Part shown: one piece after another, positions 1-64,000 of the stretch
How positions within the stretch are numbered: position 1 is the stretch's first letter
How the letters are laid out: the number at the start of each line of letters is the position of its first letter
Source: Heterobilharzia americana
Lineage: Eukaryota > Platyhelminthes > Trematoda > Strigeidida > Schistosomatidae
DNA: 64,000 nt
Reading direction: 5' to 3'
NCBI GenBank assembly: GCA_944470555.2
Contig: OX104130.1
Span: forward strand, 77,443,160-77,507,159
The notes under the pieces: model-generated
Database searches by the model: none
Told to the model about the DNA's origin: nothing
The model's input: the letters and a program-made list of their open reading frames with translations, nothing else
Position numbers and translations under genes: made by a program

Positions 1-1745
1 GCCAAAATACCGATGCGTTCCAACTAACTGGCTAGAGAGTCGAATACGAGCAATGCAACGTAACACGACAGCGTGCCAAATGGCGAGGATGCTTGACCGG
101 GTGCCTTCAGCTTAGCGAGTCCAGTTAAACTATCAAGGTCAGCATCAATGTCGAAAGTCGTCAAACCCTAGGCTATTGATTTTGGGGAAGTGTGTGACGC
201 TACAGGTCCATAGTTTTCTGACACCTTACTGGAGCTTGAGAAAACCAGGCAGGTTTCAGACTCGGACGACGATGCATCGATCATACTTGCACCCTCCCAC
301 AGGTTGTGAAACAGACATACTTACTGGTCAATGGCCGTTACTTGCCATATTTCTTGACCTGAAGGTGGCATTTGACTCTGTTTGACGTGAGGTGTTGTGG
401 CGATGTTTGACTGCGAAGAAAGTATCGAGCACGTATATACCGCTAATCAAAGCCCTTTGATCATACTCACCCAGCTTTGTTAGAGCTTTTGTAAAATTGT
501 CATGTGAATTGATAACAACTAGTGGTGTGCGACGGGGACGCCTTCTATCACCATTTCTATTTAACTCCGTTATAGACGTACTTATGGGCATAACCTTATG
601 TACGTGTGACCTTTTAGGGATTGGCCTACTCCCTGAAGGTCATCTGGTTGACTTTGAGTATGCATACAGTATTGTTCTACTTGGTGGAAACACCGATAAA
701 ATACAGGGTCTTCTGGACGCGTTGAATAGAAATCTAAATATGTTCGGCATACGTTCCTCAGGCACCTTTCAAATGTAAGATGATGCTATAGGACTGGTCT
801 GCTTCAAATACCCCCAGTTCAATGAGAGAGAGAGAGTGAAGTGTTGGAATGTGTGGACCACTTCACTTACTTGGACTAGTTGCATCGGTCTGAATATAGT
901 GGTTGCCAACGAAATCTCAGCTCAGATTCAGAAGGCTCGTTTGACATTTACCGCATCACATATGTCGCCGACTGCAAGATATCCAATTATTTATTAAAGG
1001 ACAAGTATCCTCCACTGCAACCCGTTCTGTCCTGTTCTACAACTGTGAGAAATGGCCGTCAAAAGTAGAAGACATGGAGCTGGCACAAGTGTTTGACCAT
1101 AAGTGTCTACATAGCATTGCTCACGTTTGGTAGAATCATTGTATGAGCGATATTGGACTCGGATGAAGGGAACTAGGCAAGATAGGCAAGTTGATTGATG
1201 AGTTTGTGAACCTTAGTCGACTGATATGACTTGGACATGTACTGTGCATGCCAAGCCATCACCTACATCGATGTGCCATCCTCGGGGAAGTTGGATAGTC
1301 GATGAAGTTTTGTACTGTTGGTACCACGTACCACGCTAGGGAAAGCTGGATTATGTCGTAAGAGGGTTCAGGGTGGCCAGATCACGACGTGGCACCAGTC
1401 GATAAAGTCTCTGAATGTTGGTCTAAGTCGTATAGGGGATGTGGACAGCCTGGTTGGGGTTCCCGAGATGAAAGGGATCAGGGGTTGGGCACTCTTGGTG
1501 ACGTGGGTGAAAATCGGTCACAATGGCGCAGGTGTATTCACTTCTTGACATCTTTTAAGCATTGAATATTCACACTAACCTTTGTCTTCAGACTGTTTGT
1601 TCTCTTACACTACTTTGTGTTTTTTGGTATCACTCTTTTTCTATCCACCTATTTTTAAATACTACTGTGAAGTGTGACAACTTGAGCTGATGCGCCTGTG
1701 TGCGAGGTTTTACGTTAACTTTGTCGATCAGGTATTGTACTGAAA
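1..1745 (+). mobile_element. Decayed family B RTE-type LINE (SR3/Perere-3-like), enters from left edge
   Basis: A reverse transcriptase (RT) and C-terminal region can be read across several frames with stops and frameshifts. Near 340-385 is the RT palm motif LDLKVAFDSV (usually FEKAFDSV). Near 500-560 is TSGVRRG with LLSPFLFN (normally SGVRQGCPLSPFLFN). At 640-680 the catalytic YADD box has become YAYS. Downstream come remnants of the cysteine-rich tail and a family-specific 3' UTR with the pyrimidine-rich stretch around 1590-1660. The catalytic aspartates are lost and the copy cannot be active. The 5' part lies outside the window or is lost. The family name is tentative. Confidence 0.8.
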
Positions 1746-1904
1746 TTTATTTTAATGACAAACAATCTCTATGTTTACGGTTTAGTTTCATCTCCTAACA
1801 AGACTGTCATTGATCGTTCCTTTTATTTATTATACCTTCATGTGAACAGAAGATGTGTCATAAATGATATAACTTAACAGAGGTCTAACAGTCTTACCTA
1901 CCGT

Positions 1905-2100
1905 TTTGTGGAGCTGTAGCTCTTTGGTTAAGGCAGTCGTCTTTCAATCAGTAAGTTATAGGTTCGAATAATTCTGCACCTACCGAAGTTTAGTCATCCA
2001 TATACTATAACTAAACTTCACATAATAGGTCTGGCTCATTTCCTACTGTATGAACATACACAAGTTGCTGAGTACGTTTCAATCTTCTCGATTCATCCTA
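1905..2100 (+). repeat. tRNA-derived SINE copy (family T1)
   Basis: The sequence begins with a tRNA-like block: an A-box-like segment TAGCTCTTTGGTTAAGG near 1917 and a B-box-like GGTTCGAAT near 1951, followed by a shared tail starting CACCTACCGAAGTTT. The same head and tail recur at 46065, 49965, 51385 (minus) and other places in this window. It is a Pol III-promoter-derived retroposon, not a functional tRNA, because the cloverleaf arms do not close. Confidence 0.6.
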
Positions 2101-2297
2101 CTTTGTGAATATAAATGCTCACTTTGACTTTGTTTCAAGACTAGAATATATAGGTAACTGCTGTTAGCAGTATATCAGAAATGCAAATTCAAATTTAGTC
2201 TGTCTGAGGCTTTTTGATACTGGTATGACATTCTTTGTAAAAAGACATGTAAATACTGGATGGGAAGTTTCTTAGTGCCTATTTTTCCTCTCTGCAG

Positions 2298-2399
2298 GGA
2301 TTCATTAACTTTCATCCGAAGATAGGATTGCCAACTGCTCACTCAGTAATTGTAGCAACAAAGGATCTCAAGCACACACTGAATCATGTACTTTTGTGT
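2298..2399 (+). CDS. Candidate internal exon of the 2.3-4.1 kb host gene
   Basis: A 102-base open segment (34 codons) starts after a strong acceptor (pyrimidine-rich tract ending CTGCAG at 2292-2297) and ends at a GTAAAG donor at 2400. Reading in phase 0 it encodes GFINFHPKIGLPTAHSVIVA and continues to LNHVLLC. Phase 0 at its end matches the phase 0 start of the exon at 3226, so the two would join cleanly. No family is recognised. Upstream exons were not identified. The call rests on splice signals and phase only. Confidence 0.4.
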
Positions 2400-2589
2400 G
2401 TAAAGATTGCCAGCTAAAATGATTCTGTTGCAGTGGTTTTAACTGTGAAAATGAGTAGTGTGGTGTATGATTTTCATGAAAGCTGAACATATATTTCGGT
2501 GTTAAATAGTTCCCTCTTTTCTTCTGTCTTTTATTTTTAATGCAATTGTGCTGTGTTCTTTGCTAACTTATTATATATACCTCCAACTG

Positions 2590-2910
2590 TTAGCCTGAGC
2601 GGTGAAAGAAGATCCAAACTAACTTTTTGGGGTCCTCGAGATAATAGGAAACAATGGTTGTAGAACCTTGGTGATATTGCTGAAAATTAGTCATGATGGC
2701 ACAAATACTTTCTCTTTTTCATGTCTTCTGAGGTTCGAACATTTTCATCAACTGGGATTTCCGAATTCCTTCTCCTTCCACACACTTCTGTCAACCTCGA
2801 TATCACTCTTTCTCTACCCGCTTACTTTTTCATGCTGATTGGAATTGTGGCAACTTGAACTGATGGACTTTTGTGCGAATTTATATGTTGCTTTCATCTG
2901 TTGTCGAATG
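2590..2910 (+). mobile_element. 5'-truncated family B LINE 3' end inside an intron
   Basis: From about 2625 the sequence follows the family B C-terminus (GGTCCTCGAGATAATAGG, 'WGPRD'-type segment) and then its 3' UTR, ending near 2905. Only the last ~300 bases of the element are present. It lies between the candidate exon at 2298-2399 and the exon at 3226, so it would be an intronic insertion. Confidence 0.6.
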
Positions 2911-3225
2911 GTGATTGGCAGTAAGAATGAAGCCGATACAAATGAGTGTCTCCCTGAAACCTGTAATTCTTTTTAAAGTGCTTATTAATTATGATACCTT
3001 AATTCTGTGTAGAGATCGTTGAACTTCAGTATTTATACAATATTTATGTAAGGTAGGTGATATGAGTGTACCAACCCAATCTTTCATGTATAAGTAGAGT
3101 TTTCTTACTCTGTGGAAAAAAAACACCATTCTTATAAAACAGTTGATTTCAGATATGTTTTGATTTTGACTATAATTTGTGGCGAATCTCAAGACTTTCA
3201 CTTTTTGTAAAATTCATTTCTCCAG

Positions 3226-4126
3226 GTAGAATACAAATTTGTGTCATACGTTAGAAATCCGAACTACGACAACTTTTTTGACATAAAGCGGCCTAGATTA
3301 AAGACAGGTTATACACTTTTGCACTTATCAAGTGCGTTAAACAAGCGTCGATCCATTTTTCAAGCCACTACCGTCTGGAACAACCTTTCAAAATGTGTAG
3401 ATAATTTAAGTCTTATGACACGAGTATTTGGACTTGCTCTTTCTGAACAGTGTCATCAGTTGTCAGTTGAATTAGAAGGAATCAAAGGTCCAATAATTCA
3501 GTCCGCTGGAATCATTCCTGCTGTGGTAAGTTTTGTCTGCATTCCGTTTAATTTCTTGATATCAAGGTTGAGAAGCTAATGAAAATAGTAGATACCTGTG
3601 AGAGACGGCCTGATGACCTACCGCTAAAACGGGGAGAACCACAACTACCTACAGTGTCAGAAGTTCAATCAGTACAGAATGAATTGAGGGTATGTCTATC
3701 TTTGGTTAGTTTTAACAGTTGTTTTAGCGCATCGAGAGTGAATCACATGCAACTGTCTCAAACGTTTTTACAACGGCTGAAGATTTTATCTACAACGGTG
3801 TATTAAATAACTCAGATTGTATGAACCAGGAGACAGAAGCAGTTAAAAACTTATATGCTAAATTCAATGAAGAACGGGAAAAAGAGTATACTGAATGTAC
3901 AAAACAGGAAACGCGAGAGGAGATTATGAAAAGTGCAAAAGAGAAGTTAAGAGAAATTCTAGATGAAGAGGAGCGTATAACATATTTCACAAACCTAACG
4001 AAAATTAATCGGAGTGCATGGTTGGCGCCTCGAACACGTCGAGAATCTCAGTGGTCAAGAATGAAAGAATGGAGGCAGGAAGTTTCTTCTTTTAAACAAC
4101 AGCAAGAGAATAACGAACCTCAGTGA
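3226..4126 (+). CDS. 3' part of an unknown host gene, three exons with micro-introns
   Basis: Three exons join in phase 0. Exon 3226-3525 (100 codons) follows a TTTCTCCAG acceptor and ends at GTAAGT. Exon 3573-3689 (39 codons) follows AAGGTTGAG and ends at GTATGT. Exon 3728-4126 (132 codons plus stop) follows GTTGTTTTAG. The introns are only 47 and 38 bases, a size typical of schistosome micro-introns. The last exon is strongly charged and helix-prone (EEREKEYTECTKQETREE), likely a coiled coil, and ends with a basic/aromatic segment (SAWLAPRTRRESQWSRMKEW). No signal peptide or membrane span is seen. A poly(A) signal follows at 4162. The function is unknown; I do not recognise the family. Confidence 0.7.
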
Positions 4127-4161
4127 ATATAACAGTCATCCTTGTGTACTTTTGATGTTAC

Positions 4162-4167
4162 AATAAA
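4162..4167 (+). promoter_or_regulatory. Poly(A) signal AATAAA of the 3226-4126 gene
   Basis: A canonical AATAAA lies 36 bases after the stop codon at 4124-4126. This supports the reading of the upstream exon as terminal. Confidence 0.55.
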
Positions 4168-4199
4168 TCAGTTCCTATTACAAGGCTGTATTTTCAAGA

Positions 4200-5095
4200 T
4201 TTTCAGTCTAACAACTTATGTAATATTCGGGTTTGTGATTTTTCAGGTATTGCTCATCATTTAGATGTTTGACTGTCTATAAAATCGTGACTAATTGGCC
4301 TAAACTGGGTTATGAGTCGTAAGATAATTTGCTTTGATTTAAACAAGCTGCTACGACGTCAAGTTATGTTCAATAGCTCGTTCATGACTGTTGAATTGGT
4401 TGGTAACATGTAAAAGAATTAGCCGGCTGCTTGTCGGGATCAGTGTAGGAAGCAAGCACAGTGGTGAGCTTTTCTTGGTTAGAGGCAATCAACAGAAACT
4501 TCTGGATCTAGGTTTCGTACTTTTTAGCACCGGTCAGCAAGGTCCATCTGAAACCTCCAAGGAACTGACATCCTGTCTAAGATTCGGACCCATATCACCC
4601 AGTGTTGCAGTCAGCGACGTTACCACTGTTCTGTCTGTAATTGGCCTTTTGTAGGATTCGATTGGATTGAATTGGATACATTGATTGTTCACTAGAGAAC
4701 AAGATTCAAAATAGTCACTTTACAGTGAACAGTTAATGTACAATGGTGTATTGGTTCAAACCCGCAAAATCTTCGAAAGCACAAGTCAAAAAGACTGAAG
4801 AGGGTTAGAATAAATTGAAGGATGAGTAAAAGACAAACTAGGATGTTGAATATTCAACGATAAATGCATACGTTACAAGTATTTATTTTCAGTCTTATCT
4901 ATTAAGGTGCTTTTTTTCCACCCTCTTGCTTCTGAATCATTTCTTATCCATTCATCCTCTAACATTGAGTCAGTCGGCCTCTTGACGTATGTCAAAACAT
5001 TTAAGTCATCTGTTTATGAGATGATGACATTTTATTTTCACCCTGTCTTATTCCCTCTTTACATAAAAGAAGAGTCTCGAAGAGATGTATTCATC
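4200..5095. other. Intergenic, no supported gene
   Basis: No conserved coding sequence is recognised. The less AT-rich stretch around 4420-4640 is open for 87 codons on the plus strand but shows no family or splice support. It may be an unrecognised repeat. Confidence 0.4.
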
Positions 5096-5097
5096 GG

Positions 5098-5610
5098 AAA
5101 ACTGTTCGGTGGAGATCTGCACTCAGCATAAAGATCAAGATCCGGATTTTCAACACCAACGTCAAGTCAGTGCTCCTATATGGTTCAGAAACTTGGCGTG
5201 TTGCGAAAAGCATTTCCAATAAACTACAGGTACTCATCAACAACTGCCTACGCTGGCTCGTTACTGAAGCTCAGATGGCCAGCCATAATCAGCAACAAGC
5301 AACTCTGGGAACGAACCGACCCAGAACCTATCGCTTAGCAAATATGCAGCAGAAAATGGAGATGGATTGGGCATACACTGAGAATACCATTCGGGGACAT
5401 CACGTGTCAGGTACTCGAGTGGAACCCAGGTGGGAAACGGCGAGTTGGGCGTCCCAGCTGAGGGTGACATATAGGAGGTCGTGTGATGAAGAAATGAGAG
5501 TTTGTGGGGAGTGTTGGAGCCATATTTAAAAGACCGCAGAGAACAGAGTGCAATGGAGACGTGCTACTGAAGCGCTATGTTCCATTAGGAACCCAAGGGA
5601 CAAATAATAA
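5098..5610 (+). mobile_element. 5'-truncated family A LINE 3' end (copy S)
   Basis: This matches the 3' end of the full family A element at 22446-25681, starting at the GGAGATCTGCACTCAGCA segment and running through the LYGSETWRV motif near 5175 to the family end GAACCCAAGGGAC followed by an AATAAT-type tail. The first part (5170-5529) is open for 119 codons but in shifted frames relative to a functional tail. The 3' end from about 5307 is also part of the large inverted repeat. Confidence 0.85.
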
Positions 5611-6428
5611 TATAATAATGATAACTTTCCACTAATGAAATGTTAAGATTTTGTCTGGTACCATCCAAACAAACGTTGAAACTCAAATTTTATTACTATT
5701 CGTATCTAGATGACGACAGAGTAGCTTCTATAAACTTCCAAACGGTCAAGGATGATTGTGTTTACTGCAACTCTTCATAATAATAGTTTGCAACATTTTC
5801 CATGTTATTAACTATATTACTTATGAGCACCTGATATTTTATGTGCTGTTTCTTAATTATCTTCGATTGGTTGTCTGTTGTAAATCGAAGTGGTAAGATC
5901 TAATTCCATATTAGACTTGTCAATTTGCTTTACAACACACAGTGATACAGTATTATTTACTTGATGATGTTTTGAGCATACATTATTACTACTCATAATC
6001 ATATCAGTGTAATCACACTACTTTCGACATCTGCTCTTTTTAGTAATGTCATTTCATATTCTTGGTTGCTATTGGTAGTAAAATTTTCCATATCTTTGGC
6101 ATAGGTGTTGCCTCATTTCCATTACATGTTTTGGATGTTGATTGATGCGATGAACAAGGATTCAGTGGTCAATCTCTCTCTCCATCTGTATTGGACTTAA
6201 GGACAGTGGTTTTATCCCACCCATCCCATTGCATGGTTGTGTGTTAATGTAGACATCACAATAGCCGAGTTTTTTTTTTTTAGATTATTGATCTTATTCG
6301 TGTCTGTCATTCTATATTCAACTAAATTCCTATGTTTGGCTATTCTAACTGACTCCGACTGGCTGACTGGTTTGACCTATGTACTTGACCTCGCAGTCAT
6401 TATATAGAATTTGATAAACTGGATTATT
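5307..6428 (+). repeat. Left arm of a ~1.1 kb inverted repeat
   Basis: The segment is repeated in reverse complement at 7403-8520. By eye the arms are almost identical, including a ~700-base stretch (about 5611-6345) that is not LINE and corresponds to the 3' part of the PLE. Divergence starts abruptly at the inner end after GGATTATT (6421-6428) and at the outer end near 5307. Confidence 0.9.
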
Positions 6429-7165
6429 ATGCTGAATTGAATTTATTGGATCCGTAAGCCAACAAAGCTTATCTTTGAGTGAGTTTGCAAGTTCAAATGG
6501 CACCCTAATTCCAAATTTGTTGAGAATCCTACGTAAAGTTACTGATGTACCTTCCTCATAGGGTAACACAATGGAGGATTTGAAATTCCTACTTGTGTTT
6601 ACGTTATGAGTCATACTCGTTTTACTTCTGTTATTTCGTTCCTTGTGTATTCGTACGAGTTTCTTAATGGACTGCAGAGGATAATTATCACCTATTAGCT
6701 CTTTCTTTGTGTGCTTCAGTTCCTTGTTTAGGTCTTTATACTGACTAATCTGATTTCTAGCTCTATCATCTAGACATTTGCAACGAACCAACCAAGAACC
6801 TATCGCTTAGCAAATATGCAGCAGAAAATGGAGATGGATTGGGCATACACTGAGAATACCATTCGGGGACATCACGTGTCAGGTACTCGAGTGGAACCCA
6901 GGTGGGAAACGGCGAGTTGGGCGTCCCAGCTGAGGGTGACATATAGGAGGTCGTGTGATGAAGAAATGAGAGTTTGTGGGGAGTGTTGGAGCCATATTTA
7001 AAAGACCGCAGAGAACAGAGTGCAATGGAGACGTGCTACTGAAGCCCTGTGTTCCACCAGAAACTCAAGAGACAACTACTACTACTAATCTAGACATTTG
7101 ACTAAACTTGCCTTAACTGACAGTAGTAGACACAATCCAATACAGCTAAAAGGTGGAAAATAAAT
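6345..7165 (-). mobile_element. Penelope-like element (PLE family B) copy, interrupted by a LINE
   Basis: On the minus strand 6345-6791 encodes 148 residues: a charged linker (KELKHTKKELIGDNYP) followed by the start of a GIY-YIG nuclease domain (NPVYQILYNDCEVKYIGQT), after which a frameshift stops the frame. This is the thumb-to-endonuclease junction of a PLE. The element continues after a LINE insertion (6781-7087) in 7101-7165, reading toward LVKCLDDRARN. It is defective and lacks the RT palm. Confidence 0.8.
6781..7087 (+). mobile_element. 5'-truncated family A LINE insertion (copy S') with target-site duplication
   Basis: A 307-base 3' fragment of family A is inserted into the PLE. It is flanked by a perfect 13-base duplication ATCTAGACATTTG at 6768-6780 and 7088-7100. 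Its tail is an ACT-repeat instead of the usual TAA-repeat. Its body is identical at the protein level to copy S at 5345-5529 over 61 codons. Confidence 0.9.
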
Positions 7166-7490
7166 ATTGAGAAATGCCTGTGTTGGATTACTGGATAAAA
7201 CGAAGAACAAACGATGATTTGGATACTACCTTCTACGGAAAACCGACATGTTCTAACGGGTGTCTAGACTTCAAGTCATCTCAACCAATGTCAGTTAAGA
7301 TAGGTTTAGTCAAATGTCTAAATGATAGAGTTAGAAAACTGACTGGTCAGCGTAAGGACCCAAGCACTTAGTGATAAAGATCTGACAGATACAATCCAAC
7401 AAAATAATCCAGTTTATCAAATTCTATATAATGACTGCGAGGTCAAGTACATAGGTCAAACCAGTCAGCCAGTCGGAGTCAGTTAGAATA
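7165..7490 (+). mobile_element. PLE family B fragment, head-to-head with the minus copy
   Basis: The plus strand encodes a PLE segment: LDYWIKRRTNDDLDTTFYGK, then SVKIGLVKCLNDRVRKLTG. This corresponds to the region between the RT catalytic box and the GIY-YIG domain. After an internal deletion the GIY-YIG start (NPVYQILYNDCEVKYIGQT) follows at about 7405-7465. It meets the minus-strand PLE copy near 7130-7165. Confidence 0.75.
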
Positions 7491-8520
7491 GCCAAACATA
7501 GGAATTTAGTTGAATATAGAATGACAGACACGAATAAGATCAATAATCTAAAAAAAAAAAACTCGGCTATTGTGATGTCTACATTAACACACAACCATGC
7601 AATGGGATGGGTGGGATAAAACCACTGTCCTTAAGTCCAATACAGATGGAGAGAGAGATTGACCACTGAATCCTTGTTCATCGCATCAATCAACATCCAA
7701 AACATGTAATGGAAATGAGGCAACACCTATGCCAAAGATATGGAAAATTTTACTACCAATAGCAACCAAGAATATGAAATGACATTACTAAAAAGAGCAG
7801 ATGTCGAAAGTAGTGTGATTACACTGATATGATTATGAGTAGTAATAATGTATGCTCAAAACATCATCAAGTAAATAATACTGTATCACTGTGTGTTGTA
7901 AAGCAAATTGACAAGTCTAATATGGAATTAGATCTTACCACTTCGATTTACAACAGACAACCAATCGAAGATAATTAAGAAACAGCACATAAAATATCAG
8001 GTGCTCATAAGTAATATAGTTAATAACATGGAAAATGTTGCAAACTATTATTATGAAGAGTTGCAGTAAACACAATCATCCTTGACCGTTTGGAAGTTTA
8101 TAGAAGCTACTCTGTCGTCATCTAGATACGAATAGTAATAAAATTTGAGTTTCAACGTTTGTTTGGATGGTACCAGACAAAATCTTAACATTTCATTAGT
8201 GGAAAGTTATCATTATTATATTATTATTTGTCCCTTGGGTTCCTAATGGAACATAGCGCTTCAGTAGCACGTCTCCATTGCACTCTGTTCTCTGCGGTCT
8301 TTTAAATATGGCTCCAACACTCCCCACAAACTCTCATTTCTTCATCACACGACCTCCTATATGTCACCCTCAGCTGGGACGCCCAACTCGCCGTTTCCCA
8401 CCTGGGTTCCACTCGAGTACCTGACACGTGATGTCCCCGAATGGTATTCTCAGTGTATGCCCAATCCATCTCCATTTTCTGCTGCATATTTGCTAAGCGA
8501 TAGGTTCTTGGTTGGTTCGT
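7403..8520 (-). repeat. Right arm of the ~1.1 kb inverted repeat
   Basis: This is the reverse complement of 5307-6428. It contains the PLE 3' part (7403-8214) and a family A LINE end in minus orientation (8215-8512). At its outer end the LINE joins PLE coding sequence through GTTCGTTGCAAATGTCTAG, the same junction as at 6771-6790 in reverse. Confidence 0.9.
8215..8512 (-). mobile_element. Family A LINE 3' fragment, mosaic of copies S and S'
   Basis: Its 3' end (TATTATTATTTGTCCCTTGG on the plus strand) matches copy S at 5570-5610, while its 5' junction with PLE sequence matches copy S' at 6781. The body is identical to both. This points to recombination between the two copies instead of a new insertion. 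Confidence 0.8.
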
Positions 8521-9377
8521 TGCAAATGTCTAGATGATAGAGCTAGAAATCAGATTAGTCAGTATAAAGACCTAAACAAGGAACTGAAGCACACAAAGAA
8601 AGAGCTAATAGGTGATAATTATCCTCTGCAGTCCATTAAGAAACTCGTACGAATACACAAGGAACGAAATAACATAAGTAACACGAGTATGACTCATAAC
8701 GTAAACACAAGTAGGAATTTCAAATCCTCCATTGTGTTACCCTATGAGGAAGGTACATCAGTAACTTTACGTAGGATTCTCAACAAATTTGGAATTAGGG
8801 TGCCATTTGAACTTGCAAACTCACTCAAAGATAAGCTTTGTTGGCTTACGGATCCAATAAATTCAATTCAGCATAATAATCCAGTTTATCAAATTCTATA
8901 TAATGACTGCGAGGTCAAGTACATAGGTCAAACCAGTCAGCCAGTCGGAGTCAGTTAGAATAGCCAAACATAGGAATTTAGTTGAATATAGAATGACAGA
9001 CACGAATAAGATCAATAATCTAAAAAAAAAAACTCGGCTATTGTGATGTCTACATTAACACACAACCATGCAATGGGATGGGTGGGATAAAACCACTGTC
9101 CTTAAGTCCAATACAGATGGAGAGAGAGATTGACCACTGAATCCTTGTTCATCGCATCAATCAACATCCAAAACATGTAATGGAAATGAGGCAACACCTA
9201 TGCCAAAGATATGGAAAATTTTACTACCAATAGCAACCAAGAATATGAAATGACATTACTAAAAAGAGCAGATGTCGAAAGTAGTGTGATTATGAGTAGT
9301 AATAATGTATGCTCAAAACATCATCAAGTAAATAATACTGTATCACTGTGTGTTGTAAAGCAAATTGACAAGTCTTA
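8512..9377 (+). mobile_element. PLE family B copy, plus strand
   Basis: The segment 8512-8958 encodes the same 148 residues as the minus copy at 6345-6791 with two differences, and breaks at the same frameshift after YIGQTSQPVGVS. The following ~420 bases repeat 7484-7918 in direct orientation, then diverge at about 9377 after GACAAGTCT. Beyond the frameshift another frame continues the nuclease domain (RIAKHRNLVEYRM), so the family once had a longer frame. Confidence 0.8.
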
Positions 9378-9814
9378 TATGGAACAAATTGTTGTTCGAT
9401 TTAGAACTATCAATTATTTCCACGAGAAAACCAGTCTGTGTTCTGGCTTTTCATCACTCTCGGGTATGTTTATTGTAGTTAGTCTTGCATTGGTTTTTGT
9501 GTAGAATTTGTATCCTCCTTTATTTCTAATTTCATTTACATTCTGACTGATTCACCAACCAAACAGAAACGGCGTTAAGGTTACCTTTCTTTTATTGTTG
9601 CAACAAACGACTGTGTGCTTTAATCGCTTTAAACATCAACCGTTGGACAAGATTATTTTTTACCTATTTCATGTAACTTCTTTTTATAATATAGTTAATA
9701 TCCAGAAGCATAGCCATTAAGACTGTGATTGTACTCTTTTTGGTGTATAATGTATATTGGAATAGGTAATCAGGCTACTGTAGTCTATTGTTTGACAAAC
9801 GTGTTGGTATTTTC

Positions 9815-9985
9815 ATCTTGGTGATTAATAGTGGAATCCAGAACTCAGGTTTTATCCTATGCAGAACTTGTCAGCTCAATGTGTGTTGTTCACCCCCCCC
9901 TCCCCCGTGACTGAAGCCTAGTACCCATCTTTTGAAAGTCCAAAGCGCTATTCACTGAGATATGAGAGTCACCACTTGCGGTTTC
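9815..9985 (-). repeat. Degraded tRNA-headed hammerhead SINE (family HH1)
   Basis: On the minus strand a tRNA-like head with A-box-like TCTCAGTGAATAGCG lies at about 9950, and a decayed hammerhead at 9830-9880 with CTGACAAG, GGATAAAA and the terminal CTGGATTCCACT. The core is mutated (CTGACAA, GATAAAA). A C-tract follows the head at 9893-9905. Confidence 0.55.
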
Positions 9986-9999
9986 GTTTATAAAAACTG

Positions 10000-10740
10000 C
10001 ATAAAATAGAAAACTATGAAGTAAAAGGATTTGAGCTTACTTTCAAATCGACTGGATATAAATGTAAGATAAAAGTTTTGATTATTTTGACCTTTTTTAA
10101 CCAGAACAAACGGAAAGTAGACTCTACAAAACAAGCAATTTTATTGACTTGTTTAATGTATGCTCAAAAAATATAATGGAGTCAATCGTTGAACTTTGAC
10201 ATTTGAGGGTCAATTTGTCTTCAGTTGATTGGGCTGTTGACTTTCAAACCCTTCCCATCTACTGAAGTTTGGAATACTATGTAGTATGATCAACCCACAA
10301 ACAACTCATTCCCGAATATATGAACGGCCTAGTTGTTGTTCAGTTAGTTTTTTTTCGAATACGAGTTGAACACCACTTCCTTGACAAATGAAAGGTGTTC
10401 ATTTTATGTAAATACATGGGTAGTATACTAACTGTAGATTCATGGTAGTCTTTTAGTACTGACATTGTAACAGTTTACTTGTTGTTCTTTTGTCTCCAGG
10501 TGAATTGCAAGCAAGACTCATCTCTATGTTCTCTTTCATTAGCCTAATTCTTAGTTCTCCTTAATTCTAACCGTTTCAATGTATTAAGATTAGGAATGAA
10601 ACAATTGTTTTTCAGATTACACTAGTTAACTACTTCAACTATACAGCCTCTCGATTGATTTATATAAGGTTTTTGATCATGATTTTACGAATCTTCTTGT
10701 TCAAATAAAATAATTTTAACGGTGGAATTAGTTTTTGTCT
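10000..10740. other. AT-rich, no gene seen
   Basis: There is a possible T1 SINE tail remnant at 10225-10320 (CCATCTACTGAAGTTTGG). Nothing else is recognised. Confidence 0.4.
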
Positions 10741-10744
10741 AGTA

Positions 10745-11095
10745 ACTCCAATTGCGTTTATGAGTTTGCATATACATGTGGTCACACATACATAGGGAGG
10801 ACCCATCGGTCTATGCAATTACGGGTCACAGAACACATTCCGAAATGATTGCAACAAAAAATCGAATCAGTTGATCCCACTGACCTGCGCTATAGATTTC
10901 CACCTTTCCTATAGCTATACATACCACTGGAACAGGTCACAAGTTTGATTCATACGCTTAGGTTTATTGAAGCTCTAGTCATCTGGGAGTTTCAACCCCT
11001 ATCATGCTTTCAAAAACAGTTTCTTGTTACATTAGATCACCCTTGATAATTCAGGTTTATTATGGAGGGTGATTAATATAAAATATTCCCTTTTC
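10745..11095 (+). mobile_element. PLE family C remnant with GIY-YIG motif
   Basis: The plus strand reads CVYEFAYTCGHTYIGRTHRS then MQLRVTEHIPK, a recognisable GIY-YIG nuclease core of a PLE (the Y-I-G with Arg and Glu-His following), interrupted by a stop after IPK. The downstream ~220 bases match the minus-strand copy at 35080-35435, which confirms a repeat family. The RT part is absent. Confidence 0.7.
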
Positions 11096-11409
11096 ATCTA
11101 TCTTTTGACCTCTAAACTAACAATTTGACCCTTTGTCATATCGATTATTTCTCTAAAAACTACAAATCCTTTGTGATAATTCACATACATATGAATGACA
11201 TGTGTGTGATAAGGTTGTTTGAAATGTATTGCACGTTTCAGATAGGCTATGTCTTCCTATTGTTTTTTTGAAATTCTGACGGTATCTAAAACTTATTTAA
11301 CGTAGCTAGTTGAACCAGTTTCATTGCTACTTACTGGTAAAGGTATGACTGATAAGGTTTCTGGTAGTATATTGAAAGCTATAGTGGCATAAACCAATCT
11401 GGGTCACCT

Positions 11410-12010
11410 TTAGCACCGTCGTTACTTTAACTTGTCTGTAGAACATCGGGCATATAACGCGTCAGTGCAGGTGGTTGTGCTTTACGCCTGTGAAAGCTGA
11501 TCTGTCCGAAATGAGGATGTCCGACAACTCCACACCTTCGATCACTGCAATCCCCTTAAGAGTGCTGGCATCTGATGAACTCACCATGTAAGTAGTAATG
11601 AAGTGAGTGATACGACATGAGTTTGGACGTGATAGAGATCGTCACCAATTCGGCAGCCAACTTGAAAAATTGGCTTCTGAAGCTAAGGCTTTTGCAAGGT
11701 AAGTCGTTTCAAGACTCCCACACCTCTCTGTGTTCGCTTTCCCTGAGACTGATTGGAAAAGGCAGAAAGTAGTACATAGGGAGAAGGATATATTTTTCCT
11801 GACTTAGCACTTGTCGGTGATTCGTGACCGCGTGGACGGGTTAGGAGAGATGATGCAACCCAGTGACTTGAGACGATAGCAGACACGATTCGGAATCTAA
11901 GCCAGAGGCCGATCATCCTGCAGTTTTCTTGTTTCCTCTACTGCCATGCAGTAAAACGAAAGCAACCAATGCTTTTTTGTATGTGCGCTTGTGACTGCTT
12001 CCCTAGTAGC
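11410..12010 (+). mobile_element. Decayed LINE 3' region, family distinct from A and B
   Basis: Broken frames echo the tail of RTE/CR1-type ORF2: a VLLYACESW-like segment near 11470, then LEKLASEAKAFAR, and DDATQ, stop, LETIADTIRNLSQ near 11850-11900. The minus-strand 77-codon open frame here is a shadow. It is heavily decayed and cannot be assigned. Confidence 0.45.
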
Positions 12011-12029
12011 CCATTCATGACTTCCTTCC

Positions 12030-13935
12030 CACTCTTTCTTCACTTTTGTTTTTTTAATGCTGCTATATTAGTTTCTATGGTAAATTTCTTGTTACCCTTG
12101 TCTCGCTAAATGTGCTCTAAATAAGAAAAGCACTACTCGCTTTGTTGACAAGTACCTTCTAATTGAGTCAACTGGGCAGCTGTTGGCTTTCAGCGAACCT
12201 GCATGCTACATTAAGTATTTCATCGGCCGATAGTAGAAATACACAATTTAGGCATGATTTATAGTCACATAAAATTAGTTATGATTCAACAAAAAACAAG
12301 CCAGTTTTGCGTTCACTGGAAAATTCGATTTTCGCTCGACTGTTTCTTCACCCTTTTGTAATTGTTGAATGGTTTCAAGAATGCTCAGTTGACTAGGTTT
12401 ATCCATGGCTGAAACTTTGATTACATAACTACTAACTAATGGCTGGATAAATGTGTCGACAGATAGTGGTATATGCAGGTGAAACCTCGACAACGTGTTC
12501 AAATTCAAGCTATTCGGTATCTGAAATTAACGTGCAATTGCCTCTGATCAATTGGATACCACTTTATTGTTGGTAGCGCAAAATACGCCATTTAGGAAGT
12601 GGTGAGCACTTTATACTCATACACATACAGAATCATATTGAGGATTTTAAACCAACTCCATATACCACATCACAAAAGCAGTGCTCCACTTCCGCTTACC
12701 ACTATAGTTGCTTTCATAAATTACGCTCTTTTATGTTTAACTCACAATAAATGTTTCATCTACTAGGTATTCAAGGATTAAGCACTCATATGAAAAAAGT
12801 ACGTTTCTTTGACTGTTTTAACACCGAACAGTTAACTCTTTCTTTCAACTTTGTCTTCATTCCTGTTACTAAGTGTTGTGGTATTGTTATTGTGCCTGAT
12901 TTTATACTGTATGACAAGGTAAACCACTAATTTGAGAGTAGTAAGTGCTGTTCAAGTGAGTTAAGATGACACACTGAGGTAAATGCATTTGTCAAAGAAG
13001 TATTGAACAAAATCATATCATATTTGCATTATTCGGGGATTTCAGCTTACTATAGTATTCAAAAGCTCTGGGTAACTGGTAGATGAACATACATCTAGAG
13101 ATTATATCTAATTATCAAACCGCCGATCAGGTTCTTAGCAGCACACAACTTCTAGATATAGACAACTTAACTGAAAAGATATATAAGGAGTCTATCAGGT
13201 AACTCCAGAGTTGACAAAAAGTTGTTTTGACATCAGGTTTTGCTTTGTAAATTGCCTTACAACTGCCAACCGATTATCTGGAAGTAAGAAAGTTGCTGGT
13301 GAAGTATTTGAAAAGCAATTTCGGACAATCTCATACTGATCTCATATGTCTTCTGGTGAGAAAGATTAAAACTCTAACATGTCAGGTTATCACTTTTCAT
13401 CTTTGAATATTTTTTACTGAATATTCATAGATAGAACATACTGCAATTTTTGGGTGGTATATTGAGGTATACTGATAGGTAAGGTATGTTTTTACCATTG
13501 CCCATTTTGACAGTTGGCTACAACACTGCCTACTATCTTGTATGATTATCCGAACTATGTATCTAGGGGAGCCTAACAATTGGTGGTCAATGACGACTTC
13601 TGTCACCTTTGTGAGTGAATTTACTAGTCGTTTACCCGAGAAACACTAGAAGGTAATCGGTGTGCACATCCGCTTTCTAATCGAAGACGAAAACATTTGT
13701 CAGATTAATAAACACTTATTTGAAAATGAATATTTATAGTAATTCATAAAAAGGTTAGGTGAGAAACACAGGCTACATGAAGAACATGAAACGCTGCCAT
13801 TGAAAGCCGACTTTTTTACACATTCACTTTGGATATAGTTAGGTTTTATGGAAGGATAAATTGTAAACTGAAATGCTACGCCCATGTAAGCGTATCCAGC
13901 TGTTGAAGTGTCGCTTATAAACAACAAAATGTGTA
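12030..13935. other. AT-rich, no gene seen
   Basis: No coding, splice-supported or repeat feature was recognised in this stretch on either strand. Short open frames at 12275-12508, 13397-13606 and 13700-13927 (minus) have no support. Confidence 0.4.
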
Positions 13936-13944
13936 TTCACAATA

Positions 13945-13985
13945 GTGGAGAATATTTATAGCTCAGGTGGATGGTCTTGGTTGTA
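13945..13985 (-). mobile_element. Terminal scrap of PLE family A
   Basis: The stretch TAGTGGAGAATATTTATAGC followed by GGTCTTGGTTGTATTGTG is the reverse complement of the PLE-A terminal sequence at about 27445-27490. Only the tip is present, directly next to an HH1 SINE. Confidence 0.5.
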
Positions 13986-13989
13986 TTGT

Positions 13990-14190
13990 GTATTGTATTC
14001 ACAATGGAAAGTAGCTAGTAGTGGAATGGAGGACGCGCGTTTCGTCCTATTTGAGACTCGTCAGCTGCATATACCTGCCTTCCAGTAAGCGATGTTGTTC
14101 CCGCTAAGACTAACTTGTAGCTGACCGTTCCAAATCTCAGTGTTATCTACTAGACCAATGACTCACGATAGTCACTTTTGAACTAACAAG
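13990..14190 (-). repeat. tRNA-headed hammerhead SINE (family HH1)
   Basis: The minus strand begins near 14180 with a tRNA-like head (A-box-like TTGGTCTAGTAGATAAC) and ends with a hammerhead domain at 14021-14072. Its layout matches Sm-alpha-type repeats of Schistosoma, known to carry hammerheads. It has no coding capacity. Confidence 0.7.
14021..14072 (-). ncRNA. Hammerhead ribozyme, canonical core (HH1 SINE)
   Basis: The minus strand reads CTGACGA, stem II GTCT/GGAC with loop CAAATA, GAAA, a minimal stem III CGCGCG, then the cleavage triplet position GUC. Stem I (ATGCAG with CTCCAT) pairs at 5 of 6 positions with one C-C mismatch. All invariant core bases of the hammerhead are present. The very short stem III is characteristic of the Schistosoma satellite ribozyme. 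Activity is inferred, not shown. Confidence 0.75.
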
Positions 14191-14199
14191 TGTTTTACT

Positions 14200-15195
14200 T
14201 TATTCTAACTATATGCACAAATTCACATGCAATTATCAAAGCGTAAAATTCACAGGTTTATTGTGAAATGCTGTGGTATTTCGAAAAATTCGCAACTCAA
14301 AGATGCACATTTTCAAAATTAAAATTTATATTGGACATTGACCAGAAGGTGAGCGTGAATCTATCACTTCATACAGAGTGAATTATTGTTGAACAACTTA
14401 AATTTGTGTGGCCTTTATGTACCCGTAACATTTATTCACTACTCCCAGATAACTTTTGTCTCAATTCACGAAAATTTTCTAAGATGCAATGGTCACAAAA
14501 TACCGGCAGACGGATGAACCACTGTAGAACCTTGTGAATAGTATAGTTAATACTTTCTCTACCAAATACTCTAACTAGGCAACCTCTATAACTGAAACTG
14601 ACTACCAGTGATTTTCTTGTTTTGCTATCTTACTCCAGCCAACTTCAGCCTTCTTCAAAGTTAACCATGCACCAGCTAATATATATGTCAGAGTAAACAG
14701 AAGCTCAGACTGTCCCAAAAGCATGTGTTAGTTCAAGTTCCTGAGTACTTCTAGGAGAGCTTGTGATTAGACTGGTTGGCAGAGAAATTGTTGGTTGATT
14801 GTTTTTCCTTGAAGTGAGTCATTACCAAATGAGTAAAATGTTGACCATCATTTGTTTATGGAAAAGAAGTTACGTTGAATACATTTAATAAATGTAGCAG
14901 TTCATAGCATACTATTTATTTATGACATTAGACATGTCTGATCCGTCAACTTGATGCCGTATATGGTACACAATTTTACTTTTTACAGAATATTAAATGC
15001 TATATGGAAATGTTATCATACAAGAAATACGTTAAATAGCTTATGATTCTCTGACATTTCTTGCTGATTTACGCAGAGGAAGTCAACAAAAAAATAAATA
15101 AAAACCCTTTTATTTACCTTTAGAGAAAATGGACTGAGTTGAGTATTTGTCCACACAATAAGTTTGACTCAGCATATTACATGACCTTGACTTCT
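14200..15195. other. AT-rich, no gene seen
   Basis: No feature was recognised on either strand. Confidence 0.4.
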
Positions 15196-15199
15196 AATC

Positions 15200-15960
15200 T
15201 ACAGTGGCCGAATGTAACATTCTAGCTGTGAGACCAAATAGACAGACAAAATCAACGTAGAACTTCTCATGCAAGTGCAGCGATTCAAGTTCCTACAGAA
15301 AAGAGTCAATAAAAAATGACTGACATCGAAGCAGACAAAGTTGTATGACAGATGAAACAGTTTATAGGCAACGGTTAGTGCGAACACTCAAGCTTTAGAA
15401 GACGTCAAAAACTGAGTACATTTGAGCCATTGTGACCCATTTTAAACTTTGCCACTAAAAGTCCTCAACCAGTGATTCCTTTTGTCTCGAAGACCCCAAC
15501 CAGGTAGTCTACTTCTTCCCAAACGGCTCAGACGAACGGTAACAGACTTCATGGGCTGGGGCCACGTCCTGACCTGGCCACCCTCTAATCCAGCTTCCCC
15601 TAACATGATACGTAGAGATAGTAGGTGACTCAGCATGTCCAAGCCATCTCAGTCGATGAAGGTTCACAACCTCACCAGTTGACTTGCCTAGTACGCTTCG
15701 GCTGACCTCAACATTACCTACACGGTAATTACACCAAATATAAGGGATGCTACAATAACTCGCGATCAAAACCTGTAACTACTTCATGTCTTTTACTTTC
15801 AACGGCCATATCTCAGATCCACATAATAGGACAGAACGTACTACAGGGCAGTTCTAACGGTCATTAGCTCGATACCTGGAAAGGTGGCAGATGTACACTT
15901 CTTCAGAGTCCCACATTAGAATGTAATAGATGTTCATATATCCAAAGCTCTCAGTGGTTT
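15200..15960 (-). mobile_element. Decayed family B LINE, 3' portion
   Basis: On the minus strand the C-terminal part of family B ORF2 can be read in two frames at 15442-15769: VVNLHRLRWLGHAESPTIST, and GEAGLEGGQVRTWPQPMKSV followed by SRLGRSRLPGWGLRDKRNHW. The family 3' UTR lies at lower coordinates to about 15200. Frameshifts break it into overlapping pieces. Confidence 0.75.
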
Positions 15961-16690
15961 TACAAATTATGTTAGTGTCTGGTCAGAGGAAATGTGTTAA
16001 TTCCATACTTTTTCTCCAAAATGCCGAATGAATTCTTAGTTTGGTTATCCAGGTAAATAACTTGACATCTTGATGAACCACGCTTGGTGTTTCATTGTTA
16101 GCGACTATTGATAGGACACTATGGTCCTCACAAATAGGTTATCTTTGCAACTACGAGAAAATCGATATTCCTTAAGGGATTCAACCCGGGACATGTTTGC
16201 TAACATTAGACTGAAATCTGTTCCTTTTTAAAGAATCAAGCTCTCCAGAAGACAATGATTTCATCACATTTTCTTGCCTTCCTTATAATCACAAACAGAT
16301 TTCTAAAAGTTTAATATGGCGAGTGATGAGCAAGGACTAAATAATTTAACCAAATGAAGAGATGGAGTAGAACTATTCAAAATGTTTATGGGGATTATTA
16401 AGCTTAAAATAGATTGTGTGTTTTAAATGATACCACATGACTGCCATAATGCTGTTTTAATTAATATGATAAAATTGGAAGGAGTGGAATACAACTGAAT
16501 GGTACTGATTTAGTTCAGTCGTTAGGGTTTAGTGGTATTTCATTCACGTCAAATAAAAATACCAGACTGAAATGAAATTATCTGTTCATTAACTATGATA
16601 CATTTAAGAAATCGACAAAATATCTTGAATTTATCAAGAGCAGAAGTATTTTGGTTTGAGGTTAATGGAAATTTTGTTAATTTCAAGATA
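15960..16690. other. AT-rich, no gene seen
   Basis: No feature was recognised on either strand. Confidence 0.4.
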
Positions 16691-16694
16691 GTAT

Positions 16695-16840
16695 TCACCT
16701 CGGACTGACATCAGTTGGAGAACTATTGGAAACCTGGGAGCACTGAACAGCTGTTTCGTTCTAGTGTGGAACTCTTCAACAGTACGCACCCACGACCTCG
16801 CCAGGAATCTAACTTGGGACCTTCTTGTCTCAAGGTAAAC
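16695..16840 (-). repeat. Degraded hammerhead SINE (family HH2)
   Basis: The outer end ACTGACATCAGTTGGAG and the hammerhead block at about 16735-16790 (minus: TTGAAGA, GAAAC, AGCTGTT, CAGTGC) match the HH2 family seen at 29915-30370 and 55205-55690. The cleavage triplet is GTT and the first core base is changed, so the ribozyme is probably dead. The tRNA-like head is truncated near 16840. Confidence 0.6.
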
Positions 16841-16904
16841 TTATTGAGTACGATGAATACTATCTTGAGATAAATAAAATCTCTATAAGCCTTAAACCAA
16901 ATCA

Positions 16905-18090
16905 TTGCATAGTGCTTATTAGTGACATGCTTTGATATGGATATCCCGAAGTCCTAATGAGAAGTAAAGACCTTTAGAGTTAGCCAAGTGGAAGTGAAGT
17001 GGAGGCCAACCGAAAACCTTGTTAGATAGTCACGCTATATCGTGTATTCAGTATTTTTCACGTGCAGATACTTTGGAGTTTATTTCAAATTTGGAGAAAA
17101 ACTTGGTGCTTTCAGCTCCGTAGCATAACATGAGGTATTTCATCTACTTCCATACTCATATGCTCAAGTTCTTTTTCGTTGCAGGACAGTTGTACTTCCC
17201 AAGAAGAAGACCCCGTTTTTACCATCCAGTATTTAGCGAGGCTTAAGTAAGATGATGCACACAATCACTAAATAATGTATTCGAATCGACTTCACTTACT
17301 CCACTTCTTGTAGTTGCTGAATGTACTTAACTATGACGAAATACGTTTAGCTTGTGATATAGTACACCAAAGTGTGCCTAGCTGCCTAGTTATATTTCTT
17401 TACATGACATTCGATGGCAGTATTGCCGAATATATTTCGTCTTTAATAGGCTTAACTGGTCAACTGCATACTCGCTTTCTAAAACTGTGGATAAATAATT
17501 CTTGGAACGCTTATCATGTAGACAGATAATCAAAAGCATGTGATATCTACAGTTCATTGTATGACTTCTGTTCAACCGTCAATCACCTTGACACTGAATA
17601 AATATACCTACCCAGCCATTTGTATTTACACAGTTAAATGTTGGTATATCTTTCATGATAAATATTGATCGATATGCAAGCAGACAGATGTGATTTGGCA
17701 TACTAGATCTTATATATAATTCTACTGTTATATATGTCAGTAGTGAACTCTCGTTTAGTTGTATTCTTTTTTCTACATATGGGAACGTTCTCGTATTCAT
17801 ACAACGTTTCACCACTTTATGAAGACTTACACGTAAACGTCGTATTCCTAAATAGGCCTATCATTCACCATCCATATTGGTTTAATTTATTTGGCTGTAT
17901 TATAAGGGACTGTTCACCTATCAACCTTAATAAATTTGAAAAGAGCAAAAACAAAGAAGTGAATAAAATAACATAATACTTCTCTTCAAATGTTTACAAC
18001 CAGTAAAACTTTTAATATACGAACTCAATAAACATTTAATATACTTTTACCAATCAGCGAAAACTCAGCCTTATATTTACTATCATTTTG
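16905..18090. other. AT-rich, no gene seen
   Basis: Only short unsupported open frames (17314-17529 plus, 17579-17815 minus, 17734-17976 plus) are present. No splice-supported exon was found. Confidence 0.4.
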
Positions 18091-18094
18091 ACTA

Positions 18095-18265
18095 TCTTAG
18101 GTAGCCATGGTTCGCCAGACTAGTATTGATACTGGGTGATGATTGAAGGTGAAATGGAAATTTGTACCGCGGTTGGATTCGAATCAGCGACCATTGGATT
18201 TCTGACCCGATGCTTTACCAACTGCGCTACGAGGTTCGACTGCTGGCCAGATTTTTATTTTACTT
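18095..18265 (-). repeat. tRNA-derived SINE copy (family T2)
   Basis: The minus strand begins near 18260 with a tRNA-like block (A-box-like TAGCGCAGTTGGTAAAG; B-box-like GATTCGAATCC near 18180) followed by CACCTTCAATCATCACCCAG. The tail recurs at 51925-52036 and 49720. It is a Pol III-type retroposon. Confidence 0.65.
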
Positions 18266-18404
18266 CAGTCACCATGGAGTTTTCCTGACTTACATGTGGA
18301 CTCGTGACACGTTGCTATCGCTTGATCGCATTCACATTGGCTGCCTAGTCAGAACAGTGGAAAACAAGACATTCTGCGAAAAGGGATTTATTCTCAAGCT
18401 GTAC

Positions 18405-18407
<3 letters not shown>

Positions 18408-18446
<39 letters not shown>
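18408..18446. repeat. (TA)n microsatellite
   Basis: There are about 19 TA units with no interruption. Confidence 0.95.
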
Positions 18447-18448
<2 letters not shown>

Positions 18449-18834
18449 TGTGAGGGAGAAATGAACTTAAATAACGAGATATTTCAATAATAATAATAGT
18501 GGCTATCATCATAATAACGTTGTTAGTTGATAGTGTAAAAGTTGAATGATCACGAAAGGGGGTTGCGTTAGACTTTTTAAATCATTTATAGGGGGAAACA
18601 TAGTGGAGTTAATGAACCATGAAACAATTTAATTGGAATAAATTGAAAACTTTTTTTTTAAAGTTTCGGTCATTAGGAAGAGTAAATGAAGAAACAGCAG
18701 GAACTATTCAGCGTGAAAAAAGTGATAACGATGATATAAGATTACAAAGATTATTCCAACAAAGTTGAAAAAAAAACGAAACATACCAAGATCTAATTAA
18801 GGCCAATGTAGAGACAAAGATTGTACGTACTTGT

Positions 18835-19320
18835 TTTGCACACAAAAATCAGGCTTCAGCTCATGGATAACCAGGTCCCCTGCTTCTTTTAGTAACGTGA
18901 AGACGGACAAAACGTGAACTATTTGAGTGGATTTGATAGACAACCTTAAAATCATTGTTCGGCACGGTTGAATGGTTGGAAATGGTTAAATGTTCAAGGG
19001 TAGAACTTCGCAATGCATTTCCTTTCACCTTTATAAAACCAGGCTGAAATATGTTCTGGTATACATGTCGACAGCGATTTTTGTCTATGTCCAACATACC
19101 TTGCTCCATAGGAGCAAATAAACTAGTAGATACACATGAAGGTTGCCCGTCGAAGTATGTAATGTTTAACACGTATAGCTAACAATTTACGACTGGTAAA
19201 GGTCAAATGAACTTTGGCTAAGAAAAACGTCTTGCCAATTGTTCTCGAAAGACAATTTTTCAAAATTTCTGATGCTGCATCACCCTTAAATTTCAGATTC
19301 ATTCTCAAAGCCTCTTTGGA
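18835..19320 (-). mobile_element. PLE family D remnant with GIY-YIG motif
   Basis: On the minus strand, 19123-19308 reads GDAASEILKNCLSRTIGKTF, the PLE thumb-to-linker part. After a frameshift comes FICSYGARYVGHRQKSLST then IPEHISAWF, a degraded GIY-YIG core (YVG, with EH). The third piece (SSTLEHLTISNHSTVPNNDF) continues the nuclease. Only the C-terminal half is preserved, in at least three frames. Confidence 0.65.
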
Positions 19321-19329
19321 AACTGAGCT

Positions 19330-20385
19330 GATGACTGATTTCGCCTGTCATTCTCGCATATTTTTATCAGCGAATCGGTTAGGATAGCCGTTTTGAGCAA
19401 TCCTACCTCTTAAAACCTTCAAAGGCTTCAACTTGCACACGGTTTCTCCTACAAATATTACTTATTCGATAGTAGAGTAAGTGAATGTATATATACGAAT
19501 GTACGCCACAAGAATGAATTCTTCAAAAAGAGTCCTTTTCGCTGAATATATTGCTCGATGTCACAACGGGAATTATTAATTTATATTTACATATGTTGTT
19601 GACTAGAACATTCTTGTCAAACGGAAATCGATAAGAATGACAACAAGAATAATGTAGAATTTCAGAAAGAAATTATGTAAGTAGATTATTCACTGAGCAG
19701 ATGATTCAATAATTAATTAAAAGCCACGATGAATTTAGTTCAGTTATAAATTAAAAAGTTAACTGCTATCCATGGTGATAATAAAATGTGGTGTAATCGA
19801 ATACCAGGATAGTGTATACATGAGTCATTGGAGTAGTGACAGATTAAAGAACATCATACAACAGTTTCAGCATAGTCATGAAAATTAGCACTGCGATATT
19901 TATTCCATAATTTTGGAAGATTTAAGAGCATTTCGATATCCTGTGCCTGTTAAGTGTAAAACAATTCCACTGCTGAAATTGATAGAAACCATTTTTTCCA
20001 AGGCTTCTTGAAAAATGTTATAAAATTTGAGATAGACGTTAGTCTTTGTCCTTCTGGGATATTCCCTTTGATAGATACATGTGGATTCTTACATGCAGTG
20101 ATTACCTTCTACGACTAGTTCACTTGAATGCCATCTTAAAGCTAATTTTTCATCAAGAAAGGTTGTTTTTACAGTCGTATAATGTAGTTCAAAAACTCTA
20201 ATCTTAAACCTGTATTACTAGTCCTATGCCTGAATGCTCCTATGTTACTAGTAAACTCTGAATGTGGATTTACAAGCCGTTTTCGCTTCAGTAAGATATA
20301 AGTATTTAAAAGAATTCGTAGACGTTCTAAGTTACGACTAAACAACAGCTTAACTAAAAGACACTCTGATGTTATTTGTTTGGTT
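19330..20385. other. AT-rich, no gene seen
   Basis: No feature was recognised on either strand. Confidence 0.4.
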
Positions 20386-20392
20386 ATGACTA

Positions 20393-20545
20393 TCAGTGGA
20401 ATCTGGGATACGCATTTCGGGACTCTTCCGCTGGATCTGTCCTGGTGAGTTGTGGTTTCCTCAATGAGACTTGACCCGGGTAAGTTTTACTTAAAATACG
20501 AGAACATTATCCACTAGGCCACTGAGTCGAATAAGTCACCTCTAA
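20393..20545 (-). repeat. Degraded hammerhead SINE (HH1), left member of an inverted pair
   Basis: The minus strand carries a tRNA-like head (A-box-like TGGCCTAGTGGATAATG near 20510) and a hammerhead remnant at 20394-20440 in which stem II loop and 3' strand are deleted (GAGTCCC joined directly to GAAATGCG). It ends with CAGATTCCACT. It is not functional. Confidence 0.6.
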
Positions 20546-20559
20546 TCTTTGGGATAATG

Positions 20560-20656
20560 AATCTCAGTGAGAACACCATCACTCACTGGGATTCAGGTAA
20601 ATCCAACTGACGAGTCCTAAGTGGAACAAAATACACACCCTGAGTTCCACTTCTAG
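20560..20656 (+). repeat. Degraded hammerhead SINE (HH1), right member of an inverted pair
   Basis: The plus strand reads CAACTGACGAGTCCTAAG then GGAACAAAA and ends CTGAGTTCCACT at 20598-20651, a hammerhead with intact CTGACGA but altered GAAA. It is oriented opposite to the copy at 20393-20545. Confidence 0.6.
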
Positions 20657-20659
20657 TCA

Positions 20660-21330
20660 TCATAAAGCAGAAGAAATCGAAAGGCGGCTTAATACATCGT
20701 TTCAAGGAGCCCATATACGAAGAGAGACTGATCGGTTTGGTCCACTATGACAATCAACGAAAAATCTCAGGACATTCCAATGAGCATCATTATTATTTCT
20801 ATGACAGTTTCTTTATGCAGATGCATAGGGTTATAACAACTACTGAAAAGGAAATCTTCATTTCAGAATAGTAATAATAACTAGATGGCTTTATTCACCA
20901 TTAAAAACTTTTTACCTAAGACTTATTTTATCGTATTACAGTGAAGCTCATTGCAAAAGCTTTGTATTGACACTTCGCTTATTTCTACAGAGCTTATACT
21001 TCTGAGAAGACTGCATATCAAAAGACATAAGTTATTCAACCAAACTCTGTTCTCCGTGGATTATTGGCATCTTGCGAGGTGGGTGGTGCACTTGAGGTGC
21101 ATACGAAAGGATATACACATTAGTCTGATGATGAGCATCAGTCTTGTCTTCGACTGATCTGTGCTTCAAGTGGGTGGTGTAATCGTCTAACTTATTCGTG
21201 TACGGGTTGCTTATAAAAGAAGTTGTAATTGTTTGTGAAACCTGCTCAGTTCAGGTTGTAAATGAATTGGGAAATCACTTTTTAAGTGCATACCCGAAAG
21301 GGCAAAACAGACAATTTTCACTTTACTCAA
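20660..21330. other. AT-rich, no gene seen
   Basis: No feature was recognised on either strand. Confidence 0.4.

Positions 21331-21332
<2 letters not shown>

Positions 21333-21376
<44 letters not shown>
21333..21376. repeat. (TA)n microsatellite
   Basis: About 22 uninterrupted TA units. Confidence 0.95.
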
Positions 21377-21378
<2 letters not shown>

Positions 21379-21399
21379 TCATTGAGTCATGAAGGAAGA

Positions 21400-22335
21400 T
21401 AGACTTTAACAGAAACAATCTTTCTGACAAATCTTTTTCAAAAGCTGTACAATCGTAATTATAGTCGCAATAAACATACAAGTCCATCGAGAGCTAATTG
21501 GTCAGTAAAAGATCATTGAAAGTTTTTAATAAATGCACAAGTTTATATCATCAGAAATCGTTATAGAATTACAATAAATGAATAACTGCTAAAACAATAC
21601 ATAATGCGTCTCAGATAGACTATGATCAAGGTAAAATTATGTATGGGACATACCTCTCCTAAACATACACATCAGGCTTGAACTGATAAATTGGCAAGTC
21701 TTCGGCTGTATCCAGGTACCGAATTTACACTCCCCTTGAAATACTTGATTCGATATCATATCATAGTTATTCTTAATCCTATGAACGATTTTTGATAACC
21801 CTCTAGCCATAACCACTTCATGAATTTATTGACAATTTTTGATGACCTTATTTTAACCCATCAACTAATGATGGACATATATATATGTAATTGTAGCTAT
21901 GATTACGAGTGTACAGCTTTTAGAAATGATTCATCAAAGAGAAAATTTCCTTCGCTGAATTGTATTTTGTTAATTCTTCATGTCAATATTTGTCAATCTA
22001 TAAATGTTATTAGGTTGTGATCAGGGAAATAACGTAGAAATATAAGTTATATAAGAAACTTAGAAATATTCGACAGCGTGAATAATTAAGCGTCAGTTGA
22101 AATCAAGAATTGAAGAGTTTATAAAACAGTGGACGGATAGTTGTCAGTGAGCAAGGTAACGAAAACTGAGCTAAAATATTTACTTAACAGCGAATTGAAA
22201 ATAAAAATAAGATAGGAAATTTAAAAATTAATAAGTGAACAATGACTGAGTGGTAAAGTTACTCCTGGATACACAAATCTTGTTAAAGCTTTTGTATTTC
22301 CAAGGCATCAGAAATGTAATTAAATACTTTCTAAC
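21400..22335. other. AT-rich, no gene seen
   Basis: No feature was recognised on either strand upstream of the U6-LINE insertion. Confidence 0.4.
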
Positions 22336-22347
22336 ATCCTTTGATAG
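22336..22347 (+). repeat. Target-site duplication, left copy
   Basis: ATCCTTTGATAG here is repeated exactly at 25682-25693. The left copy abuts the first base of the U6 sequence and the right copy abuts the TAA tail of the LINE, so U6 and LINE entered together. Confidence 0.9.
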
Positions 22348-22445
22348 GTACTCGCTTGGGCGGTACATATACTAAAATTGGAACGATACACAGAAGATTA
22401 GCATGGCCCCTGCGCAGGGATGACACGCAAAATCGTGAAGCGTTC
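22348..22445 (+). pseudogene. U6: U6 snRNA retrocopy fused to a LINE 5' end
   Basis: Ninety-eight bases match eukaryotic U6 snRNA from its first nucleotide: 5' stem-loop GTACTCGCTTGGGCGGTAC, then CATATACTAAAATTGGAACG, AGATTAGCATGGCCCC, GATGACACGCAAA and GTGAAGCGTTC. The ACAGAGA box, which contacts the 5' splice site, reads ACACAGA. The AGC triad is intact. No snRNA promoter lies upstream: the target-site duplication ends exactly at the U6 +1 base. U6 loses its U-tract and runs straight into LINE sequence. It is a processed copy, not a gene. Confidence 0.93.
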
Positions 22446-22694
22446 AACCTCGCCTGGTTAACTAGTTTACTAGTTACTAGCCGGTCCTAAGCCCGGGTAA
22501 AGAGGGAAGGTTGGGCATAGGGCTAGCAACCCTACCCCGTAAAACAAATCTAACCGCTAAAGAAACTTCAAAGCACAAACAAAATATAAAAAATGAAAAC
22601 AAACTTATTCCCCGCTGGAATCGGAGAGGCGAAATGACGCCAGTTGGTGAAAGCCTTCGGGAAGCCAATTGGCCGATGTGTCTTCTCTCTCTCG

Positions 22695-25229
22695 ATGAAA
22701 GCGAAAGTAAACGTGGGGACATGGAATGTCCGCACGATGTTTGAACCCAGTAAGGCAGCCCAGATTGCAAAGGAGATGAGAAGGTATAACATCGAAGTGC
22801 TTGGGATTTGCGAAAGCAGATGGAATGGGAGTGGACTCTCCAAACTGTCAACTGGAGAATCAATAATCTACTCCGGTCACCCAGACGCCAACCACGAGCA
22901 CACTGAGGGAGTGGCTATCATGATGTCCTCAAGAGCATCGAAGGCTCTCATGCAGTGGGAACCAATCTCCTCCAGGATCATGACAGCAAGATTCAACTCA
23001 AAAGGAAGAAAGGTCACAATCATACAATGTTATGCACCTACAAATAATGCAGAGCAAGAGAAAAAGGAGGATTTCTACAGACAACTTCAATCAACACTGG
23101 ACAAGACGTCAGTTGGCGATATCAAAATTCTAATGGGCGACATGAATGCCAAACTGGGAGGGGACAACACGGGAAGAGAACTAACCATGGGTCGAGAGGC
23201 GCTAGGTGAAATGAATGAGAATGGAGAATTGTTTGCAGAATTCTGTGCATTCAACGATTTGGTGATTGGAGGCAGTGTGTTCAGGCACAAAGATATCCAC
23301 AAAGCGACATGGACTTCACCAGATGGACACACTAAAAATCAAATCGACTTTATCTCAATCTCAAGAAAATGGAGACGCAGTCTACTTAACACAAGGTCAA
23401 GAAGAGGAGCAGATGTAGGTTCAGACCACTATCTAGTGCAAGGAACCTTCCAAATCAAGTTAAAAGCCTTCAAGGAAGCTGGTGATAGACCTCAATTCAA
23501 GTACAACACTCGGAAACTGAAGGATGAAACTACAAAGGAGATCTTCAAAGCAGCCATCAAGACAAAATGGGAGACATCGAGGGACATCCCTGAAGAAACC
23601 TGTGTGGAAGAACACTGGAAGTCTTTGAAAGCTATGTGGAAAGAAACCTGCACAACAGTATTAGGAAGGAAGAAGAAAGAAGACAAGGAATGGATCTCGA
23701 CGGATACCTGGAAGCTGATAGAGGAGAGGAGGATGGTGAAGCAGAAGATAAACCAGTGCAAGGATGCTCAACGACAAGAGGAACTGAGCACAATGTATAA
23801 AACACTGGACAAAGAAGTGAAGAAGAGTGCACGCAAAGACAAAAGACACTTCTACGAAACACTGGCAAGTGAAGCAGAACAGGCTGCAGGTAAGAGAGAC
23901 CTGACGACATTGTATCAAATAACCAGGTTGCTATCAGGGAAGAGACCAACACAGATGAAACCAATAAAAGATGAAGAAGGAAATTTAATTACGAAAGAAG
24001 AGAAACAGAGGAAACGATGGGCCGACCACTTCAAGAAGCTCTTGAATCGACCACCACCACCACCTGCACTTCGTCCAGAAATACCACCTGCAGCCGCTGA
24101 ATTACAAGTGAACATTAATCCCCCAACGAAAATGGAAGTCCTGAACGCCATAAAGCTACTGAAATGCGGGAAAGCAGCAGGACCAGATGGAATACCGCCA
24201 GAAGCACTGAGAACAGATGCAGAGACAACAGCGGACATGCTCACACCACTATTGCAGAAGGTGTGGAAGGAAGAGAAGGTACCTGACGATTGGAAGAAGG
24301 GTTACCTTGTCAAACTGCCGAAGAAGGGAGACCTCAGTGCTTGCAAGAACTGGCGCGGAATCACTCTCCTGTCCACCCCAAGTAAAATATTAAGCCGCAT
24401 CATCCTGGAGAGGCTTAAAGATGCACTGGATTCAAAACTGCGACCGGAACAGGCAGGCTTCAGGAAGTACAAATCATGTGCAGACCAAATTGCAACGCTT
24501 CGCATCATCATAGAACAGAGCATAGAATGGCAATCAGCTCTCTACCTCAACTTCATCGACTTTGAGAAGGCCTTTGACAGCGTCGACCGAGAAGTAATTT
24601 GGAAACTGCTTCAATACTACGGAGTACCGCAAACCTTTATCCGCCTCATTCAACAACTATATGAAGATGCCACATGCCAAGTAATTCACAATGGGAAGCT
24701 CAGTGATGCCTTTGAAGTGAAGACAGGAGTGAAACAAGGTTGCCTACTATCCCCCATGATATTCCTTATTGTGGTGGACTGGATCATGCAGCAAACAGTA
24801 GGCAGCGAGAAGAGGGGGATACACTGGACGACGGAAAAGAACCTAGAAGACTTGGATTTCGCCGATGACTTGTGCCTAATGTCACATAAACTTGAAGATC
24901 TGCAGGCAAAAACTAACAAGTTGACAGAAGAGGCAGCGAAGACGGGACTTCAGGTGAATATAGAGAAGACAGAAGTGATGAAGATACCACACCACCACCA
25001 TCAACAACAACAACAAACTCCAATCACCGTCAACGGGAGAAACTTGAAGGAAGTAACCTCCTTCACTTATCTAGGAAGCACTGTTTCAACTACAGGCGGG
25101 ACGGACGAGGACGTCAAAGTCAGAATCGGAAAAGCAAGACAGGCGTTCATTAGCCTGAAACCAGTGTGGAGATCTTCTGCACTCAGCATGCGGAACAAGA
25201 TACGGATTTTCAACACCAACGTCAAGTAA
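22695..25229 (+). CDS. LINE ORF2: endonuclease-reverse transcriptase, C-terminus cut by a frameshift
   Basis: This is the first ATG before the domain, giving 844 residues. An N-terminal APE-type endonuclease shows GTWNVRTM (Asn11), GICESRWNG (Glu40), CYAPT, GDMNAKLGG, NQIDFI and SDH at about 243-245, so all expected catalytic residues are present. The RT follows with NWRGITLLSTPSKILSR, FIDFEKAFDSVDREVIW, GVKQGCLLSPMIF and DLDFADDLCLM (Asp724-Asp725). A His/Gln run (HHHHQQQQQ) lies after the RT. The frame ends at a TAA created by a 4-base duplication (AAGTAAGT) at about 25226. Role: nicking of target DNA and target-primed reverse transcription. It was probably active recently. Confidence 0.93.
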   Translation: MKAKVNVGTWNVRTMFEPSKAAQIAKEMRRYNIEVLGICESRWNGSGLSKLSTGESIIYSGHPDANHEHTEGVAIMMSSRASKALMQWEPISSRIMTARFNSKGRKVTIIQCYAPTNNAEQEKKEDFYRQLQSTLDKTSVGDIKILMGDMNAKLGGDNTGRELTMGREALGEMNENGELFAEFCAFNDLVIGGSVFRHKDIHKATWTSPDGHTKNQIDFISISRKWRRSLLNTRSRRGADVGSDHYLVQGTFQIKLKAFKEAGDRPQFKYNTRKLKDETTKEIFKAAIKTKWETSRDIPEETCVEEHWKSLKAMWKETCTTVLGRKKKEDKEWISTDTWKLIEERRMVKQKINQCKDAQRQEELSTMYKTLDKEVKKSARKDKRHFYETLASEAEQAAGKRDLTTLYQITRLLSGKRPTQMKPIKDEEGNLITKEEKQRKRWADHFKKLLNRPPPPPALRPEIPPAAAELQVNINPPTKMEVLNAIKLLKCGKAAGPDGIPPEALRTDAETTADMLTPLLQKVWKEEKVPDDWKKGYLVKLPKKGDLSACKNWRGITLLSTPSKILSRIILERLKDALDSKLRPEQAGFRKYKSCADQIATLRIIIEQSIEWQSALYLNFIDFEKAFDSVDREVIWKLLQYYGVPQTFIRLIQQLYEDATCQVIHNGKLSDAFEVKTGVKQGCLLSPMIFLIVVDWIMQQTVGSEKRGIHWTTEKNLEDLDFADDLCLMSHKLEDLQAKTNKLTEEAAKTGLQVNIEKTEVMKIPHHHHQQQQQTPITVNGRNLKEVTSFTYLGSTVSTTGGTDEDVKVRIGKARQAFISLKPVWRSSALSMRNKIRIFNTNVK

Positions 25230-25667
25230 GTCAGTGTTTCTGTATGGCTCAGAGACTTGGCGCGTCACGAAAGGCATTTCCAATAAACTACAGACATTCA
25301 TCAACAACTGCTTACGCTGCTCGCTACTGAAGATCAGATGGCCAGAAAAAATAAGCAACAAGGAACTCTGGGAACGAACCAACCAAGAACCTATCACGCA
25401 ACAAATATGCAGGAAGAAGTGGAGATGGATTGGCCATGCACTGAGAAGGCCGACTGAGGACATCACGCGTCAGGCCAGGCCCTCGAGTGGAATCCCCAGG
25501 GGAAGCGACGAGTTGGACGTCCGAGGGTGACATGGAGGAGGTCGTGCGAGGAGGAAATGAGAGCTTCTGGGCTGTCGTGGAACCAGGTTCAAAAGATCTC
25601 AGAGAACAGAGGTCACTGGAGGCGTGCTACTGAAGCCCTATGTTCCACTAGGAACCCAAGGGACTAA
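25230..25667 (+). pseudogene. Displaced C-terminus of the LINE ORF2
   Basis: After the 4-base duplication the tail continues in another frame from 25234 (LYGSETWRVTK, then RKKWRWIGHALRRPTEDIT). A second shift of 5 bases near 25470-25480 returns to the original frame (from CTCGAGTGG at 25482), reading RRVGRPRVTWRRSCEEEMR and ending at ALCSTRNPRD. Its stop codon is the first TAA of the tail (25665-25667). The two shifts sum to 9 bases. This region is the zinc-knuckle-free RTE C-terminal tail. Confidence 0.8.
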
Positions 25668-25681
25668 TAATAATAATAATA

Positions 25682-25693
25682 ATCCTTTGATAG
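25682..25693 (+). repeat. Target-site duplication, right copy
   Basis: ATCCTTTGATAG matches 22336-22347. The first two bases could also belong to the TAA tail, so the duplication is 10-12 bases. Confidence 0.9.
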
Positions 25694-25699
25694 ATCACC

Positions 25700-26340
25700 T
25701 TGTATTTCGTTGTATGAAGCTATTGATTGACTCATGTTAACCTTAACTGTGCCATTCTGAAAGTTGTTAGCCTAGGTATCCAGCTCTACAGTAGCAGGTG
25801 AACTACTGTATACTCATTAAATGGGTCTGTAGCTACAGTTTCTCTTCCGTATGCATATTGACCATTGAGTGACACGTATAAATGATGATTTGCATAATAG
25901 CTGCATAAAACGTACTTTTGACAACCTTCATTATTCTGCATTTTAGCACCTCACCTGCTACATCTACACTGAATTCAAATTTCGAAAGTAAACTCATCTT
26001 CTTTAGAAGTGACCAGAGAATGAAGATTAGCATCCCAATCCATGTTTTTACCTATGAATCTCTCTTGGTATCTATTTCTAGTGGATGTCGACTTTCTGAG
26101 TTGAATTTCACCTGCTGAAGAGTCGGGAGTTAATGAATTTACAGCTCCGATTTCATTAACGTATTTAAACTGAATGATTTGTCTCCTTTGTCATCAATAC
26201 TGAAGTACGTGGTTTCTATGATTACATAGTTTTTGAAATGGATTCTTTTTTGAAAGCGTCTCATTGCGAAGTCAAATATCATAACAAGTGTTCCTTGTCA
26301 GATAACTTGACTAGAATGATTATGTCTAGATGTTTGACAA
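25700..26340. other. AT-rich, no gene seen
   Basis: No feature was recognised on either strand. Confidence 0.4.
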
Positions 26341-26344
26341 TAAC

Positions 26345-27400
26345 TTTTCTAGATAGATTTATATAATCTTGGTTGTATTGTATTCTCTGAGCTGGGTTGT
26401 TTAATCGTGAAGCTTTCATTGTCTCGCTAGACGACATCATCAACACTAACTTCAGTATGAAGTGAGCTGTCAATATCTCTCCGTCAGTGATTTAGTGGCT
26501 TCCTCTGACGATGTGGTCTGTGATTGGTTGTTCCCTTCGATTGTTGTGTCATTGATTGTATAGAATTTCCTGTTGGCTGGCTGTTCCTCTGCTTCACCTC
26601 TCACCTTTCTGTTGTTTATCATCTTTCTTATTGGTTGATAGATTGGGTCTATGTCTATACATCTATTGATTGCTGACTGCTTGACCTGGATGCCAAGCCT
26701 CTAGGAATTCTCTGACATTCTTTGTGTTTCCTCTCTCCCTCCAAAATTTCTACATTGTCGAAACTGAATTCATATCCATAATTATCCACGTGCATTGAAA
26801 TGAATGATGAAATTTCGTGGCGTTTAATAGCCAATTGGTGCTCATGTAGACGAAGGTGAAGAGGGTGACCACTTTGTCCAATATAGTGTTGACTGCAGTT
26901 ATTGCAGTTGATTTCGTAAATGATATTCGGTTTGTCTTCTTTGATTGTTGCATCCTTTGGTGTGCATAGTAGTGTTTGGAGGTAATTTGTTGGTTTATGA
27001 GGCGCCACACTAATTCCAAGTGGTCTTAGCAATGTTGTCGTGATTTCTGATACATTCTTTATGTATGGTAGGACGATGCGTTTGTTGATTTATGTGGATG
27101 ACTTTGTAGTTGTTGATGCACGGGATAGGCATCTTCTGATAAAGTTTTGTGGGTAGCCATTCTTCTTAAGGATGGACATGAAGTAATTTTCTTCGTTTCT
27201 CCATGAAGTTGTTGTACTGCAGTGTGTTCTCGCTCTTTTGAATAGAGTCTGCACGCAACTGATTTTGTGTGTTGTTGGATTGTTGCTACTGTAGTTGAGG
27301 ATTTTGGTGAGTGAGTATTGGCTTCCTAAGGACTTGGTTTACTAGCTTTCTGACATTTGTCCTGCTGGCTAAAACTTCGATGAATGGTTATGTCGTCTGG
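26345..27400 (-). mobile_element. PLE family A copy, RT tail and GIY-YIG endonuclease
   Basis: On the minus strand the linker (LLRPLGISVAPHKPTNYLQ) leads to a well-preserved GIY-YIG domain at about 26750-26960: PNIIYEINCNNCSQHYIGQS then LRLHEHQLAIKRHE, with paired cysteines before YIG as in other PLEs. The C-terminus (about 26440-26690) is in a shifted frame. It is nearly identical to the plus-strand copy at 41640-42810. The RT catalytic part is missing or broken at the 5' end. Confidence 0.85.
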
Positions 27401-27490
27401 AATCACAATGAAAGCTTAACAATTAAACAACTCAGCTCAGAGAACACAATACAACCAAGACCACACACGTGAGCTACGAATATTCTCCAC
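27395..27490 (+). repeat. Inverted terminal segment of PLE family A
   Basis: The sequence AATGAAAGCTTAACAATTAA and CTCAGAGAACACAATACAAC is the plus-strand form of the PLE-A 3' tip, whose minus form lies at 26355-26450. The element is thus bounded by inverted copies of its own end, as described for Penelope-type pseudo-LTR structures. Confidence 0.7.
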
Positions 27491-27499
27491 TATTTCAGA

Positions 27500-27925
27500 T
27501 TTAAATGAAAATGAACGGGTTATTGACAGCCAACACATGAATATTCACTAAGATGGACCTTTTTCTACGTTTTTGCGTACGAACGTACCTGTGAAGCATG
27601 AACGTAGTATTTATAATTGCTTATACTACAATCAGAATGTGAAACTTTATTTAAGATTGTTGTGGTAACACAGAAAATGCATTAGGTTTCTCGTTCTTAG
27701 GTCCGTTACTTTAAAACTTTCCAGCAAACAAGCTTTTCTTCAATTTATTTTGCAATACAAAATATTCCTTACATTCAGTAAAATTTCCTCGACATCCGAC
27801 TTACTTTTCTCATTTATTCCCAAGCATGTTCAGGCTATTAGTAATCGTGATAAAAGAAGAAAAACTTCGTCGACTTGTTTTCATTTAAGAATTTACATTT
27901 ATGAATCTTAAAACAGCAAGAACAA
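27500..27925. other. AT-rich, no gene seen
   Basis: No feature was recognised on either strand. Confidence 0.4.
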
Positions 27926-27929
27926 AGAA

Positions 27930-29245
27930 ACCTCACAGGGAGACAAAATCAACACAGAATCTCGCACACAAGTGGATAAGTTCAAGTTGTTACACTTGAC
28001 AGTAGTGCACAAAGAACAACGGGATAGAAAAAGAGTGATATCAAAAGAGATAAAGTAGTGTAAAAATAAAAAATCTGGAGGTAAAGGTTAGTCCGAATAT
28101 TCAAGCTTTATAAGGTGTCAAGGAGTGAATGTATCTGCATCACTGTGACTGATTTCCAGCCATGTCACCAACTGTCCGTAGTCAGTGATTCTTTTCGTCT
28201 CGGGGACCCCAACCAGGCAATCTGCATCTTCCTAGATGACTCATATCAGCAGCTAGGTACTTCATCAACTTGTGCCGCATGTTAGTTTGGCTACCCTGAG
28301 CCGTCTTCTAACCCCATCCGACCTCCTCCATCATGACACGTCCGGGTAGGTGGTCATAACCCTATCAATCGACTTGACTGTCTTATTTATTACCCTTCCT
28401 CTGACCTGAACATTGGTCACACGGTGATTGCACCAAATGCGAGCATTGTTACGATGACATTTCTGATCGAATACCTATAACCACTTCTTGCCTGCTAATT
28501 TTAACACCCTTCTCTTTCAGCCATACAACAGGAAGGAACAAACAGCAGTGCAGTATACTCATCCTTTGATACATGGTCGTATATCTCACCAGTCTCCGCC
28601 ACAGATGATGCAAGCTGGCAAGTGTCAAACGAGCCTTCTATATCTGAGCTGAGATTTCGTTGGCAACCACTCTATTCAGACTGATGCAACTAGCCCAAGT
28701 AAGTGAAGTGGTCCACACATTCCAACACTTCACTCTCTCTCATTGAACTGGGGGCATTTGAAGCAGACCAGTCCTATAGCATCATCTTACGTTTGAAAGG
28801 TGCCTGAGGAACGCATGCCGAACATATTTGGATTTCTATTCAACGCGTCCAGAAGACCCTGTATTTTATCGGTGTTTTCACCAAGTGGGACAATACTGTA
28901 TGCATACTCGAAGTCAACCAGATGACCTCCAGGAATTAGATCAATCCCCTTGAAGTCGAATATAATTAGGGTTATGTCCATTATTACGTCTATGAAGAAG
29001 TTAAATGAAAAACGGTGACAATGAACATCCCTGGCGGGGATCACTAGTTGTTGTCATTTCACATGACAACTCTCCATAAACCCTGACACGGCTGTTTGAT
29101 TTCGAATAAAGAGCTTTGACAAGCTTTATATACTTGGCGGATACTCCCTTCACAGTCACACTGTCACAACACCTCACGGCAGACACAGTCGAATGCCGCC
29201 TTTCGGTGAAAAAATACTTCAACAAGTGTCTACCTCCGGTAAGCA
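27930..29245 (-). mobile_element. Family B LINE copy, RT to 3' end, decayed
   Basis: The minus strand reads RVRVYGELSCEMTTTSDPRQ then a shifted GCSLSPF, followed by GHLVDFEYAYSIVPLGENTD. YADD is replaced by YAYS as in the copy at 1-1745. Downstream (lower coordinates) are the C-terminal remnants and the 3' UTR to about 27930. The 5' boundary is near 29245. Confidence 0.8.
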
Positions 29246-29249
29246 GAAG

Positions 29250-29910
29250 CAGGAGAAAATGGAGTCATTTATTTCGATGGTATCTTGTCAATTACCTACA
29301 ACCTAGAATATCAAAATGTATAGTTTTACTGAAAATTTAGAATACTTTAATTCACCGAAAGAGAATGGAATATCCATGAGTGGCTATAATGGACAGGAAT
29401 AGTTACAGAGCCAAAGTCAATCATAATGGCAAACTCAAAGAATATTTATAAATCGGAACAAACGGTTACAATTATATACATATTACCATGAAAGTTTCTC
29501 GAACAAAAACAACGGCAGGAGTACCAATTTAAATACAGGAACTTAACACTGTAAGCTTATGTAAGAAGGTCATACGAAGAATAAGCAAAAATAGTTTGAG
29601 TTAAGCTCATATAGTGAAAAATATTCAGTATGAACAAAAGGTGATGTCACTAAATAAGTGTGAAGGAGTAAATATTTAAGGTTGATAAAGGATGATACAA
29701 TAGAATAACAATAAAGAAGGGTTACCATTAGATTATGTATACAATTGTGTCAATTCGTGAGCATTTATTAACCTTCCTTGACTTTTCTGTTATGATTAAC
29801 CTTTACTCCCTGACTATTTCTGACCATCTTAAACACTGACTGATATTCTGTTTTCTTTCAGTACATTAAAGTATTTTGGGGGAATTGTTTGGATTTGGAA
29901 ATATTTCGAG
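29250..29910. other. AT-rich, no gene seen
   Basis: No feature was recognised on either strand. Confidence 0.4.
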
Positions 29911-29914
29911 TTGT

Positions 29915-30150
29915 TATTCATCGTAGACTGACATCAGTTGGAGGAATAAAGGAAACCTGGAAGCACTGGACAGCTGTCTCGTTCTAGCATGGGACTCCTC
30001 AGCAGTGCGTTCCCACGACCCCGCCAGGGATCGAACCCGTGACCTCCAGGTTCCGTGACTAGCACATTACCATTGAGCCAGTGGATAAGTATCCAATCGT
30101 CCATATTTCCAACTTCTGTTATCTCACGATATAACGCAACCGCCACCCAA
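29915..30150 (-). repeat. Hammerhead SINE (HH2), left arm of a palindrome
   Basis: The minus-strand element has a head ending near 30150, a tRNA-like block (A-box-like TGGCTCAATGGTAATG and B-box GGTTCGATCCC at 30025-30080), a hammerhead at 29963-30008 and an end CAACTGATGTCAGTC. It mirrors 30150-30370. Confidence 0.85.
29963..30008 (-). ncRNA. Hammerhead motif with altered core (HH2)
   Basis: The minus strand reads GCACTG, CTGAGGA, stem II, GAGA, minimal stem III and CTGTC, then CAGTGC. Stem I pairs perfectly (GCACTG/CAGTGC). The invariant GAAA is GAGA and stem II has one mismatch, so activity is doubtful. Confidence 0.65.
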
Positions 30151-30370
30151 TGTCATCGTGAACTGACAGAAGTTGGAAATTTAGACAACTGGATTCTAAC
30201 CCACTGGCTCAATGATAATGTGCTAGTCACGGGACCTGAAGGTCACGGGTTCAATCCCTGGCCGGGTCGTGGGAACGCACTGCTGAGGAGTCCCATGCTA
30301 GGACGAGACAGTTGTCCAGTGCTTCCAGGTTTCTTTTGTTCCTCCAACTGATATCAGTCTACGACGAATG
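30150..30370 (+). repeat. Hammerhead SINE (HH2), right arm of a palindrome
   Basis: The plus-strand element has the head CATCGTGAACTGACAGAAG, a tRNA-like block with A-box-like TGGCTCAATGATAATG and B-box GGTTCAATCCC (30203-30260), a hammerhead at 30277-30322 and the end CAACTGATATCAGTC. It is head-to-head with the left arm; the two are near-identical reverse complements over about 215 bases. Confidence 0.85.
30277..30322 (+). ncRNA. Hammerhead motif with altered core (HH2)
   Basis: It reads GCACTG, CTGAGGA, stem II GTCC/GGAC with loop CATGCTA, GAGA, CAGTTG, TC, CAGTGC. Stems I and II are perfect, but GAAA is GAGA, which should impair cleavage. Confidence 0.65.
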
Positions 30371-30796
30371 ACAACTTGAAATTAAAGTATGTTAAATTTC
30401 CAAAAGAACTATTTATTTTGATATTGCGGATTGTGAGGAGTTGACATAATACCATCGAAATAAAGTGAATCCATTTTATCCTACTCTCATAGTTGCTGTT
30501 GCTTTTTTCAAGTTTATTTTTGATGACATCATTCTCAAAAACTGTGTTCAGTCTCATTCAAACAGTTAATTGGTGCGCACATTTAATCGTTAAAAAAGTG
30601 CTAATATTTGACAATCGATAAATGAAAACACAATAGACAAGCACAATTGGTTAGGTTTAAGGATGTACAATGTTAACACATTTAAACATAACACTAACTA
30701 AAACATTCAAATTACGCATGAAACCAACAAACTTGAATGTATCCTTTAAAAAGTCGTAAGAAATCTGCCTTCTTGTGGATTCTCGGTGTTGAGATA

Positions 30797-31214
30797 TTAT
30801 TATTATTATTTGTCCCTTGGGTTCCTAATGGAACATAGGGATTCTCTAGCACGTCTCCATTCCACTATGTTCTCTGAAATCTTTTCAACCTGACTCCACG
30901 ACAGCCCACAAGCTCTCATTTCTTCCTCACGAGATCTCCTCTATGTCACCCTCGCCTCGGATGCCCAACTCGTCGCTTCCCATCTGGGTTCCACTCGAGT
31001 GTCTGGCCTGACGCATGATGTCCACAGTCGGTCTTCTCAGTGTGTGTATGCCCAATCCATCTTCACTTCCTTCCAGTGCATATTTGTTGGGTGATAGATT
31101 CCTGGTTGGTTCGTTGCCAGAGTGAGTTGCTTGTTGCTGATTCTTTCTGGCCATCTGATCTTCAGTAACGAGCCATCGTAGGCAGTTGTTGATGAATATC
31201 TGTAGTTTGTTGTT
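30797..31214 (-). mobile_element. 5'-truncated family A LINE, minus strand
   Basis: It begins with the TTATTATTATTTGTCCCTTG tail on the plus strand and extends into the C-terminal ORF region. It is flanked by an imperfect 9-base duplication, GTTGAGATA at 30788-30796 and GTTAAGATA at 31215-31223. Confidence 0.8.
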
Positions 31215-31612
31215 GTTAAGATAAACATTTGGCATTTGAATGATATATAGAGTTACATATATGCAGTATTGCACACAAATCAGTTTTATGGATTTTGGGC
31301 ACATTGTGGACACGAGAAATATATGATCAAGAGTGAATTAGGTCAGTTGATGTTCAGTCATCTCCGTTCTATTATTGGAGAACTTACTTTTATCCGAAAA
31401 AATAGTTTGTTTCAATTTCTAAAACCTAAATGAAGGCAAGTTTCTAGATATTCTCTACACAATTCATTCGATTAGGTTAATTCTATATGAAATACTAATA
31501 AATTTGTTCACTGAAGCTTTTCTTCTTATATGATTCAGTGTGAATAATCAAATCTTTATAACTCTATTCACTTCTACTCGTTTTGATATCTCTATAGTGA
31601 TTTTTTTTCTAG

Positions 31613-31707
31613 CTTCGCAAGCGAATTACCATCATCCTATTGCGTTGATTACAACACTAGTGAAACAAGGGGAATTTGGTCACATTGATAGTGTTGACTC
31701 CATTTCG
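31613..31707 (+). CDS. Candidate exon 1 of an unknown host gene
   Basis: It follows a strong acceptor (T-tract then CTAG at 31602-31612) and ends in phase 0 at the GTTTGT donor 31708. It encodes SQANYHHPIALITTLVKQGE and continues FGHIDSVDSIS. It would join in phase to the exon at 32999. No family is recognised. Confidence 0.45.
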
Positions 31708-32180
31708 GTTTGTTTGTTTATTAAGTGTATCATACAGTTATTAGTACATTTTATTGTGTCCATAATATTGCTTCATTTTTCTTGGTATGTGTAAAAAATA
31801 ATCCCAAGAAGGAGGTCATTTGAATCCAAAAAGAATTTCATTTTGTTTCACTAATTCTCTTCAGCCGCATATAGCCTAAAAGTACAACGGTTATTCAAAG
31901 ATAAGATATTTTAAAACCAGTAAACCAGTAATACTAAGTTGAACAACAAAATCGTTGATAATCCAAATGATGTATGAGATAATTATTTGCACCATATTCA
32001 TCAAGGGAATGAAATAGTAACCATACTCTCCTTCTGTATGCAAAGGTCAGCTCGAAAAGGTTTTATTGCAATCATTTTTGCTAACTGCAGTAATGTAGAT
32101 ATTTTCTGTATGTTAACTATTTTAAAAGTTTTCGAGGTTTCAGTGTGATATTCCGTGTCTACGAGGTGTCTGGTGAATGT

Positions 32181-32950
32181 TATTGTTATTATTATTTGTC
32201 CCTTGGGTTCCTAGTGGAATATAGGGCTTCACTAGCACATCTTCATTCTGCTCTGTTATCTGCAGTCTTTCGAAACTCGCTCCATCACTGCCCACAAGCT
32301 TTCTTTCCTTCCTCACATGATCTCCTCCATGTCACCCTCGCCTCAGACGCCCAACTCGTCGCTTCCCACTTGGATTCCATCGAGGCCTGGCCTGGCACGC
32401 GATGTCCTCAGTCAGCCTTCTCAGTGTATAGTCAATCCATCTCCACTGTCCTCTGCATATTTGTTGGGTGATAGGTTCTTGGTTGATTCGTTGACAGACG
32501 GAGTTCCTTGTTGCTTATTCTCTCTGGCCATCTGATCTTCAGTATCCAGTGAGCGTAGGCGGCAGCTGTTGATGTCTGTAGTTTGTTGGAAATGCTTTTC
32601 GTAACGCGCCAATTTTCTGAACCATATAGAGGCACTGATTTGACTGACAGTGTTGCAAATCCGGATCTTGTTCACGCTTTATACTGAATGCAGTAGATGT
32701 ACACACTGGTTTCAAAGTAATGAAGGCTGTCTTGCTGTATTTCCGATTCTGGCTTTGACGGTCCCATCTGTGCCGCCGCCTGTAGTTGGAATGATGCTGC
32801 CATGCCTAGATAGGTGAAAGAGGCTACTTAGTTTAAGTCTCTCCAATTGATGTTGATTGGTGCTTGTTGCTGATGTTGTCGTTGGTTGGGTATCTTCATC
32901 ACTTCTGTCTTCTCTACATTCACTTAAAGTCCCATCTTCTCTGCCTCTTC
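32181..32950 (-). mobile_element. 5'-truncated family A LINE, minus strand
   Basis: The insertion is flanked by a perfect 14-base duplication TGTCTGGTGAATGT at 32167-32180 and 32951-32964. It contains the ORF2 C-terminus and part of the region after the RT, in several frames. It lies in the putative intron between exons 31613-31707 and 32999-33073, with its right edge 48 bases before the acceptor. Confidence 0.9.
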
Positions 32951-32998
32951 TGTCTGGTGAATGTATTGGTTGGAATTTTGTTTCTATTTCAAGTACAG

Positions 32999-33073
32999 AT
33001 TCTTGGGAATATGCTCAGCGAACCGAATGGTTACCCTCGTCTCAGTCTGTACAATGTATTTGCTACAATAAGT
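32999..33073 (+). CDS. Candidate exon 2 of an unknown host gene
   Basis: Twenty-five codons in phase 0 between a TACAG acceptor and a GTATGT donor at 33074, reading ILGNMLSEPNGYPRLSLYNV then FATIS. The phase matches the upstream exon. The function is unknown. Confidence 0.45.
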
Positions 33074-33159
33074 GTATGTGAATTCAAAAATACAGTTGAA
33101 GGTAAAATGATCAATGGGGATTATCCAGTTTTGACTGGTTTAATGAGTATATGGTAGTG

Positions 33160-33600
33160 TATGCTGATACAAGTTTAGCTGCAGGAAGGCTGTTTATCTT
33201 TACTCACTTAATATAATTTTTCCTTTCTCACATTTCTAACCTCTTCGTAATTAATTGTTTTACACGTTATATGGACTATCAGTGATTTAATAATCCGACT
33301 TAAGATTAATGATTTCCTAATTTCGAAATACTTTATATTCTAATAACTATTACACTTTTAGGTTGAATGCAGCAGCTGAAGACTAGTCGCGAAATAAAAT
33401 ATCATTTTATGAATTTCATCTTTCTTGCTTTATCCAAATTTATCAAGGGGTCTAAATGCATAAAACTACTTTTAATTGAAACTTAGTGTTGCTGTTTGTA
33501 TTATTCCATCATTGGGTGGAACGAATTGATCCGTCGCTACTGGTAAATGGACTCCTGTGCGGATGCCTCGATACTGCTTGTATCTGAACTATATATTGAT
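33160..33600. other. AT-rich, no gene seen
   Basis: No feature was recognised on either strand. Confidence 0.4.
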
Positions 33601-33612
33601 GATGGATAGCAA

Positions 33613-33655
33613 GTAGTAGAATCCAGGACGTGCTTGTTGCTTGTAATTGGTCCAG
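33613..33655 (-). repeat. Decayed hammerhead of HH1 SINE, left member of an inverted pair
   Basis: The minus strand ends with CACGTCCTGGATTCTAC, the HH1 hammerhead 3' part. The core upstream (CTGGACCA, CAACAAGC) is lost. Confidence 0.5.
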
Positions 33656-33699
33656 AGTTTAAGTCCTAGACTGAACAACTCTGCTTTCTGGGAAACAAG

Positions 33700-33753
33700 T
33701 ACATCAGGTTGAAAAGGCCCAAATATGAAAAATGCGCATTCTGAACTCCACTG
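33700..33753 (+). repeat. Decayed hammerhead of HH1 SINE, right member of an inverted pair
   Basis: The plus strand reads GGTTGAAAAGGCCCAAATA then GAAAAATGCGC and CTGAACTCCACT, an HH1 hammerhead with several core changes. It is opposite to the copy at 33613-33655. Confidence 0.5.
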
Positions 33754-33759
33754 CTACCC

Positions 33760-35075
33760 ACTATCTATCAGTAATATGCAGTTCAGTTAAAATTTGTTAG
33801 AACAATTTCTCGGTGTTTGATCTGAAGTTTGTATTGGGATCTTTGTAGCCTTCAGGATAACTTGAGACAAAAATAATAAATATTATCAGTCCACAGCGAC
33901 CCGGATTTTCATTTTACCTTCAATTATCATTCATTACCAATAATGCTAGCCTTTCAGACCAAAGCTATCTCGAACGCAGTCAAACTAGAGACCAATATAA
34001 TGTTCTTTCTCTCTAATTCATCTCGGTCTGCATTGGGATGAGAAGTCTTGGCTGAACAGTTAGTGTCTAAACGATGAACTGACAGTAACGCATCACGAAT
34101 CCCCAAGGAAGTTGAGTGAAACTGTTGGTGATTGAACTGAGACTAAGAACTAGTCTACAGCTTAGTCTCGTAGACCACTAGTCCAGAGAATGCTGAGTCA
34201 AATCCTGCCTAGGTCACAGACTTTCACTTAATCTCCAATCATCACTGATAAATATTAGTCTGCAGCAACTATTTGGCTTGCTTATTTCAATTTTTAATTG
34301 GGACATTTTGTTTGAAATCTTTGAAAAACTGCTTCGCTAACCAATTTTCTAATTTTATGGAATTTTTGGTAATATTTTTATGTAGAACGCTGAGAAAACT
34401 AACAAAACAGTGCTTGGATATACAATGTCTTTATCGTCAGTTTTTCAGATCGATTAGCTGATTCATTCTTATTCCCGTTTCTGTCAGCAAACGTTTAAAA
34501 CGTAACGAATTGACAAAACCACTATAATCATTGTAACAGTCAGCTCCCAATTAATAATCAAAGTCTATCAGTCATGTGTCAATCAGTTAGCTCACTATCT
34601 TCATCGGTTACCTAACAGATCGACTTTAATCAGAAAGTAAAAATGCGGAGTTACATTGACTGTCATCAAAAAAAAGTGATTCATTGCGATAGTTCACTTT
34701 TACAGTGGAATAGTCATGGTCTAAATAGACTGAAGGAAATGATTCTTACTATTGTAATGAGTAAAGCGTATTCGCATTTTTAAAGAGACATCAGTCTTCT
34801 CAAAGCCTTGAGAAGCGATCTACTGATGGGTATCAGCAAGAATAAAACTTATGTTGTCTAGACAGATAGAACCAATCTTAATTGCAATCTAGTAGCGTAA
34901 TTTTATGAAATTGTTAAGTACAGATACATTTTTTGATTAGTTAACTATCTTTGCTAAGATTTTTTCATCCCGTTAAGCCTTAAAGTACTCTATTTTCACC
35001 TTAAATTCAATTTTGGTACTTATACTCATTGACTGTTTCCCAAGGACTATTATCTGTTTACTTAAATTATATAAT
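33760..35075. other. AT-rich, one SINE remnant only
   Basis: The minus strand at 34080-34215 has a tRNA-like block (A-box-like TGGACTAGTGGTCTACG, B-box-like AGTTCAATCAC), probably an HH1-type head. A T2 tail remnant (CACCTTCAATCATC-like) lies near 33920. No exon is supported. Confidence 0.4.
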
Positions 35076-35079
35076 AATT

Positions 35080-35435
35080 TCGCATTAGAGAATACATTAC
35101 ATTAATCACCCTCCATAATATAGCTGGATAATCAAGAGACGTCTAATGTAACAATAGATCGTTTTTGAATGCATGAAAGAGGTCGGAATTCCCTAGGGCT
35201 TCAAGAAACCTAATTACATTTCTTGAACCATTTTTGCAAGTTAGTTGAGAAGATGCATACAAATCAACCTTGTGACCCGTTCCAATGGTAAGTGTAGGTT
35301 TAGACAACTATTGAGCAGGTCATTGGGATCAACTGATTACATTTGTTGTTGCAGCCATTTCGGAATTTGATCTGTGACCTGTACTTGCATAGATCGACGG
35401 ATCCTCCAGTCAGGAAGATGCATGACGAGTAAGTG
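35080..35435 (-). mobile_element. PLE family C remnant
   Basis: Its reverse complement aligns with the plus-strand remnant at 10745-11095 over ~330 bases, including the segments CGATCTATGCAA and GGAGGGTGATTAAT. The GIY-YIG frame is more decayed than in the other copy. Confidence 0.65.
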
Positions 35436-35439
35436 CCGG

Positions 35440-36820
35440 GACAGATCGTTAGAAATGTATTGTATTTTCCAAGGTACTCAATTACTCGCTACAAATTAAT
35501 TCACTTCAGTGTGCACAACACTATACAGGCTAGAAATATGTTTCAAGAGTGAAGAATACTGAAGTCAATTAGTCGTCCTTATTTATATGTTTCAGCATAT
35601 TTCAGCTGAAACATGCGAAAAAATCCGACTGTTAGACTATGGCTGAATGGGTTTAGGAAAGAATAAATCCTCCAGAAGTGTGAATTATTGACAGGCTATA
35701 TGAGTCCATAGAGTTATCAGCCACAGTATGCCATAAGCTTCTTAACAGACAAAAAAGAGGTTATTTATAAATAAAAAACAGTTCTTTCTCACTATTAAGA
35801 AATAAAACACTACGAAGAAAACAGTAAAAGAACATAAACACAACAGAATAGTTACCGATCGAAGCAAGGAAGCTGTAAATATTAGGTTTTACAAACGTAC
35901 AAAGCTTGCTGATTAGATTTTAGTCAACACAAACATCTTTCTGGTAGGTGAACCAACAACACCGATCGTTAGTCTTACTGAAAAACTATGATCTCTCAGT
36001 GCTAAAGAAATATCAGATAGTCATTTGATTATTTAAACTTGCCTGGGTGAATACTATTTGGAAGTCAAAAGGAACGATTATTTAGTCAGGAAAACTTTTA
36101 TAACTTTACTAAATTAATACAAGGTGAACTAAGGGTACTGAACTTGTAGGTGCGTAGATAAACACTGAGGAAATGCAAATGGTATGAATAATTACATAAT
36201 GAAATGGGTCCTAATATACAGTAGTATTAGCTGACGATAGACAAACACATTTATGGAGTTAAGAATGCGTTATACGTCGAATAATGTAGATGAATCGAGT
36301 TATAAATAGACATCGCAAACAAAATTGTATAAACTTGAATACTTGTTTACAAGACGACTTAACTATACACATTTATTGCATTACAAGTATTATTGAGTAC
36401 AGATCCGTTTTTGTGCTGAAATGCCTATTACGTAACACCAATTATTACATATCATTTCATTTTCTGAGAACGGATTACTGACAGTTTCATGGAAACTTCT
36501 TATCAAATGTTGCATAACTCAGATATGCTTCCGATTTCGCCGTAAACTCCGCTGATTGGATTACACAAACCGGATAACTGTTCCATATTAAATTCTATCA
36601 CTGTGCCCAAGTTTTACACCTATATTCAACCGAATTACTGTTCATTCAACAGGATATATAACACGAAGTCATATTGATCAGTAAGCAGATTTCTTATTTT
36701 AAAACACATCATGGGTGCCAATAAATATTGTAACTCTTATCTACTTGGTACACGTTTATGTACAAGTGTGGAAGCCAAACTAAATATTTTAGGGCTTATG
36801 ATACTACTAAGTTACCCAAA
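35440..36820. other. AT-rich, no gene seen
   Basis: No feature was recognised on either strand. Confidence 0.4.
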
Positions 36821-36824
36821 TTGA

Positions 36825-36905
36825 AGTAGATGGGGCGGGACTCGAACACAGGACCATGATCTTGAAGTCTGAGTACTAAATTCAGCGAGTTACAACTTCA
36901 ATCAC
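36825..36905 (-). repeat. tRNA-derived SINE remnant (family T1)
   Basis: The minus strand has an A-box-like TAACTCGCTGAATTTAG and a B-box-like TGTTCGAGTCCC followed by CCATCTACTTC. It lacks intact arms. Confidence 0.5.
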
Positions 36906-36909
36906 TGAG

Positions 36910-37330
36910 CAAATGACGCCAAAGACCGACGAGGTGAACGATGAATAGGCATGCATAGCATATCCCAGCCACCTCAGTCGATGACGGCTAACAACCCCAT
37001 GAACCTAAGTTCCTCTTCTACCGAAAACTGCGTCTGACGTCGACATAACGACACAAGGTCTAAACTTAGAAGGCAACGGTGGTTGAACATGTGAAGTCAT
37101 CTCACGTCCCCTTCTTCTATTGCCTGTTTCACAGTCATATAGTAGAACTAAGCGAACTGAAGAGCAGCACATTCGGTCCTCAATGAGACTGAATATCATG
37201 GCAGTGCCATAAATGGCATAGGATTACAAAAGTCAGGCGAGATTTTGTCCGTCTCTGACTCACCAGGATGGATCCAACTTCCCAAATAAGTGAAGCGGTC
37301 AACACGTTCTACCAGATTGCAACTACTAGT
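36910..37330 (-). mobile_element. Decayed family B LINE fragment
   Basis: The plus-strand text holds reversed family B landmarks: CCACCTCAGTCGATGA (region encoding LHRLRWLG) near 36970 and TTTCACAGTCATATAG (VLLYGCET region) near 37128. Frames are broken. Confidence 0.6.
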
Positions 37331-37589
37331 GAGATATGCAGATATGATTTTTCAGCACTCATGTGTAATAATAGTAATCAGTCTTCACTACTGCTACATA
37401 CATGGACTAATCGTATTTGAAATAGAATTTAAAAAATTCAAACAAATATGCCTTGTATTCAATTTCATACCTTAGTTAACTACCGATTACCCTTTATTCT
37501 TTTCAAAACTCCTGAGTCAGCTGTGATGTTTTGGTCGAAGTTAATGAGAAACGATTGACGGACAGAAATTAATTGTTTCCAAATACTGT

Positions 37590-37730
37590 GACTTATTGCT
37601 TTAGACAAAGGGTTGCAGGTTCATACTCCGCCATACTTACCGAGATATGCGCAGCTAGGTAGCCCCGATAGAATATATGTGGATCAGTATCAACTGCAAG
37701 AGTGTGCCCATGGTTGCTGAGTGGATTCCG
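37590..37730 (+). repeat. tRNA-derived SINE remnant (T1-like)
   Basis: There is a B-box-like GCAGGTTCATACTCC followed by CATACTTACCGA. The head is degraded. Confidence 0.35.
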
Positions 37731-37739
37731 ATCTTTTCC

Positions 37740-38286
37740 AGCTTTCGAAAGAGAAATGACTTAAAATTTTGTTATACTGCGAAATAAAACCTTAATTATG
37801 ACATTTTCTTTTAAATATTGAAGAGAACAGTAGTCTGATATGAGGTAATTCAACTAGCAAGATATTTTACACAAAATGCTAGGCGCTGTCTCCTAGTAGT
37901 CTACATGAATTAGTCATTCGTTAGGGTGAATAAAGTAAATAAGTATGATAACTTGCCGGTGAATTCAATAATATGTAATAGACTAACTATGGGTCTGTGA
38001 TACTACACTTCAACTTTTTCATACCTTCTCTATAAAAGTTCTTGACTTCGATAGAGAATCCAAAAATACGAGGACATACATGGAAGTATTTTCCAAGACA
38101 TTTTTCAAGTGGAACTGTACTTTTTATGCGATAAGTGTTCAAGAACACTTATCCTATTACATCCCCAGCTATCCGAATCACTTTGTTTATACAATGCGAC
38201 AACTCTTGGAACAAAATATCAGGAAATAGGAAGAATAATCGGTCTGTTAAGATTTCAAACCTAAAACTGTGGGATTAGTAAATGCC
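37740..38286. other. AT-rich, no gene seen
   Basis: No feature was recognised on either strand. Confidence 0.4.
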
Positions 38287-38299
38287 ATAATACACAACT

Positions 38300-38441
38300 G
38301 GAGATCGTACGAGGAGGAAATGAGAGCTTCTGGGCTGTCGTGGAGCGAGGTTCAAAAGATTTCAGAGGACAGGACGCATTGGAGACGTGCTACTGAAGAC
38401 CCTATGTTCCATTAGGAACCCAAGGGACTAATAATAATAAT
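38300..38441 (+). mobile_element. Very short 5'-truncated family A LINE with target-site duplication
   Basis: Only the last ~130 bases of the element plus the TAA tail are present. It is flanked by AATACACAACT (38289-38299) and AATACACAATT (38442-38452), 10 of 11 bases identical. Confidence 0.85.
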
Positions 38442-38459
38442 AATACACAATTCCTCAAA

Positions 38460-39000
38460 ATCAGCAAACTTCCCCTGAATACAAAGTGCTAGTTCATATG
38501 TTTTGGTGGAATGATCTAGGTGATAAGATATGAGAAGGATTATTTCAAAAAAGGCAGCACTTTGTTCAAATGTCAATCTTTCTTCATGACTTACATTCAA
38601 CGGTTAAATTATTACATTTCACGGCGTCTGTACAACTATCTATAAAATGTTTACCGTTAACTAATGGAACCCAACGACTAAAAAACCTTTTGGAACATAA
38701 CTTTCCGTCATATTACACCACAGTTTCCGGCTACCTGGTGATTACAATCATTAAACTCCATGTTATAACACTTTTTAAACTATATTCAACTCAGAAATAA
38801 CAACAATAATTTATCAAGTATAGAGACTCAGTATATAAAAATTCAATAGGATCCTAACACAACATAAGAACAGTATTAAGAAACAAAACTGAAAATACCG
38901 ACAATATCAAGGCTTCCGCAAACGCAAGAACCCATATGCCAATACTGGCCGACCAATTTGACTCAATCAACGACACAGATTCATAGAGAAAATCAAACTA
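38460..39000. other. AT-rich, no gene seen
   Basis: No feature was recognised on either strand. Confidence 0.4.
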
Positions 39001-39004
39001 TACC

Positions 39005-39130
39005 CATTGCAAACAGTGGCTGGTGTGATTCAGTGGATAACGTTCTGACATCTGAAGTGATTAGTCCTTAGTTTAAAGCCCAGTAGGAATTACAGAACAT
39101 CTTGGATTCCAGTAGTAACCACTATGCATC
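39005..39130 (+). repeat. HH1-type SINE lacking the hammerhead core
   Basis: A tRNA-like head with A-box-like GATTCAGTGGATAACG (39032) is followed after ~60 bases by CTTGGATTCCAGTAG, the 3' end of the HH1 hammerhead. The core in between is deleted. Confidence 0.5.
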
Positions 39131-39139
39131 ACTAATATC

Positions 39140-40139
39140 GAAACTGAGAATACCGAAAATACCGAGGCATCTACACAAGAACCAATCGTAGCTGATCAAG
39201 TTGATCCAATCAATGATGGAGATTTACAAGTCATATAATCAATATAAGACCATTGTTTCCAAAAAGAAGATATCTTATCTAAGTAGGAAGTAATTGAAGG
39301 TATCCTGACTAACAATGGACTGGATGGTTTGAAAAACTTGGGTACCAAGTTAGTATGATTCACTATATAGGATGTATTTTTACTTATGTAATCCCGGCGT
39401 AGTATATTAGAACAAATAACAAAATATATATAGGAAGTAATTTTCGAGGAAACAGATAAAATGGAGAGTGTGTGTGTGTAATGATAAGATCTTCCTTCAA
39501 AAAACTTCAGTTTTAAAACAAACAAAAAAATTAACTGAGATCATTTTATCAGCAAATATACCATTGAAACCACATAAAAAAAAGTACAGAAACATTATTA
39601 GATCAAATAAGTCGAAATAAAAAAGAAAAACGTTGAAAAAAATATACACAAATATTACAAAAAAAAGTAATTCACATATACATATTAAAAGATTCAGTGA
39701 AAATAATCAGATCGAAGAGGTTGAAAAAGAGGTATATACCCGCATACATATCATAGGCGTAACAAGTTTTATGGAAGACGATGATGAACGAATTGAGAAG
39801 ACAAAAGCTTATATGTAGTAGCCGCCCATTTCCCAAATATTCTTGTTAATACAACAGAAATCAATTAAACTGTTGAAAATAAAGAGGATTTTTTTTAAAA
39901 ATGGTCATATTTCAATATTTCTGTATAAAGCATATGTTCTAGCCTCAAGTAAATCCAATTCACAAGTGATTGGAATATATCCCACTCAGTGTACCAATCT
40001 GTCTATTTTTTCCTCCTAAAAATAAATAACACATATGAAAAAAAAACTTTTAAAGTATGCGAAATAGGCATGATTAGCTGGACAATCAATATAATAAGGA
40101 CTTATAAACTTTAAAATGATTGATTCCGTTTACAAACTT
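39140..40139. other. Very AT-rich, no gene seen
   Basis: No feature was recognised on either strand. Confidence 0.4.
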
Positions 40140-40150
40140 CGACAAAACAC

Positions 40151-41057
40151 CTTTATTTCCCTTGGGTTCCTAATGGAATATAGGGCTTCAGTAGCACATC
40201 TCCATTCCACTCTGTTATCTGCAGTCTTTTGAACCTCGCTCCAACACTGACCACAAGCTTTCATTTCTTCCTCACATGATCTCCTCTATGTCACCCTCAC
40301 CTCCGACGCCCAACTCATCGTTTCCCTTTAGGATTCCACTCGAGGGCCTGGTGCGTGATGTCCTCAGTCGGTCTTTTCAGTGTATGCCCAATCAATTTCC
40401 ACTTTCTTCTGCATATTTGTTGGGTGATAGGTTCTTGGTTGGTTCGTTCTCAGAGTTCTATATTGCTTATTCTTTCTCGCCTTCTCATCTCATCTTCAGT
40501 ATCGAGTGAGCGTAGGCGGCAGCTGTTGATGAATGTCTGTAGTTTGTTGGAAGTGCTTTTCGTGACGCACCAAGTGTTGTAGATCTCCAAGCTGATTTCA
40601 AACTATTGAAAGCTTGTCTTGCTTTTCTCATCCTGGTTTTGATATCCTTGTCTGTGCCACCTGTAGTTGAGACGATGCTCCCTAGGTAGGTGAAAGAGAC
40701 AACTTCCTTTAGGTTTCTCTCGTTGATGGTGATTGGTGCTTGTTGTTGATATTGGTGTTGGTTGATTATTTTCATTACCTCCTTCTTCTATACATTTACT
40801 TGAAGTCCCGCTTTCGCTACCTCGCCTCTTCTGTCAACTTGTTAGTTTTCACCTGTAGATCTTCAAGTTTCTGCGACATTAGACGCAAGTCAACGGCGAA
40901 ATCCAAATCTCCTAGGCTCTTTTCACCGGTCAAACAGCGTATGCCCATCTTCTCGCTCCTCACAGTTTGCTGCATGATCCAGTCCATCACAATAAGGAAG
41001 ATCATTGGTGATAGTAGGCAGCCTTGTATTACTCTTGTCTTAACTTCAAATGCGTCA
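40151..41057 (-). mobile_element. 5'-truncated family A LINE, minus strand
   Basis: The insertion is flanked by an 11-base duplication CGACAAAACAC at 40140-40150 and 41058-41068. The minus strand spans from the RT (FEVKTRVIQGCLLSPMIF; FADD altered to FAVD) to the C-terminus, with frameshifts. The tail is AAATAAAG, not a TAA run. Confidence 0.9.
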
Positions 41058-41129
41058 CGACAAAACACTAAGATGTAATTTGTCTACATTGTGCAATGTA
41101 TTTACGCAAGACATTTCGAACAAAAGACA

Positions 41130-41570
41130 TACTATACAGTTAGAGTAAGATTAATAGAAACCACCAAGCCTCTACATTCTCTGAAACTCATACAGCATGT
41201 GAATAATGTCACATTCCATCGCATTTACCAACTCAACTGTACGTGTGGTAAGAAAATTTACAGGAAGTAATTAGAAATTCATCTAATAAGGGCCTCGGAG
41301 CACATTTCAAAGTAGCTTGAAAAGCGAACGGAATCATCTGAACCTATAAACGTTGAAAGATGCCCAAGTTCTTCAATTATGAAACATATCGTAGAAGTAG
41401 GCCACAGGATTGATGTTCCCACGTCCTTTAGACCTATCTACAGAATGTGTTGGGAACAGATCATTAGATCTGTTGAAACCCCAGCTCTAAGGAGGTTTGA
41501 ATCACTTTTGTGGGTTCAAAAGCAATTCATTATCATATAAAACCTCGTTCGATGAATTCAATTCTGAGAC
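41130..41570 (+). mobile_element. PLE remnant with GIY-YIG motif (family C-related)
   Basis: The plus strand reads NNVTFHRIYQLNCTCGKKIY, then IRASEHISK, stop, LEKRTESSEP and HIVEVGHRIDVPTSFRPIYR, the C-terminal nuclease of a PLE. Stops interrupt it. Preserved landmarks are C-T-C-G before the YIG position and SEH after it. Confidence 0.65.
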
Positions 41571-41639
41571 CATACTTGAAATACTATTAGCTTCTTGTAA
41601 TTGATTTTCAGTGTTATTTCGGCCTTTAATTTAGCCTTC

Positions 41640-42810
41640 CTACTAGACCTCTTTTCATATTCTCACCCCTTATCGCTATGTGGACGACACTTTTGTCATC
41701 ATTAAAAAGGATAATATAGAAAACACCCACAGTTTGATCAACAACGTTTTCAATGACATCAAATTCACAATGAAGGAAGAGTCAAACAATCAACTACCAT
41801 TGCTGGATGTTTTAGTCAGTAGGACAAATGTCAGAAAGCTAGTAAACCAAGTCTATAGGAAGCCAATACTCACTCACCAAAATCCTCAACTACAATAGCA
41901 ACAATCCAACAACACACAAAATCAGTTGCGTGCAGACTCTATTCAAAAGAGCAAGAACACACTGCAGTACAACAACTTCATGGAGAAACGAAGAAAATTA
42001 CTTCATGTCCATCCTTAAGAAGAATGGCTACCCACAAAACCTTATCAGAAGATGCCTATCCCGTGCATCAACAACTACAAAGTCATCCACAGAAATCAAC
42101 AAACGCATCGTCCTACCATACATAAAGAATATATCAGAAATCACGACAACATTGCTAAGACCACTTGGAATTAGTGTGGCGCCTCATAAACCAACAAATT
42201 ACCTCCAAACACTATTATGCACACCAAAGGATGCAACAATCAAAGAAGACAAACCGAATATCATTTACGAAATCAACTGCAATAACTGCAGTCAACACTA
42301 TATTGGACAAAGTGGTCACCCTCTTCACCTTCGTCTACATGAGCATCAATTGGCTACTAAACGTCACGAAATTTCATCATTCATTTCAATGCACGTGGAT
42401 AATTATGGATATGAATTCAGTTTCGACAATGTAGAAATTTTGGAGGGAGAGAGGAAACACAAAGAATGTCAGAGAATTCCTAGAGGCTTGGCATTCAGGT
42501 CAAGCAGTCAGCAATCAATAGATGTATAGACATAGACCCAATCTATCAACCAATAAGAAAGATGATAAACAACAGAAAGGTGAGAGGTGAAGCAGAGGAA
42601 CAGCCAGCCAACAGGAAATTCTATACAATCAATGACACAACAATCGAAGGGAACAACCAATCACAGACCACATCGTCAGAGGAAGCCACTAAATCACTGA
42701 CGGAGAGATATTGACAGCTCACTTCATACTGAAGTTAATGTTGATGATGTCGTCTAGCGAGACAATGAAAGCTTCACGATTAAACAACCCAGCTCAGAGA
42801 ACACAATACA
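41640..42810 (+). mobile_element. PLE family A copy: RT catalytic box to 3' tip
   Basis: It starts with the end of the RT palm (YVDDTFVIIKKDN, catalytic DD intact), then LPLLDVLVSRTNVRKLVNQV. After a frameshift a 199-codon open frame (41930-42529) carries the linker (NGYPQNLIRRCLSR) and the GIY-YIG domain (NIIYEINCNNCSQHYIGQ, LRLHEHQLATKRHE). The C-terminal DIDPIYQPIRKM segment is in another frame. The upstream RT is missing. The terminal sequence ends with ACAATACAACCAAGATC. Confidence 0.85.
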
Positions 42811-43081
42811 ACCAAGATCACCCCTTATCTCTTTAAATACCTATAACTAGGAAATGAGTGGATCATATTGTTCGGAATGAGTTGCGCAAACAGACTACAC
42901 AATTCATACTAATTACATCTTTTTATTGGCTTTTCGTAAAGGGATTTCATTATAATTTGAATAAAACTGATCATTTAAGCAAGTTAGATCTCATCGAAGA
43001 ACAATTAGTAGCACAGCAGAAATTTCAAAGAATCCAACTTGTATATGATTTATCTCGAATATGACATTTTGACTGTTTTAG

Positions 43082-43215
43082 GTACAAAAGAAAGTGAGAA
43101 TCTAGACGACTGTGAAAGTAGTGGTTTATATCCGGAAAGAAGCTGGTTTACTGGTCAAGTGGATGTTAACAAGAAGTTGAATTCAGCTAATTACTGTTAT
43201 AGCGATTTCTCTTAA
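43082..43215 (+). CDS. Candidate terminal exon, weak
   Basis: It follows a TGTTTTAG acceptor and reads TKESENLDDCESSGLYPERS then WFTGQVDVNKKL to a TAA. The preceding segment (42858-43040) is also open (SKLDLIEEQLVAQQKFQRIQ) with a GTATAT donor 41 bases before the acceptor, but the phase does not fit this frame. Either the exon pairing is wrong or the true product ends a few codons after the splice. Confidence 0.25.
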
Positions 43216-43219
43216 TTAT

Positions 43220-44185
43220 GGTAACATTTAATGATATGATCCAGAAAAGACTAGATACGCATGCAATCATTCAGAATTGGTCAACGAATTGTAAAACAAA
43301 ACAAAAAACAAACCAGGGTAAACTAAAAGAAGATAAAAAGGAACACGTTTATCCTGTACTTCGAATGATGATCAGAGCAATAATTTAAATGTATCTCTAT
43401 AAGCTTTTACCGAATTGACTTCTAAGTGGACTATTTACAATTGATGAGCATGTATAGATTAATTTAGAAATTGAGTGTCTGTTGAGGAAATTTTTCAAAT
43501 AGTCAAAAATGAGAATAATTAGAATTCGATTAATTCTAACCTGAAAAATAATGATATTTCGAAAGAAGTTTAGTTGCACACTTCAAATGAAGTACAAAGG
43601 CAGGATATTTGTAGGTCAACTAAAAGCAGAGGTTTTGAGAAAAACACCCTAAACACATATTGGTACAATTGATCACGTGCATAAACAGAACCGGACAGCC
43701 CAACTTACATGTAGGTGTTTATTACTCAAAGAGCTACTAAAAAAAAACAAGCTACTTTTCTGTAGATTAACCAATTACTGTGAATTACTTGGATTCAACG
43801 GGGATTGATAGTTTATAGAACTTACGAAACAGTACTTAGTATTGTTTGACCATCAAGCATACAAAACTGCACCAATTAAAACAAAAAGGTGGAAAGATTC
43901 AGTTAACTCATTGAGAATGTTAGTATGCTAACATCATACTTATTTCAACGTTTACTCAAAATTTCAAATTCAGTAACAGGAAATATTTACACCAATGTTT
44001 AAGGTCGTATTAATTAGGATAGAATGATATAAGGATTGTGAAGAAAATTTTATTTCTTCCCTAAAAATGGTTCAGATGACACTATTGCTGACAATTGGAA
44101 TTACGTTTCTATGGCACCTTAGCAATTATGTGCATGTTTGTGTATCAGACAATGACCTACGCCAATTATATGAAAAGTGATAAGA
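43220..44185. other. AT-rich, no gene seen
   Basis: No feature was recognised on either strand. Confidence 0.4.
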
Positions 44186-44189
44186 CTAT

Positions 44190-44275
44190 CTGGAAGGCGT
44201 AGTGAGTTCAAACCCATGATCCAATAGCTGAAAGTCAACTGCCTAAACTAAACAGCTACAGCTTTAATAACAGCT
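44190..44275 (-). repeat. tRNA-derived SINE remnant (family T1)
   Basis: The minus strand has an A-box-like TAGCTGTTTAGTTTAGGCAG and a B-box-like GGTTTGAACTC, with the T1 spacing. Confidence 0.5.
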
Positions 44276-44279
44276 GCTT

Positions 44280-44855
44280 GGAATGATAATGAGATATCGT
44301 ATCCTTAATATCTGTGTACAAAATATGACGTAACATTTGTAACCTTGGTGTTCTTTTTACTTCTCAGAATGCAACTTCCTACATCAGTCATTTTTCAAGA
44401 ACAAATTGTTATTTTGACTACAGTTCAATATCCCCCCCCCGCCCAATATGTAAATTAAATCAAATTATCATTTGCCTATACCCAACTGCATTAGGCTTAA
44501 GACCAAAGTGACTGAAATAACATGACGTTTGGGGTGGAGTACGGATGAAACTGCAGCATTTGTTCAACGCGTCTATTAAAACGATGACAGAAGCTCAACA
44601 AAACTACGAGTATAAATCGAGGAAAGTGAAAAACAATTGGGTATAAAGCAATAGTGTCTGGTATAAGTAATAAGAAACGAATTAAACTTACCAATGTAAC
44701 TGTAACCGACTTTTAGCCACATCACCATTCTTACGTATCAAAGATCAATAGTTAGCGAAATTGAGTAACTACAGTTATGTCTTATAGTCACAGATCCATC
44801 AGTTAACAACTTATTACTTCAGAATAAGTGTGACAGCTCACTAAACATGATGAGT
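44280..44855. other. AT-rich, no gene seen
   Basis: A C-tract (44431-44440) is the only notable point. Confidence 0.4.
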
Positions 44856-44859
44856 ACCT

Positions 44860-45680
44860 TGAAAACGTTAGTTGATACAGGTTGACAATTGGTCCTACGA
44901 TGAGCATAAATGAAACCATGTAGGAAAGAGACAGCGTAGAACCTGGCACATAGGTGCATCGAATCAAGTTTCTACACTTCACAGTAGTACACAAACAACA
45001 GGTAGGTAGAAAAATAGTGATATCAAGAAAGAAAAAGTAGTGTGACAGGATAAACAATCTGAAGATAAAAGTTAGTGTGAATATTCAAGCTTAAGAAGAC
45101 GTCACAGATTGAATATATCAGCGCCATTATAAGCAACTTACACCCATGTCACCAAAAATCCTCAACCAATGAGTCCTTTCATCTCGAAGACTCTAGCCAA
45201 GTAGTCTACGCCTCCCCACAAGACTAAGACAAAACGTCAGAGACTTCATCGACTGGTGTTGCATCTTGTTTTGGTAACCCTGAGCCCTCTTATAACCTAA
45301 TCCAGCTTCCCTAGGCGTGGTAAGTAGGGATAGGCGGTGGCTCGGTATGCGCAGTACACGTTCAAGCCATCTCAGTTGATGAAGGCTCACTTTATCAGTT
45401 GACTTGCCTATCTTGTTTAGTACCTTTTACCTGACCTCAGCATTGCTCATTGTATGATTTCCCCAAACACAAGCAATGCTACGACGAAATCTGTGATCAG
45501 GTACCTGTAATCGTTTCGTGTCTTCCCCTTTTAACGGCTGTCTCACAGCCGTACAACTGGCCAGAACGAACTGCAGCACAGTATACTCATCGTTTCATGG
45601 ATAGTCCAATAGGACCCAGTACAGAAGCGCAGCAGTTCGAGTTTCTACACTTTGCTGCAGAAAACTGAGTAAAAATAGAG
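44860..45680 (-). mobile_element. Decayed family B LINE, C-terminus and 3' UTR
   Basis: On the minus strand at 45193-45390 the family tail reads LHQLRWLERVLRIPSHRLS, then GYQNKMQHQSMKSLTF and SLVGRRRLLG. Upstream (45440-45600) is the region of the cysteine-rich tail. The 3' UTR reaches about 44860. Confidence 0.75.
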
Positions 45681-45689
45681 AGAAGAGGA

Positions 45690-46060
45690 AGTATGTTAAA
45701 ATAAATACGCTAAATATAAGAAAAGTGAATACATCTGTTCCATAGTGTTCCCGTTTCATGCAATGTCATCAGCTCTTCAACTATTGATTCCAAACGTGGG
45801 TAAAAACATAGACAGACAGACTACAATTTCTTACGCAGCTTAGATTAACTTTTGAGTATTCATTAGATTGCTGCTACAACTTACAGTAATTAATTTACAA
45901 CTAAGTAAATCTTAATTTTAAAGTAACAAGAACATACAAAACATAGACACATATGTTAGCGAATGCAAATAGTTTCAACAAACGAGACAAAGTACAGTTA
46001 ACTGTATCTTGGTAACTAATACTGATATTAGTTTGATATAGTTTAGAATGAATTTCGATG
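45690..46060. other. AT-rich, no gene seen
   Basis: No feature was recognised on either strand. Confidence 0.4.
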
Positions 46061-46064
46061 AATC

Positions 46065-46190
46065 GTGAGTTCGAACCCAGCTACACCTGTCGAAGTTTGG
46101 GCAACCAGGTAGTATCATTAACCCCTATGCAATATATGTACTTCATTGCTTACTGCACGAACATGTAGGTGGTTGTTAAGTGGATATCAT
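46065..46190 (+). repeat. tRNA-derived SINE remnant (family T1)
   Basis: A B-box GAGTTCGAACCC is followed by the T1 tail (CACCTGTCGAAGTTTGG, then CAACCAGGTAGTATCATTAA). The A-box part is lost. Confidence 0.55.
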
Positions 46191-46354
46191 TTCATTTTCA
46201 CGAAGGATGATTCTTGCACTTACTTTCTGATTGCCAGTTTAATAATCTTCATTATCTTTGTATCAACAAGAACACAATAAGATCGACTTGGTGTACCATT
46301 ATTATCATCACTATTATTACTACTATTGACTTCTGCGTTATTCTGACAATAAAA

Positions 46355-47370
46355 TGCTCATTGATGACTAGCTTCGAGAGGTGATTCCCAAAGTTTAAAT
46401 AAGAAGTCATGACCAGTGGGGCAAACCTGGTGGCCGTGAGGACAAATACTCAACAATGACATTAGGTGACGGTGGCGCTACATCGTGAACTGACAGAAGT
46501 TGGAAATATGGACGACTGGATTGCGACCCAGTGGCTCAATGGCAATATGCTGCCCATGGAACTTGAAGGTCCTGGATTCGATCCCCGGTGGGACAGGGTA
46601 GTGGGTGCGGACCACTGCCCAGTGATCTCAGGTTTTCAATGTTCCTCCAACTGATGCCAGTCAATGATGAATTCCAAACTAAAATCAATTAATAAACCTC
46701 CACAAACCTCCAGATAGAATTAATCCAGCGCTTATTGGTAACTAGCCTCGACAGGTGATTCCCGAAACACCGATGAGATGTCGTGACCAGTGGAGTCAGC
46801 TAAATCGAACATGAGGACAGTTACCCAAAGACGATATTGGATGTAGGCCACGCTATATCGTGGACTGACAGAAGTAGGAGATGTGGACGATTGGATCCCG
46901 GACCCAGTGACTCAATGGTAACGTATTGGCCACGAATCTGGGTACCCTCTGCTGAGTCGTCCTACACTAGGACGAAACGACTGTCCACTTTTCCCAAATT
47001 TCTACGACTGATGTCAGTTCATGATGAATACCAACTTGAAATCAGTAAATCCACACAAACCCCTAGATTAAATTGAAAAGAATCTTTTAGTATCAATTCA
47101 TCCTGATACATCGACAGGAATGATGGTTGTGATATATCATGAATCGAAAGAAATAGGAGTCAGTGAATAACTGAATCCCAGCCCAGTAGCGAATGCCAAC
47201 ACTCACACTGTGAAACATGATGGTCCTGGACTTGATGCCTTGCGGCGTCACAGGCGCGTATTGATGAAAAGTCCCAAAATAAAACAGAACAACCGCCTAG
47301 TGGTCCCAGGTCTCCCTATGCTTCTCCAACTGATGAAAATCTGTGATGAAAACAACTTTCCCCATCGTAT
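46355..47370 (+). repeat. Three HH2-type SINE units in tandem
   Basis: Unit 1 (46355-46705) has the head, tRNA-like block (A-box-like TGGCTCAATGGCAATATG, B-box GGATTCGATCCC) and end CTCCAACTGATGCCAGTC, but the hammerhead is deleted. Unit 2 (46735-47070) has a tRNA-like block and a hammerhead at about 46945-46990 with stem II GTCC/GGAC and GAAAC but a changed first core strand (CTGAGTC). Unit 3 (47110-47370) is badly decayed. Units 1 and 2 share the start TAACTAGCCTCGA-like and the end CCACAAACCTCCAGAT. Confidence 0.65.
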
Positions 47371-47416
47371 ATACCCTACTGTAATGCATATGTAATTATG
47401 TAGTGACTACAAAGTC

Positions 47417-48962
47417 CCGCCAGAAGCACTGAAAACAGACGCAGAGACAACAGCAGACATGTTTACACCACTATTGCAGAAGGTCTGGAAGGAAGGGAAG
47501 GTACCTGGCGATTGGAAGAAGAGTTACCTTGTCAAGCTCCCGAAGAAGGGAGACCTCAGTGTTCGCAAGGACTGGCGAGGAATCACTCTCCTGTCCAGCC
47601 CAAGCAAAATATTAAGCCGCATCATCTTGGAGAGACTAAAAGATGCACTGGATTCAAAACTACGAACCGAACAGGCTGGCTGCCTTCAGGAAGTACAAAT
47701 CATGTGCAGACCAAATTCCAACGCGCCACTTCGCATCATCATAGAACAGAGTACAGAATGGCAGTCAGCTCTCTACCTCAACTTCATCGACTTTGAAAAG
47801 GCCTTTGACAACGTCGACCGAGAAGTAATTTGGCAGTTGCTTCAACACTACGGAATACCGCAAAGCTTTATCAGCCTCATTCAACAACTATATGAAGACG
47901 CCACATGCCAAGTGATTCATAATGGGAAGCTCAGTGATGCTTTTGAAGTGAAGACAGGAGTAAAACAAGGCTGCCTACTATCACGCATGATATTCCTGAT
48001 TGTGGTTGACTGAACTGGATCATACAACAAACAGTGAGGAGTGAGAAGAGGGGGATACCCTGGTTGGACCGGGGAAAAGAACCTAGAAGATTTGGATTTC
48101 GCCAACGACGACTTGTGTCTGATGTCGCACAAACTTGAAGATGTACAGGTAAAAACTAACAAGTTGACAGAAGAGGTGAGGCAGTGAAGACGGGACTTCA
48201 AGTGAATATAGAGAAGACAGGTGATGAAGATGTCCAACCAACAACACCAACATCAACAACAGAAAGCTCCAATCACCATCAACGGAAGAAACTTAAAGAA
48301 AGTAGCCTCCTTCACCTATCTAGGCAGCACTGTTTCAACTACAGGCACCACTGACGAGGATATCAAAGTCAGGATCGGAGACACAGCAAGACAGGCCTTC
48401 ATTAACCTGAAACCAGTGTGGAGATCTTCTGCACTCCACTCAGCAAAAAGCGTGAACAAGATCCGGATTTTCTACACCAACTTCAGTCAAGTCAGTGCTT
48501 CTGCACGGTCCAGAGACTTGGCGCGTTACCAAAGGGATTTCCAATAAAGTACAGATATTCATCAACAACTGCCTACGATGGCTCGTTACTGAAGATCAGA
48601 TGGCCAGAAAGAATCAGCAACAAGCAACTCACTCTGGCAACAAACCAACCAGGAATCTATCGCCCAACAAATATGCACTGGAAGGAAGTGAAGATGGATT
48701 GGGCATACACTGAGAAGACCGACTGTAGACATCATGCGTCAGGCCAGACACTCGAGTGGAACCCAGATGGGAAGCGACGAGTTGAGTGTCCGAGGTGAGG
48801 GTGACATAGAGGAGATCTTGTGAGGAAGAAATGAGAGCTTGTGGGCTGTCGTGGAGCCAGGTTGAAAAGATTTCAGAGAACAGAGTGGAATGGAGACGTG
48901 CTACTGAAGCCCTATGTTTTATTAGGAACCCGACGGACAAATAAATAATATAATAATAATGA
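47417..48962 (+). mobile_element. 5'-truncated family A LINE with RT remnants
   Basis: The insertion is flanked by TACAAAGTC at 47408-47416 and 48963-48971. The ORF is open from 47459 for 184 codons (RT: LPKKGDLSVRKDWRGITLLS, FIDFEKAFDNVDREVIW, GVKQGCLLSRMIFL), then broken. The catalytic FADD reads FAND with an insertion. It ends with the family tail (AATAATATAATAATAAT). Confidence 0.9.
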
Positions 48963-49079
48963 TACAAAGTCATCTGTGACCTTTTCTGTGGCATATTTTC
49001 AGTGACGCAGGATCGGAATAATGACGCATCAAATAACAAGATACACAGAATTTCACACTGAATGACTGATAACCAGTCC

Positions 49080-49640
49080 GTTTTGTCGTGTTATACGGCT
49101 GTGAGACATAGCTGTCAAAGGTAGAAAACATGAAGCTGCTGCAAGTGTTTGATCATATATCTCTGCGTATTTAGTGGAATCATAGAGTGAGCAGTGTTGC
49201 CAGCCTTCATCGGCTGAGATGGCTTAGACACATGCTGCGCATGCCGAGCTATCACCTAACTCAACGTGCCATGCTGGGGGAAGTTCGATTAATTGATGAA
49301 GTTTGTTACTGTTGCTCTGAGTCGTGTGGGGAGGAGTACACTGCCTGTTTAGGGTCCTCGAGATGAAAGGAATCATTGGTTGAGGACTCTTAGTGACATG
49401 TCTGAAAATCAGCCACAATAGCGCAGATGTATTCACATCTTATGAAGCCTAAATAATCGCCATAGACGTTATTTTCAGATTGTTTATTCTTAGATCACTT
49501 CGTCCACTTTGATATCACTCCTTTTCAATCCACCTGTTTTTTGTGTACTACTGTGAAGTGTGTGGCAACTTCAGTCAATGCACCTAAGTGCAAGGTTCTA
49601 CGTTGACTTTGTCAGTCAGTCAGTACCAGTTTAAAATCTC
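49080..49640 (+). mobile_element. Decayed family B LINE, C-terminus and 3' UTR
   Basis: The plus strand carries TTATACGGCTGTGAGACATA (the VLLYGCET region with changes), then CATCGGCTGAGATGGCTTAG, GGGTCCTCGAGATGAAAGG, and the family 3' UTR ending near 49640. Confidence 0.75.
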
Positions 49641-49964
49641 TCATTATGCGAACATCATTGGACAAAAAAAGACCAAGGACATTTTTGACCTTATCTACGT
49701 GTGATATATATGTAAATTTTGGATAATGGATAAGGATTGAAGGTGAAGTGAAAATCTCGGTAGCGGTACTTGGTTTATTTTCCTGAAAAATCTTGGAAAA
49801 TTAGAATTACCAAATTTTGAACAGCAAGATTTATGTAAGTGTGATCAATAGAATTCGGTGAGCACTTATGACTGGAAACTATATAATTAGCTACAGTAGG
49901 CACTGTGGTAGAGTATAATTCCATATTACACTAGTTTATTTAATACAAGATACAGTACTACAGT

Positions 49965-50115
49965 GGAAGTGTGGTTCACTGGTTTAGGAAAACGACTATC
50001 AACTAGTAGGACACAGGTTCGAATGTCTCTTCACCTACCGAAGTTTAGGCAGTATCAGTAGACTTCACACGACAGGTATCGCTCATCTGTTACTACACAA
50101 GGTTGTTGAGTACAC
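49965..50115 (+). repeat. tRNA-derived SINE copy (family T1)
   Basis: It has an A-box-like TGGTTCACTGGTTTAGG, a B-box ACAGGTTCGAATG and the tail CACCTACCGAAGTTTAGG, aligning with 1905-2100 through GTTGTTGAGTAC. Confidence 0.6.
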
Positions 50116-50164
50116 TCCTAGTTACTATCCAGTGACAAACCACCACTTACAATCAGGTCCTACA

Positions 50165-50350
50165 GAAGATTAGTCGTGGCCCAAATGGTTCAATGGCAAC
50201 GTCTCTGGCTACAGTACTGGTTGACATGGGTTGGGTTTCAAGTATCTAAGACGCCAGACACGCCCTGAGAGAGAGGGCCAGTAAGCATGAAACTTAGGGC
50301 CATCGCTCCCTGTCAGTCCCCAACGCTCACCCATCCTCGACCCCTAGTCA
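50165..50350 (+). repeat. tRNA-headed SINE remnant
   Basis: It has an A-box-like AATGGTTCAATGGCAACG (50186) and a B-box-like GGGTTTCAAGTATC (50230), followed by a GC-richer stretch. It resembles the HH2 head; no hammerhead follows. Confidence 0.4.
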
Positions 50351-50359
50351 CTTAATAAT

Positions 50360-50740
50360 GCAGACTTTTCAGCTAGGTAGCTGATATTTCTGATACTGTC
50401 CCGTCAAAAATCTTGATCATATTTCATATACATAAACACTTACTGTTTAAATATCAACCTATTTAAAAATAACCTTTCCAAAAAACAACACATCATGAGT
50501 GTGAATGAATATACAAATGCGCTTATGCATACACATAAAACGTTACATGTTCACCCTTGAACTCACATCATTTGTATCCGATTCTGTATCACTTTCAGTA
50601 TTTAATTCATCATTCAGTGTATTTACATTGCCAAGAAAAGCTGAATTAGAAGTAGATAGAGATAAGAGAATTTACACCAACTACATGAAATAGTGCAAAG
50701 ATCGAAAAACTACAAAAGTATTTACATTCAAAACATACAA
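50360..50740. other. AT-rich, no gene seen
   Basis: A 62-codon open frame at 50505-50693 has no support. Confidence 0.4.
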
Positions 50741-50744
50741 TGCT

Positions 50745-51180
50745 GGCCAAAGTAGGTACAGAATGGATAAAGGTTCAAGAAAGCCACACTAAAACATGGA
50801 ATCAGTGCATGAAGTCGTTGACTGTTCGTTTAACCCATATAGGCCGATGTAGACTAGTCAGGTATCGTCCACCGGACAAGAGAAAATAGTGGTTGGAGAC
50901 TCTACATGATGTGACTCAAAACCGATATGAGTAGCACAGATGTATACTCACATTATCCTCATTCCAACCGCTATACCCAATCTCACCATCCTCTCATTCT
51001 TCCTTTCTCTCTTTTACTAGTTTCTACTTCTACTTCCTTTGACTGATTTTCCTTTCCTTCTTCATCTCCCATTTTATTCCCTAGTTACTTGATGTGCTGA
51101 TATGAGGTGTGGCAACTTGGACTGTCGTGCAGTAATGCCTGATTTGATGTTGATCTTGATGACGATGATGACACGCAACA
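50745..51180 (+). mobile_element. 5'-truncated family B LINE copy
   Basis: It is nearly identical to 53150-53575: CACACTAAAACATGGAATCA, then GTTTAACCCATATAGGCCG and the 3' UTR ending in a GATGAC/GATGATG tail. No target-site duplication is evident. Confidence 0.8.
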
Positions 51181-51384
51181 GTGTATTATAACAAACACTA
51201 ACATACACACAAAAAAGGCGACTTTAAAAGCCACCCTATTGAAAAACCGCTCTCCCAGGCGGAATACCTAAACCTGATTGGTTATTTAAGCAGCTGCTAG
51301 GGTAACCTTTAAAGCCACTCCAAAAAAGTCGAAATTGAAGTGCACTCAGTAGGCTTGAGCGCATATTCGTGCAGTAGCCAATGA

Positions 51385-51515
51385 GCCCGACATATTTTGT
51401 GAGGGTTAATGATACTACCTGGTTGCCTACACCTACTTAGGTGGAGTAGAGCTTGAATCCACGATCCATTGGTTAAAAGTCATCTCCTTAAATCAATGAG
51501 CTACAGCTCCATAGA
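51385..51515 (-). repeat. tRNA-derived SINE copy (family T1)
   Basis: The minus strand has GGAGCTGTAGCTCATTGAT, a B-box-like GGATTCAAGCTC, then CACCTAAGTAGGTG and CAACCAGGTAGTATCATTAA. Confidence 0.6.
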
Positions 51516-51576
51516 CATGCAAGATGGATATAATTTCAGTAAGGTTAACCTTATGGTTATACCCAATACCACTTAC

Positions 51577-51874
51577 TTGGTGCTAAAATAATAGGATTTA
51601 CATGTGCTTCGCTGATTGGATTTGCTTTATTGTTCGATACAATAGTAGTGTTAGTATGGACAGGTGAATTCTTGCCATCTTGGGTATTATCAGACTGTTG
51701 ATGATGCTGATGCTGCCGTTGTTCATTACTACAAGATGAGCCAGTTTTTTCAATTAACAAGTCAGCATGACATAGTGAACAGACACGTACACGTGATGAA
51801 CCTTGATAAGGTAATATCCACCGGTAAGTAGAACACTTATCACAAACAACTTTTCCACAATGTCGACAATGATG
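51577..51874 (-). CDS. FYVE-domain protein, one internal exon
   Basis: The exon starts after a TTTTTAG acceptor and ends at a GTAAGT donor (minus strand). Its first ~45 residues are the second half of a FYVE zinc finger: HHCRHCGKVVCDKCSTYRW then ILP and RVRVCSLCHADLL. The signature R/HHCR.CG with later C..C pairs is present; FYVE domains bind phosphatidylinositol 3-phosphate on endosomal membranes. The rest is a low-complexity Gln/His/Ser-rich linker (NEQRQHQHHQQSDNTQDGKN). The first zinc-binding cysteines must lie in an upstream exon (higher coordinates), not located. The exact gene is uncertain. Confidence 0.85.
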
Positions 51875-51924
51875 CTAAAAATTAAGAGGAAAGAATTAAT
51901 GAAATTATCATTTGACTATATGAG

Positions 51925-52036
51925 ATAGCCGTAGTTTGGCAGACTGGCATTTATACTGGGTGATGATTGGTCACTGGTTCGAATCCGGCCGCGGTCCACA
52001 TTTTCACTTCACCTTCAATCATCATCCAGTATAAAT
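51925..52036. repeat. T2 SINE fold-back (short inverted repeat)
   Basis: TTTATACTGGGTGATGATTG at 51949-51968 faces CAATCATCATCCAGTATAAA at 52017-52036, with the T2 B-box segment GGTTCGAATCCGG between. A minus-strand tail is fused to a plus-strand body. Confidence 0.65.
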
Positions 52037-52409
52037 TAATGAAATATTGATCTGTAAGCTTGTCAATAAAACAATACAGTCCAGTTCGCTTAACCGATAA
52101 TAAATGGAACAAAGTACAGTGAGGGTATTCTAAATCCCACAACATGACAAGAAAAGAAATAACATATAAGGGAGCAGAAAGTTAATACAAAATAGATTAT
52201 TATACGTGATGCGCCATTTTCACTAGTACCAAACAGACTGAAGTGAAAGTGCTGAGTCTCACTAAAACCGCATAATGATTCACAAACGTGACATAAATCC
52301 TACTGTGTTGACAAGTTATCAACACTAGATGTTACAGCATCGAAAAATTGATCCTTACTGGGACTTCAAATCAATTAGAATAAGAAATGAGGGACCCTAA
52401 TTGTATTGT

Positions 52410-53580
52410 CTCAACTTTCTTGCGTGTTAGAACCTACGTCTACGTAGAGTGGTGTCCTTCAAGGATGCCCACTCTCTCGAATCTTATTCAATTTTATCCT
52501 AGATGTTCTTATGGAGGTCTCACTTGTTATCTGACTACATAGAGATTGACCTGATCACTGGAGAATTTTCGGTAGACTTAGAATACGCACATGACATGGT
52601 ACAATTAGGTGAAGACGCTGACAAGATACAGAGTATTCTCGTCACTCAAGTGCAAATTATTGCTCCAGACTGGTCCCCAACGATACTCCGACTAACAAAA
52701 GAGAGTGAAGCGGTTGAGCGCCTTAAAAACTCCATCTGCCTGCCAAGTAGGATCAGCCACGGTGGGTGAGTGGTGGATGAAATCTCTGTACGGATACAAA
52801 AGGCTCGGTTGGCTTTTGCCAACTTACGCCATCAGTGGTGCCGCCACGATATCTGGTTATCTATTAAGGGTCGAGTGTACCATGCTACAGTTCGCTCTGT
52901 TCTACTGTTTGGCTTTGAAACATGACCACTAAAGGTAGAAGAAATGAGAAGGCTTCAGGTGTTTGACTACCGTTGCATTCGCAGTATAGGCCATGTTTCG
53001 TGATGTCACCACGTGAGGAACGTAGAAGTCAGATGTAGAGTTTTAGGCAGGAGAGGTAAGACAGTTGATGAAGTTGTGGACCTTCATCGACTGAGATGGT
53101 TGGGACATGTGTTACTAATACCTAACCACCATCTGTCGCGCCAAAGTAGGTTGAGGCTGGACAAAGGCTCAAGAAAGCCACACTAAAACATGGAATCAGT
53201 GCATGAAGTCGTTGACTGTTCGTTTAACCCATATAGGCCGATGTAGACTAGTCAGGTATCGTCCACGGGACAAGACAAAATAGTGGTTGGAGACTCTACA
53301 TGATGTGACTCAAAACCGATATGAGTAGTGCAGATGTATACTCACATTATCCTCATTCCAACCGCTATACCCAATCTCACCATCTTCTCATTCTTCCTTT
53401 CTCTCTTTTACTAGTTTCTACTTCTACTTCCTTTGACTGATTCTCCTTTCCTTCTTCATCTCTCATTTTATTCCCTAGTTACTTGATGTGCTGATATGAG
53501 GTGTGGCAACTTGGACTGTCGTGCAGTAATGCCTGATTTAATATTGATCTTGATGACGATGATGATGTACTTTCGCTAAC
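52410..53580 (+). mobile_element. Family B LINE copy, RT to 3' end, decayed
   Basis: The plus strand has GGTGTCCTTCAAGGATGCCC (SGVLQGCP region), VDLEYAHDMVQLGEDADKIQ (YADD changed to YAHD), then GFETLPLKVEE-like and LHRLRWLGHVLLIPNHHL-like segments in different frames. It ends with the family 3' UTR and a GATGACGATGATGATG tail. Confidence 0.8.
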
Positions 53581-53589
53581 TATTTGCTT

Positions 53590-54245
53590 CCAGCATACTG
53601 CATTAATTCTATATTTCTTACAAACTTGCGCTTACTTGATCCTGTAATTCTTTATCAATAACATATTACTTACACTTATAAAACTTATTTTGAACTTAAG
53701 AAATTTCTATGCGGTAATTACATTTCTGTCAGGAGAGACGTTTATTACAATTTTTGATTTTGTCATGCTTTTTTTAGTTAGTTATATCGGTTTACAATCC
53801 AGCTTGACATCGATTGAGATAAGAAGACTTCATTGAGTAACACGTGTGATGACAATAAACTGACAGTTATATACAACTCGTTCACATATAAAAACTCAAT
53901 GATTTAAGTGAAAGAAGTATGTGGTGAGCAGCTGATGCTCATAGCTGCACTTGCATATGACAAAGTTAGTGTCAGTAACACAAAGTCTGGTGATTCGAAT
54001 CCCTTTTCGGTTTAAGCCTTCTTTCATCTTCATCATCAAAAACGCTTTCTATGCAAACACTAGTCGCCTAACCAAGGATATCTCACACCGTTTATTTCTT
54101 CGGCAAACGTTGTTGAAAATGCTTTGTTTAATTTACTATAAAATCATTGAAAAAAAAGCTTCATAACCAGTGACATGAACTTTGTTAAGTAATCAACGAA
54201 GTACTGTTAGGCTTCTCTTTTCATGTTCAACTATAGATAATAGAC
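53590..54245. other. AT-rich, no gene seen
   Basis: A B-box-like GTGATTCGAATCCC at 53990 may be a SINE relic. Nothing else is recognised. Confidence 0.4.
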
Positions 54246-54249
54246 TGCA

Positions 54250-54445
54250 GACAGACAGACAAAATCAGCGCAGAACTACGCACGCAAGTGTATTTATTTA
54301 AGTCGCCACCCTTCACAATAGTAAGCAACAAACAAAATGGGCATAAAAAGACTGATACCAAAACAGACAGGGGTGTATGGGAAGAGAAACAATTTGAAAA
54401 TAAAGGTTAGTGAAAATATTGAAGCTTTATAGTGACGGTTAGTGA
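54250..54445 (-). mobile_element. Family B LINE 3' UTR fragment
   Basis: ACAGACAAAATCAGCGCAGA, reversed, matches the family B 3' UTR end seen at 15240 and 54840. Only the UTR is present. Confidence 0.55.
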
Positions 54446-54839
54446 ACAAGAAAATGAAAGAAGGTGTAGTGATCCAAGTAGATCTCATTCAGTGGTTTTG
54501 ATTAAATCGACGGCACTTAAGAAAGCATGAAAAACACTGGAAAATATACACAGTCAGTGAGTGATGAAAAATTTAAAATCAGAATTAAGCCCCAGTTTAC
54601 TAAATGAAGTTCTTCAGATGATGAAAACTAAAAACAAAGTTTAACAACGTTGAGTAATTTGTTTTATTAAGCCACATCGATGTTATGAAAAGGAGAGATA
54701 TTATCTAACTACCTGAACCTATCCAGATGAACGGAGCATTAAATGCATAACAAATTAGATGAATATCGAGCATCTGACTTATGAGTCATAGTTCCCCCGA
54801 AAGACTAAAAACAAAAATCTTTCCATCTACTTTATCTTT

Positions 54840-55170
54840 AAGACAGACAAGCAGATAAAATCAGCGTAAAGACTTGAACATTGGTTCAAGTTGCCATACT
54901 TCACAGTAGTATACAACGAACAAATGGATAGAAAAAGCCTGAAAGCCTGAAAGTAGAAAAAGGCATAAGGAGGGAGAGAAAATTTAGAAATGAAGATTAG
55001 TCAAAATATTCCAGCTTTAGAAGATGTCCAACAGAAGAATACATCTGCATCATTTTGAACAATTTCACCAAACGTTCTTAACCACTGATTCCTATCGTTT
55101 CGGGGGATCCCAGCCAGTTAGTCTCCACCTCTCTACATGCCTCACATCAACAACTTTATGACTAGCACAA
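54840..55170 (-). mobile_element. Decayed family B LINE 3' end
   Basis: The 3' UTR and the last codons of the ORF (reversed CTGATTCCTATCGTTTCGGG region, 'GPRD/NRWLE' segment) are present at 55080-55130. It is 5' truncated near 55170. Confidence 0.6.
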
Positions 55171-55204
55171 GCGATAAACAAATCCCCTGTTTTCAGGATA
55201 GAAT

Positions 55205-55430
55205 TCATCATGAACTGACATCAGTTGGATGATCATTGGAAACCTGGGAGCACTGGACAGCTGTTTCGCCCTAATATAGGACTCCTCAGCAGTGCGCACT
55301 CACGACCCCGCCAGGCCTCGAGCCGAGAACCTTGGGGTTACGTGGCTAGGAAGTTACCATTGAGCCACTGGGTCGGAACCCAATGGTCCACAATATAGCG
55401 CGACCCCCATCCAATGTCGTCGCTGAGTGA
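55205..55430 (-). repeat. Hammerhead SINE (HH2), left arm of a second palindrome
   Basis: The minus-strand head lies near 55430, the tRNA-like block (A-box TGGCTCAATGGTAAC, B-box GGCTCGAGGCC) at 55315-55370, a hammerhead at 55250-55295 and the end CAACTGATGTCAGTTC. It is head-to-head with 55440-55690. Confidence 0.85.
55250..55295 (-). ncRNA. Hammerhead ribozyme with canonical core (HH2)
   Basis: The minus strand reads GCACTG (stem I), CTGAGGA, GTCCT/AGGGC stem II (one G-U pair) with loop ATATT, GAAA, minimal stem III CAGCTG, TC, then CAGTGC closing stem I with six perfect pairs. Every invariant core position is canonical. Predicted cleavage follows the GUC. It is the best-preserved HH2 ribozyme in the window. 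Confidence 0.8.
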
Positions 55431-55439
55431 CCGTCTTCA

Positions 55440-55690
55440 TCTTCGACAGAAGTAGGAAATATGGATCATTAGATTCCGACCCAGTGGCTCAGTGGTAACG
55501 TCCTAGCTACATAACCTCAAGGTTCTCGGTTCGAACCCTAGCAGGATCGTGAGTGCACACTGTTGAGGAGTCCCGTACCAGGACGAAAAAGCTGTCCATT
55601 GTTCCCAGGTTTCCAATGTTTATCCAATTGATGTCAGTTCATGATGAATTCCAACCTAAAATCAATTAATAAACTCTCCACAAACCTCCA
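55440..55690 (+). repeat. Hammerhead SINE (HH2), right arm of a second palindrome
   Basis: CGACAGAAGTAGGAAATATG head, A-box TGGCTCAGTGGTAACG, B-box GGTTCGAACCC, hammerhead at 55555-55601, and the end CAATTGATGTCAGTTC followed by CCACAAACCTCCAGATTG. In this copy the core starts TTGAGGA instead of CTGAGGA; GAAA is intact. Confidence 0.8.
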
Positions 55691-55699
55691 GATTGACAT

Positions 55700-56160
55700 C
55701 TCCTCTTTGCCCAATTTTAGAAACATCTGAAAACAGTAGATACATTATATGGTTTTTCACAGATTTAAAAACTATCATTTACATCTAAAATGATTTGAAT
55801 AATTTAAACAAAAGATTGATGGAACGATCCTTCCTACAGGATAAAAGAAAATACAGTCTATTAACTAATTGTGAAATTTTACTAAAGCGAATGAAACTGG
55901 CCGATGGGAAAGTTCAAATATGAGATACAGCAGGACATCAGTTCAAAATGAAACATTGGAAGATTATGAAAAGCGGAGAGCAAAAAATAATAATAATTAA
56001 TTGTAAAGTGCTTAGTTGAATTAGAAAGTAAGTGAATGGTATATTTAATTCAGTACTCATATACAGACCCATGTACTGAAGCGGACTATGCACCACTTTT
56101 CAAGATACTTAACAATACTAATCGACTATACAAGCTTCACAAACAGATTATGCAGAGAGA
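55700..56160. other. AT-rich, no gene seen
   Basis: No feature was recognised on either strand. Confidence 0.4.
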
Positions 56161-56164
56161 CAAA

Positions 56165-56480
56165 TCAAAACAAAATCGGGTATGGAAGTGTATCACTTTA
56201 AAATGCCACACTTCGCATCTTCATGTAAAATAAAAGTGAGTAGAGGAAAACTGACATAAAGATGGAGAATAGTGTTCGAGACAAGAGGGCATCAACAAAT
56301 GAAAGTTAGTGAGAATATTCAAGACCCTGAAGCTGACACAAAGTGCATGTATCTGCGTCAATATGACCAAGTTTCAGCCATGTCGCCAAGAGTCTCCAAC
56401 CATTGATTCCTATCCTCCACAGGGTAATCTATACTTCTCCATCCACAAACACAGTCAAAGACCTCATAGACTGTTGCTAT
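56165..56480 (-). mobile_element. Decayed family B LINE 3' end
   Basis: The minus strand carries VEDRNQWLETLGDMAETWSY at 56358-56420, the family's C-terminal motif, and then the 3' UTR to about 56165. Confidence 0.7.
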
Positions 56481-56599
56481 GACGTATGAAATAGTGAATA
56501 GCTGTTGTTCAGGATATTCATTACGATAAGAAGTATACTTTAACTCTGACAGACGATGTACAGGTAACCCTAGGAAATTATGTAAGTTAAGCAATCACT

Positions 56600-58380
56600 T
56601 TCCCGACTGAGGTTTTATATAACTCTACACGCTAATAATACTAATGCTAAGGTTGTAATACATAGATTTTGCAATATATTTAGTCATGAAATGAATAAAT
56701 TATACAAGTGTCGAATAGCATTAAAATTTAAGAAACACCCACTATTCTGTGTAGGCTAATACAATTTAAGTCCTAACATTGTTACTACCTGGTACATTCA
56801 CTCTAATGAACTTTGTATAAGTTGAAATGTTAGTAATTTAACTGTTAAGAAAAGCCAATATATAGATTTGTAGTTTATGACAGTTTTGTAGATAAAAATT
56901 GTAAACCTGAATATTTAATTAACTATTAGATACTTACATTGTCAAAACGTGAATCAATTGAACATCTTTCTCAATCAAATCAATTAACTACCTCCTTTTT
57001 CATCTTGTTTCTTCTAGCAGGCGGGATTTTAGGATATTATAGTCAAAAGCAATGATATGAGAAAGGTGTTGATGTTCAACCAATCATACTTTTCCTTGGT
57101 TACGCGTTTAATTTAAACACCAAAGCAAGGGATGTTGTAGTTCTCTGAAAAGTTCTAGTCGACAATATGACTGACTTCAACACTAGAGTCTAAAGCAATG
57201 GGTTTGAAGGTCGAACTTTGCTGAAGTTAATTCAACTTCAGAGACCAGGTGCTATGGATAGGTATTCACACACTAAGTATAGTTTATAGCTTACCGCATA
57301 AAACTTTACCAAACTTGTGAGTTACATTACAAAAAATATATTGTGAAAGGCCAGACACCATCTGTAAACATGAAACATGTTATATCCAGTAGTAATAATG
57401 TGAAAGAAGCACTAAAGAAGTTGTACCATGAAGTGTCAGTTATCCATGAAGGAGTTTAGATATTTTACATGAGCGCTGACTTGTAGAAAAGTTGTTTTGA
57501 TCAGGAACCAAGTCTCTACATTCACAGGGGGGTTATATCTTCGTGCAGTGAACACTTTACTTTTAGATACCACTTAAACAGAACACATTCAGCCCACTGA
57601 TCAGTAACAAAGGTTATTTTAAGCATCGTGCCAACAATTTCTTTCCTTTAAGGAGAACCATTATTGTGCAATGATCCTTACAATGAGATGTAACGAGTGT
57701 GGAATAAGAAAACTCTTTCAACTTTCCCTTCTAAAAAATATTATCGCTCAAACAAGCTGAAATCAATAGGTATTATATGATGATATTATAGAGGTTTACT
57801 TTTCAATTCATTTATTTGTTTACGTCCATGTTTCCAAGAGGTATCCGATAATAATACATTCTGAATTGTCATCATAAATCTTTATTCGTGTCATGAAAGA
57901 ATTACAATTTTCTAACTACAAATGTCTCTGATGTACTACTCAGTTGTGATGGAAGCAAAAACTGAGTACATTTGAGTGTCACGCAAGAAAAGAAGGCCAG
58001 TTCATAACGTTCCAAGTATATATCCAATGAGTTTTCGATGTTAAGCATGCTAAACCACTATCTACCCCTGAAAATAAAGTGAGCTAGATTGGTTTGAAAT
58101 AAATTTAAGTATAGCCACAAAAAAATATGACATTAATTCGTTGCCAGCAAGAAAATCTCCAATACTAAATCTTAGAAGAAAACACGTAATAATAAAGGAA
58201 TTTTTCTTTCCAATGACTTTGTTTCCAAAAGCTGTTCAACTGTGTTTATATTCAAAAGAAACTAACCGAAACCAACAACATGAAGGTATTGTATTATAGA
58301 AAACCATTATGCGGTAAGAAGAATATTGAAGGGAATAAAATGAGTGGAAATTAGAAACAAGGTGTTGTGTTGCTCAGTAA
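56600..58380. other. AT-rich, no gene seen
   Basis: No coding or repeat feature was recognised on either strand. Confidence 0.4.
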
Positions 58381-58395
58381 ACGTGGAAATGAATA

Positions 58396-58886
58396 TATAT
58401 TATATATTATTTGTCCCTTGGGTTCCTAGTGGAAAATAAGGCTTCAGTAGCTCGTCTCCATTCCACTCTGTTCTCCGCAATCTTTTCAACCCGGCTCCAC
58501 GACTGCCCACAAGCTCTCATTTCTTCTTCACACCATCTCCTCTATGTCACCCTCACCTCCGACGCCCGACTCGCCGTTTCCCATTTGGATTCAACTCGAG
58601 GGCCTGGTCTGGCGCGTGATGTCTTCAGTCGGCCTTCTCAGTGTATGCCCAATACATCTCCACTTTCTTCTGCATATTTGTTGGGCGATAGGTTCTTGGT
58701 TGGTTCGTGGCAAGCCAACCGGAGTTCCTTGTTGCTTATTCTTATTATTCTGGCTATCTGATCTTCAGTGACGAGCCAGCGTAGGCAGTTGTTGATGAAT
58801 GTCTATAGTTTGTTGGAAATGCTTTTCGTAACGCGCCAAGTTTCTGAACCATACAGAAGCACTGACTTGACGTTAGTGTTGAAAGT
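58396..58886 (-). mobile_element. 5'-truncated family A LINE, minus strand
   Basis: It is flanked by CGTGGAAATGAATA (58382-58395) and CGTGGAAGTGAATA (58887-58900), 13 of 14 bases identical. It contains the ORF2 C-terminus and tail. Confidence 0.88.
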
Positions 58887-59049
58887 CGTGGAAGTGAATA
58901 AATCGATTTGAAAATCCTGGAGAAAAAGTGACCAGTCAGCAGTATCACAAAACCGTAAACTAGCTAGGGGCACTTTTCTGATACAGAACAGTAGATGTTG
59001 CGATCACAGTAAGGTTGATGTGTGCAATTAACTCTTTTGAACACAAAGA

Positions 59050-59320
59050 TGAGACTTGAACCTATGAATTATCAATTTCTTAGGTTACGTATGGATGATA
59101 TAGTTAAAGTCTTTTAGAAGTTGAGTAACAGACTCCAAAAATTAATACAAAGAAACTGCCAACTCATTAGTGAAGCTGGATAACGTCTCATAATGCATCT
59201 GTTGATTTAACACTGTGTGTAGCCAGTATATGTTACTCCATAGGAGCATGTAAAGCGACAGATACACACCGAAGTGATCAAAAGCTATTTCAATTTCAAG
59301 ATGTTTCCCATTTATTTCCG
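59050..59320 (-). mobile_element. PLE family D scrap with GIY-YIG motif
   Basis: The minus strand reads FTCSYGVTYTGYT at about 59215-59255, related to FICSYGARYVG in the remnant at 18835-19320. It is short and frame-broken. Confidence 0.5.
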
Positions 59321-59454
59321 TTATATACAAATACGATTGTACAACTATTGGAAATGACATCATTATAGAGACAATGCTGTTGGCTGTTACACTTCCTTGA
59401 TAAGCCTTTCACTTAAGTATAAGCATTTGAACACATCTGTTTTATTGAATTTAG

Positions 59455-59809
59455 GAAAACTGCCTTATGCTTTGTGTGAAGAACTAAATAACATAACATT
59501 TGCAGGTTCACATATGAATGACTCGTTTAGTACACAGACGTTTTCGGAGGCTTCATTTCTGAGTTTCCTCTCGCCATTAGGATCATTACAAGGTGTGTAT
59601 GCACTAGAAGGGTTTTAAGTGATATAGTCATCTGGTTCTACAATAAAGTTACGTGTTTTATTTCAGACTTAATCAGGCCATCAAGTCGTTCATTACCAGT
59701 ATTATTCTTCGATTTACACGGCTGTTTTTTTCTCTCCGCAGTCTTTTAACAGTGGAGAAAGTCTATCAAACCTTAGAAAAATTATTGCAGCTGGGTAGCA
59801 AATATCAAG
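59455..59809 (+). CDS. Two exons of an unknown host gene
   Basis: Exon 59455-59596 follows GAATTTAG and reads KLPYALCEELNNITFAGSHM then SFLSPLGSLQG; its donor is GTATGC (59597), or GTGTGT at 59593 if the phase is wrong. Exon 59667-59809 follows TTTATTTCAG and reads LNQAIKSFITSIILRFTRLF then LLTVEKVYQTLEKLLQLGSK, ending at GTAAAT. With the GTATGC donor the phases agree. The second exon has a hydrophobic segment. The family is not recognised. Confidence 0.5.
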
Positions 59810-59819
59810 GTAAATTTTA

Positions 59820-60735
59820 GAAAACATGTAACAGCATCAATTGTGGCATCTAGGGCATTATTTCCAAATTTTTCCATTCTGTATTGTGTAACATGCGTCT
59901 GAGTTTATATATGTTGTCATATGTAAAGCCCTTGTATATAGTCTTCTTAGATTGGTATGTAAAAAGTATTTTTCTGCAGTTTGCCACATATTTTCGGCAG
60001 AACACTTATAGTGCTGTGATCTGAGCTCAGAAGTGGTGCACGTTTCCGAGTTTCATGCATACCGAAATTCATTCCCGAAGACCAAGTCTAATGTGCCATC
60101 AAAGCGAGTTGAAAAACTGACTAGGTTACTTTGAACAAGAAAAAACAGTGTAAATCACAGAAGACAATGGATAATAAACCCGACATTATGGGAGCAGCAA
60201 GTTCGGCGAATTTGTCAACAAATTTGAATAGTTCACAATAGCTGCAACCAGGAGTCATGTAAACATCGGTGATGTAAATAAGTTCAAGTTTATCTAAATG
60301 TTTGAGATAACACTTTACAACGATACAGTCTATATTGCCATTATAATAGGTGAAACATGCCTAATTTGATGAACACCACTGTGTTGATAAAGGTAGATAC
60401 ACCTCGACTAAGCTTTTTCACAGAACTGCACCGATCCTGGTGAAACATTTTGAAACCATTTAAAGAGACTAAATTGTCATCACATAAGTTGTGTAATTAA
60501 GTTTCTTATAATGTTATTACACCAGCACCACTATAAACATTAAAATATAAGAGGCATTGTAAACAGACTGTCTTTTATTATTTATATTTGTCAAATTCAT
60601 GGGCGTGGGTTGACTACTTCTTAATAGTTCGCGTGAGTATTTGACATGATTTAAGGTCATATTTAGAAAAACAGAAACAGCAAACTTGATGCAGTATACA
60701 GGATAGAAGGCTTTGGCAGCCTAAGGTTTAAGTAG
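59820..60735. other. AT-rich, no gene seen
   Basis: Continuation of the gene at 59455-59809 is expected, but no further exon could be supported. Confidence 0.35.
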
Positions 60736-60739
60736 ACCG

Positions 60740-62790
60740 CCAATATTTGAAGAAAAGTATCCAGTAGAGAATAATGAGATTACCAGTAGCACATCGCCAG
60801 TCATCGATAAAACGAAGTGGGTTTTCAAACTTTCAACTAGGGTTTCAAGCTCAACAGAAGTAAAGGTGTTGGAGAAGGGACTCAACTTCAATGTAGCAGT
60901 CAACGAATTGAAACCTGAAGATATCACTCCTAAAATTGAAACATCAATAAGTTCAGTAGACAAGACAATAGCAGATGAGGTGCGAGTACAACATGCTCTA
61001 ACACTCAGGCGACAGAATAAAACGAAACAGAATTTACCAAAAGTAGAAAGAGAAGCTTTGAAGAACCTTCGGAATGACAACAATATAGTAACTGCTAAAT
61101 CTCATAAAGGCAACTCAACAGTAGTGTTAAACAAATCTGATTACTTTCAGAAAGTCAAGGAGCATATGGAAACATGACCGCACGAGGAAATTAAGAAACT
61201 AATGGACATCATTATGAATAAGGTTCGAAGAATCACGATGGATCTAATGCGCCGAATAAAGCCATTTCTTGGTGAGTCAAAATGGTCTAGTTTAGTGCCG
61301 AAAACTAATAGTTCCAGTAACACTTATAACTCTATTAAAATTCATAAGCCAGGTTATCTATCTTATTAGACACATAGTAGACTTTAGAAACACTCCTACT
61401 TATGATTTATCGAAATATTTAGCGATGGTACTAGGTCCAATTAGAAACCGTTCTAAATCGAGACTTAATAACTTTTATGACTTGAAGCATACATTTAGAT
61501 GACAGTAGAAAAATGGCTAGTTTTGATGTAGCTAGTTGCTATGGCTCTGGAAGTAGTCACAAATGAGCTCAACAATGACCATGAGCTTACACTATGAACT
61601 AAGGTACCAGCACATGAGATCATGTTACTAGTACATCTATGCTGAACTTCCACAATCTTTAACTTTCAGAACAAAATATACAAGCAAACAGGAGTTGGCA
61701 TGGGACCCCTTATCTTGGTAGACGTATCTATATAGTTTGGAACGAATAGTTGTCAAAACATTCAGTCCTACTCCAGAAGTATGGTTTCGATACACAGATG
61801 GCACGTTTGCAGTGTTGAAATCCGAGCATATTTGCAGTTTCTCTACATATTTAAATTCAGTAGTCAATGCAATCTAATTCACCTATGAATTAGAAAATAG
61901 TGAAGGGATATAGTGATTTTGGATTGTAGAATGGAACGAAAACATAATGGGAGTTTAGACACTAGCGTCTACAAAAACCTTCACATTCAAATCATCACTT
62001 AGATTTCAAATCGTCTTACACTACGTCAGTTAAAGTTGGCTTGGCAAAATGTCTAAGTAACAGGGCCAGAAAACTTACTAAGAGAGATGACAGATGACTA
62101 AAAGACGAGAGACATTAGAGGACACCTTACCCAACAACGATTACCCTCCTAAATTAATTGATAAGTTCCTTAGGAATCGTAAGAGAAATATGATTAATAT
62201 TAGTAACACATGTGTTAATAGTTGTGATAATGATGTTAATAATAATAGTCACAATACTGTGAAGAAGGAATTGAAAACACACAAAAAAATTACCTCAAAC
62301 ACATTGAGTAGGATTATCAATAAGACTGGCTGGAATGAGAGTGACATTTGAATCTACAAGCTTATTCAAAAATAAGCTTTGTAGGTTAAGAGATTCTGTT
62401 GATCCAATTAGGCAGAATAATTTAGTTTGCCAGATCGCCAGCAAAACTTTTGAGGTTCAATACATAGATTAAAGTAGTCCACTAGAGTCAATTAGGCTAT
62501 CCAAGCACAAAAAACATAGCTAATTCGAAACTGGTATATCCTAGTAAGATAAGGAATCTAGGAAAATCTCGGCCATAGCTATGCATGAAATTACACACAC
62601 CCCCACAATAAGACGAGATAGGGTGAAAATCCTTAAAACTAACATAGCGGAGTGGAGGGAGAGATTAATAACTGAATCTATGTTTGTCGAATCAACACTT
62701 GATATATGCAACGGAAATAACTCAGCACCTGTTCTGGATATATGGAAAATCCTACTACATATCGGAAAGGTGACGAAATAAGGACCTTAC
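60740..62790 (+). mobile_element. Long, decayed PLE family B copy
   Basis: It runs from the PLE N-terminal RT region (KWVFKLSTRV, then VLEKGLNFNVAVNEL and LPKVEREALKNLRNDNNIVT, 60820-61170) through IVDFRNTPTYDLSKYLAM and a degraded catalytic box (YTDGTFAVLKSE for YVDDTF, 61790) to the linker (62094-62351), a damaged GIY-YIG start (NLVCQIASKTFEVQYI) and the C-terminus (ESTLDICNGNNSAPVLDIWK). Many stops interrupt it. It shows the full extent (~2 kb) of the family that is rearranged at 6.3-9.4 kb. Confidence 0.8.
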
Positions 62791-62799
62791 AAAAGGTCT

Positions 62800-63435
62800 C
62801 GAGGTTATGCAGTTATCTTGATATGACTATAGACAATAAATTGTTTCCAGAACGTAATTCAATAAGTAATATTGTTCTACTGTGCGGTATATCTAATAAG
62901 TCAACCAAAATGGAATTACATTCCACCAGTACCCATGTGTAGCCTTAAGAATGTTACAGCCTACGGTGAGCCATTAGATGGGTTCTTTACGTCGCGTGAT
63001 ATCCATGAGAGATGCACAATCTCTTCGTCTTTATTTAAATTTTTGTACATGTGCTTATGGAAGCCTCTGTTATAAAGTGATGATTGAAGCGTTGAATAAA
63101 GATTCTACTAGAGACATCTGAGAAAATGATATGATATGACTCGGTATGATCCAATGATATGTGCTCACGAGAACGTAGTTTTCAATTAACTGGTTGGACT
63201 CGATGTAAGACCATCACCAGGACCCAAAATCAGTAAGAATCAAGAGGACCAATAAATTCGTCGCATATTTCGTTGCATCATTTAGTCACACAAAACGTCT
63301 GCTTACATACAACCAATGAAACTCAAAACAAGATGAAAATAAATCATCCAAGTAAAAGTATAAAATCCGTCAAGAGAGACAACGAAAGTTATAAGACACT
63401 CAGTAACATCTTAGCAATGCATGCAAGGCTGAATT
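62800..63435. other. AT-rich, no gene seen
   Basis: No feature was recognised on either strand. Confidence 0.4.
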
Positions 63436-63439
63436 AATG

Positions 63440-64000
63440 ACCACTAAATTATTCTCCTCGACGTCTATCGACTGTACACAGATCAACCCTACCAAAAGAG
63501 ACTCGTTATTCAACTTACGGTCTACAGATGATATAGCTCTATCATATGAAGACACTGAAAAGATTCAATGTTCTGAACATTGAGTAACAAATGGGGAATT
63601 TTCATGATTCATTTTGCACCTCCCAAGTGGAAACGTTTGCTTCAGGAATGATCTGCTTAAATACCTCGTCACTTATGAAAAAACCAGCTCTGATTGATGG
63701 TCGGTAAAATTTCGGCATAACTACGAAAGGCTCATTTGGCTTTTTCTATCATTTTACACCAACCATGGCACCGTAAACATAACCAATCGCCTACTAATGA
63801 CCAAATTTACCGTACAGCAGCTTGTTATGTCCTATTATATGGCTATGAAATGTGGGTACTAAACGTTGAGGACACAAGAACACTCGATCACCATCACATT
63901 CTTAGCACCACTCGTTTTTCCTGGAATCATCAAGTAATGCAGACGTTAAGTGTAGAGTCTTAAGTGAAAGGACAGTCAGTTGATGAGGTTGTAAACTTCC
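63440..64000 (+). mobile_element. Decayed family B LINE, runs off the right edge
   Basis: The plus strand carries a degraded RT catalytic region (STDDIALSYEDTEKIQ) near 63520-63570 and, further on, VLLYGYEMWVLNVEDTRTLD at 63830-63890, the family's tail motif (VLLYGCETWPLRVEDIR type). Frames are broken. Confidence 0.7.

Follow-up and report, generated by a model that had tools for sequence, protein, structure and literature searches.

The window, as we call the whole 64,000 nt stretch of DNA analyzed here, contains a U6-LINE chimeric retrogene, in which nt 1-98 of U6 snRNA (22348-22445) are joined directly and in the same orientation to the first nucleotide of a LINE that is nearly full-length (22446-25681), with one target-site duplication (TSD) around both. 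The LINE start is the same in the other near-full copies fetched, and many independent U6 joins, as well as joins to other RNAs, lie at this one position. It is likely that a ribozyme sets the 5' end of the LINE RNA and that the LINE reverse transcriptase jumps end-to-end from there onto U-ended nuclear RNAs. The features of the window copy are as follows:

22336..22347, + strand: left TSD copy, ATCCTTTGATAG (sequence; chance estimate by random spans)
22348..22445, + strand: U6 snRNA copy, nt 1-98 (Rfam RF00026, 89.3 bits)
22446..25681, + strand: near-full-length 3.2 kb LINE from its nt 1, EN-RT, RTE-like (copy alignment, Pfam)
22446..22514 (Rfam 22441-22514), + strand: twister-P1-like ribozyme match (45.9 bits, E 2.5e-9)
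22624..22689, + strand: SECIS_1-like hairpin in the LINE 5' region (34.2 bits, cut-off 35)
22644..25229, + strand: main ORF, encoding endonuclease and reverse transcriptase domains (ORF, Pfam)
25665..25681, + strand: (TAA)n tail of the LINE (sequence)
25682..25693, + strand: right TSD copy, ATCCTTTGATAG (sequence; chance estimate by random spans)

The joint structure and the common duplication bear out the original prediction that U6 and the LINE were inserted as one unit. No bases separate the two parts, and positions 22336-22347 and 25682-25693 are identical (12/12), the left copy adjoining U6 +1 and the right copy directly following the (TAA)n tail, as had been predicted; the final AT of the tail can be assigned either to the tail or to the right copy. 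Among 20,000 randomly drawn spans of equal size, none gave a 12 bp match, while a match of 10 was reached at a frequency of 5e-5. A third TSD-like string at 20065 does not resemble the flanks over any longer stretch and was taken as chance.

The U6 match begins at 22348 (RF00026, E 1.6e-21) and by eye ends at 22445 (...GCGTTC), the final 9 model positions falling on LINE letters. Thus, the 5' start and the direct joint had been placed correctly, but the U6 part is less complete than the original prediction implied, as the last ~9 nt including the U-run are missing, which makes the window copy an exception among the U6-LINE chimeras. If it arose by a jump, the enzyme did not land on the mature 3' end of U6, which counts against the preferred reading. 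Compared to a U6 reference read off the U6 loci of the same genome, 3 of 98 positions differ, while 13 of 3214 LINE positions are private to the window copy, a minimum estimate of the changes in the LINE. The difference exceeds what equal ageing of both parts would give (P about 0.008, Poisson estimate), likewise arguing against the preferred reading.

The LINE starts at 22446 (AACCTCGCC), and 27 other near-full copies, drawn from 39 other BLAST rows and mostly chosen for starting at LINE nt 1 or 2, align from nt 1 or 2; the 12 remaining rows begin inside the LINE (7) or at about nt 1 (5). Of 28 copies, the window copy included, 18 have an exact 8-15 bp duplication that directly adjoins LINE nt 1. 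Apparent copy ends at nt 2179 proved to be a BLAST cut, since 16 such copies align to nt 3227-3236. The element, which carries the Pfam domains Exo_endo_phos and RVT_1, is RTE-like by its size, ORF layout and tail: it is about 3.2 kb long, with a short 5' region, a simple-repeat tail and a single EN-RT ORF, the latter judged on the window copy, whose frame is broken, as a C-terminal remainder lies in another frame (25234-25530). None of the 120 homologues listed for the LINE protein bears the label "RTE". The SECIS_1-like match probably reflects a LINE hairpin that resembles this family by chance.

Directly at the LINE start a twister-like ribozyme is predicted, with its cleavage point immediately 5' of 22446, i.e. 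before LINE +1. In the Rfam alignment the core of type-P1 twisters is conserved and cleavage falls before the conserved A. The window match scores below the gathering score of RF03160 (45.9 versus 67.2 bits), and we therefore call the element only twister-like; its P1 stem is not formed and base -1 is C instead of U. According to the passages of PMC5408937 on this motif, cleavage occurs at a U-A site of which the U is weakly conserved, and P1 is dispensable. Among 17 further loci scanned, 12 scored 32.8-53.7 bits and 5 had no match; these 5 loci and the sub-gathering score were counted against the preferred reading. In 12 of the 13 matches the alignment begins 5 nt before LINE +1. This constant position suggests that the twister-like ribozyme probably sets the 5' end of the LINE RNA.

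A search of the window's own genome for other U6-LINE junctions, which the original prediction had called for, identified 27 loci (26 distinct) among 48 scored U6-like loci at which U6 is followed without interruption by the 5' region of this LINE family. Together with 4 further loci in which U6 is only partly readable, this amounts to about thirty distinct U6 captures. The LINE alignment begins at nt 1-4 in 24 of the 26 distinct loci, and a run of at least four T is kept between U6 and LINE in 22 of the 26. Two loci (L029 and L034) carry an extra AA and AT, respectively, between the U-run and the LINE, which look like untemplated additions. The 213 U6 substitutions found across the chimeras (122 distinct) are star-like, any pair sharing at most 4, and therefore the captures look like independent events. 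U6 divergence correlates with divergence of the LINE 5' region (rho 0.68, n=24). Joint TSDs were analyzed in the 19 chimeras, among them the window copy, whose LINE 3' end could be reached (11 other chimeras lie outside this set): 8 had exact TSDs no shorter than 8 nt, the longest having 21 nt, 5 had TSDs that were imperfect by eye and in 6 none was found, the last being counted against the preferred reading. Not included in this count is an 8-mer common to the flanks of L066, since it is not located at the joint. On visual inspection, the 25 nt immediately preceding the chimeras vary from locus to locus, duplicates aside; this, together with the chance estimate for the TSD, rules out a U6 gene beside which a LINE had landed. 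A fixed U6 5' UTR carried by every LINE copy, the case that the original prediction had named against itself, is likewise ruled out: of the 27 other near-full copies 26 lack U6, and 40 of 40 sampled LINE 5' ends contain neither the U6 search string nor an unreadable stretch. U6 joins are a minority, which was also counted against the preferred reading.

U6 is not the only partner at the LINE start. A tRNA-Val-like 3' piece with the trailer GGC and a U-run was found at two loci (L018, 8 bp TSD; L108, no TSD found), a U-ended RNA of ~142 nt at two others (L103, 11 bp TSD; L097, no TSD found) and a pre-rRNA piece that seems to end inside ITS2 at another (L009). The ~142 nt RNA gave no Rfam match at E up to 1; it contains an A-box-like string, which we take to resemble vault RNA. 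In a set not chosen for U6, U6 was the commonest identified partner (7 of 35 TTTTT-LINE joints). Of 30 such joints fetched, no partner was recognized in 23, which counts against the preferred reading. The underlying search, allowing up to 2 mismatches, returned 1148 places, a number that is not a chimera count. In addition, chains of neighboring elements were observed, namely U6-SINE-LINE (L031, L038) and U6-SINE-truncated LINE (L051); if each is one insertion, successive switches are needed.

Under the reading that we favor, the window copy would stem from a single target-primed insertion of LINE RNA whose 5' end had been made at +1, probably by the twister-like ribozyme. The reverse transcriptase would copy this RNA to its physical end, jump to the 3' region of U6 RNA and copy U6 as far as +1; integration of the resulting joint cDNA would then duplicate 12 bp. 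The ribozyme, which is presumably active, would trim U6 off later transcripts, so that no chimera should be able to pass on its U6 part, in agreement with the star-like pattern of U6 mutations. The reading is supported by Drosophila R2 (PMC3414825), in which a self-cleaving ribozyme makes the 5' end, small RNAs (snU12, tRNA) are joined there, a template jump is inferred and internally deleted derivatives occur too. The R2 ribozyme is HDV-like, the element rDNA-specific and the jumps are three (one "potential"), whereas here a twister-like motif, a dispersed RTE-like element and about 30 distinct U6 loci are found. Template switching, the mechanism originally predicted, is the best-supported one, though it did not happen just once but recurs at a fixed position of the LINE.

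As this fixed position coincides with the twister-like cleavage point, RNA ligation before insertion stays a rival. U6 ends, and perhaps those of pre-rRNA cut in ITS2, carry a 2',3'-cyclic phosphate, and an RtcB-type ligase could join them to the 5'-OH that the twister-like ribozyme would leave on LINE +1, the chimera then being copied as one template. The joints do sit where the 5'-OH is predicted, no other identified partner is as frequent as U6 in the 35 TTTTT-LINE joints and the pre-rRNA piece seems to end inside ITS2. However, an unprocessed U-run is expected to end in a 3'-OH, and the tRNA-Val-like partner ends in just such a run; the U6-SINE-LINE chains, if each is one insertion, would take two ligations, and the U6 of the window lacks its own 3' end. 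We therefore regard ligation as unlikely, and joining would rather have occurred during reverse transcription, although for U6/LINE-1 PMC13174262 leaves both routes open. More broadly, and tentatively, the ribozyme may have a role beyond trimming the transcript: the 5'-OH exactly at LINE +1 may be a docking point for cyclic-phosphate or oligo-U nuclear RNAs, U6 foremost, which would be joined there either by RNA ligation or by preferential end-to-end jumping. In this way a LINE with such a ribozyme would systematically sample cellular RNAs as new 5' heads and seed new SINE-like elements.

Much less probable is a 5' transduction, in which a U6 gene or pseudogene received a LINE insertion at nt 98 and a read-through transcript from U6 +1 was retrotransposed. 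It would account for the missing U6 terminator and for the older look of the U6 part in the window copy, and the LINE sense strand contains just one run of four T. Yet pol III should terminate at the run of four or more T that 22 of the 26 distinct chimeras retain between U6 and LINE, and an active ribozyme would cleave the read-through RNA. Moreover, no source locus was recognized in the readable sequence of the 48 U6 loci, although near-perfect U6 stretches could hide one. That the LINE inserted beside an existing U6 in a separate event, with a coincidental TSD, is extremely improbable: the random spans yielded no 12 bp match, U6 and LINE touch with nothing between, many cases lie at the same LINE base, and no support for this explanation was found.

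The original prediction knew of no RTE-type or flatworm case. Three U6-RTEX-2 chimeras from Anolis are, however, already published (PMC4476161), while no flatworm U6-LINE chimera was found in the literature searched. As far as this literature shows, ours is the first flatworm case, and a recurrent one. The U6/L1 and other U6/LINE chimeras described in PMC4476161 likewise have sense U6 upstream, a common TSD and an origin by template switching, but there 5' truncation of the LINE part is the rule, and for U6/L1 a 3' start within U6 is reported never to have been seen, whereas here 24 of the 26 distinct loci have the joint at the first LINE nucleotides and the window U6 stops 9 nt short. Several RNA types on one LINE family are also known from LINE-1 (tRNA, 28S, 7SL, Y and 7SK RNA; PMC13174262); in these mammalian L1 chimeras tRNA parts are mostly antisense, while they are sense in both cases here. 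A truncated twister at the RTE 5' end with a proposed role in 5' processing was announced as "in preparation" (PMC7761336); its passages on the twister do not link captured RNAs to it, whereas here RNAs are joined at the LINE start. Within Schistosoma, the RTE elements SR3 and Perere-3, as described in passages of PMC1291365 and PMC13155389, resemble the present LINE in their length of ~3.2 kb, single EN-RT frame and TSDs (10-12 bp in SR3, compared to 12 bp in the window), but SR3 has a (TAAG)n instead of a (TAA)n tail. The LINE protein is only 51% identical to the two Schistosoma proteins listed, which may or may not correspond to SR3.

Taken together, about thirty U6 captures, nearly all at one seemingly ribozyme-defined base, provide a natural experiment that bears on RNA ligation versus template jumping in U6-LINE chimeras and also on how RTE elements gain small-RNA heads. 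The LINE joints further reveal a U-ended RNA that Rfam leaves unnamed. Recurrent joins to U6, and sometimes to other small RNAs, show how such elements can gain new front ends.

The original prediction held that U6 and the LINE had been inserted as one unit, and a single 12-bp target-site duplication (TSD) was indeed found to enclose both; it is perfect and was equalled by none of 20,000 random spans. The features of the window (G000:C4:77443160-77507159; assembly size 665 Mb) are the following:

22336-25693, TSD, U6 nt 1-98, LINE nt 1 through the (TAA)n tail and TSD, in this order (from sequence)
22441-22514, twister-P1-like match (permissive Rfam scan: 45.9 bits, gathering score 67.2, E 2.5e-9)
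22624-22689, SECIS_1-like hairpin in the LINE 5' region (34.2 bits, cut-off 35)
14026-14070, minus strand, type I hammerhead ribozyme, above the Rfam cut-off
29963-30008, minus strand, type I hammerhead ribozyme, above the Rfam cut-off
30277-30322, plus strand, type I hammerhead ribozyme, above the Rfam cut-off
55250-55295, minus strand, type I hammerhead ribozyme, above the Rfam cut-off

The U6 part of the window copy (22348-22445; 89.3 bits in Rfam) carries 3 differences in 98 nt and its LINE 13 private positions in 3214. The ACAGAGA box is altered at nt 44, and the U6 part seems more diverged than its own LINE; a variant U6 as source, or reverse-transcription errors at modified bases, may lie behind this divergence. 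Among the matches listed, proteins of Trichobilharzia regenti come nearest to the one encoded by the LINE (76% over 98% and 80% over 81% of the query), which makes a schistosomatid fluke the likely source of the window. Relatives among the 120 listed were also found in the loach Paramisgurnus (one protein, 65%) and several marine snails (51-60%), which could reflect a patchy distribution, horizontal transfer or contamination. Six of the 17 other loci that were scanned have the SECIS_1-like hairpin at an identical score (34.2 bits).

The genome search for other U6-LINE junctions that had been proposed was positive. From 56,872 first-look candidates 48 U6 loci were scored, and in 27 of them U6 passes straight over into the 5' region of the LINE (alignment scores gave 26, to which L049, with a short LINE piece, is added), giving 26 distinct chimeras, as L064 duplicates L065. 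Four further joints (L015, L098, L101, L105) have a U6 core readable in part; the counts are therefore minima, and unaltered U6 genes may lie outside the scored set. By alignment start the join lies at LINE nt 1-4 in 24/26 chimeras (exceptions: L054 at 13, L067 at 12), U6 is kept to consensus nt 100 or further in 24/26 (the window copy and L067 end at 98), and at least four T precede the LINE in 22. No direct U6 joins deeper than nt 1-13 were detected (E up to 1e-10; 300 or 1500 nt downstream covered). In L051, U6 is followed by a SINE and then by the LINE at nt ~2509.

Over the 26 chimeras the U6 parts hold 213 substitutions, 122 of them distinct, with at most four common to any pair, as if the joins had arisen independently; U6 and LINE-5' divergence are correlated (Spearman 0.68, n=24; L049 and L067 omitted as short). 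TSDs around the joints were sought in 19 of the 30 distinct joints, with L029, L030, L034, L036, L054, L056, L063, L064, L067, L069 and L073 outside the test:

Exact, at least 8 nt (8/19): window copy, L015, L032, L035, L037, L044, L045, L101
Imperfect, by eye (5/19): L033, L042, L047, L049, L057
None found (6/19): L041, L050, L058, L066, L098, L105

In L035, L037 and L045 the TSD extends a few bases into U6, as though common to U6 and target.

The other 21 U6 loci were grouped by eye. In five of them, what follows U6 is a SINE headed by a tRNA-like sequence (three distinct, since L038-L040 appear to be duplicates of one locus), four have U6 with one composite repeat, four lie within an inverted-repeat family, one is a palindrome and seven are other. 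Rfam matched a hammerhead in L031 and L051, and L038 is hammerhead-like by eye; type I hammerheads as in the window occur inside the SINE in L031 and L051. L048, L055, L062 and L076 share a similar 3' neighbour (ATTGTCCCA.TCATGCATCCATTCAG), and one U6 change is common to three of them; these copies likely form a repeat family headed by U6. L046, L053, L070 and L072 are U6 fragments in an inverted-repeat element whose end reads ...TTAAACAACCCAGCTCAGAGAACAC, and L043 is, by eye, a head-to-head U6 palindrome.

LINE copies were obtained by BLAST (40 scored among 8752 candidates) with a query that included U6, so that the set could lean towards U6. Of the 39 other rows 27 (L002-L028) were taken, mostly because their match opens at the 5' end of the LINE; among the 12 left aside, 7 begin inside the LINE. 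Alignment begins at LINE nt 1 or 2 in 27/27, and an exact 8-15 bp duplication abuts nt 1 in 18 of 28 copies, the window copy counted. The ten outside this class include L011, L019, L020, L021 and L025 (ambiguous, with AT repeats or flanking N). Before the LINE stand 98 nt of U6 in the window copy (L001), U6 in L015 (TSD 8 bp), a tRNA-Val-like 3' part plus GGCTTTT in L018 (TSD 8 bp) and 5.8S rRNA, confirmed by Rfam, with spacer-like flanks in L009 (no clear TSD); L016 has 3 extra nt. U6 joining is a minority event among LINE insertions, because within 150 nt of 40 sampled exact LINE 5' ends (the first 40 listed of 4047) neither N nor the U6 string CGTGAAGCG occurred; a fixed U6-bearing 5' UTR, the alternative raised at the outset, is thus not what the copies display. 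In L140 (G000:C1:2628908-2629079) an antisense LINE 5' end stands head-to-head before a sense one. In L035, L041 and L049 a fusion at nt ~2397-2424 links the 5' region of the LINE to its 3' part, and these internally deleted copies resemble R2 SIDEs.

Other RNAs were sought through exact TTTTT+LINE joints. Of 35, four were known U6 chimeras (L030, L032, L035, L036) and one was L011; the 30 others comprised three more U6, one piece that we take to be tRNA-Val-like, three with one structured U-ended RNA (two distinct, as L104 duplicates L103), and 23 without named partner, where T-rich target DNA rather than RNA may precede the LINE. Rfam named no partner RNA in the 20 of 30 joints scanned (L098, L101, L104, L105 and L118-L123 omitted); in L106 it placed a hammerhead ~90 nt ahead of the LINE. 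The structured RNA, joined at LINE +1 in two distinct insertions, is ~142 nt long and in L103 is bounded by an 11-bp TSD; a TSD was looked for and not found in L097, L098, L105 and L108. In L103 (G000:C2:4979839-4980045), L104 and L097 its ends are complementary (GTCGGG...CCCGAC), and it contains a T-run and strings that resemble A and B boxes. It had no Rfam match and could be a vault-like RNA that flukes transcribe with pol III.

Rfam listed no twister in the window at its gathering threshold. In the permissive scan the twister-P1-like match recurred in 12 of 17 further loci (absent from L037, L038, L042, L044, L051) and began exactly 5 nt ahead of LINE +1 in 12 of 13, the window included (exception L031). 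Positions 5|6 of the model correspond to the core U|A, and twisters are described as cleaving at this U-A step, with the U weakly conserved and the P1 stem dispensable (PMC5408937). Truncated competent twisters have been announced at RTE 5' ends (PMC7761336). This offset, taken with the published cleavage step, would make LINE +1 most simply the 5'-OH-bearing product of a twister-like ribozyme, whose activity is presumed.

U6-LINE chimeras are already known, RTE ones in a lizard included (PMC4476161), so the proposed novelty falls for RTE elements; it may stand for flatworms, for which a literature search, part of it at title level, found none. In S. mansoni, Copeland et al. (2009) counted 55 U6 sequences, and the excerpted text of that survey links none to LINEs (PMC2770079).

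In the single case of the window copy, 5' transduction keeps some probability, as its U6 stops at nt 98 and differs at 3/98 positions against only 13/3214 private LINE positions, though we regard it as improbable. Ligation of RNA to the 5'-OH of the LINE before insertion would explain the position of the joint and the share of U6 as well as the template switching originally proposed, but it fits less well with the tRNA piece and with the U6-SINE-LINE chains, and we consider it unlikely. Template jumping by the LINE reverse transcriptase, which we consider the probable route, accounts for the fixed LINE end, for RNAs with unprocessed U-runs and, provided each is one insertion, for the chains. 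The R2 enzyme also jumps templates in vitro, where a 1-2 nt overhang able to pair with the acceptor suits it best (PMC8857657). In vivo it jumps to snU12 and tRNA at the end made by the ribozyme of R2 itself (PMC3414825), a likeness to the jumping proposed here for the fluke LINE.
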